A DNA stretch of 39,069 bases, taken from positions 1 through 39,069 of the forward strand of contig JANXAJ010000018.1 of NCBI GenBank assembly GCA_025062295.1, in the 5' to 3' direction. Made by a program: the position numbers and the translations under genes. Source of the stretch: Bacteroidia bacterium (GTDB taxonomy: Bacteria > Bacteroidota > Bacteroidia > SpSt-205). The notes beneath the pieces were generated by a model. It saw only the letters and a list, made by a program, of their open reading frames with translations, ran no database searches and was not told the origin of the DNA. This document shows positions 1-39,069 of this stretch, piece by piece; position 1 is the stretch's first letter, and each line of letters opens with the position of its first letter.

Positions 1-27
1 ACATGCCTCTCAGCCTCTGAAGGAGAC

Positions 28-474
28 TCATCGCAGCCATACTTCCCACCCTCTGGGTAGGTGAACCACCTCTACATACTCTTGGAGAGTCGTTGCTAAT
101 CGCACCCCTACATAGTCCGCTGCAATCGGAAATCGCCGATGACCACGATCCACAAGCACTAGCACTTCCACTTGTGGAGGAGACATAGTCTTCCAAAGCT
201 CTAATAGTCGCTTCAGGAGGGTAGCCCCTGTACATATCACATCATCCACGAGGAGGATACTCGCGGACCCAGGGGAGACTTCAGACATACGCTGAGGAAA
301 CGCCCCTTCTTTCTCCAAAATCCAGTGTAGATGTCGCGTCAAGGAAGTACCTCTTTCGCTTGCTGGTATGAGAACAGGAAGCATTTCCCCATAGTGCCGT
401 TCCAGTATCTCTAATGCCATTCGATATAAGCAATGCTCCACCTCAGCTGAACTCAGGATGCGTCGTCTTACCAT
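28..474 (-). CDS. pyrR: PyrR-like phosphoribosyltransferase (short form)
   Basis: The 148-residue protein carries the type I PRPP-binding motif VDDVICTGAT (residues 76-85), followed by VLVLVDRGHRRFPIAADYVG, which is the typical PyrR block. PyrR binds pyr mRNA in many bacteria to attenuate pyrimidine genes and can also act as a uracil phosphoribosyltransferase. The N-terminus (S-A-E-V-E...R-M-A-L-E-I-L-E-R) aligns with the usual PyrR start, so the ATG at 474 is credible. It is about 30 residues shorter than the usual 175-180: the segment between the RG motif (41-42) and the PRPP loop, which normally contains an LYRDDL-like stretch, is missing. Its start overlaps the stop of the upstream enoyl-CoA hydratase-family gene by 7 bp, implying co-transcription. 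No pyrimidine genes are visible nearby, so the regulatory role is uncertain; phosphoribosyltransferase family membership is firm. Confidence 0.8.
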   Translation of the reverse strand: MVRRRILSSAEVEHCLYRMALEILERHYGEMLPVLIPASERGTSLTRHLHWILEKEGAFPQRMSEVSPGSASILLVDDVICTGATLLKRLLELWKTMSPPQVEVLVLVDRGHRRFPIAADYVGVRLATTLQEYVEVVHLPRGWEVWLR

Positions 475-1259
475 TCTATCTTTTCCTTCCGAAGGAAGGC
501 TGTAATGCCTTTCCGAAAATCTTCTGTCGCTCGTGCATGAGCATTCATCTTTGCAGCAAATTCCAGCCCTAACTGCAAGGGCATATCCTGCATGTCGGCT
601 ATGAGCTTTCGTATGAATTCCAAAGAGGTGGGTGAGTTCTGTTTAGCAATTCGCACGGCTAAATCATGAACAAAGGCTTGTATTTCATCCTTAGAGATTA
701 CATAATTGAATATTCCTATTTCATGAGCCTTTTCTGCTGGAAAAGGCTCGGCAGTAAGAAGGAGTTGCCGAGCCCAGCCTTCACCTATCCGGCGCAAGAG
801 AAAGTAAGTAACCATGGCAGGGAGAAAGCCTATGCGTGCTTCGGGGTAGCCAATGGAAGCCTCGGGCGTAGCTACGACAATGTCGCATACAGTTACCAAA
901 CCCGCTCCACCCGCTAAGGCCGGTCCTTCCACTTGAGCAATAAGCGGTTTCCGATACTTGTACATCAGAAGGTAGAGCTCCATAAGGTGCATGGAGTCAG
1001 CAAGATTTTCTTGGAAGGTATAATTCTGAAGCTTTTGAAGATATTCAATGTCGGCTCCAGAACAAAAAACAGGTCCTTTGGCTCGTAGGACTACGGTTCG
1101 GACCTCTGTATCGTCTTGCCAATTTGTCAGGGCTTGCTTGAGTTGGCTCACTAATGCGTAGCTGAGGGCATTTCTCCGTTCGGGACGATTCAGGGTAAGA
1201 TAACCCACCCGGTCTTTCACTTCTGTCTCTACGAGCGAAAGGGTTTTACTATCCTCCAT
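468..1259 (-). CDS. enoyl-CoA hydratase/isomerase family protein (crotonase fold)
   Basis: This 263-residue cytoplasmic protein is a crotonase-superfamily acyl-CoA enzyme of normal length. The oxyanion-hole segment CSGAD is at residues 66-70, and the second conserved block ALAGGAGLVTVCD is at 114-126, followed by GYPEARIGFLPA with a candidate catalytic Glu140. The other catalytic glutamate of mitochondrial enoyl-CoA hydratase (Glu144, in GGxxE) is glycine here (Gly120). Bacteroidota proteins of this subtype are often annotated methylglutaconyl-CoA hydratase or generic enoyl-CoA hydratase. Because only one acid is kept, an isomerase, a hydratase with altered chemistry or another acyl-CoA reaction are all possible. 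A TAnnTTTG promoter box lies 4 bp upstream of the ATG in the 25-bp gap after the outer-membrane protein gene. The pyrR-like gene overlaps its 3' end. Confidence 0.85.
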   Translation of the reverse strand: MEDSKTLSLVETEVKDRVGYLTLNRPERRNALSYALVSQLKQALTNWQDDTEVRTVVLRAKGPVFCSGADIEYLQKLQNYTFQENLADSMHLMELYLLMYKYRKPLIAQVEGPALAGGAGLVTVCDIVVATPEASIGYPEARIGFLPAMVTYFLLRRIGEGWARQLLLTAEPFPAEKAHEIGIFNYVISKDEIQAFVHDLAVRIAKQNSPTSLEFIRKLIADMQDMPLQLGLEFAAKMNAHARATEDFRKGITAFLRKEKIEW

Positions 1260-1263
1260 AGGA

Positions 1264-1271
1264 CAAACATA
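1264..1271 (-). promoter_or_regulatory. -7 box TATGTTTG for the enoyl-CoA hydratase/pyrR unit
   Basis: Exact match to the Bacteroidota -7 consensus TAnnTTTG on the minus strand, ending 4 nt before the ATG (1259). A TTG lies 14 nt upstream, shorter than the usual 17-19 spacing. Predicted transcription starts at or within a few bases of the start codon. Confidence 0.6.
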
Positions 1272-1284
1272 AGGGATTCTCTGC

Positions 1285-4200
1285 TCAAAAGTTTGCCCGA
1301 GCTTGCATCCTAGCGGAATGAAAGGGAGGAGCCTCTCGGGTCAGCCGTCCCTCGTAGAGGAGAGACAGCTCAATGTAGCGGGTCAGGGGCAAACTTAGGG
1401 TAACGTTTGTCAGGAGATTAGCCCCCGGGGTCATACCTTCTAAAAGCTCAAACTGGATGAGGGGAGGTAAATTCTTCTCTGTCTTGTAGAGAGCAGGCTC
1501 CAGTCGAATGGAAAATAAGGCTCCTGCTTTCCAGCTCCATCGCTGCTCAAAGGGAAGGCGCAATCCCCACAATTCAAAGGAGAAGGGATTGTGGCCCCAT
1601 CGCTTTCTATAAGCGAGTCCTAAGCTTGTTCGCCAACGACCGCTCGGCTGGTAAATTCCCTGTGGGTGAATCTCTATGCCTTCATAAGTAAGGTTCATTT
1701 CAGGCTGGAGTGGGGCAACGCTTATCCGCTGTAAGTAGGTGAGAAGAAGTTCGCTTCCAGTAGTTCTACTGAAATTATAGCGGGAGCGAGAGGTGTATTG
1801 TCGCTGCTCTTGGCGTTGAAGTCCTGAAAGGGGAACCGCTTGGGATAACTGGTACTGGAGAGAAAAAGTCTGATCCCCTTGGACTGCGTTTCGGAAGAGG
1901 AAAAGGTCCTGTCGGTGAAGGAGCGTCCACTGCATCCACGAGGTGTCAGGGGAGGGGAGAGCTGGTAGGTAGCGCCACCACCGACTATCGGGTGCATTTT
2001 GTCGTTGCTCTAACCGGGTGTTGAACTGATAGCTGATCCATTTGAAACGCTTTTCAGGCTGCCATCGTCCCGACAAGGCTGCCGTTATACCTACTACGGG
2101 GATGAATCGTCCCGTTGCTCGCTGAAGTCGGATATAATTTGCAATCAAAGGATTGATAGCAGGGATAAACTCTTGAAGCTGCTGAAGTCCATCCCCATTC
2201 AGGTCGCGCCACTCATGGGTCCCTTGGCCAGGATTCACCGCTACAAAGAGAACCTGGCGTTGGGGCATCTGCTCTGCAGAGAGTTGGTAGAAAAGCTCTA
2301 CTTCCCATGGCTGTAGCTTGAGTCGGAAGGTATTTTGACTGAGGAAGGTCCGAGTGGGCTGAAGCCGAAAGAGAGTATCTCCTGGCTGAAAAATCCGATA
2401 AGAGCTAACGGTGGAGAAGCTTAAGGAGCCTCCCTGATACCGAGCTTCCATCTGGGGCATGTAGGAATAAAATCGCAAACGCTGCCCTGGTATAGTTTCA
2501 CCCGTTAGGGCTTGCCATTCCCTACGGTATTGAAGAGCTATTCGTCCCATCCATCTTTTGCTTTGATAGCGAACAAAAGGAGTGTATTCATAAAATCGGA
2601 AGTTCGCACTATCAGCTGAGGGGCTTCGGCGCCATTCTGTCCAGAGGGCAGTGCCTACCTGCCAGGCTTTGAGGGTATAGAACACCCTTCCCGTTTGGCG
2701 AAACCAGCGGTCTGTTCCTTTTGCTTGAGAGGAAGGGATGTATTCAATTAGGTAGGAGCCGCCCAAGCCTCGGAGGGTATCTAACCCTTCCCATAGGAGA
2801 GCAGATCGCCAAGTTTGAAGCGAATCGCCCCACTTGCGCCATCCCGCATGGGGCGTGAGACGATAGCGAGATCGGTAACTGAGAGGAAATCGGGTCTCTA
2901 TTAGCCGTTCTTTCTCTCTTCGCCCCAAGTCGTTATAGTTCCACTGCCGTCCATACTCTCGCTCATACACTCTATCAGCGTTTTGATAGTGAGCTCCTAC
3001 ATACTGGAAGCTCACCTCTGGATGCATCTGCCAATGGCTGGTCTCGGGAAGGACTTGCCATCTCAGCGTCTGACGCAACGCTATATCTTCTTCGTCTCGT
3101 TGACTGAAGCGATTCTCGCTGGCACGGCTTGCATTTATCTCGCTCTCCCAACTCAGCCGAAGAGCCGTTTTCCACTTCTGCCGAAGAGAGAGTACCTCCA
3201 CCGAAGTAGGAAGAGGAATCACTCGTCCTATCCTGTAGTCGCCGCGTCCTGGCCCGACCCATCGAAAGACATTCCCATTGAGTGAAGAAGATTCTCGGAT
3301 ATAGTCTCCCTGACCTGCCCCTACAAATACAAAGCTGAGCTGATATATAGCAGAGTCAGGGTTTTGGCTAAGGACGAAGTAAGAGAGGCGCTCTCCTGCT
3401 ATGATTGTATCTTTTGCAGCATACCGAATAGCCCCGCTCTCATAGGGGAGCGTATCAATCCCCGAAAGGAGTCCTTGACGCGTACCAGAGGGAAGCTCAG
3501 CTAATTTTCTCTCCTCCTCAGGAGAAAGAGAAAAATCTAACGGCCGCCTTGGATTGTCTGCTTGACGAAAGTAGGAGGCTTGCAGAGCAAACCCTTTATC
3601 AGGTCTGGTCCAGCTCTCACTCAGGTAGATAAAGCTCCGAGCATAACTTCGGTCTGCATACTCAAAATCCACAACTATGCGGGTAGCAGCGGTGATAGGC
3701 ACACTGGGCATGAAGATGATCTCTCCCACAGTGTAGTCAATCACATAGTCTTTATCTTGTCCACGCTGCATGAGGACTCCATTCACATAGACTTTTTCTG
3801 AGCCTGCGAGGATCGGAATAAATCGTTCGCCATTTTTGCCCGTGAGGGGGTAAGGGCCTTGACGCCCTTCTTGTCCCATGAAGGAATTTGTATGAAATTG
3901 TCCTTTTGCCTCTGCAAAAGCTAAGCGAGCCTGATGGCGAGTAGTATGGACCTTGAACTGAAGTCCGAGGACATTTCGGTAGAAATTGGCAAAGTGTGTT
4001 TGCGTTTCTTTGAGCTCTAAATCCCCTAAAAGGCATTCTGCTTTTCGCCATCGCAAGCCGATATTCACTCGGTCAAAGTCCGCAATGCTTTGGGTTGCAG
4101 CAGTCTGAAAGGGAAGGTTTTCATCGGTGAGAGCTGCAATCAAGAAGAGGTCGGGCGCAACTTGTCCCTCTAAGTTTAGTCGGAAGGCGCTATTGAGGGT

Positions 4201-4635
4201 GGCATTTTGGCCTGTGCCCACAGTGAGGGAACGGATAAGACTGCCATTTCTACTGATGCGGGGGGTAAAGGTATCTACCGATGCTTCTCGGGAGAAGGGA
4301 GGTGGGCGAGCTGTCTGCATCAGGCTGTCCCAGCGCTCTAATGCGCGCCATGGCAGAGGAGCAAATACAGGCGAAAGAACCGGTAAGGAAACTATTCTTA
4401 ACCGGACCCGAACACTCTCCCCACTGGGTACCCATCGCAAAACATGAGCAATCGTGTCATATCTCCACGCCGTCGGAGGTTCTATCTGCACACTCCCTGG
4501 CAGAAGCCATCCTTCAGGCAATTGCCACTCCGAAGTGCCAGGGGAGAAAATGGTATCTACTTCAATCTCTTGGGCATACATCAGGAGTCCTGTCCATGCT
4601 ACTGCTCCCCTACACAGCCATGCCGCCTTCCCCAT
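1285..4635 (-). CDS. large outer-membrane beta-barrel family protein, function unknown
   Basis: This 1116-residue protein has a signal peptide (residues 1 to about 21, ending LLMYA before QE). The body alternates aromatic and polar residues with many Arg/Gln/Trp/Tyr, as in outer-membrane barrel strands, and ends SARMQARANF with a terminal Phe. Around residues 130-345 it carries the block RSLTVGTGQNATLNSAF, then GRQGPYPL, then AGSEKVYVNGVLMQRG and YVIDYTVGEIIF. This arrangement recurs in a widespread but uncharacterised Bacteroidota surface family that shares some wording with SprA. A DLNGDG...EF stretch resembles a calcium-binding loop. It is divergently transcribed from a T9SS cargo gene. 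I infer an outer-membrane location; the role (transport, secretion partner or adhesion) cannot be told from sequence. Confidence 0.75.
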   Translation of the reverse strand: MGKAAWLCRGAVAWTGLLMYAQEIEVDTIFSPGTSEWQLPEGWLLPGSVQIEPPTAWRYDTIAHVLRWVPSGESVRVRLRIVSLPVLSPVFAPLPWRALERWDSLMQTARPPPFSREASVDTFTPRISRNGSLIRSLTVGTGQNATLNSAFRLNLEGQVAPDLFLIAALTDENLPFQTAATQSIADFDRVNIGLRWRKAECLLGDLELKETQTHFANFYRNVLGLQFKVHTTRHQARLAFAEAKGQFHTNSFMGQEGRQGPYPLTGKNGERFIPILAGSEKVYVNGVLMQRGQDKDYVIDYTVGEIIFMPSVPITAATRIVVDFEYADRSYARSFIYLSESWTRPDKGFALQASYFRQADNPRRPLDFSLSPEEERKLAELPSGTRQGLLSGIDTLPYESGAIRYAAKDTIIAGERLSYFVLSQNPDSAIYQLSFVFVGAGQGDYIRESSSLNGNVFRWVGPGRGDYRIGRVIPLPTSVEVLSLRQKWKTALRLSWESEINASRASENRFSQRDEEDIALRQTLRWQVLPETSHWQMHPEVSFQYVGAHYQNADRVYEREYGRQWNYNDLGRREKERLIETRFPLSYRSRYRLTPHAGWRKWGDSLQTWRSALLWEGLDTLRGLGGSYLIEYIPSSQAKGTDRWFRQTGRVFYTLKAWQVGTALWTEWRRSPSADSANFRFYEYTPFVRYQSKRWMGRIALQYRREWQALTGETIPGQRLRFYSYMPQMEARYQGGSLSFSTVSSYRIFQPGDTLFRLQPTRTFLSQNTFRLKLQPWEVELFYQLSAEQMPQRQVLFVAVNPGQGTHEWRDLNGDGLQQLQEFIPAINPLIANYIRLQRATGRFIPVVGITAALSGRWQPEKRFKWISYQFNTRLEQRQNAPDSRWWRYLPALPSPDTSWMQWTLLHRQDLFLFRNAVQGDQTFSLQYQLSQAVPLSGLQRQEQRQYTSRSRYNFSRTTGSELLLTYLQRISVAPLQPEMNLTYEGIEIHPQGIYQPSGRWRTSLGLAYRKRWGHNPFSFELWGLRLPFEQRWSWKAGALFSIRLEPALYKTEKNLPPLIQFELLEGMTPGANLLTNVTLSLPLTRYIELSLLYEGRLTREAPPFHSARMQARANF

Positions 4636-4643
4636 GTAGGTAT

Positions 4644-4651
4644 CAAATATC
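4644..4651 (-). promoter_or_regulatory. -7-like box GATATTTG for the barrel protein gene
   Basis: One mismatch (first T to G) from TAnnTTTG on the minus strand, ending 8 nt before the ATG at 4635. No convincing TTG -33 element is seen 17-19 nt upstream. Confidence 0.35.
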
Positions 4652-4858
4652 TATTTTTCTCAGAAGGGCTGCTCTTTGCTTGTTTTCCCTCTTGATATCA
4701 ACATTTTTGAGAAAGGAGGAAAAGCTCCCCCTGCACTTCCATCATGCAAATTTGGAAAATTGAAAATCTTTGTTTTTCTTAATGGTATGAAACGGCACCA
4801 AAGCCTATCCCTCCTCTCGCTGGGCTTGGTGCAACGCTTTCTGGCTGTGGAGCGTATT

Positions 4859-7084
4859 ATGCTTTTGATGCGTCCGCAAGTCTCATCAATCCTTTTCCTA
4901 CTGAGCCTCATGCTGCATGCAGAGGGTACGCGAGAGCTGATGAACGGTAACTGTGCAAATCACGGCTACATCCAAATCTGGGATAATGCTGATCCCTTGC
5001 GAAACTTTGCTACTTACAATTGTCCAGAGCACGCTCGTCTTTATATTCGTGTCGCTGGTGGTGAAAGAATCTATATGGGCTTTCATGTCAATGATGGGAA
5101 TGATGGCTCACCGACGATTGCTAACGATGTATGGATGCGCTTGAGGGCTCCAAATGGAAATGTAGTCATGGGACCTCTTCAGATCACAAGTGCCATGGGA
5201 GCCGGTTGGATTACAACTTGCAATCAAGCTCTAATTGGGCCAAGCGCTCTCTTTCCTGGTGGGTACAATGCCCTTGTCTATAATGTGCCTGCAGGTGCTG
5301 GTGGGGATTACTACATAGAGTTTGCCTTGAATAATGATCCCAATCTTCGTCAGAAACGTGTCTTTCGGTGGTTTGACATCACAGTAGCGCGCTGGAATGG
5401 CACGGCATGGGTAGAGCGGCGGGGTCGTCTCTGGAGCCGGAAGTGGGACCTCACTACCCGAGGTGCTAATAATGCATTTGTAGGAACCCTTTATACTTAC
5501 TCTTTAGACTCTGTAGTCACCAGCTTTGCTTTCAATGGAATGCGCCCTTATGGTTTTGAGGTGAGCTGCAATTCATTTGGGGCTTCTAATGTTGGCACGC
5601 TTCAGCAGCGGCGCCGTTCCGACTACCGCCAATCCATCATTAATCAGGGGGGGATTCCCGCAGCTCCCGAATATCCAGTCTTTCTGAATGACCCTGATCA
5701 AGAGTTCTTTCCCACTGGAAGGGTGGGCAGTGTGGATTCATTTTCAGTTATTCCCTGCACCCAGAATAGCTATTGTATTTATGTCTCTCTCACAAAAGGG
5801 GGGCAGGTCTCTGTCACTTTGAATTTCCCTCCGCCCTACGCTCCGCGTATCTTTGTACAGAATCTCAATGCTGGTCCAAACTGTATTCCCTGGGACGGAA
5901 GGGATGGGAATGGTACTCTCATCCCTAATAACACACTTGTGAATGCGCAGTTAGACTTCTTTACAGGACTGACGCACCTTCCCCTCGTAGATGTGGAATA
6001 TCACACAAATGGGTTTCGCGTCTTTTTGGTGCGGCCCACTACTCGTCCGAATAACACCCCACTGCCTGATCCTCGTGTGTATTGGGATGATGCCCTTTTG
6101 AATGATCCGGCTAACTCCCTTGATGGCGTGCAAAACCTCTCAGGATGTCAACCGACTCCCACCCAAGGCTGCCATCGGTGGCAAAATCGCGGTACAAATA
6201 ACATGAATCCCGAAGTAATCAATACCTGGTGGTACACCAACACTGAACAGCATACCTTCGTGCTCAATGTGGATGATACGAAGTGGCGAGTGTTTGCTCA
6301 GATCCTGAGCTGTACAGGACAAAACGGCGTACAGGTCCAGCTCAGATTTTGGCATGAGATTCCCTTCAGTTCTGTCTCTTGGTCCATTAGTACGAATCCC
6401 CCTGGGCTTCTGGGTCAGGCTTCGGATACGGTCATAGACACGAGTGATCCCGAATGGACAGTTGTGCTCCTCACTTTTCCTGTCGTGAATAATGGGAATG
6501 CAGTTACTATCACTTTCCAAGTGAGTGCAGTCTCCTCTAAATACCCTTATTGTCAAGATCAACATACGCTTGTCTGTGCAGTGCTTCCGATTCTCTGGGC
6601 TACTCCATTGCGTGGTGAAAGGTTTCCTGACTATAATCTTCTTCATTGGGCAACTGCCATAGAAGCTGGGATTACTGGCTTTTGGGTAGAGCGCAGCGGA
6701 GATGGGCAAATGTTTATACCGATTGGCTTTGTGTCTGCAAAGGGAAATGGCTCGACCTACACCTTTCGGGATGAAGGAGCCTCTTTAGCGCCTCGCTGGT
6801 TTTACCGCTTGCGAGTAGAGGAGGCGGGGGGCACGCTTGTATATTCTGATGTTATAGAACTTGCTTCTTTCCATCATCGCCCCCACCTTACCTATGACCT
6901 CTCCAATCGCAGTATAACTCTATGGGCGACGGATGGACGCTTGGCTCAGGTAGAAGTTTTCTCCCTCTCCGGTCAGCTCGTGTGGCGAGCAGCGCTGGCA
7001 TCGGGTACTCATATCCTTCCTCTTCCCCCAGGGGTGTATATCCTTCGGATGGAGGATCAGGCACTTCGCATCTGGATGCCCTGA
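4859..7084 (+). CDS. secreted protein with T9SS type A C-terminal sorting domain
   Basis: From the chosen start the protein is 741 residues. The frame is open from 4676. I chose the ATG at 4859 because it gives a compact signal peptide (hydrophobic SSILFLLSLMLHA, then EG) and a GGAG 6 nt upstream; the ATGs at 4787 and 4868 are alternatives. The central region has many Asn, Pro and aromatic residues and a CIPWDGRDGNG stretch typical of Bacteroidota extracellular modules. Near the C-terminus an FN3-like module (LHWATAIEAGITGFWVERS) precedes the last about 65 residues, which have the T9SS type A pattern: VEVFSLSGQLV, then PPGVYILRM. It should be exported by Sec, then taken over the outer membrane by T9SS. 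No catalytic motif is seen; adhesion or matrix binding is a guess. Confidence 0.8.
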   Translation: MLLMRPQVSSILFLLSLMLHAEGTRELMNGNCANHGYIQIWDNADPLRNFATYNCPEHARLYIRVAGGERIYMGFHVNDGNDGSPTIANDVWMRLRAPNGNVVMGPLQITSAMGAGWITTCNQALIGPSALFPGGYNALVYNVPAGAGGDYYIEFALNNDPNLRQKRVFRWFDITVARWNGTAWVERRGRLWSRKWDLTTRGANNAFVGTLYTYSLDSVVTSFAFNGMRPYGFEVSCNSFGASNVGTLQQRRRSDYRQSIINQGGIPAAPEYPVFLNDPDQEFFPTGRVGSVDSFSVIPCTQNSYCIYVSLTKGGQVSVTLNFPPPYAPRIFVQNLNAGPNCIPWDGRDGNGTLIPNNTLVNAQLDFFTGLTHLPLVDVEYHTNGFRVFLVRPTTRPNNTPLPDPRVYWDDALLNDPANSLDGVQNLSGCQPTPTQGCHRWQNRGTNNMNPEVINTWWYTNTEQHTFVLNVDDTKWRVFAQILSCTGQNGVQVQLRFWHEIPFSSVSWSISTNPPGLLGQASDTVIDTSDPEWTVVLLTFPVVNNGNAVTITFQVSAVSSKYPYCQDQHTLVCAVLPILWATPLRGERFPDYNLLHWATAIEAGITGFWVERSGDGQMFIPIGFVSAKGNGSTYTFRDEGASLAPRWFYRLRVEEAGGTLVYSDVIELASFHHRPHLTYDLSNRSITLWATDGRLAQVEVFSLSGQLVWRAALASGTHILPLPPGVYILRMEDQALRIWMP

Positions 7085-7329
7085 GCTCCTCGAGAGGCGC
7101 GGTATATGCTTTTCTTCTCTACTCCTACTGAAGGAAAAGCTACCAGCGAGCATTCTATTCCCTGAATCAAGCCATGGAGCGGTCTGTAGGTTACTCTCAA
7201 GCCTAATCCTGAGGGAGGATTTTACAAAGCTATGGCTAAGTCGGTGTGGAGAGTAAATTTTTTCTGCTCAGGCAGAAGGCTTTCCTCAGGCGCTTAAGTT
7301 AGGCGGCTCAACCTCGGCTTGCTACTGTC

Positions 7330-8367
7330 TCAGGGCAACTGAAAATTTATTTCTACTTCCGCTTGAACCGAGCTTTGAGGGGGTATTTCAACCTGACGCC
7401 CTACAAGACTGAACCAGTCTCCCCTACTTGGCATGCCATCTCCATCTGCATCGTAGAGGGCATAGAGATAGTATCGCGATGGATGGATATGTTGGAAGGT
7501 GAAGCTATTCTTACCTGAAGGAAGCCGAACATATCTAGTGATATAACGGAGATTCTCTGGCTTGTATTGATTACCCTCTAAAATGGGGCGAGTCATGGTG
7601 AAAAGAATGACGAACTTTGTAGGGTCTGGGTTGTATTGGGAGCTATGTCTGTACCTTGCTTCTAAGGTTGAGAGGTAAGGTTGGTCATTACTGGGGTAGG
7701 GGTCTCCCTCAATGGGTGTATAGAAGATGGCTTCTTGACGCCCTAAAAAGGCCCCTGTTAAGTCTCGGCTGGGTGTCTTTTGAGGGAAATTGAGGACTCT
7801 GGCGGCCTCTAAGGCTGCACTTGTATCTAGCCTTCTGGCATTCCAGCGCATGTGCAGAACAGGGGTTGATACGGTTCGCAATTTATTGGTGTAGGCAGAT
7901 AAAATGAGGCTATCCGGCCGAAGTATTCTTATCTCTGCGTAGGCGCGTTGTCCTTTGGATATAGGCTCTGAAAATCTGTAATACCCTCTGGATGATGAGT
8001 CTAAAAACAAGTAAGTCAAACGCTCTCTTCCTGCGAAGAAGCCTCCATTCCGCATGCAGAGGGTTAATTGACCCTCATACTTTGCGATGAAAAAACTCAG
8101 GTGAATGTTGTTTGCAGAATCCAGCTCGTTACGAGCGCTGATCTGACTATGGCTGATAGGACGGAAATCCACTTTCCATGTGGAAAAATTCCCCACACTT
8201 GTGGTAGAGGTTACAGGACCCTCCCAAATCCCCATCAGAGCCTCAAGCAACTCAAATCCCGGTAGCTCTTGTGGTGAGGTGGAAGGTGCTTCACTTGGCT
8301 TCTGACGATGGCAACTAAGGGTGAGGAGGGTGAGAAAAAAAGTAAATGTGATGGTACATTTTTTCAT
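7330..8367 (-). CDS. putative lipoprotein, function unknown
   Basis: The reading frame is open much further upstream, but the ATG at 8367 gives a classic lipoprotein signal: MKKCTITFTFFLTLLTLSC with the lipobox Cys at residue 19. An exact TAnnTTTG box lies 12 nt before it. The mature part (about 327 residues) starts with a Pro/Ser-rich linker. An N-terminal section (LMGIWEGPVTSTTSVGNF) resembles lipocalin-like 'weight of substance' folds, and the C-terminal part holds YLYALYDADGDGMPSRGDW, a loop like those in Bacteroidota Ig-like accessory domains. I recognise no enzyme motif. It converges with the T9SS cargo gene and is divergent from the V4R operon. Probably periplasmic-facing or surface lipid-anchored. 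Confidence 0.7.
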   Translation of the reverse strand: MKKCTITFTFFLTLLTLSCHRQKPSEAPSTSPQELPGFELLEALMGIWEGPVTSTTSVGNFSTWKVDFRPISHSQISARNELDSANNIHLSFFIAKYEGQLTLCMRNGGFFAGRERLTYLFLDSSSRGYYRFSEPISKGQRAYAEIRILRPDSLILSAYTNKLRTVSTPVLHMRWNARRLDTSAALEAARVLNFPQKTPSRDLTGAFLGRQEAIFYTPIEGDPYPSNDQPYLSTLEARYRHSSQYNPDPTKFVILFTMTRPILEGNQYKPENLRYITRYVRLPSGKNSFTFQHIHPSRYYLYALYDADGDGMPSRGDWFSLVGRQVEIPPQSSVQAEVEINFQLP

Positions 8368-8379
8368 AGTAGTCGAGCC

Positions 8380-8387
8380 CAAAGTTA
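8380..8387 (-). promoter_or_regulatory. -7 box TAACTTTG for the lipoprotein gene
   Basis: Exact TAnnTTTG on the minus strand, ending 12 nt before the ATG at 8367. This supports the internal start over the longer frame. The nearest upstream TTG is at only 13 nt spacing. Confidence 0.55.
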
Positions 8388-8444
8388 TGCTGATTATACC
8401 CAAGTTTGCACTCTGTAGAGATTGTAGGGGTATCATGGGATGCT

Positions 8445-8472
8445 TTGATTTGGAAGCCGAGTAGTACCTTTG
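8445..8472 (+). promoter_or_regulatory. complete Bacteroidota promoter for the V4R operon
   Basis: A TTG at 8445-8447, 17 nt spacer, then an exact -7 box TACCTTTG at 8465-8472. The box ends 5 nt before the ATG at 8478, so the predicted transcript begins at or within a few bases of the start codon. Confidence 0.7.
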
Positions 8473-8477
8473 CCTCC

Positions 8478-8843
8478 ATGGCCGCATGGAGAAATTGGCT
8501 TCGAACTCTTTTGAAAGGAGGTGGAGAAAAGCTTGATTCTTCCCATTCCTTTTCTTCTCCTTCTTCTCCGTCATCTTCCTCCATTCCTTCCCTCTCTTCC
8601 ACGAGCTATGTTCCTTTACTCCCCCTCAGGGAATGGGTTATCCAACATACCTCTCCTTTTGCATGGGATAGAGCTATCATTCGCCTTCTCTCTGTCCAAC
8701 GAGACCCTAAGCTCTCTCTTTTTGAGCTACTCAAGCCTTCTGCCTCCACACAGATTTCTGAGGACCTCTACGATTCATTGAGCCGTATCATCCGAGAGAT
8801 GTATGGCTTTCAAGTTCCTCAAAACCTGAAAAAATATGATTAG
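8478..8843 (+). CDS. small unknown protein, first gene of V4R operon
   Basis: This 121-residue protein is not recognised. I start it at 8478 rather than the first ATG of the frame (8406) because a full promoter ends 5 nt before 8478. It has an amphipathic basic N-terminus (AAWRNWLRTLLKGG), a serine/proline-rich low-complexity linker (about residues 25-45), and a helical C-terminal part (REWVIQH, then DAL-type helices) ending QNLKKYD. There is no signal peptide or transmembrane segment. Its stop overlaps the next gene by 8 bp, so translation is probably coupled. The N-terminal helix plus flexible linker suggests a tethering or adaptor protein for the neighbouring V4R-like protein, but this is inference only. 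Confidence 0.55.
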   Translation: MAAWRNWLRTLLKGGGEKLDSSHSFSSPSSPSSSSIPSLSSTSYVPLLPLREWVIQHTSPFAWDRAIIRLLSVQRDPKLSLFELLKPSASTQISEDLYDSLSRIIREMYGFQVPQNLKKYD

Positions 8844-10104
8844 GGTGGAAGATATTCAGTTTTCACCTCGGCTAGACCGAGGCAGTCTTGTATTAGGAGG
8901 TGAGCCACATGTAGTTCACTGTCATTACTATAATCACTTCTTACAAACCAGTATAGAAGATGCAGAAGGGATTTACCCTGTAGAAAATGTATTAGTGGGT
9001 ACGGCTCAGGAGATAGCACATAGCCAGTTTCATCGGCTTTTTCAAGAAAAGGAGCTGAGGGAGGAGGGCGATAGAAAAGCCTTGGTAGAGACCATCTATT
9101 CGCTCTTGGGGATGGGGAAAGTAAGTTTAGAAGAAGTCTGCGCGGATGGGGGACAGGTAAGTACGCCGTATGAGCATTATGCTTATACCTATGCAGCGAC
9201 TTTTCCTCCTCGTCCTAAAGGCAAAAGGGGAGTAGCTTACTTTTCGCAGGGCTACTTAGCGGGAGCTATAGAAGCTATTTATGACTTGCCTTTAGGGAGC
9301 ATGGGGAGTCGGCAGAAAGCCTGCCTTACTCAAGGGGATTCTTATGTAGAATGGGAGTTTTTCCGTCTTAGTGAGCCACTACCGCTTCAAAATTCTGTAG
9401 GTGAGGGCAGATATCAAACTGCCTCTCTTCCTCAGCCGGAAGGTACCCGCGTACCTTTCCAGTCTATTCGGGATGCGGTTTTGAATCTACCTCTTAGTCC
9501 TGATCCTGAGACGGGATTCATAGAAGCTTTTGATGTAGTGCTCACGCGTCTGCCAGGCAACTACTATGCCCTTATTTCTGAAAGGCACTTCAAAAATATG
9601 CTGGCAGCATTCGGGTCTGACATTGCCCCTGTGGTGTTAGATATGCTCATAGAGTCTGGGCATGTTTGTGCCTTCAATACGCTTGGGGGCATCATGAGTA
9701 GTGCAGAATGGGACGCCGTCGTGCGTCCGTACTTAGACACGCCTGAAGATTGGCTTTACGGTATTATATCTGTCATGCCCGCGATAGGCTGGGGGATTGT
9801 AAAACCTCTTACGCATCCTAACCCTCAAAGTTGGAAGGTGTCCCTTCATAACTGGTATGAAAGCACTGCCATTGCTAGCCTTCCACAGGAGCGTGCTCTC
9901 ACGCATTCTCCCTTTGCAGAGGGGATTATGAATGGTATCCTTGCTTTGGTATATAAAGCAAGTATTCATACAAGGAGGCTTACCTTTGATGGTGAGCTCT
10001 ATAGCTCTCTTTTTCGGACGGGGAGACTCTATGAAAGCACCTTTCACCAGAGTAGGCTTCGGGGCGATTCTGTAGATGTAGTGGAAGGGTATGTCGTCGC
10101 CTAA
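8836..10104 (+). CDS. protein with two V4R-like domains, function unknown
   Basis: This 422-residue, apparently cytoplasmic protein seems to contain two related halves resembling the V4R (4-vinyl reductase / small-molecule-binding) fold. In half one (about residues 80-190) LLGMGKVSLEEV is followed by VAYFSQGYLAGAIEAIY and later a GDSYVEWEF segment. Half two (about 290-400) repeats the order: AIGWGIVKPL, then SPFAEGIMNGILALVY. The GWG/GxG strand followed by a Gly-rich helix (GYLAG / GIMNG) is the V4R hallmark. V4R domains bind hydrophobic or aromatic ligands in bacteriochlorophyll enzymes and in regulators, but no DNA-binding domain is present here and no photosynthesis gene is nearby. It overlaps the small gene before it (8 bp) and after it (14 bp). 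Assignment rests on pattern similarity, not on a search. Confidence 0.6.
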   Translation: MIRVEDIQFSPRLDRGSLVLGGEPHVVHCHYYNHFLQTSIEDAEGIYPVENVLVGTAQEIAHSQFHRLFQEKELREEGDRKALVETIYSLLGMGKVSLEEVCADGGQVSTPYEHYAYTYAATFPPRPKGKRGVAYFSQGYLAGAIEAIYDLPLGSMGSRQKACLTQGDSYVEWEFFRLSEPLPLQNSVGEGRYQTASLPQPEGTRVPFQSIRDAVLNLPLSPDPETGFIEAFDVVLTRLPGNYYALISERHFKNMLAAFGSDIAPVVLDMLIESGHVCAFNTLGGIMSSAEWDAVVRPYLDTPEDWLYGIISVMPAIGWGIVKPLTHPNPQSWKVSLHNWYESTAIASLPQERALTHSPFAEGIMNGILALVYKASIHTRRLTFDGELYSSLFRTGRLYESTFHQSRLRGDSVDVVEGYVVA

Positions 10105-10402
10105 ACCTCTACAGGCGCACTTAGTGCGAGAGTGTGCCCAGTGGGTAAAGTATGTAATTGATCTGCCCGAGCCTTTGTCCCTAGAGCAGTACCACCATCT
10201 CTCTAAGAGACTTAATGCGGACTTAAACGACATATGGTTGCCTAAAGCAGGTATTCTGTTTCAACTGCGCCTTCCTGAAAGTAAAGGCAAGCTGTCAGGC
10301 TCTAACAGTGAGCCTACGCTTCACGCCTTTCTTGCCAAAAGAGAACATGCCAACCTACTGAGTGTTACCTTATCTCACCTTCGCTCAATTCTTGAAGGAT
10401 AA
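10091..10402 (+). CDS. small unknown protein, third gene of V4R operon
   Basis: A 103-residue soluble protein with no recognised family. It starts 14 bp inside the end of the V4R-like gene, so it is very likely co-translated with it. The sequence suggests an alpha/beta fold: helix LVRECAQWVKYV, helix SLEQYHHLSKRLN, strand GILFQLRLP, then a C-terminal helix ANLLSVTLSHLRSILEG. It is the last gene before a 471-bp non-coding stretch. Function unknown; partner of the V4R-like protein is the simplest reading of the context. Confidence 0.6.
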   Translation: MSSPKPLQAHLVRECAQWVKYVIDLPEPLSLEQYHHLSKRLNADLNDIWLPKAGILFQLRLPESKGKLSGSNSEPTLHAFLAKREHANLLSVTLSHLRSILEG

Positions 10403-10873
10403 TTTGGTTGGGGCTTTTCCATGAGCTCTTCATTGAAGGTCTTGATGAGTTTGGTTGGAGAGTCAGGTTACCACATGAAAGGGAAGCGCTCCTTGTCCCT
10501 CTTGCTTAGCCATGGGAGATTACCGGTTAGGCTCAGTTAGGAGATCCTATTTCACTTCACACTCAGAAGGGAGAGCTTTTAGGGGTTAGCTATCACTGGC
10601 GGGGTTTTGCGAAATAAATCGGGCACAGAATGTGATACCTAAGCGGTAAGACCACGCGGTACGATAAAGTCCAGGGAGCGGCCACATCAGCTATTTGATG
10701 GAGGGGTAAGGGGGCGAAAACTTCGGGTTTATATCACTGAAGCCGTATAGTCAAGGTGTGATGTTGTAGAGATGTCCCCTTTTAACGGCTTTAGGCTTTT
10801 TCGTAGCAGTGCCTGATGTCTATGTGCTCACCTATTGCGGGCAAGCTGTGATGACCCCTGTGATTCGCTGAGG
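10403..10873. other. non-coding convergent gap with a possible structured element
   Basis: No convincing gene in either strand between two convergent transcription units. The one structure I can point to is a 10-bp imperfect inverted repeat (10737-10746 with 10785-10794, arms AAGCCGT/ACGGCTT at the core) enclosing 38 nt and followed by a run of five T at 10797-10801. It could be a weak terminator of the V4R operon or the end of a small RNA. Confidence 0.4.
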
Positions 10874-11590
10874 TTATGGTCCTCCTCCTGTACTAAAGAG
10901 AGCTTTGAGAGGAGGCAGTGCCAAGGGATGCTTGGACACGAAGCCTTCTCCAAATTCCACTCCGATAAAGTGCCCCATCTCTCGTGCGCGAGCTTCTAAG
11001 TGCGGGAAAAAAGTGGGTCTCGTCAGATAGGTAGGGGGGTCAGGGTCATTAGGGTGGTGGAAAAATTGACTCTCATAAGAGTGAATGAGCTGAAGCTTTT
11101 GCTGCCAGTAGGATGTGATGTCCACAACCAAGGAGGGGGTCATCCACTGGTCTTGAATGGCAAAAAGAAGAAGGGAAGGACGGAAAGGAGGGTAAGCTGT
11201 GTGAATGCGTCGCAGTCCGGCTAAAAACGCTGCACGCTGCACAAGCCTTGCCGCTCGTCCATGGTCAGGATGCCGGTCGCTTAGCGCATTTGTAATAAGG
11301 ATGTGTGGTCGGAAGCGACGAATTAGCTCCATAACCGCACGAAGGGCATCAGGGGTTTCGGAAAAAAATCCATCTTCCCACCCTAAACATAATCGGCTCA
11401 GCGGTTGGAGAAGGCGATTGGCTATCTGGCTCTCAGCGTATCGGCGAGCAGGTGAGCCACGACTGCCCAACTGTCCCGCAGTAAGGTCTACAAGGACTAA
11501 ATGAGCCCCTTCTGCTCGCCACCTCAGAAGCGTCCCCCCACAGCTAAGCTCAGCATCATCTGGGTGAGCCATGATGGTCATAACTACCAT
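10874..11590 (-). CDS. bshB1: LmbE/PIG-L family zinc deacetylase, BshB1 type
   Basis: From the ATG at 11590 the protein has 238 residues, the normal length for BshB1, which removes the acetyl group from GlcNAc-malate during bacillithiol synthesis. The zinc-site motif AHPDDAE is at residues 8-14 and HPDH at 107-110. His9, Asp12 and His110 match the metal ligands of the family, with Asp11 as the general base. DLTAGQLGSRG (35-45) and the GWEDGFF block are also typical of BshB1. The frame extends 16 codons further upstream (11638), but the 11590 start fits the family and has an exact TAnnTTTG box 8 nt before it. No other bacillithiol gene is in the window, so the substrate is inferred. Confidence 0.85.
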   Translation of the reverse strand: MVVMTIMAHPDDAELSCGGTLLRWRAEGAHLVLVDLTAGQLGSRGSPARRYAESQIANRLLQPLSRLCLGWEDGFFSETPDALRAVMELIRRFRPHILITNALSDRHPDHGRAARLVQRAAFLAGLRRIHTAYPPFRPSLLLFAIQDQWMTPSLVVDITSYWQQKLQLIHSYESQFFHHPNDPDPPTYLTRPTFFPHLEARAREMGHFIGVEFGEGFVSKHPLALPPLKALFSTGGGP

Positions 11591-11618
11591 TTGGAGGGCA
11601 AAGCTACTTGTAGATTTG
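11591..11618 (+). promoter_or_regulatory. complete promoter for the beta-propeller/PKD gene
   Basis: TTG at 11591-11593, 17-nt spacer, exact -7 box TAGATTTG at 11611-11618. The box ends 4 nt before the GTG start at 11623, predicting a leaderless or near-leaderless mRNA. Confidence 0.7.
11599..11606 (-). promoter_or_regulatory. -7 box TAGCTTTG for bshB1
   Basis: Exact TAnnTTTG on the minus strand ending 8 nt before the ATG at 11590. It lies inside the spacer of the opposing promoter, so the two polymerases cannot bind at once. Confidence 0.6.
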
Positions 11619-11622
11619 TAGA

Positions 11623-13065
11623 GTGAGATGGATTGCACGGCTTCTGACGATAGCTTTTGCGCAGGGGTTTTATGTCACTCGGGTGCAGCACGCGTTCATT
11701 GGGAAAGCTGGAGTGGATGAGACGCCGACCTGTGCCGCTCGCGACCGGGAAGGATATGTGTATGTAGGCGGTTTCGTTCGTTCCTCTTCGGTGGCGCTTC
11801 CTGATGGGTGGCTGGTGTGTCTGACCCCTACGGGAGAGGTGCGTTGGATGCTCACACCAGGGGGAATGGCTGCTGATCACATAGAGGATCTGTGGGTGGG
11901 TGATTCTATTCTTTACTTCTGCGGGTATAGCGGTTCTTCTCTTTCTCATCCAGAGGAGCTTCCTGTAGAGCGGCGCGCAGATTTCTGGGTGGGGGCAGTG
12001 GAAAAAGCGACAGGTACTCTTCTCTGGCAGCGGCGATGGGGAGGTCCGTTTATTGATATGGCTTTGAGCTTGTGTGGCACTTCCTATCACACCCTTCTTA
12101 TAGCCGGGCTTAGCTGGCATGACACTCTCTCAGGAGTGGAAGCCGTCGTCTGCGTACTCAATGAACGAACAGGTGAAGTTCTTCATCGGTTGAATTGGGG
12201 ACGAGCACCCAGTCTCATTCGCCGGATACGACCATTTTCCTTTCAGCGAAGCTTTATTTGCATCGGAGAGCAGGATCATCGTCCATTCATCGCAGAAATA
12301 GATTATCTTGGACAGATCCACTGGCGAGTATCACTCCAGTTTCATCGGTTTCCATCTCAGCTTCATGCTCTTCATATTACCTCGGACGGTCGGATAATAG
12401 TAGGGGGGCGATATGGAAATCGATGGAGCATAGCTGCCTTTACCCCCAGCGGTCAAATCATTTGGGAAAAGCTCTGGGACAGAAGCAATATGGATGGTAC
12501 GCTTCAGGCTCTGACTGAAGGACCTGAGGGTATCTTGTATGCTGTAGGATGGCAGTATAGCGAAGAACTCGTATCGTCGGAGCAGCGAGGAGGAGAGGAT
12601 ATTTGGCTGGCGGCCCTTACGAAGGAAGGGCATTTACTTTGGGAGCGAGGCTTTGGCGGACCAAGCGATGAGCGAGGGGTAGCCATCGTGCCAGCTGGCG
12701 ATACCCTCTTTCTGATTACCGCTAAGGAAAATCGCTTTAGTGATCCTTCCCCTCACAAGGACGCATGGCTGGTCATCCTTCGGGCGGTGCCGTGTAGTAA
12801 AATTCCTCTTCGCTTGCGAACAGATGCCCCTTCCCTCCAAGAAAAAGCAGGAACTCCTATTCGTTTCTGGGTGGAACTGCCTTCCTCATATGCAGTGAGG
12901 CGAGTCATTTGGGATTTTGGGGACGGTGGTACAGCCGAAGGCTCCTCTGTAGAGCATATTTACCTGCTTCCAGGCTTTTACTCTATTCAGGTTCGCATAG
13001 ATTTCAAGTATGGCTGTCAAGAAGTATATCCTCCCTCCTTTGGGTTGAAGATTAGCCGCCCTTAG
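11623..13065 (+). CDS. secreted beta-propeller protein with C-terminal PKD domain
   Basis: This 480-residue protein starts at a GTG: the frame is closed by a TAG at 11611 and contains no ATG near the beginning. A short hydrophobic N-terminus (ARLLTIAFA before QG) looks like a signal peptide. Residues about 25-385 form repeats of the kind YVYVGGF, LLIAGLSW, IIVGGRYG and LYAVGWQY, each followed by Trp-rich strands (LLWQRRWGG, IIWEKLWD, LLWERGFGG). This is a PQQ/SBBP-like beta-propeller. Residues about 395-478 are a PKD domain (VIWDFGDGG...VEHIYLLPGFYSIQV). No T9SS sorting domain follows, so it may stay in the periplasm or be anchored by a partner. Its 3' end overlaps that of the convergent PorV-like gene by 14 bp. 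Exact function unknown. Confidence 0.75.
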   Translation: MRWIARLLTIAFAQGFYVTRVQHAFIGKAGVDETPTCAARDREGYVYVGGFVRSSSVALPDGWLVCLTPTGEVRWMLTPGGMAADHIEDLWVGDSILYFCGYSGSSLSHPEELPVERRADFWVGAVEKATGTLLWQRRWGGPFIDMALSLCGTSYHTLLIAGLSWHDTLSGVEAVVCVLNERTGEVLHRLNWGRAPSLIRRIRPFSFQRSFICIGEQDHRPFIAEIDYLGQIHWRVSLQFHRFPSQLHALHITSDGRIIVGGRYGNRWSIAAFTPSGQIIWEKLWDRSNMDGTLQALTEGPEGILYAVGWQYSEELVSSEQRGGEDIWLAALTKEGHLLWERGFGGPSDERGVAIVPAGDTLFLITAKENRFSDPSPHKDAWLVILRAVPCSKIPLRLRTDAPSLQEKAGTPIRFWVELPSSYAVRRVIWDFGDGGTAEGSSVEHIYLLPGFYSIQVRIDFKYGCQEVYPPSFGLKISRP

Positions 13066-14137
13066 AGAGAATACGACGAGTCAGGGTAGGATGAAAATCT
13101 ATTCTGGCTGAAATGAGATGAGAGTACATGCCTTGGGAAAATCCTGTAAAGTTTGCAAGAGCATAGTCTATTCCAAAGTACCAGAGGCGCAGGCCGAGTC
13201 CTGCCGTTGGATAAAATGAGAGAGACGAGCGTCCTGTCCAATCTTTTATGCGTTGAAAGTTACTCATGCCGAGCCGAAAGGCTACCCAGTCTCGGTAGCG
13301 AAGTTCTGTGCCCGCTGCTATGTCAGCACTCAGTGGACGACCTGGGAGAAGGGTATTTCGAGGCCCGTCCCAGAAAAGGAGAATATCAGCTGTGGGCAGG
13401 AGGGAAAATCGTCGCTCCCGCCACAGATGAACACCTGCGCCGAGCCGAAAGCTGGGACGAGTCCATTCAATAGAATTCTGAGGAATAGCGTTTCCTGTGA
13501 GGATAAAGGCTTCCTCAAAAGTTTCCGTATTGAAGGTCCAAGCATTGAAAGTAGAGGTACCATCGTAGAGTACAGCACCCAATCGCCACGGTCCTTTTCG
13601 GTAGAGAAATCCTCCATCTATGCCGAATCCCCAGGCTGTCGCAAATGGTCCGATCACCCGATGGATGACTTTGAGGGAGACACCAATAGAAACACTTGTA
13701 TCCCGAAGCGGCTGAGCATAGGAAAGATAAAGGGCCATATCTGCAACGGAAAACTTCGTGATGCGGGAGAAATCATAGCTTGTCCCATCATAAAAGCGAA
13801 GCGTATTTGGGATATCATCTATGCCCAGTCGAATGAAGCTGATCGCTAAGCGTCGCCCTTCCTGAATGGGAAAGCTTAGAGCCCCATAATCGTACTTTGC
13901 TGCACTAGCAAAGTACTCACTGTGCATGAAGATAAGCTGGGGATAGGAAGGAGTACTCAAAAGGGCAGCGGGATTCCAATATCCTGCTGTGGCGTCATTA
14001 GCAGTGGCTGCTTGAGCATTACCTAAAGCTGCTGCTCGCGCTCCTACCCCTATCTTGAGGAATTCGTTGCTATACTTGACCTGAGCCCAGAGCCAAGAAA
14101 GAGCGATTAGCCCGTATAGCGCACGCCTATAAGGCAT
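13052..14137 (-). CDS. PorV/PorQ-family outer-membrane protein
   Basis: A 361-residue protein with a signal peptide (ALSWLWA before QV) followed by FLKIGVGARAAALGNA and ATANDATAGYWNPAAL. These are the diagnostic blocks of the PorV/PorQ family, whose members are outer-membrane FadL-like barrels. PorV itself works with the T9SS sortase PorU and shuttles cargo, and several paralogues exist in Bacteroidota. The rest is barrel-like. The C-terminus is SKGG rather than the aromatic end of many barrels. It is the last gene of a minus-strand operon and its start lies 31 bp inside the end of the SpoIIE-phosphatase gene, so the two are translated together. Whether it is PorV proper or a paralogue cannot be decided here; porU is not in the window. 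Confidence 0.8.
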   Translation of the reverse strand: MPYRRALYGLIALSWLWAQVKYSNEFLKIGVGARAAALGNAQAATANDATAGYWNPAALLSTPSYPQLIFMHSEYFASAAKYDYGALSFPIQEGRRLAISFIRLGIDDIPNTLRFYDGTSYDFSRITKFSVADMALYLSYAQPLRDTSVSIGVSLKVIHRVIGPFATAWGFGIDGGFLYRKGPWRLGAVLYDGTSTFNAWTFNTETFEEAFILTGNAIPQNSIEWTRPSFRLGAGVHLWRERRFSLLPTADILLFWDGPRNTLLPGRPLSADIAAGTELRYRDWVAFRLGMSNFQRIKDWTGRSSLSFYPTAGLGLRLWYFGIDYALANFTGFSQGMYSHLISARIDFHPTLTRRILSKGG

Positions 14138-16884
14138 ATATCATCTAACTGAGGGATATCTCCTCGCCAGTGAGTGATAAAGTCCTCAATCTCTGCTTTC
14201 TGTTTAGCAGCAGGAAGATGAAGTTTTTGGAGAAGGAGATCGCGGAGCCGCTTTTGCAAAAGTTTTGTTCGGCGGGGCGGCTGCCCCAGCAGATACTCCC
14301 ATCCAAATTGATCCACTATCCCATCCGAAAAGAGATAAATACTCATATTCAGGCGAAGGGGAATAGTATGACCTTCAAAGGCGATAGCTGCTTGGAGAGT
14401 GTCGCCGCCGATGCTGCGACGCGATCCCTTAAGCTCTATCAATTCCCCCTCAGGGGTAAAGACAAAAAGCGGCCGTCGAGCCCCAGCAAACTGAAGAAGC
14501 TGATTTTCCGTGTCAATCAAGCAGAGCGCAATATCCATTCCATCTTTGATTTGCTCTTGATGAAGGGTCTGATGAAGAGTGAGTCTCAGCTCCTCATCCA
14601 GTCTCTGAAGAAGAAGGGCTGGATTTTTTGGACCTTCTTCTTGAGCTAAGCGATTGAGGAGGGTCGTTCCTATCATACTCATGAAGGCCCCTGGCACACC
14701 ATGTCCTGTGCAGTCTGCCACTGCCAAGAGGCTCTGGGTCGGCGAGAGACTATAATAGAAGTAAAAATCCCCACTCACGACATCCCTGGGAAGGTAAAGA
14801 ACAAACGACTCAGGAAATCTCTCATAGAAGGGAGTAAGGTCCGGAAGAATTGCCATCTGAATTCGCCTTGCGTATTGGATACTTTCATCTATTTCGGCTT
14901 TTGCGCGCTCTATTTCAGCTTTTTGCTCTTCTAAAAGAGCTTTTTGCTCTTCTATCAAGCGATTTCGTTCAGCCAGTTGAGCGTTGATTTCTCGCTCTCG
15001 CTGATTAGCTCTATATAACACAAAGAGGAATGCCGCTGCTGCTCCAATCAAGAGAGTGGCGCTGATAATAATGACCCACGTGACTTGACGGGCTTTTTCA
15101 GCTCGGAGTTTCTCAGCTTCTAAGCGCCGCTCTTGCTGCTCTCTCTCTTTCTGGTAGAGATAGTTCAGTTCCATCCGAGTCATCGCTCGTGTATTTTCTT
15201 CGTTAGAGAGGCGCCGAATCGCATCTAAGAGCGGCTGGATATATCGGTAGCCTTTCTCGTATGCACCTAACTTTCCGTACAAAAAGATAAGTTTTTCATA
15301 CGCTTCTCCTAGTTCGCTATACGCTTCTATAGGCTCTAATGTGAGGCGTGCTGCTTCATAGGCTTGGAGAGCTTCTCTGTATTGATTACGGAGAAGAAAA
15401 AATTGTCCTTGGGTCATATACACATAAGCGAGAGCTTGAGGATTCCGACTTTTCTGGGCGTATCGGAGAGCTGTTTGAAGGTACCGACGAGCGGTATCCA
15501 CTCGCCCTTGATCCAATTCTAGCCGGGCAAGGTTAATACACGCTTTTGCAGCAGAGATCCAGTCCTCTGCTTCCTCCGCTAGAATAAGCGATTCCCGCAG
15601 GAGATTCCGACCTGCTTCAGTGTTACCTACTTGAATCTGAACAACTGCTAAATTCATTGCAACCTGGAAGGGGAATCGAGTGTCTGGCGCCAAGTTCGCA
15701 TAATCGGCAGCTAAGCTAAACGCCTCTAATGCCTTTTGCCATTCTTCTTGATTGTAGTAGATTTCACCTAAATTGTTCAAGACCATAGGAAGCATAGTTG
15801 AATCATTTTGCATCTCGCAGAGGCGTCTTGCTTCTAAGAGATGTTCCATAGCTTGGGGGTACAATGCCTGAAGAGTGTAGATATTAGCCAAGTTGAGAAG
15901 GACTTGGACGGCGAGTGTGCTTGCATTTTTTGCTTTAGCAATGGTGAGTGCATTTTGATAGAGGTCTTTTGCTTGAGCGTAGCTGCCCACTCGGAGGAAT
16001 CCTTCCGATGCTACCCAGTTCAGAAGTTCAGCCCAGAGAAGGCTATCAGCCTCTAAATCTTTTTCTGCCTGCAGAAGAAGGGTATCTACTTGTGGTAAAG
16101 CGGACTGGATAGCCTGCGTAATAGCGAGGCCGTATGCCTCTTTCAGCCATGTAAGCACGCCGGATCGCTTCGCTATCGCTATAATGTCCCGATGAGTCTG
16201 GAGAGCCTCTGGTATTTTACCCTGCTTCAAATAAACAAGAGCGAGGGTTTTTAGAGCATTTCTTTGATACTCTTCTTCTTTGTTTGCCTCAGCTAAAGTC
16301 AAAGCTTTCCGAACGCTTTCTTCTGCCAGCTCATAAAGATTAAGCCGGAGGTACAGCTCAGCTTTGTTGATGAGTGTCATAATAATAAGACGAGGCTGTC
16401 CTGACTCTTGAGCAAGGCTAAGGGAGCGTTCGTACAGGGTCTGTGCCTCCACCGTATTTCCGATGCTTTCAGCAAGAGAAGCTTTGAGATTGAGAATCTG
16501 GACCGTAATCGGTAGGTCATTGGGTATGAAAGTGGCTATACTCTCAGCCCGAGCGAGAAGCCGTCCCGCTTGATCGTATGAGTTTATGTAGTAGAGAGCA
16601 GAAGCTTGATAATAAAGACTCAGAACTTGGCGACGCAGGTCCTTAATCCGCTGGGCTATAGGAAAGGCTTGACGGGCATATTCGAGTGCCCGACGCTCAC
16701 TGATGTTTAGATAGAGCTTAGAGAGAGTAATGCAAGTCGTGAGATAGGTGGTATCGGGCAAGCGTCCCTGTCGGAGGAGACGCTCCAGTGAATCTATTTC
16801 TCGCCCGCTCTGAGCGAGAGCCCAACCGCCCACTAGCCCTATCCCAAGGAAGAGGAGTCGCACAAGTCTTTCAAAGGTAGGCAT
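14107..16884 (-). CDS. membrane TPR protein with SpoIIE/PP2C phosphatase domain
   Basis: A 925-residue signalling protein. Order: signal peptide (1 to about 24), roughly a dozen TPR units in the predicted periplasmic part (about 30-560), a basic coiled coil, one transmembrane helix (about 602-625, VIIISATLLIGAAAAFLF), a second coiled coil of EEQK-type heptads, then a SpoIIE/PP2C serine phosphatase domain (about 690-922). Metal-binding and catalytic motifs are present: RDVVSGDF, VADCTGHGVPGAFMS, DGMDIA, SDGIVDQ and LDDICL. It should sense through the TPR domain and dephosphorylate a cytoplasmic target such as an anti-sigma antagonist; none is encoded nearby. maf lies 13 bp upstream and the PorV-like gene overlaps its end by 31 bp, tying the phosphatase to outer-membrane secretion. 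Confidence 0.88.
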   Translation of the reverse strand: MPTFERLVRLLFLGIGLVGGWALAQSGREIDSLERLLRQGRLPDTTYLTTCITLSKLYLNISERRALEYARQAFPIAQRIKDLRRQVLSLYYQASALYYINSYDQAGRLLARAESIATFIPNDLPITVQILNLKASLAESIGNTVEAQTLYERSLSLAQESGQPRLIIMTLINKAELYLRLNLYELAEESVRKALTLAEANKEEEYQRNALKTLALVYLKQGKIPEALQTHRDIIAIAKRSGVLTWLKEAYGLAITQAIQSALPQVDTLLLQAEKDLEADSLLWAELLNWVASEGFLRVGSYAQAKDLYQNALTIAKAKNASTLAVQVLLNLANIYTLQALYPQAMEHLLEARRLCEMQNDSTMLPMVLNNLGEIYYNQEEWQKALEAFSLAADYANLAPDTRFPFQVAMNLAVVQIQVGNTEAGRNLLRESLILAEEAEDWISAAKACINLARLELDQGRVDTARRYLQTALRYAQKSRNPQALAYVYMTQGQFFLLRNQYREALQAYEAARLTLEPIEAYSELGEAYEKLIFLYGKLGAYEKGYRYIQPLLDAIRRLSNEENTRAMTRMELNYLYQKEREQQERRLEAEKLRAEKARQVTWVIIISATLLIGAAAAFLFVLYRANQREREINAQLAERNRLIEEQKALLEEQKAEIERAKAEIDESIQYARRIQMAILPDLTPFYERFPESFVLYLPRDVVSGDFYFYYSLSPTQSLLAVADCTGHGVPGAFMSMIGTTLLNRLAQEEGPKNPALLLQRLDEELRLTLHQTLHQEQIKDGMDIALCLIDTENQLLQFAGARRPLFVFTPEGELIELKGSRRSIGGDTLQAAIAFEGHTIPLRLNMSIYLFSDGIVDQFGWEYLLGQPPRRTKLLQKRLRDLLLQKLHLPAAKQKAEIEDFITHWRGDIPQLDDICLIGVRYTG

Positions 16885-16897
16885 TTTTATTATCAGC

Positions 16898-17476
16898 CTA
16901 TCCTACAAAAACTTTGCCGAAAACTTGCTGCCAGAAGCGAGCGATGCGCTGGAGGGGAAGTCCCATCACGTTGTAGAAGTCCCCATGAATTTCAGCGATG
17001 CCGAGAAGACCAATAAGGTCTTGAGCACCGTAGGCTCCAGCTTTATCCAATGGGGGCATTTTTGTGAGGTAAATTTGTATCAGCTCCTCTGGTAGGGGAT
17101 GAAATCGGACAGCCGTCTCTTCATAGAGAGTCCAGCAGCGGTGAGTCGTACCTATAGCGACACCAGTATAAACGGTGTGCCAGCTATTTGAGAGGCGATT
17201 GAGAAAGTCTTGAGCCTCGGAAAGGCTTTTTGGCTTGCCTAAAATGGTGCCAGCGTGATAGACTATGGTATCGGCAGCCAAAGCAACTTCGTCAGAGGCG
17301 AGGGTAGGGAGGACAGTAGCGAGTTTGCGTAAGGCAAGGAGCATCGCTTGTTGAGGGGGGGACAGCCCCTCGGTCAAGGTCTCCTCCACTTCTGCAGGAC
17401 GCACCTCTACCGTCCAGCCCAGCCGTTCAAGAAGCTCCCTTCGCCTCGGAGAGGCTGAGATGAGAATTAGTCTCAT
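16898..17476 (-). CDS. maf: Maf-family nucleotide pyrophosphatase
   Basis: From the ATG at 17476 the protein has 192 residues, the standard Maf length. The P-loop-like SASPRRREL is at residues 7-15, the catalytic region AADT at 67-70 (Asp69), then GKPKSLSEAQDFL and the HTVYTGVAI block. YhdE-type Maf enzymes hydrolyse non-canonical or excess dTTP/UTP to monophosphates. The frame is open back to 17674, but the longer version has no Maf homology in its first 66 residues; these lie opposite the end of the DUF1015 gene in another frame. The true start lies 50 bp inside the DUF1015 coding region. Part of the five-gene minus-strand operon. Confidence 0.88.
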   Translation of the reverse strand: MRLILISASPRRRELLERLGWTVEVRPAEVEETLTEGLSPPQQAMLLALRKLATVLPTLASDEVALAADTIVYHAGTILGKPKSLSEAQDFLNRLSNSWHTVYTGVAIGTTHRCWTLYEETAVRFHPLPEELIQIYLTKMPPLDKAGAYGAQDLIGLLGIAEIHGDFYNVMGLPLQRIARFWQQVFGKVFVG

Positions 17477-18578
17477 AGTAGAAACACAAACCACTGAGGA
17501 CTTTTGGAAAAAAGTAAGTCGTCTTTGGAGGGAGAGTCCATCCCTCTTCGGCAGCTTTTTTGACGTAGGAAAAGGGCATCTCAGGCAAAATAAAAGCCCA
17601 CCCTTGTCCCTCTGAGGCTTGTTGAATAAGAAGAGCGGCTTCTCTAGAGAAGACAATCTCACCAAAGAGCACATCTAAGACCCACTCATGGAGCCAAGAG
17701 ATAAGGGGACGATGCTGGAGTTTTTCCCAGTAAGAGGGGCGCAGGCGTGCAGTGTAGATGCGTCCTTCTGGCGAGACCACACCTATGGCATGTCTAAGTC
17801 CTCGTACTTCCTGCCAGAGAGGAACCCGAGCTGCCGACTCTTGCACACTGAAGTACCGACTCAGAAGAGGAAGAGGTGATTCTGGTCCATGCCAGAGTCT
17901 GTGTGTTGGGATAAGAACGAGGGTTGGATCATCTATTGGCGTCACGTATACAAGAAGGTAATGCAAACCGGCAAGCCGGGCAGCAGCCCATCGATGATGT
18001 CCATCTGCGATGTAGAAAGGACCCTTCCCAATAGCTTCTTGGATGAGCTTTTGGTGTCCGAGATGATGAATAGGAACCCATCGGTGCATTACGCCATCTT
18101 CCCCTCCGTGAATAAACTCTGGACAGACCAAGTAGCTTTGAAGCAAAGGGAAGATGGAAGCCCAATCGCCGAAGCTCAAAAGGTGAATGGGCGTGGCTTG
18201 AAGTGGGAGCTGAGTGAGGTTTTCCTGAATGCCCTGTAGGCGATCAGGTAGGAGCGCTTCGTGGGGAAGCAGAGGAGCTTCTGTCGGCAGGAGCCCAATC
18301 ACCCCTATCCGCTGAGAGAGGGTATGCCGCTCTCCATACCTTGAGAAGGTCTGGCTATATGCGTAGAGGGTGGGAAGAGGTTCTTGCCGAAGTACCTTTT
18401 GAAGGAGCCACTGCTGCCAAGTACGAGGCAGCTCCTCTCTGCATTCAGGAAAGGCGATGTGAATGGCTTGCTGAGGATCAGCCCGAAGTCTATGGGCTTG
18501 AGAAGGAGAGAGTGCGTCTCGGACAGGTGCCACTTTTGGTTGCATCCGATAGACCCATCCCTCAAATGGCTGAATCAC
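17427..18578 (-). CDS. DUF1015 family protein
   Basis: A 383-residue cytoplasmic protein of the DUF1015 family, recognised by IQPFEGW at the start (family IKPFxG) and YIADGHHRWAAA around residues 195-206, which is the family signature. The function is not established; in other genomes the family often sits beside serine-biosynthesis genes. The start is a GTG at 18578, forming a 4-bp GTGA overlap with the stop of the SDR gene. At the other end it overlaps maf by 50 bp, an unusually long same-strand overlap. The last about 30 residues beyond the DUF1015 core (ending SLSEAKGAS) form the overlap and may be a late addition. Confidence 0.85.
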   Translation of the reverse strand: MIQPFEGWVYRMQPKVAPVRDALSPSQAHRLRADPQQAIHIAFPECREELPRTWQQWLLQKVLRQEPLPTLYAYSQTFSRYGERHTLSQRIGVIGLLPTEAPLLPHEALLPDRLQGIQENLTQLPLQATPIHLLSFGDWASIFPLLQSYLVCPEFIHGGEDGVMHRWVPIHHLGHQKLIQEAIGKGPFYIADGHHRWAAARLAGLHYLLVYVTPIDDPTLVLIPTHRLWHGPESPLPLLSRYFSVQESAARVPLWQEVRGLRHAIGVVSPEGRIYTARLRPSYWEKLQHRPLISWLHEWVLDVLFGEIVFSREAALLIQQASEGQGWAFILPEMPFSYVKKAAEEGWTLPPKTTYFFPKVLSGLCFYYETNSHLSLSEAKGAS

Positions 18579-19420
18579 GCTCGTGTAGGCGCTTCTTCTT
18601 CATGGCTAATAAATTGAAGTTCAGGAAAGTTTCTTAGGAAGGTATATCTTTCCCAAACTTGGCGAGCTTCATCTCCTAAGATAAGGTGACGGGGAGCCCA
18701 TCCCATCTCAACGCACCGGAGAAGCACCCTTCCGATGTGCCGGGGATCCCCTGGCTGCTGTCGATCCATCTGTGCATATCGCTCTGCCATGAGAGCGTGA
18801 AGTTCATAGTAAGGACTTGACGGATCTAGACGCTCTAAAGTAGGCGCTTTCTCTAAGGAGAGACCCGCCCAATCCGTTCGGTAAGGACCCGGGGCCACAC
18901 TACAAACATAAATCCCAAAAGGGGCTACCTCTTGAGAGAGAGCCTCGCTGAGTCCTGTAACTGCAAACTTTGTTGCATTATATAAGGAGGTGCCTTTGAA
19001 GCCAAAATACCCAGCAATGGAAGAGATATTGAAGATAAATCCCTTTCCTTGTCGTCGCAAGAAAGGTAGTACTGCTTGGCAGAGCCATATAACCCCACAG
19101 AGGTTGGTTTGAATTTGCCTGTGGATTGCTTCGGGGGGTAGGTCTTCCAGGGCTCCTACGAGTCCATACCCTGCATTATTCACAAGCACAGTGGGAATAA
19201 ATCCCTGACTTTCTGCTCTTTCTAAAACGAAAAATGCTTGGGTGCGCTGCTGGACATCCAGAGGAAAGGCGATCGTCTGTTCGGGATAGCGCTCATGAAT
19301 CTCCCTAAGGGCTTCTACTCGTCGAGCTGTGAGAATGACCCGATGTCCAGCTTCTAAGACCACCTCAGCTATTGCGCGACCGATGCCACGATTTGCTCCT
19401 GTGATGAGCCATGTATGCAT
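18575..19420 (-). CDS. short-chain dehydrogenase/reductase
   Basis: A 281-residue classical SDR. The Rossmann motif TGANRGIG is at residues 7-14, NNAG at 81-84, and the tetrad Asn106, Ser134, Tyr147 and Lys151 (YNATK) is complete. Arg33 and Arg34 after the second strand suggest NADP(H) preference. Closest in layout to SDRs annotated as oxidoreductases acting on ketones, lipids or retinol-like compounds; substrate unknown. It is the first gene of the operon running through DUF1015, maf, the SpoIIE phosphatase and the PorV-like gene. It has its own promoter box in the 27-bp gap after uvrA. Confidence 0.85.
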   Translation of the reverse strand: MHTWLITGANRGIGRAIAEVVLEAGHRVILTARRVEALREIHERYPEQTIAFPLDVQQRTQAFFVLERAESQGFIPTVLVNNAGYGLVGALEDLPPEAIHRQIQTNLCGVIWLCQAVLPFLRRQGKGFIFNISSIAGYFGFKGTSLYNATKFAVTGLSEALSQEVAPFGIYVCSVAPGPYRTDWAGLSLEKAPTLERLDPSSPYYELHALMAERYAQMDRQQPGDPRHIGRVLLRCVEMGWAPRHLILGDEARQVWERYTFLRNFPELQFISHEEEAPTRA

Positions 19421-19424
19421 TACG

Positions 19425-19432
19425 CAAATCTA
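19425..19432 (-). promoter_or_regulatory. -7 box TAGATTTG for the SDR-to-PorV operon
   Basis: Exact TAnnTTTG on the minus strand ending 4 nt before the ATG at 19420, in the 27-bp gap behind uvrA. No TTG at 17-19 nt. The mRNA would be nearly leaderless. Confidence 0.6.
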
Positions 19433-19447
19433 CCACCCTTTGGAAAT

Positions 19448-22276
19448 TCATAATGGGAGCTGAGCAACCGCCTCTTCTCTTTTGAGCTGCTCGTAAAGGA
19501 CTCGTCCTGTAGGGGTATCCCTCTGGGCCAGTTCATTGGGCGTAGTGGCCGCCAAAAGGTATCCTCCTTTTTCTCCTCCTTCTGGTCCAAGCTCTATTAC
19601 CCAATCTGCTCGCCGAATCACATCTAAGTTGTGTTCAATGATTATGACAGTGTTTCCTCTATCTACGAGCCGATGAAGAGCGCTCAGAAGCTTAGCAATA
19701 TCTTCCATATGAAGCCCAGTAGTAGGTTCATCCAGAATATAAAGGGTACGCTTTGTATCTGGACGAGCGAGCTGCTCCGCTAGCTTGATGCGCTGGGCTT
19801 CTCCTCCAGAGAGGGTCGGGGAGGGCTGTCCTAAAGGAAGGTAGCCTAATCCAATGTCTTCCATAGCTTTGAGATACCGAAGGATTTTGGGATGGGCGGC
19901 AAAAAACTCACAGGCTTCACTCACTGTCATGCGCAGAATATCACTGATGTTTTTACCTTTATATCGCACTTCTAATGTTTCGGGGTTGTACCGTTGTCCA
20001 TGACAAGTAGGACAGGTTACATAGACAGGAGGCAAGAATCCCATCTCTACGGTTTGGACGCCTGCGCCTTGGCAAGTTTCACATCGTCCAGCATTCCGTA
20101 CATTGAAGGAGAAGCGTCCTGCTTTATATCCTCTGGCTCGGGAAAGAGGTAGCTCAGCATACCAGCGGCGAATCTCATCCATAACGCCTGTATAAGTAGC
20201 TGGATTGCTGCGAGGGGTGCGACCGATAGGATGCTGATCCACAAGGATGACTTTATCTACTTTTTCTGCGCCTTCTATTGCATCATAGGGGAGGTAAGAA
20301 TGGTGGACTTCTCGGCGAGCTCGAAGAAGGGCTGGATAGAGGGTGTCTAAGATGAGGCTGCTTTTGCCTGAACCGCTCACCCCTGCCACGACGATAAGCG
20401 TACCGAGGGGAAACTCTACTTGAAGATTCTTGAGATTATGTCCCCGAGCTCCCTGAAGTACAATGTAGCCCTGCAAGTGAGGACGTGGGGCACGGATAGG
20501 AATGCGTCGCCGTCCGCTGAGGTACTCTGCTGTTATGCTTGGCTGCTGGATAAATGACCCATAAGGTCCCTGAGCTATGAGATATCCCCCTTTTTTGCCC
20601 CCAACAGGTCCAATCTCCACCAGCCAATCCGCAGCTTTCATCGTCTCCTCATCATGCTCAATCACAATGACAGTACTTCCTTGGTCTCGTAGGGCTTTGA
20701 GGGCTTCCAAGAGAAAGTGATTATCCCTGGGATGAAGTCCAATGCTAGGCTCGTCTAAGATATACAGTACCTCGGTTAGCCCTACGCCAAGCTGGGCAGC
20801 TAATCGCACGCGCTGTCCTTCCCCCCCAGAGAGGCTGGACATAGGACGAAAAAGCGAAAGATAGCCCAGCCCCACTCGCTCTAAAAATCCTATTCTCTTA
20901 CCAATCTCTTGAATGAGACTTGCTCCAATCGCCCGAGCGGTGGAGGAAAGAGTGTCGGGCAGGACCTTGAGCCAGCGATTCACCTCCTCCAGTTCCATTA
21001 GCCCAATGTCTCCAATTGAGAGCCCATTTATTCGAAATGCCAAGGACTCTTTTTTGAGGCGCTTACCCTCGCAGGTGGGACAACAGATGGATACAAGGTG
21101 GTGATCAACCCATCTTGGTGGGTGTTCATCATAGTAAGCCGCTTGAATATACTCCCACAGTGACTCAGGACGATGCCATGTACCAAAGACAGGAGCTTCA
21201 TCGCCTTCCCTTTCTACGATGAACTGCCCTTCAGGAGCTTTGCCCCATATGAGTTTTTTCCGCTCTATTAGTGGAATATCCTTCCAAAGGGTTCCTCGTG
21301 GAATTTGTCGCTTGTGGAGTAGATTTTGCCAAAAGACTAACAAGCCGCTATCTTCAGAAGCAGGTGCTAAAGCTTGGACCGCAGGAAGGTTCTCATTTGG
21401 AAAGAGCAATTCTTCTTGGAGGGTACGGACCTCACCTAGCCCCGAGCACGTGGGGCATGCCCCGTATCGGCTATTGTGTGAAAAGGTATTGGGTTGGGGC
21501 TCGTCAAAACTGGTACCCGTCGCAGGATCAATGTAATCCAAAGAATAAGTCCAGACCTTTGGGTCTCCTTTTTGGATTACATAAAGTGTTCGGTGTCCAA
21601 GTTTGAGAGCTACTCCGACACTTCGGCGGAGAGCTTCAAGAGAGCCAGCAGGGTCAAGGGTATCTACCAAAACTTCTATGTCATGAATGCGATTGCGATC
21701 TAAAGTGGGAATATGCTCAGAGAGATCATACCATTCTCCATCTATCCGTACATGTTCAAATCCTTTTTTGAGCAGGCGCTTTAGTTCTTCTCGGTAGTGT
21801 CCTTTTCGGGCTCGTACGATGGGGGCCAAGAGCTGAATCTTTCGTCCTCTGAATCGCTCTCGCAGCAGGGCAATGAGCTGCTCTTCTGTGTAGCGCTCTA
21901 ATTTTTCACCTGTAACCAAGCTGTGAGGCTCAGCAAGCCGAGTATAGAGGAGACGAAAATAGTCATATATCTGTGTCGTAGTGCCGACGGTAGAGCGGGG
22001 ATTGTGGGTGTAACGATGCTGATCCATTGCAATCACAGGGCTAAGTCCTTCCAATCCGTCTAAGTCCGGACGCTCTATGGTCTGTAGAAACTGACGAGCA
22101 TACACAGAGAAAGTTTCGGCATACCGGCGCTGCCCTTCTGCATATAAAGTGTCATAAATCAAAGAGCTTTTTCCAGAGCCGCTCACCCCCGTAACTACGA
22201 TTAGTTTATAGCGAGGAAGTGCAAGGGAGATGCCTTTGAGATTGTGGGTGCGTACGCCTCGGAGCTGAATCTCCAT
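19448..22276 (-). CDS. uvrA: excinuclease ABC subunit A
   Basis: A 942-residue UvrA, the damage-recognition ATPase of nucleotide excision repair. Two Walker A motifs (GVSGSGKSS at 30-38 and again near residue 615), two ABC signatures (SLSGGEGQRVRL and TLSGGEAQRIKL) and two Walker B segments (YILDEPSIGLH, YILDEPTTGLH) are intact. The C-terminal zinc module CETC...CPTC is present. In the N-terminal zinc module the first Cys pair is missing (DPATGTSFDEP stands in its place) and only CPTC remains; I recall similar forms in Bacteroidota UvrA. I start at 22276 (MEIQLRGVRTHNLK), not at the open frame's first ATG (22411), because 22276 matches the UvrA family start. Confidence 0.95.
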   Translation of the reverse strand: MEIQLRGVRTHNLKGISLALPRYKLIVVTGVSGSGKSSLIYDTLYAEGQRRYAETFSVYARQFLQTIERPDLDGLEGLSPVIAMDQHRYTHNPRSTVGTTTQIYDYFRLLYTRLAEPHSLVTGEKLERYTEEQLIALLRERFRGRKIQLLAPIVRARKGHYREELKRLLKKGFEHVRIDGEWYDLSEHIPTLDRNRIHDIEVLVDTLDPAGSLEALRRSVGVALKLGHRTLYVIQKGDPKVWTYSLDYIDPATGTSFDEPQPNTFSHNSRYGACPTCSGLGEVRTLQEELLFPNENLPAVQALAPASEDSGLLVFWQNLLHKRQIPRGTLWKDIPLIERKKLIWGKAPEGQFIVEREGDEAPVFGTWHRPESLWEYIQAAYYDEHPPRWVDHHLVSICCPTCEGKRLKKESLAFRINGLSIGDIGLMELEEVNRWLKVLPDTLSSTARAIGASLIQEIGKRIGFLERVGLGYLSLFRPMSSLSGGEGQRVRLAAQLGVGLTEVLYILDEPSIGLHPRDNHFLLEALKALRDQGSTVIVIEHDEETMKAADWLVEIGPVGGKKGGYLIAQGPYGSFIQQPSITAEYLSGRRRIPIRAPRPHLQGYIVLQGARGHNLKNLQVEFPLGTLIVVAGVSGSGKSSLILDTLYPALLRARREVHHSYLPYDAIEGAEKVDKVILVDQHPIGRTPRSNPATYTGVMDEIRRWYAELPLSRARGYKAGRFSFNVRNAGRCETCQGAGVQTVEMGFLPPVYVTCPTCHGQRYNPETLEVRYKGKNISDILRMTVSEACEFFAAHPKILRYLKAMEDIGLGYLPLGQPSPTLSGGEAQRIKLAEQLARPDTKRTLYILDEPTTGLHMEDIAKLLSALHRLVDRGNTVIIIEHNLDVIRRADWVIELGPEGGEKGGYLLAATTPNELAQRDTPTGRVLYEQLKREEAVAQLPL

Positions 22277-22282
22277 CCTAAA

Positions 22283-22290
22283 CGAAATTA
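22283..22290 (-). promoter_or_regulatory. -7-like box TAATTTCG for uvrA
   Basis: Minus strand, one mismatch (TTCG for TTTG), ending 6 nt before the ATG at 22276. No TTG -33 is seen. The same TTCG variant precedes rseP and the S9 peptidase. Confidence 0.35.
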
Positions 22291-22329
22291 AAAGGAAATA
22301 TCCTCCCCCGAGATTCCACCGCCTTTTAG

Positions 22330-22337
22330 TATATTCG
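22330..22337 (+). promoter_or_regulatory. -7-like box TATATTCG for the rseP operon
   Basis: One mismatch from TAnnTTTG, ending 3 nt before the GTG at 22341, and 39 bp from the opposing uvrA box. No TTG -33 is seen at the expected spacing. Confidence 0.35.
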
Positions 22338-22340
22338 GGT

Positions 22341-23648
22341 GTGCTAACCATCAGCTTATTTCTCTTGGCTTTGAGTCTCCTCATCCTCATCCATGAGTTT
22401 GGGCATTTCATCCCTGCAAAGGTTTTCGGGATGCGAGTGGAAAAGTTTTATCTTTTTTTTGACTGGCCCCGAAAACTTTTCAGTTGGAGACGAGGACAGA
22501 CAGAGTACGGGATAGGAATTCTGCCTTTGGGAGGATATGTCAAGATTGCAGGCATGATAGATGAGAGTCAGATAGGGAAGAGCGGGGGTTTGCCTTCTCG
22601 CCCAGCTCCCGATGAATTTAGAGCCAAGCCGCTTTTTCAGCGAGTGATTGTTGTCTTAGGAGGACCTGTGATGAATGTTCTGTTTGGCATCTTCCTTTTA
22701 GCTGTAATCTTCTATATAAATGGCTTTCAGAAGGTTCCCTTAGCCAAGTGGGCCTATGGTATGGAAGCTTTTCCGCTGGTAGGAATGGAAGCAGGGGATC
22801 GCATAATAGAAGTGAATGGAGAGCCTGCTTTCTTGGATATGCTGGCTTCGCCTGAGTGGCTCCTTGAGACAAAGCCGACGCTGACCCTTCTTCGTGGTCG
22901 GGATACTTTGCGTCTTTCTCTTTCTGCATCAGTGCGGGATAGTCTTTTTCGGTTATATGGTCAGGGTAGAGAAGTATTTGCCCTACGATTTCCTGCCCGC
23001 ATAGAACCTGTACCGAAGGGGCCAGCAGATCGTGCTGGCCTTCGGACAGGCGACCTCATCTTAGAGATTGAGGGACGCTCCATAGAGAGCTTTGCCCATA
23101 TGCGAAAGGTCCTTCAGACCCTTCAGAAAGACTCGGTATCCCTGTTGGTGAAGCGAGGAGAAGAGACTTTCAGTATCGGAGTCAAGTTGGACGCAGAGTA
23201 TCGCCTTCAAGCGTATCCCTCAGTGGAATTGCCAGTGGAGAGGGCTGAATTCAGTTTTCCAGCTGCGCTACTCACAGCGGTCAGCCAGTCTTACCGCATC
23301 ACTGCGGCGAATCTTCGAGCCCTTTTTCAGCTTATTACGGGACGGAGTCGTATCTCAGACAATCTCGCTGGTCCGATTGGGATTGCCCAAATGGCAGGAC
23401 GTTCATTTGTGACCAGTGGCTGGACGGGATTTTGGGCTTTCACTGCGACGCTGAGCCTCATCTTAGCAGTCATGAACCTCTTACCAATCCCTCTTTTAGA
23501 TGGAGGACACCTCCTCTTTTTAGGGTTGGAAGCGATTTTTCGGCGTGAGCCGTCCTACCGCCTCCGAGAAGTAGCTCAGTATATTGGCTTGGGGCTCATC
23601 CTATTTCTGATGATTTTTGCCTTTTGGAATGATCTGCGCCGCTTATGA
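22341..23648 (+). CDS. rseP: RIP metalloprotease RseP (site-2 protease)
   Basis: A 435-residue inner-membrane zinc protease. The HEFGH zinc motif is at residues 18-22 in the first transmembrane helix; the third ligand motif LDGGH is at 386-390 (NLLPIPLLDGGH). Between them lie two PDZ-like modules (about 120-200, degenerate, and about 215-290 with GPADRAGLRTGDLI). RseP cleaves anti-sigma factors and leftover signal peptides inside the membrane. The start is a GTG at 22341, giving a helix placed as in the family; a -7-like box ends 3 nt before it. Its stop overlaps the ATG of the following TPR gene by 4 bp. In many Bacteroidota rseP lies near dxr; that is not seen here. Confidence 0.93.
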   Translation: MLTISLFLLALSLLILIHEFGHFIPAKVFGMRVEKFYLFFDWPRKLFSWRRGQTEYGIGILPLGGYVKIAGMIDESQIGKSGGLPSRPAPDEFRAKPLFQRVIVVLGGPVMNVLFGIFLLAVIFYINGFQKVPLAKWAYGMEAFPLVGMEAGDRIIEVNGEPAFLDMLASPEWLLETKPTLTLLRGRDTLRLSLSASVRDSLFRLYGQGREVFALRFPARIEPVPKGPADRAGLRTGDLILEIEGRSIESFAHMRKVLQTLQKDSVSLLVKRGEETFSIGVKLDAEYRLQAYPSVELPVERAEFSFPAALLTAVSQSYRITAANLRALFQLITGRSRISDNLAGPIGIAQMAGRSFVTSGWTGFWAFTATLSLILAVMNLLPIPLLDGGHLLFLGLEAIFRREPSYRLREVAQYIGLGLILFLMIFAFWNDLRRL

Positions 23649-25357
23649 GGAAGCTGATTGCTTTTTTTCTCCTATACTGGCTTCAAGCTCAAGACCCCAG
23701 GCCTGCTATTGAGCTTTTCCGAATGGGGCGTTATGAGGAGGCATATTCTCTGTTTCGGCGTCTTTTTGAGAAGACGCGAGATTATCTCTGGGGCAGTTAT
23801 GCGGTTGAATGTCTCTTCAAGATGCACCGTTTTTCTGAGTATCAGCGATGGCTTCAGGGGGAGAAACAGAAGGGGGGTGCTTTGTCTGGATGGGGATTAG
23901 CGTGGGAGGCTCGGCGCAAGTTCTTAGAGGGAGATACTACAGCTCAGCAAGCATGGCGAGTTCTTCTTCAGGGGGGACTTTCGCTTTCCTCTTTGGAGGC
24001 CTTAGCAGAGGTGGCTCAGCGAGTCTGGGAGGAGCCTACCTGGCAACGAGAAGCTCTGGAGATTGCTCGTCGTCAGCATCCTTTCCCTTATGCATATGCT
24101 GAGGCTTTCATTGCATCTTACGAGCGGGAAAACCTTTTAGCAGCGGCTTGGCGAGAGTGGCTTCGGTTATGGCTTGCTCGCGGGCTGAGCTCCGATAGTT
24201 TATTTGGAGTACTTCAGCGGTATGTAACGCTGGGGCTTTTGCCAGATAGCGCGGAGATAGCCCTGCTGGAGCTCTGGCAAGACCATCCCCACCCGACTTT
24301 AGCGGCTCTTCTTCTTCGACTCTATCTCATTACAGAGCAGTATTCAGAGGCTCTACGATACGCAAGGGCTGCTTTTCGCTTGGAGCGGGACTGCCGTCCC
24401 CTCTATGAGGTCGGTTGGGTAGCCTACGAAAAGGGGGTTTTCTCCGTCGCAGCAGAAGCGCTCCGGCTCCTTATCCAAATGGGAGAAATTTGTCCTTATT
24501 ATACATCTGCGCTTGCCCGATATACTGAGGCTGAAGCGCTTCTCCTTCAGCCTGAGCGAGCTTTTGCTATTGTTGATTCGCTTCTTCGTCGCTTCCCTCA
24601 GAGCTATCCCCTCCTCATAGAAAAGGCTAAGTGGCTTCTGCGCTTAGCTAAGCCTGACAGCGTCTTTGCTTTGCTGGAGCCTTTCCATCCCTCTTTGTCT
24701 AGCGCTTTGGCCCAAAAATATCTTCTTTTGGCTGAAGCAGCCCTTCGGAAAAAAGACTACACAAGAAGTCGCCTCTATCTCTTGGAAGTGGAGAGTCGTC
24801 TTCCTCAATCTGTCTGGCAAAGTGAGGTCTACTTCCAGCTTGCTCGTTTAGCCTACTTTCAAGGGGAGTTTGAGCTTGCCAAGACTCGGCTTCGCCTTCT
24901 CAAGCATAACACCCAAGATGATCTCTCAAATGATGCCATTCAGCTTTTCTGGCACATTGAGGATAACCTTAAGCCCGACACTTTGATAGAACCCCTACGA
25001 TTGTTTGCTGCAGCCGAACTGCTCAAGCTACAAAATTCTCCTACCGAGGCTTTGGCTCTCTTAGACTCTATTCAGAAAGTGTATCGGGGTCATCCTCTCA
25101 CTGATGACATTTTGTGGTTTAAGGCGGAGTATTTCTTGAGCCAGAAAGACACCCTTCACGCCCGCAGGTATTTGAGTTTATTAGCCGATTATCCTGATCC
25201 AGAGAGCCTATACAGAGATGATGCTTTATACCTTTTAGGGGAGCTGAGTTCTGTGCCTAGTGAAGCGGCTCGGTATTATGAGCGACTATTGAATGAGGTG
25301 CCAGGGAGCCTTTATGCTCGTATAGCTCAGGAGAAGCTACGGAAATATGCCCGCTGA
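23645..25357 (+). CDS. exported tetratricopeptide-repeat protein
   Basis: A 570-residue protein made almost entirely of TPR-like helix pairs (for example GRYEEAYSLFRRLF, EQYSEALRYARAAF, FELAKTRLRLL, and a final AARYYERLLNEVPGSLYARIA). The N-terminus (AFFLLYWLQA before QD) is a signal peptide, so the repeats lie in the periplasm. The C-terminal TPR followed by a SLYARIAQEKL tail resembles BamD/YbgF-type proteins and periplasmic TPR adaptors in Bacteroidota. It overlaps rseP by 4 bp and adk by a few bases of the following frame. Function unknown; a protein-interaction scaffold in the envelope is likely. Confidence 0.8.
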   Translation: MRKLIAFFLLYWLQAQDPRPAIELFRMGRYEEAYSLFRRLFEKTRDYLWGSYAVECLFKMHRFSEYQRWLQGEKQKGGALSGWGLAWEARRKFLEGDTTAQQAWRVLLQGGLSLSSLEALAEVAQRVWEEPTWQREALEIARRQHPFPYAYAEAFIASYERENLLAAAWREWLRLWLARGLSSDSLFGVLQRYVTLGLLPDSAEIALLELWQDHPHPTLAALLLRLYLITEQYSEALRYARAAFRLERDCRPLYEVGWVAYEKGVFSVAAEALRLLIQMGEICPYYTSALARYTEAEALLLQPERAFAIVDSLLRRFPQSYPLLIEKAKWLLRLAKPDSVFALLEPFHPSLSSALAQKYLLLAEAALRKKDYTRSRLYLLEVESRLPQSVWQSEVYFQLARLAYFQGEFELAKTRLRLLKHNTQDDLSNDAIQLFWHIEDNLKPDTLIEPLRLFAAAELLKLQNSPTEALALLDSIQKVYRGHPLTDDILWFKAEYFLSQKDTLHARRYLSLLADYPDPESLYRDDALYLLGELSSVPSEAARYYERLLNEVPGSLYARIAQEKLRKYAR

Positions 25358-25370
25358 CTACCTTCGCAGC

Positions 25371-25943
25371 ATGAAGGTATTTCTACTCATGGGTCCCCCT
25401 GGTGCAGGCAAGGGGACACAAGCTCGGAAATTAGTAGAGAAATATCACTGGACGCACATAGCGACAGGGGACTTGCTTCGGGAGGAGATTCGGTTAGGGA
25501 CCTCTCGCGGACAAGCTGTCCAAGCCCTCGTAGAAAGTGGAAAGCTCGTACCAGATGAGCTTATGATTGAGCTTGTGGAGAGTCGTCTCACTGATGGGGG
25601 TACTTATCTTTTGGATGGCTTTCCAAGAACCCTTGGGCAAGCTCAGGCCCTGGAGGAACTGCTCACTCGGAAAGGAGCTCAGCTCACAGGCGTCCTTTTT
25701 TTGGAGGTGCCTGAAGCTGAACTCATTCAGCGTCTCTTGCGTCGCTCACACGCTGAGGGACGAGCTGATGACACCCCCCATACCATTCAGACTCGCCTTC
25801 AAGAGTATAGAGCCAAAACCGCTCCCCTTCTGTCTTACTATGAAGAAAGAGGAATCCTCTACCGCGTGCCTGGACTCGGAGATGTGGAGGAAATAGGCAA
25901 TCAAATTGCAAAGATCGTAGAAACTTTGTTAAGCTCTCCATGA
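25371..25943 (+). CDS. adk: adenylate kinase
   Basis: A 190-residue adenylate kinase of the short type. The P-loop GPPGAGKGT is at residues 8-16, followed by [13 protein letters not shown] (AMP binding), LLDGFPRT, and [11 protein letters not shown] in the short lid region. There is no four-Cys zinc lid, consistent with the short-lid isoform usual in Bacteroidota. I chose the ATG at 25371 (MKVFLLMG) because it matches the family; an in-frame ATG at 25347 would overlap the preceding gene and add eight residues. Its stop overlaps ribBA by 4 bp. No Shine-Dalgarno sequence is evident. Confidence 0.93.
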
Positions 25944-27196
25944 GCTACATGCCAGAGGAGATTCAAATAGACTCAATTGAGGCAGCAATTGAAGCTCTTC
26001 GGGCTGGGCGAATGGTCATTGTAGTTGATGATGAAGACCGAGAGAACGAGGGAGATCTTGTGATGGCTGCTGAGTTTGTTTCACCCGAAGCTATCAATTT
26101 CATGACAAAAGAAGCGCGGGGATTGATATGTGCGCCAATCACAGCAGAGCGGGCCCGAGAGCTCCATTTGCCTCTTATGGTGATGGATAACACGGCCCCT
26201 CACCACACAGCTTTCACTGTCTCAGTAGATTACATCAAAGAGGGAAAGGTTACGGGTATTTCAGCCCACGACCGTGCTCGAACCATTCGAGCCTTAGCAG
26301 ACCCACAGGCTCGTCCAGAAGATTTTGCTCGTCCGGGTCATATATTCCCCCTCGTTGCGCGGCCTGAGGGCGTGCTTCGTCGAGCAGGTCATACAGAAGC
26401 GGCAATTGATCTCATGCGTTTAGCTGGACTTACCCCTGTTGCCGTTATTGTTGAAATCATGAATGAGGACGGCACTATGGCTCGTCTGCCTCAGCTTCGC
26501 CAGCTTGCGGATAAGTGGAAAATCCCCCTTGTAACCATTCGGGACCTCATAGCTTATCGCCTTCGGACAGAAACTACCATTGCGAGAGAGGTGATTGTAG
26601 ATATGCCGACGAAATATGGACACTTCAAGCTATATGCCTATCGGCATACCCTTACTAATCAACCTCATATTGCACTTGTGAAGGGCACATGGTTACCTGA
26701 TGAACCTGTATTGGTTCGGGTTCACTCTTCTTGCTTCACGGGCGATATCCTGGGCTCGCTTCGGTGTGACTGCGGGGACCAGTTGGCACTTGCTCTTCAT
26801 CGCATTGAGGCAGAAGGGAAAGGCGTACTGGTCTACGTCAATCAAGAAGGACGCGGGATTGGACTCCTTCCTAAAATGCATGCTTATAAGCTTCAAGAGG
26901 AGGGGCTGGATACAGTGGAAGCGAATTTAGCTTTAGGATTCAAGCCTGATGAAAGGGAGTATGGTACGGGTGCTCAGATTCTGCGAGACCTCGGGGTGCG
27001 CAAAATGCGCCTCCTCACGAATAATCCCACTAAACGAGCAGGATTGGCTGGATATGGATTGGAGATCGTTGAGACAATCCCCCTGATTACTTTTCCTAAC
27101 CCCTATAATCAGCGCTATCTACAAGCCAAAAGGACCAGATTAGGACACATCTTGCCAGAAGACATCCTCTCTCAGGTTCCGTCAAATTCTGTGTGA
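25940..27196 (+). CDS. ribBA: bifunctional DHBP synthase / GTP cyclohydrolase II
   Basis: A 418-residue fusion enzyme for two early riboflavin steps. The RibB half (about 1-205) has [10 protein letters not shown] at residues 30-39 and [12 protein letters not shown]. The RibA half (about 210-405) has the zinc site Cys265, Cys276 and Cys278 ([14 protein letters not shown]), NQEGRGIGL, the catalytic region MHAYKLQ, DEREYG, and LLTNNPTK. All expected catalytic residues appear present, so both activities are likely. It is the last gene of the rseP operon, joined to adk by an ATGA overlap. I saw no FMN riboswitch upstream, as expected for an internal operon gene. Confidence 0.95.
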
Positions 27197-27779
27197 GGGA
27201 TTACATTTCCATCAAATAACTCTGCTCGAGGGGACCTTACTCTTTATTTGCGATAGTGTAAAGAGGCAGTCGGCGTACTAAGGCTAGGCGTCTGGGCTCA
27301 GGCTGCGACAATCCCCTGAAAAAGGTTTCGGCTAGCACCCAGCAGCCTTGGATCAGACAGAGGAAAGCTGAATATAAAGCGTCCTGAGAAATTCAGGATG
27401 AGGCTGCTTCGGTATCATCCGTTCTTCCTTCTCTACCTAATCGTAAAAAAATTAGACATTATCCAGCAATCCTATGAGATTTTTTTGAAGATTAGCCTCA
27501 ATAAGGGGTTGGAGCCTTTGATTGCTACCTCAAATCAAATTCCCCTCTACAAGTACTAAGAGGCAGGGAGCTTAGCTTCTCTCGGGGTCTATATGGTTAG
27601 GACACATACGAGGACGAGCAGCAGCACAGCATGATAAACCCAAAGAAGCCTCTCAACTCAATCATTTAGCTTGATTCCCTGAAAAAGACTGAGAAGTTTC
27701 TTTGGAGCTTGTATCTACTATCGGGATGGCTTTGGCTCAAGGTTATTCATGAGCTGAGCCTGAGTCAAAGGACAAGCTG
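27197..27779. other. non-coding gap between ribBA and tRNA-Asn
   Basis: About 580 bp without a convincing gene on either strand. It contains an AT-rich patch (about 27440-27500, with A7 and T7 runs) and one small hairpin (27380-27400, arms TCCTGA/TCAGGA, loop of 5 nt) not followed by a T run. Composition is otherwise ordinary. I cannot assign a function. Confidence 0.4.
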
Positions 27780-27852
27780 CGCCCGCTGCAGGATTCGAAC
27801 CTGCGACCCTCTGGTTAACAGCCAGATGCTCTAACCGCTGAGCTAAGCGGGC
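27780..27852 (-). tRNA. tRNA-Asn (anticodon GUU)
   Basis: The 73-nt minus-strand gene folds into a full cloverleaf: 7-bp acceptor stem GCCCGCT/AGCGGGC, D arm GCTC...GAGC, anticodon stem TCTGG/CCAGA with loop CTGTTAA (anticodon GTT), T arm GCAGG-TTCGAAT-CCTGC, and discriminator G as in asparagine tRNAs. CCA is not encoded. A TAnnTTTG box ends 4 nt before the mature 5' end. Confidence 0.95.
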
Positions 27853-27856
27853 ACCT

Positions 27857-27864
27857 CAAAGGTA
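27857..27864 (-). promoter_or_regulatory. -7 box TACCTTTG for tRNA-Asn
   Basis: Exact TAnnTTTG on the minus strand, ending 4 nt before the mature tRNA 5' end (27852). No TTG at 17-19 nt upstream. The predicted transcription start falls at or next to tRNA position 1. Confidence 0.6.
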
Positions 27865-28378
27865 AAACTTTCTTTCCATTGGTGAGCGGGGATGGCGATT
27901 CTACTTCTATTTGGAGAGGGGTCCTGCGGCTCCAGGCTAATGAAAAGGGGGGCATACGCTCTTTTGACCCTTCTGATGCGATTAGCAATGTCGGCGGGGA
28001 AATAGCAAGCCTATGGGACAAGGAGACCTAATGCATGTCTCAATCAAGTGGGGAGCTAAGATGGGTGGTGAGGGCTTTCCAGAGGGATTCACTTTCACTT
28101 GTAGCAGCCAAAAGGTACCCTTTTCAGGCGGCGGCAAAGGGAGGGACTCATAGAGGGTTTCTAATGGCTTTTGCGCATCGGATAGCTTCTTCTGCGTCTT
28201 TATACTTTGCTGGGGTAAAAGCGGGAATAGTTCTTATGAGTTCGTGAAGGAATGTACCACTCAGGCGGGAAGCATTGCCAGCAGGCTCCATCTCCTGAGA
28301 ATAGAGCTGACCGCTGGCTCAAGTTAGCCTTGCAAAAGTCCTAACCCTTTGATAAGCTAAAGTGAAGAGGAGGCCTCA
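27865..28378. other. gap downstream of the S9 peptidase; one possible small frame
   Basis: About 510 bp without a recognisable gene. On the minus strand 28291-28148 encodes a 47-residue frame beginning MEPAGNASRLSG and ending AKAIRNPL, with protein-like composition but no recognised family and no promoter box. It may be a gene remnant or chance. The remainder shows nothing I can name. Confidence 0.3.
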
Positions 28379-30439
28379 TCACCGAAGGTAGGTAGAGAAA
28401 AAGGCTTCTACCTCCCAGAAGACTCGGTAACGATACCCGGCAAGGCTGTGATTCTGACCTGGAAAAATTCGCCACTGAATGGGAGCTTCTGGCTGGAGGC
28501 GAAGTAGATTTTCCACAAACTGAAAAGTATGCTGGGGATGAACATTATCATCTGCCTCTCCATGCATCACGAGGAGAGGCAGGCGAAGAGGGGTTTGAGT
28601 AGGGGGAAGCCGAGTCAGCTCATAACCCGAGCGATTGTTCTCAACCAAGTCCATGAACCGTTCAGTATAAGCAGTATCGTAAAGTCGCCAGTCAGTTACA
28701 GGGGCGACAGCAACGACAGCACTTAGCCCTGGTGGTGCTGCAAAAGCGAGGCGGATCGCTAAATACCCTCCATAACTCCATCCAAAAGCTCCAATCTTCC
28801 CCACAAAAGGAAGTGTCCGCAAATACCTAACGAAAGCCGCAAGGTCCTCTGTCTCCAGAAGACCCAGTTGCCTATAAACCGAAAATCGTTCGTTAGGGTA
28901 TAAGGCGCTTCCGCGCCCATCTACACAAGCCACAATGTATCCTTTCTGTACAAGGTAAGCTTGCCAGAAGAAGGTGATATTCTTGAATTCTCTGCTCACT
29001 TGCTGAGAGCCTGGACCACCATAGAAAGTCAAAACAACAGGATATTGTCGGCTACTATCTAATTTTTCGGGAAGGAGTAAGTAAGCCCAGCGGGGGAGGG
29101 AATTGGCTCCTGGAAACTGGAAAAGATGAAATCGAACTGGGGGAATGTCTTGGCGGAGGGCTACATTTAGGTCGGGGAGACTCTCACATAGACGGGGATC
29201 TCTTGCATGACAGAGACGCTCTCGGTATGGGTCGCTAAAGCTGCTTTCTTTTATCCAAAGAAGGGCTCCAGCCAGTTCAGCTTCTGCCCATCCCGTGGGA
29301 GGGGTGAGCCAGATAGGCTGGGGAGCTCGTCGGCTCAAGGCAAGGTAGCCCACGCGTTGATCTGCAGGTGTGGCTCCAGAAGCCGTAAAAAACAGCTTGC
29401 CCTCAGCATATCCTATCAGTTCTCTCAAGCCAGCAATAGCATACACGCCGAGACGCCTTCCCTTGTAATCATAGTGCCAAATCTCCCATTCCCCTTTGCC
29501 ACCAGCTAAATAAAAGAGTTCAGGACGATCAGTTGCCCATACGATAAGCCGCCGATTGTCCCAAGTAAAAAATCCTCTTGTGCTATCTGAAAAGAAGGGG
29601 AGAGGAGTACTGCGGCCTACCTCATATTGGTAGAGAGTAAATTGATTCTGTCTGCGATTGAGGTGGGTAAAGTAGAGTTCATCTCCCATAGGACTCCAGC
29701 TGAGCCAGGGGATATATCCGCCTGTACTGTCTATCCAGAGAAGGGTGTCATATCTTCGGATAAGGTCGTAGAGGTGCAGCTCTACTGTGGGGTTTCGCTC
29801 TGCTGGACGAGGATAGGGTAAAAAGAAAGGAGAAGGATAGGAGCTTTTAGTGGGTTTGAGGAGGGGATAGAGGGGGGTGTAGGTATTATCTAAAAGAAGG
29901 TAAGCCAGATAATGCCCAGAGGGAGAAACTGCGAATGCTCGGGTAAATCCGAATTCTTCTTCATAGAGCCAATCTGTCGTCCCTGCGCGACGCTGCCCTT
30001 GAAGGCGAGTAAGAGTATCCCACCGGGCTCCCCTCCATGTGTAGAGGTAGAGATTCTGCTGATCAGCTACTATGAGTGCTTCTTCATCGGGGGTGGGTAG
30101 CGCTTCGTACCAATCGCCAGGAAGAAGACGGGACTCTCCGAGCTTTACCCACACGAGAGAGCCTGAGCTAGAGTGCCTGAAAACTCGCTTCAGGGAGGAC
30201 CACGCTACCCATCCCGAAGAGAGAGGAAGCCATCGCTGAAAGGGCTGGGCTGTCCCAATAGTCTCTGGCATGAGAGAAGATGTAAAGCGATATACTCGGC
30301 CTTCCTCTGTCTGTCCATACCATCCATCGGGACCCGAGGTAAGCTCATGAGTCCGAGCAACATACTGATACTTCTGCCAAATCGCAGGGAGGGTAAGCTG
30401 CTGTAGCACGATCCATCCCCAGAGAAAGGGCGCGTTCAT
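28379..30439 (-). CDS. S9 family peptidase, dipeptidyl-peptidase-IV type
   Basis: From the ATG at 30439 the protein has 686 residues. The N-terminal beta-propeller half carries the EE motif YEEEFGFTRAFAVSP, which in DPP IV enzymes binds the free N-terminus of the substrate. The C-terminal alpha/beta-hydrolase half has YGGPGSQQV, the nucleophile Ser555 in GWSYGG, Asp631 in GEADDNVH and His664 in GQNHSL, plus YTERFMDL, as in DPP IV. It should remove Xaa-Pro or Xaa-Ala dipeptides from peptides. The N-terminus (FLWGWIVLQQLTLPA) is a probable signal peptide or anchor, placing it in the periplasm. The alternative ATG at 30460 adds seven residues; I prefer 30439 because a TATTTTCG box ends 4 nt before it. 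Confidence 0.9.
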   Translation of the reverse strand: MNAPFLWGWIVLQQLTLPAIWQKYQYVARTHELTSGPDGWYGQTEEGRVYRFTSSLMPETIGTAQPFQRWLPLSSGWVAWSSLKRVFRHSSSGSLVWVKLGESRLLPGDWYEALPTPDEEALIVADQQNLYLYTWRGARWDTLTRLQGQRRAGTTDWLYEEEFGFTRAFAVSPSGHYLAYLLLDNTYTPLYPLLKPTKSSYPSPFFLPYPRPAERNPTVELHLYDLIRRYDTLLWIDSTGGYIPWLSWSPMGDELYFTHLNRRQNQFTLYQYEVGRSTPLPFFSDSTRGFFTWDNRRLIVWATDRPELFYLAGGKGEWEIWHYDYKGRRLGVYAIAGLRELIGYAEGKLFFTASGATPADQRVGYLALSRRAPQPIWLTPPTGWAEAELAGALLWIKESSFSDPYRERLCHARDPRLCESLPDLNVALRQDIPPVRFHLFQFPGANSLPRWAYLLLPEKLDSSRQYPVVLTFYGGPGSQQVSREFKNITFFWQAYLVQKGYIVACVDGRGSALYPNERFSVYRQLGLLETEDLAAFVRYLRTLPFVGKIGAFGWSYGGYLAIRLAFAAPPGLSAVVAVAPVTDWRLYDTAYTERFMDLVENNRSGYELTRLPPTQTPLRLPLLVMHGEADDNVHPQHTFQFVENLLRLQPEAPIQWRIFPGQNHSLAGYRYRVFWEVEAFFSTYLR

Positions 30440-30443
30440 GCAG

Positions 30444-30451
30444 CGAAAATA
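30444..30451 (-). promoter_or_regulatory. -7-like box TATTTTCG for the S9 peptidase
   Basis: Minus strand, TTCG variant of TAnnTTTG, ending 4 nt before the ATG at 30439. It lies inside the longer frame, so it decides between the two starts. No TTG -33 is seen. Confidence 0.35.
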
Positions 30452-30515
30452 CCCATTCATGCGTGCTTCTCTTCCACTGAGGGAGTGTGAGTAAAGAGTA
30501 AAAAATAAATCGCGG

Positions 30516-30523
30516 TATTTTTA
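30516..30523 (+). promoter_or_regulatory. -7-like box TATTTTTA for the type B cargo gene
   Basis: One mismatch (final G to A) from TAnnTTTG, ending 4 nt before the ATG at 30528. No TTG at the expected spacing. Confidence 0.3.
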
Positions 30524-30527
30524 CCCC

Positions 30528-33188
30528 ATGCGGATTTGCCTCACGTTTTCCATGCTAGGGCTCGTGCTGGCTCAAGGGCTCGGAGACAGTGCTTACATAC
30601 GTCTCAAGGAGCAGGGACTCTTTTCCCCTACTCCCTCCTTGCCATCGGGCGTACCATTTCCGCTTACTTTGCCTGAGTCTGATTGTAGTGGTGCTATACG
30701 AGTCTGTCAGAGCACTTATACTTACACGGCTAGTCCTCCTAATGGAGGTACAGTTTCAGAGCTTGGTACGACTGGGCGAGGTACCTGTCTGCTGAGCGGA
30801 GAGAGATATAGTGCTTGGTTCATCTTCACCACTCAGACAGCAGGCACTATGGGGTTCTTATTGTGTCCAGGTACTGTAGGAAGTGGTGGGCGAGACTATG
30901 ACTTTGCGATGTGGGATGTCACGGGACTGCCTAACCCTTGTGCTATTTTCCAGGGAAGTGGGAATGTTCCACCTCCTATTCGATGTAACTACTCAGGCGA
31001 TCAATCAACTACGACGTGCTGTGGTTTGCCCTTCAATCACTGCTGGGCAGGAGGATTGACAGGTATGGATGCTAATGTAGTAGACCCTAATCCTCTGAGT
31101 TATCCTGCTTCTGACCCGCCGATTATGCCGGGTATTCCTGTGAGTGCTGGTCAGACCTTCCTTCTTGTGATTAGTAACTTCAGCATGAGCACATATGGCT
31201 TTACCCTTCAATTCACTGGTACAGCTCAATACTTTGATGATGAGCCGCCTCGCATGGATACCATATATCGAGCCTGTAGTAACAGTTATGACCATCAATT
31301 GGAGGCCCTGACTAAGCTGCAAGTGCGCTTCAATGAACTTATTGATCCAAGTACAGTAGATGCCGATGGTTCTGACTTTACTCTGATAGATAACCTTAGT
31401 GGAGCTTCCATTCCGATTCTTTCAGCGATACCTCTCAATCCGCCGCAGACTCTTGTAGTAGAGCTTACGACGGGTCAGCCCCTCGCTCCGTCTCGTACCT
31501 ATGCCCTCCATATCAATTACAATGATGGGACGGGTGGCGGACCAACGGGTGGAACGACTAATACTCCGATTGCTGATCAATGTGGGAATATTCTGCCTAT
31601 CACAAATATCTCAGTAGGAGGTTCAGCCGATACATTTATATTTCAACTCATAGATACGCTTTCTATTCAGCTTCAAGCGACACCTCCTCGCTGCTCGGGC
31701 ACGAGTACGGGTTCTATTTCTGCTCAAGTCAATGGAGGCTACCCTCCGTATGAGTATGTGCTCATATCGGGCTCATCTGCGGTTCCACCGCCAAGCGGGT
31801 GGGGAGGGGTCTCTCAGTGGAGTGGGCGAGCGGCAGGCACTTACACTCTCTGGATACGAGATGCAGTGGGATGCATTCAGCGACGCCTCATTCAGCTACA
31901 GGATCCTCCGCCTTTGCGCCTTCTCCTGGTGGATTCTCTGCTGCAAGCCTGTGGCGGACAAGCAACGGGATTCGTTATCGTTGAGGGGCAAGGAGGTACT
32001 CCTCCCTACGAATACAGAATTACCCCTCCTTCAACACCTTGGAGTTCTAATCCCTCATTCAGCGGGCTTTCCACGGGGACTTATACGATAGAAGTGAGAG
32101 ATTCCAACCGCTGCACCGCCTCTCGGACCATTCAGGTAAATGTTGGTAATCCCATTCAAGTGACGCTGGTAGGGATTGACCAGGCGATTGAGTGTCCAGG
32201 AGGAGTAGGAGCTTTCTCTGTTCAAGCCACAGGGGGGGATGGTAGCGGTAACTTTTCTTATGTTCTTCTGCCGCTCGGTCTTACCAATACGACAGGACGA
32301 TTCACTGGCATTCCAGCCGGCACTTATACTATTCAGGCAATTGAACCAGCAGGGTGCTATGATACCCTCCAGCTGACCCTATCGGAGCCTTCCCCTTTCA
32401 GAATCACTGATAGTAGCATCACTCCCTCTACCTGCAGAGAAGGTGCAGATGGGCAAATTCAACTTTTGCTGACAGGGGGGACACCTCCATACGTATATGA
32501 GTGGCGAGATGGAAATGGCAATCTTCTAAACGCTTCTTCGGCTTTGCTCCCTAATCTTGCTCCTGGTTCTTATACCCTTACGGGGCGAGATAGCAAGGGA
32601 TGTGCTTTTGGTCCTTTTACCTACGAGGTCTCCTATCTTTATGAAGCGGCTCTGCGCGAGGCTTCCATTCAGGCTGTCGGGGAGTGTCCTGAGGAGCGGA
32701 TAGTGCGCTGCAGTATAGAAGGCGAAGGCACCCCTCCTCTCATGTATGCATGGAGATGGAGCGATGGCTATGCCGACTCTTCCTCTCAATCCCTTTTAGA
32801 GCGGCGCTTTGCGCAAACCGAGGGAGGTACCTTCTCAGTGCGCGCTCAGGTCTTGAGTGCAGGAAAGTGTATAGCAGAGAAGGAACTCTCAGTCTATGTG
32901 CTTGCTTGCTACGGACTTGTCATCCCTACTGCTTTTACCCCAAATGACGACGGCGTCAACGATAGGTGGATTATCCGAGCAGCTGGATTCCAGCGCTATA
33001 CTTTGATTGTTTATAACCGATGGGGCTCAGAGATTTGGACCAACGGAGGAGATATGACGAAGCACTGGGAAGGGCGTGATAAAAATGGACAACTCGTCCC
33101 TGAGGGCGTCTATATCTTCAGTTTTGTCGGCACAGATGACACAGGAAGAGAAATAAGGCGCACTGGTACAGTTACCCTCCTGCGATAA
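30528..33188 (+). CDS. surface adhesin with SprB-like repeats and T9SS type B sorting domain
   Basis: An 886-residue cargo protein. It has a signal peptide (MLGLVLA before QG), a Cys-rich N-terminal domain (about 40-230), and an Ig-like domain of the Big_5 type (about 240-380, VRFNELIDPSTV...PLAPSRTYAL). Four SprB-like repeats follow (about 385-700), each with a GGxPPY-type turn, a GxYT strand and a Cys near its end. After a further PKD-like module comes the CHU_C/gliding-motility-associated C-terminal domain (about 800-886: PTAFTPNDDGVNDRW, YNRWGSEIW, GRDKNGQLVPEGVY). Type B sorting domains send proteins through T9SS for loose or different surface attachment than type A. It probably mediates adhesion or gliding. 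It is divergent from the S9 peptidase and followed by the type A cargo gene. Confidence 0.88.
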   Translation: MRICLTFSMLGLVLAQGLGDSAYIRLKEQGLFSPTPSLPSGVPFPLTLPESDCSGAIRVCQSTYTYTASPPNGGTVSELGTTGRGTCLLSGERYSAWFIFTTQTAGTMGFLLCPGTVGSGGRDYDFAMWDVTGLPNPCAIFQGSGNVPPPIRCNYSGDQSTTTCCGLPFNHCWAGGLTGMDANVVDPNPLSYPASDPPIMPGIPVSAGQTFLLVISNFSMSTYGFTLQFTGTAQYFDDEPPRMDTIYRACSNSYDHQLEALTKLQVRFNELIDPSTVDADGSDFTLIDNLSGASIPILSAIPLNPPQTLVVELTTGQPLAPSRTYALHINYNDGTGGGPTGGTTNTPIADQCGNILPITNISVGGSADTFIFQLIDTLSIQLQATPPRCSGTSTGSISAQVNGGYPPYEYVLISGSSAVPPPSGWGGVSQWSGRAAGTYTLWIRDAVGCIQRRLIQLQDPPPLRLLLVDSLLQACGGQATGFVIVEGQGGTPPYEYRITPPSTPWSSNPSFSGLSTGTYTIEVRDSNRCTASRTIQVNVGNPIQVTLVGIDQAIECPGGVGAFSVQATGGDGSGNFSYVLLPLGLTNTTGRFTGIPAGTYTIQAIEPAGCYDTLQLTLSEPSPFRITDSSITPSTCREGADGQIQLLLTGGTPPYVYEWRDGNGNLLNASSALLPNLAPGSYTLTGRDSKGCAFGPFTYEVSYLYEAALREASIQAVGECPEERIVRCSIEGEGTPPLMYAWRWSDGYADSSSQSLLERRFAQTEGGTFSVRAQVLSAGKCIAEKELSVYVLACYGLVIPTAFTPNDDGVNDRWIIRAAGFQRYTLIVYNRWGSEIWTNGGDMTKHWEGRDKNGQLVPEGVYIFSFVGTDDTGREIRRTGTVTLLR

Positions 33189-33262
33189 AGCCCATCTCAA
33201 AGGGTAGGAAGCTCATTTCCGAAGGGCAAATTCCAACCTTGGTAAGGTATTTCCTGAAGGAC

Positions 33263-33291
33263 TTGGAGATTAGCCAAAAGTTGTATATTTG
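33263..33291 (+). promoter_or_regulatory. complete promoter for the giant type A cargo gene
   Basis: TTG at 33263-33265, 18-nt spacer, exact -7 box TATATTTG at 33284-33291, ending 8 nt before the ATG at 33300. The mRNA leader would be only a few bases. The gene therefore seems to be transcribed separately from the preceding cargo gene. Confidence 0.7.
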
Positions 33292-33299
33292 CGTCCAGT

Positions 33300-36200
33300 A
33301 TGTGGTACCAGCGTTTGATTCCTGTCATCGTACTTACAGGAGTATGGCAAATGAGCATGTTTGCCCAGCCACTCTCTGGAACCTACACAATTGTAGGGGT
33401 TGGGCAAGTTAACAATCCGAATACGGAGTTTGAAACAATCCAACAGGCTCTGACCGCTCTCCAAACGAGAGGTGCTAATGGGGACGTGGTCATCACCCTC
33501 CCACCTGGCACTCAGTGGCATCCCTCTCAAGAGCCCACTATTCTCACCTTGAGTACGTATACCTGTACAGGGTGCAATGTATCGCTTGTACTGGACACGA
33601 CCGTTTCTCTGGATAAGTCTCCTGCATCGTCTGCTGGTTCTCGCTTCGTTTTCCGCATTACGGGTACTATTCAAAACTTCACGATAGATGGCAAAGGAAA
33701 GTTTCGCTTCAAAAGCACCACCTCAGCTGCTGGAAGTGGAACCGGAACGGCTGTGATCGGATTAGTCTCCACTGCTACTCTTCCTCTCGTGGTACAGAAC
33801 TTCAGAGTCAAAGACCTTATTTTGGCAGGAAGTGGAATTGGGACTACGGGAACCTATGCTGGGATTTATCTCGGTCCTGATGCAAGTCTGACCACGGGGT
33901 CTCTCCTTAGTACAAGTAACGTTTCGGGGGTTACTATAGAAGGATGTCGCATAGATACGCTGAATATTCCGCTTCATCTGCGGGCTGCTCGTCCCTTGGC
34001 TCAAAACCTCACGGTTTCAGGCAACCAAATTGGTCTGACCTCTGTTTCTTCCTGGGGTGGAGCAAGTAATACCGGTGGTATCCACGTGCTGGGATGGCGA
34101 AATGTAACTATTCGCCAGAATCGGATTAGCGGCGTACAGACAAGTACTAACTACCAAATTGCAGGAATCCGCTTGGACACGTGTGAAAACTTCCTCATAG
34201 AGGCAAATTGGATTCATGGTATCCGTTATACTGGCGACAATGGATGGGGAGAATATGGGATTTTCGTTCAGCTTCCCTCTACTTTCGCTCCCACTAGTAC
34301 CCATCGGATTCTCAATAATATGATAGCAGATATTGTGGGGGATGCGTGGAATAGCTTCACTGGGTATGTGAGTGGGATTGCGGTGAATGCGACAGCTGCC
34401 CTTACAAATGCGAGGCTCTCTATCTATCACAATTCTATCCATCTGTTTGGGAATAATACTAACTCAAATTATGCTTCTGGTACGCCTGGTGAAGGTTCAG
34501 TGGCTATCTCTATCGGTGGGAATATCTCAGGTGGGGTAGATATTCAAGGTAATATTCTTCAAAACACTTTGCGTACTTCTCAGGCAGGCTCGAAGGCAGC
34601 ATATGGAATCATATTTTTCTCCACAGCTGCTCTCACTAGCGTAACAGTCAACTACAATGCCTACTACATAATGGCTCCAGGGGTTTCATCAAACCACATT
34701 GGACGAGTGGGTAGTACGATTAATCCCACATATTACACAACTTTTTCTGCATGGCAGGGTGCCCCTTTCAATCCTGAAGGAAATGGTATAGAGCTTCCTT
34801 CAAGCGTGCCATTTACAAGCAATATTGATCTTCATCTTGATCCTACAGTGGCTACCCTTGTAGTGAATAGGGGCAATTCTGCGTTCAATGGGGTTATTCA
34901 AGACTATGATGGGCAGAATCGTCCTCTACCCAATCCTCCACCGGGTGCTTATAATGACCCAGGCACCCACCCTGACATCGGGGCAGATGAGGTGGATGGG
35001 ACCTATGTGTCCTGTCCCAGTGTGCTGGAGGCAGATGAGATCTCTCTCTCGCCTGCAGCTCCTGAAGCAGGTCAAAATATCATCGTAAGTGTAGCAAACC
35101 CCGCTAATCTGTCTGGTATCCTCACCCTTCGCTGGTCCACAAATGGAGGAGTTACTTGGACGACTGTAGGTGTAACGCCGGCTTCTTTCCCTTATACTAT
35201 TCCAGCGCCATTGGCCTCTAACTTCCCTGCTCAGCTTAGAGTGGAACTCATTGCTACGAACGTCCCTGGATGCAATCCCCCCCTACCCACTGATACAGCG
35301 CGAGCCTCTGTTACCATCAGTTGTCCTTCCTCCTTTACGGCAGGTGGAAACACTCTCAATATTGTCCAAGACACGGTCCTCTTTGGCGCTACCATTGTTC
35401 TTAATGCCTCTCCCTCACCTGCTCCACAGTACATCATTCAGTGGTCTCATGATCGGAGTACGTGGAATAACGTTATGTACAGTGGGACATTCCCTGTGAC
35501 CATCATTACGCCGTCCAGCGGGCTGCCCTCCATTCCAGCTAATCTCTATATCCGATTAGTAGCTCAAAACTATCCAGGCTGTTCTCCGACTCAGGATGTG
35601 TCTGAAATAGACTCAGTTGCCCTTATTGAACGGGCAGGTAATCGCCAGTCTTCAGCTATTCCGGTCAGTCTGACCTACAACGCTGGGGCTGGACGATGGG
35701 AAGCCACTATTCAGGATAGCACAAATGGTCCTGGTACGTCTAATGAATATGGTCTTGACGGAGCATTGGGCGGCAATCCACGAGGGACAGGAGCTCGAGA
35801 TGTATTTTACCTCTTGACCCTGCCTGTATGTCTGGACTCCCTTGTGCTAAATACGTGTAATACAGGAACTACCTATGACACTCGCATCAATGTCATCAAC
35901 TTAGCTGACCCTGATACCACTGCAAACGACGACCAAGGCTTAGCCGCCTGTCCAAGTGTGCATGGATATAGCTTCCCCCAATACACTTCTCAAGTACGGA
36001 TTATTGGCTTTCAAGGCTCTCGTCGGATTATTCCGAGTGTTCCGACGACTCCCACACGAGATACGCTGACGCTTCAGCGAGGGCATCAGCTCTTGATAAT
36101 TATGGAGGGGTACAGCTCAGCAGACCGAGGGAAATTTACGCTTCGCATAGAGGGTTATGGCCCTGCTCCCTCCAATCGCCCGAAGCCCTCACTGGGCGCT

Positions 36201-38939
36201 GATCAAGCTGTGTGCGTCTCTGCTGGCACTTTGAGCTTAGATGCAACTACGACTCCCGCTGCTGATAACTATGAATGGGTCGTGAATGGCAGTGTCGTTT
36301 CAGGTGTGAATACCCCTACCTATGACCTTCCACTCGCGCTGGGCACCCACGAAGTGATTGCACGGGCGATTTTCAATAATACACGCGGTCTGAATAATGG
36401 GGCGATCTGCTTGGCAGATACTACGGCAGATACTCTCTTAGTAGAAGTTACTGCGCCTGCTTCTCCGCCGCCTGCTATGGATTTGGGTGGAGATCGCGTG
36501 GTATGCGTAGCTGCAGGAACCCTTACCCTCTCCGTAGCCTCAGGCGCAGATACTTATGAATGGAGCATTGATGGAGTGGTAGTACCAGGCGCTACCACCA
36601 ACACATTTGACCTTCCCCTTGCAGTGGGAACCTCCACTGTGAAGGTGCGGGCTATCAATAATCCTCCCAGTGGCTCGGCTTGCACAGCGTCTTTAGATTC
36701 TGAAGATCAAATACAGGTGACCGTGACGGATGTAGCGCCCATACCGCCTGCGATGAACTTAGGCGCTGATCGGACGGTATGTGTGTCTGATGGACCTTTC
36801 ACCTTTTCTGTGGCTTCTGGGGCTCAGGTGTATGAATGGAGCGTGAATGGGAATGTCGTAGCCACGGGATCTGCTTCTTCTGTCAATCTGTCTCTCCCGG
36901 TAGGTACTCATTTAGTTCGTGTGCGGGCTATCAATAATCCTCCCAACGGCTCTGTGTGTGGCTCCGCCATTTCACAGGATGAAGTAGAGGTGAGGGTTAC
37001 GGATGTAGCGCCTGCACCGCCTGCGATGAACTTGGGTAGTGATCGGACAGTGTGTGTGTCAGAAGGGTCTATCACCTTCTCTGTAGCGCCTGGAGCTCAG
37101 GTGTATGAGTGGAGCGTGAATGGAAATGTGGTAGCGTCAGGTTCTAATCCTACCTTCAATCTCACATTAGCTGTTGGGACTTATACAGTGAAAGTGCGAG
37201 CCATCAACAACCCTCCTACCGGCTCGGTTTGCGTAGCCTCTGCGGTTTCGGAGGATGAAGTAGTGGTGAGTGTAACCCCTGCGGCTTCTGCACCGCCTGT
37301 GATGAACTTGGGTAGTGATCGGACAGTGTGTGTGTCAGAAGGGTCTATCACCTTCTCTGTAGCGCCTGGAGCTCAGGTGTATGAGTGGAGCGTGAATGGG
37401 GATGTGGTACAGAGTGGTTCTAGTTCCACCTTTGTGCTTTCCCTCGTAGTGGGCACACACACAGTTAGGGTAAGAGCGATTAATGAACCTCCTTCAGGCT
37501 CCGCCTGTACCCCTCAAATTTCAGAGGATGAGGTAGTAATTACAGTAACTCCTGCAGCGAATCAGCCACCTGTGATGGATTTGGGTGATCCTCGGAATCT
37601 CTGTACATCTGATGTCTTCTACACTTTCTCTGTAGAGCCTGGTGCAGATGTGTATGAGTGGAGCGTCAATGGAGACGTAGTCCAGACAGGATCCAGTTCA
37701 GTATTTCTCTTTAGCCTTGCAGTAGGTACCTATGATATAAGAGTCCGAGCAATTAACAATCCACCATCAAACTCAGTCTGCACTGAGCCAGCAGTTTCTG
37801 AGGATAATGTCTTAATTGTCGTCGAAGATGCAGCTCCTGCTCCTCCTGCGATGGATCTGGGCGGGGATAGAGTAGTATGTGTCTCGCAAGGCTCTCTTTC
37901 TTTCTCGGTCTCTTCTGGAGCAGATGGATATGAGTGGTTTGTGAATGGATCCCTTGTCCAGTCAGGCATAGGTCCTTTTGCTCCTACTACCTATACCCTG
38001 TCTCTGACCGTGGGTACTCATTCAGTACGTGTGCGAGCTACCAACTTAGCAGGGCTGAGAGGAGGGTGTGCTAACTCTATATCTGAAGATGAGATCACGG
38101 TCACAGTAACAGAGGCTCCTTCTCAACCGCCTGTAGTGGACTTAGGAGGAGACAGGGCTATATGTGTAACAGAGGGATCACTTACCCTCTCTGTAGATGC
38201 AGGTGCGGAGGCATATGAGTGGAGTGTGGATGGGAATATAGTTGCGGGAGCAAATGGTCCTACTTTCACTCTGCCATTAGCGGTGGGCATCTATGCAGTG
38301 CAGGTGCGGGCTGTGAATAATCCACCTGCTGGCTCCGTCTGCGACCCAGCCGTAACAACAGATGAAGTCGTCATAGAGGTTTCGCCTGCTCCAGAGGTTG
38401 CTATCCGGGCTGGGAGTACTGCATACGAGAATGGTGACACGCTATACGCTGTAGGAGAAGATTCTATCTCTGTTATCTTCTCTGACTCTACAACTACGCC
38501 TGGCAATACCTACACTTGGCAGGTGTATGAACCTGATAGCACTACGCCTACGCTAGTCTCTACGGAAGACACAGTGAGCTTTGTATTTAGGCGGTCTGGC
38601 ACATATGTAGTCATCCTAATCTCTCAAAATGGCGGATGTGAGGAGAGAGATACTCTGTATGTGGATGTTACGCTTTCCACAAGTACAGCCCTTTCTCTTT
38701 CCATGGGTACCTTCGCTGCTTTCCCCAATCCGAACTCTGGTACCTTTACGGTGACGATGCCCATAGTGGGTACATATGAGCTTCGGGTTGTAGATGGAGC
38801 AGGGAAAGTTGTTTACGCCGGTAGGATAGAAGGTACGGATCGGACAGAGGTACGAGTCAACCTTCCTGCTGGGGTCTATCAACTTCTTATCTCAGGGGAG
38901 GGGCGAAGTGCTTGTCTCAGACTTCTTCTCGTGGATTGA
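33300..38939 (+). CDS. giant surface adhesin: beta-helix, eight Ig-like repeats, T9SS type A sorting domain
   Basis: An 1879-residue cargo protein. A signal peptide (VLTGVWQMSMFA before QP) leads into a right-handed beta-helix (about 30-560, with GVTIEGCRID, NVTIRQNRISG and YAGIYLG-type rungs). About 575-780 holds two Ig-like modules, followed by a stretch like a bacterial pre-peptidase C-terminal domain (about 790-955). Residues about 962-1698 form eight tandem repeats of about 92 residues. Each starts near LGxDRxVC, continues YEWSVNG, then VGT and VRVRAINNPP, and carries a second Cys (GSVC), suggesting one disulfide per repeat. A PKD-like module and the type A sorting domain (about 1801-1879: FPNPNSGTFTV, LPAGVYQLLIS) close the protein. 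Adhesion, possibly to polysaccharide through the beta-helix, is the likely role. An intrinsic terminator follows. Confidence 0.88.
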   Translation: MWYQRLIPVIVLTGVWQMSMFAQPLSGTYTIVGVGQVNNPNTEFETIQQALTALQTRGANGDVVITLPPGTQWHPSQEPTILTLSTYTCTGCNVSLVLDTTVSLDKSPASSAGSRFVFRITGTIQNFTIDGKGKFRFKSTTSAAGSGTGTAVIGLVSTATLPLVVQNFRVKDLILAGSGIGTTGTYAGIYLGPDASLTTGSLLSTSNVSGVTIEGCRIDTLNIPLHLRAARPLAQNLTVSGNQIGLTSVSSWGGASNTGGIHVLGWRNVTIRQNRISGVQTSTNYQIAGIRLDTCENFLIEANWIHGIRYTGDNGWGEYGIFVQLPSTFAPTSTHRILNNMIADIVGDAWNSFTGYVSGIAVNATAALTNARLSIYHNSIHLFGNNTNSNYASGTPGEGSVAISIGGNISGGVDIQGNILQNTLRTSQAGSKAAYGIIFFSTAALTSVTVNYNAYYIMAPGVSSNHIGRVGSTINPTYYTTFSAWQGAPFNPEGNGIELPSSVPFTSNIDLHLDPTVATLVVNRGNSAFNGVIQDYDGQNRPLPNPPPGAYNDPGTHPDIGADEVDGTYVSCPSVLEADEISLSPAAPEAGQNIIVSVANPANLSGILTLRWSTNGGVTWTTVGVTPASFPYTIPAPLASNFPAQLRVELIATNVPGCNPPLPTDTARASVTISCPSSFTAGGNTLNIVQDTVLFGATIVLNASPSPAPQYIIQWSHDRSTWNNVMYSGTFPVTIITPSSGLPSIPANLYIRLVAQNYPGCSPTQDVSEIDSVALIERAGNRQSSAIPVSLTYNAGAGRWEATIQDSTNGPGTSNEYGLDGALGGNPRGTGARDVFYLLTLPVCLDSLVLNTCNTGTTYDTRINVINLADPDTTANDDQGLAACPSVHGYSFPQYTSQVRIIGFQGSRRIIPSVPTTPTRDTLTLQRGHQLLIIMEGYSSADRGKFTLRIEGYGPAPSNRPKPSLGADQAVCVSAGTLSLDATTTPAADNYEWVVNGSVVSGVNTPTYDLPLALGTHEVIARAIFNNTRGLNNGAICLADTTADTLLVEVTAPASPPPAMDLGGDRVVCVAAGTLTLSVASGADTYEWSIDGVVVPGATTNTFDLPLAVGTSTVKVRAINNPPSGSACTASLDSEDQIQVTVTDVAPIPPAMNLGADRTVCVSDGPFTFSVASGAQVYEWSVNGNVVATGSASSVNLSLPVGTHLVRVRAINNPPNGSVCGSAISQDEVEVRVTDVAPAPPAMNLGSDRTVCVSEGSITFSVAPGAQVYEWSVNGNVVASGSNPTFNLTLAVGTYTVKVRAINNPPTGSVCVASAVSEDEVVVSVTPAASAPPVMNLGSDRTVCVSEGSITFSVAPGAQVYEWSVNGDVVQSGSSSTFVLSLVVGTHTVRVRAINEPPSGSACTPQISEDEVVITVTPAANQPPVMDLGDPRNLCTSDVFYTFSVEPGADVYEWSVNGDVVQTGSSSVFLFSLAVGTYDIRVRAINNPPSNSVCTEPAVSEDNVLIVVEDAAPAPPAMDLGGDRVVCVSQGSLSFSVSSGADGYEWFVNGSLVQSGIGPFAPTTYTLSLTVGTHSVRVRATNLAGLRGGCANSISEDEITVTVTEAPSQPPVVDLGGDRAICVTEGSLTLSVDAGAEAYEWSVDGNIVAGANGPTFTLPLAVGIYAVQVRAVNNPPAGSVCDPAVTTDEVVIEVSPAPEVAIRAGSTAYENGDTLYAVGEDSISVIFSDSTTTPGNTYTWQVYEPDSTTPTLVSTEDTVSFVFRRSGTYVVILISQNGGCEERDTLYVDVTLSTSTALSLSMGTFAAFPNPNSGTFTVTMPIVGTYELRVVDGAGKVVYAGRIEGTDRTEVRVNLPAGVYQLLISGEGRSACLRLLLVD
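36183..38395 (+). repeat. eight tandem Ig-like coding repeats (period 273-294 bp)
   Basis: Unit starts at about 36183, 36477, 36753, 37026, 37302, 37575, 37851 and 38136. Units four and five share a 99-bp stretch without a single difference (37025-37123 and 37301-37399, offset 276 bp), while outer units are much more diverged. Confidence 0.9.
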
Positions 38940-38968
38940 AGCTTAGGCTTTCGTACCTAATCCATGAA

Positions 38969-38999
38969 GGGGCGGGGCAAAGGCTCCGCCCTCTTTCTT
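38969..38999 (+). terminator. intrinsic terminator after the giant cargo gene
   Basis: Stem GGGCGG (38970-38975) with CCGCCC (38986-38991), extended inward by three pairs including one G-T, closed by a 4-nt loop, then TCTTTCTT. It lies 30 bp after the stop codon. The only convincing hairpin-plus-T-run in the window. Confidence 0.75.
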
Positions 39000-39069
39000 A
39001 ATGAAGGTTCTGAAGTCCAATCTGTGGGAGGGAGGGTGTGCTCAATAGGTTCTCTGAGCGGCGGCAGCC

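Follow-up and report, generated by a model that had tools for sequence, protein, structure and literature searches.

A tandem V4R protein and two small proteins encoded with it form a conserved three-gene unit and a probable sensory input module in bacteria

V4R proteins without an effector domain have been called poorly understood since 2008 (PMC2253512), and the locus described here raises the question of what such a protein might do when it is encoded in one operon with two small proteins. In the window, by which we mean the whole stretch of 39,069 nucleotides that was analysed from a Bacteroidia genome, three genes lie on the forward strand and overlap by 8 nt (genes 1 and 2) and 14 nt (genes 2 and 3). 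Gene 1 (8478..8843) encodes a protein of 121 aa with a basic amphipathic N-terminal helix, a Ser/Pro linker and a helical C-terminal domain, gene 2 (8836..10104) a 422-aa tandem V4R protein without an effector domain, and gene 3 (10091..10402) a protein of 103 aa. These coordinates and overlaps are as given in the original prediction. The ATG of gene 1 at 8478 is conserved in congeners, an alternative frame starting with TTG at 8406 giving 145 aa, and all three are real genes by their conservation in congener loci, with identities of 61-80% for gene 2 and 25-55% for genes 1 and 3. None of the three proteins had a match in Pfam or NCBIfam up to E=5, which leaves the two small ones outside the catalogued families, as had been supposed, and none had a match in PADLOC.

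The three genes are a fixed genetic unit. Genes 1, 2 and 3 were all present in the same 12 of 60 relatives, the other 48 having none of them, such that homologues scattered independently across genomes, the outcome named in advance as speaking against the unit, were not what we found; the co-occurrence across the 60 genomes was perfect. The full order of gene 1, gene 2 and gene 3 is seen in eight congener loci, and a ninth, in G009, is a second pair of genes 1 and 2 without gene 3 there. In G012, gene 1 lies on a separate contig from genes 2 and 3. This detached gene (L159:6558-6872, G012:C230) adjoins a DNA methyltransferase-like gene, while genes 2 and 3 are together elsewhere. The original prediction had spoken of a fixed complex; the genetic part of this stands by the 12/60 co-occurrence, and the complex itself remains a prediction from sequence.

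The other window genes, when tested against the nine congener loci, gave no match, and the flanks differ. The neighbouring genes of the window were thus rejected as partners, none of them being near the unit in congeners, and for this reason we do not claim as a partner the nearby TPR-SpoIIE phosphatase gene (14107..16884, reverse strand), which encodes one of the 14 SpoIIE-domain proteins of the genome and could supply an output, but lies about 4 kb from the unit and is not syntenic in congeners. It is overlapped by 31 nt by a reading frame on the same strand (13052-14137) with a weak PorV match (E=0.0046, below the cut-off).

Beyond the genus, a scan of GTDB genomes returned 52 loci in Bacteroidota, Myxococcota, Planctomycetota, Acidobacteriota, Nitrospinota, Spirochaetota, Elusimicrobiota, Cloacimonadota, Hydrogenedentota and others, a spread of about ten phyla. 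The gene 1 domain is directly upstream of gene 2 in 39 of the 52 loci, and gene 3 adjoins gene 2 in 31 by the strict profile, several of these contigs ending too early for the neighbouring genes to be judged. Usually there is one copy of the unit per genome. The Bacteroidota sequences group in a single supported clade (100/99), within which a long branch leads to the window genus.

Is gene 2 a V4R protein? Taken by itself, the window protein has no Pfam V4R match even at E=5, and the Pfam V4R profile detected no V4R protein in the host genome, so its membership is by homology: 28 of 38 gene 2 homologues match Pfam V4R (PF02830; best 6.6e-18), six of the 38 match the NCBIfam family of the redox regulator MsvR (best 2e-8), and the best match of the family profile in the PDB is MJ1460 (E=0.0013). 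The AF2 model (pLDDT 95.9, pTM 0.94) consists of two similar halves, and its closest solved folds in a Foldseek search are the phenol sensors MopR and PoxR, Bet3/TRAPPC3 and MJ1460. The predicted structure thus has the V4R fold, the absence of which had also been named in advance as speaking against the proposal, and model and profiles together bear out the tandem halves proposed originally. The two-domain architecture is further supported by some Myxococcota and one Sericytochromatia locus in which the two halves are separate genes. V4R domain 1 spans 8863..9375 (about residues 10-180) and V4R domain 2 spans 9457..10095 (about residues 208-420); residues that are invariant across phyla include H28, C29, N33 and H114 in the first and Y243, Y244, E273 and C278 in the second. 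The chain is V4R throughout, and neither the Pfam scan of the homologues nor the model revealed an AAA+ or HTH effector.

The canonical C-terminal V4R signature E..C...GD..C, which provides the zinc ligands in MopR and PoxR, is degenerate in both gene 2 domains in the window genus (domain 1 of the window protein reads Q160..C163...G167D168, and domain 2 has lost the cysteine signature); it varies across the family, some members of which, L060 and L066 among them, have it intact. This weakens the case for a zinc site in the window protein, but not that for the fold.

Signalling by V4R domains is already known. The phenol regulators MopR, PoxR and DmpR (XylR_N/V4R) share the fold of gene 2 and use V4R as a ligand input to a separate output. 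However, gene 2 combines two V4R domains in one chain with no DNA-binding or AAA+ domain, the unit adds two small proteins, and the window genus has the degenerate zinc signature. MsvR, a redox regulator of methanogens whose V4R domain is C-terminal (PMC3729527), has conserved V4R cysteines in common with the gene 2 family, but carries its own helix-turn-helix, whereas the output of the unit would be encoded elsewhere. MJ1460 (2osd/2oso) is a stand-alone single-domain V4R protein, whereas gene 2 has two domains. In PYP-V4R fusions (PMC12826048), V4R is one of two inputs and the chain has no relay domain, as in gene 2, though for gene 2 the Pfam scan revealed neither a PYP domain nor any other photoreceptor domain.

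If gene 2 lacks an output, the genes around it may point to one. In the window genus, no signalling gene lies inside or adjoining the operon, and the earlier remark that there is no kinase or regulatory context is correct for the window. It does not extend to the family, whose neighbours include SpoIIE, histidine kinase, STAS, Che and ParA/Roadblock-like genes. A PAS-SpoIIE phosphatase is part of the operon in L026 (gene 3, PAS-SpoIIE, gene 1, gene 2) and in L024 (PAS-SpoIIE, gene 3, gene 1, gene 2), and the unit is adjacent to genes for a GAF-SpoIIE protein (L052), a PAS-histidine kinase (L066), a PAS-SpoIIE protein (L141) and a PAS-STAS protein (L147). In L132, genes 1, 2 and 3 follow a complete chemosensory operon, CheA-CheW-MCP-CheB-CheR, with CheB, CheR, gene 1 and gene 3 identified by eye.

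Signalling genes made up 14 of 59 adjacent same-strand genes as compared to 17 of 344 distant ones (odds ratio 6, P=1.8e-5), in a test whose distance cut-off was chosen after a weaker one, in which the broad enrichment within 2.5 kb of the unit was modest (P=0.016). In other lineages, some three quarters of the neighbours on the same strand are non-signalling, and clustering of the neighbours brought out no recurrent family besides the unit itself and signalling genes. The output classes are those of RsbR/RsbU (STAS/SpoIIE) partner switching: such genes lie beside the unit in L024, L026, L052, L141 and L147, they are absent from the window operon, and the set is present in the host genome. The input differs, since in the unit it is V4R with genes 1 and 3, not a stressosome.

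We think it probable, though well short of certain, that the operon is a portable cytoplasmic V4R sensory input module that feeds varied signalling outputs. Gene 2 would be a pair of covalently joined V4R domains, both taking part in sensing a signal that is small and hydrophobic or else redox in nature; the helical C-terminal domain of gene 1 would hold gene 2 at the membrane or on a partner, and gene 3 may be a small alpha/beta adaptor. The state of the module would then be passed to a separately encoded output, which according to lineage could be a SpoIIE-type PP2C phosphatase, a histidine kinase, a STAS partner-switching protein or a CheA array. Ligand binding, the assembly of a complex and this direction of signalling we infer; the unit, its V4R fold, its co-occurrence and its signalling neighbourhoods are observed. 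What speaks against this reading is that the operon has no signalling gene in or beside it in the window genus, that most same-strand neighbours elsewhere are non-signalling, and that the cysteine signature of the window protein is degenerate.

What the two small proteins contribute is best approached from their conservation. The N-terminal helix of gene 1, MAAWRNWLRTLLK, has a net charge of +3 and a hydrophobic moment of 0.62, with 4.8% of shuffles equally high, and its basic amphipathic character is conserved within the genus and in Bacteroidia. Charge, moment and genus conservation thus agree with the helix described originally. Across phyla, the C-terminal domain (8613..8840, about residues 46-121, about 75 aa in the window protein) is the sole portion conserved; other phyla retain just this domain, at about 65 aa, and most of them lack the N-terminal helix. 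The tether that had been proposed for gene 1 may hold in those Bacteroidota that have the N-terminal helix, but elsewhere the C-terminal domain is all that is left of the protein. The Bacteroidota and non-Bacteroidota versions of gene 1 are likely rather than certain to be homologous, as judged from shared position and profile comparison (hhalign probability 91). The cross-phylum detection of gene 1 used trimmed profiles; an iterated profile was discarded because it drifted into gene 2. One longer reading frame that ends in the gene 1 domain (L091:4057-5115) has no Pfam match and looks HATPase-type by eye.

Gene 3 was modelled with a beta2-alpha-beta4-alpha fold (pLDDT 96; the L051 sequence, in the wrong frame, was left out of the input). 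A family search found no catalogued family for it. Since the fold search returned no match below E=0.05, with TBP-like and spermine-synthase N-domain folds above it, we claim no homology for gene 3.

The presence of Bet3/TRAPPC3 among the top fold matches suggests another possibility. Bet3/TRAPPC3 of TRAPP and archaeal TRAPPC3 have the same fold and paired V4R units, and the operon could encode a TRAPP-like spatial or tethering assembly, in which a Bet3-type V4R pair, a membrane anchor provided by gene 1 and Roadblock-like partners would act on a ParA-type ATPase and would control position in the cell instead of reporting a ligand. We regard this as unlikely. What speaks for it is that a ParA-type ATPase and two Roadblock-like proteins accompany the unit in at least 11 Polyangia and Acidobacteriota loci (L089, L090, L134, L135, L136, L139, L144, L145, L148, L150 and L102, the Acidobacteriota being represented by one genome), in the order ParA, Roadblock-like 1, Roadblock-like 2 with the gene 1 domain, tandem V4R, the gene 1 domain being fused to a Roadblock-like domain in both groups.

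However, the Roadblock assignment is marginal: the best PDB profile matches are all to MglB, at a marginal E=0.015, the weak Pfam matches are to LAMTOR5 in 5 of 11 members and to Robl_LC7 in 4 of 11 (best 0.0078), and for the first Roadblock-like protein of the cluster the PDB profile tests gave no match, its identity leaning on the weak Pfam matches. Furthermore, the unit was not seen together with a ParA or Roadblock gene in Bacteroidota, and beside it in the window no Longin or Roadblock subunit was recognised. A small GTPase was not found, the Polyangia neighbour being a ParA-type ATPase, and in several lineages the neighbours are signalling genes. The unit thus differs from Bet3/TRAPPC3 in being bacterial, in lacking a Rab GTPase and in its signalling neighbours. 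An extended version would have Myxococcota and Acidobacteriota carry a bacterial TRAPP-like assembly of a Bet3/V4R pair, Roadblock-like subunits and an anchor on a ParA-type ATPase, the three-gene unit being its core that was rewired elsewhere to phosphatase, kinase and chemotaxis outputs; we give this bold proposal a small chance. In the Polyangia version, genes for V4R, Roadblock-like and ParA proteins are clustered, which would bear on the origin of TRAPP-type pairings.

It is also conceivable, and in our view rather improbable, that gene 2 is a soluble carrier or chaperone of a hydrophobic molecule such as a lipid, a hydrocarbon or a pigment precursor, for which gene 1 would be the membrane dock and gene 3 the lid. 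V4R/Bet3 pockets hold hydrophobic ligands in solved structures (PMC2253512; PMC10933270), and the amphipathic helix of gene 1 in Bacteroidia is of a membrane type, but this helix is missing in most other phyla, and the sole recurrent neighbours to stand out in the clustering are the unit and signalling genes, the latter being enriched. The signalling neighbours favour a sensor over a carrier. A mobile defence or toxin-antitoxin cassette, for which the differing flanks of window and congeners and the compact overlapping genes could be cited, is very improbable given that no component has a PADLOC match, that genomes usually carry a single copy, that the Bacteroidota form a supported clade, and that the contexts are Che, SpoIIE and histidine kinase genes.

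In the literature, our search being confined to open-licence PMC papers, we did not find the three-gene unit described, nor a tandem effector-free architecture combined with two uncatalogued partner families and interchangeable outputs. If the reading as a sensory input module is true, the module would be swappable among four kinds of bacterial signalling output, two small protein families new to Pfam and NCBIfam would have been found, and V4R proteins without an effector domain would gain a function that can be tested.

For the host itself, the sensory module would probably act through one of 14 SpoIIE phosphatases, on a STAS/anti-sigma-kinase set encoded elsewhere in the genome. The host genome contains 14 SpoIIE domains above the cut-off, 3 STAS domains and 2 RsbW-like kinases above the cut-off, and on contig C14, SpoIIE, STAS and RsbW-like (HATPase) genes are consecutive. 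A PAS-SpoIIE protein on C1 is the closest full-length host match to the operonic PAS-SpoIIE proteins of L024 and L026 (26% and 24%), but this match is weak and one-way, which makes the C1 protein a lead and not a partner. It is worth recording that 14 SpoIIE-domain proteins, with varied N-terminal parts, occur in a genome (G000) of 2.05 Mb, on contigs C66, C14, C6, C5, C22, C1, C26, C73, C4, C9, C25 and C49.

Finally, the operon was originally credited with a complete promoter (8444..8472, forward strand). A Bacteroidota -7 box, TACCTTTG (8465-8472), lies 5 nt upstream of the gene 1 ATG, and TAnnTTTG-like boxes are found at the equivalent position in congeners, where the alignment shows the sequence farther upstream to have diverged. 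The candidate -33 element TTTG (8444-8447), with a spacer of 17 nt, is weaker than the -7 box, such that the promoter is plausible rather than proven. Going by the general position of a -7 box, its spacing to the ATG suggests an mRNA with little or no leader. Before ATG starts, the window has 5 TAnnTTTG boxes as compared to 1.9 expected (shuffle maximum 6), which suggests leaderless mRNAs in this lineage while not being significant on the window alone. Such boxes stand 3-6 nt upstream of likely ATG starts at window positions 8478, 33300, 19420 and 1259.
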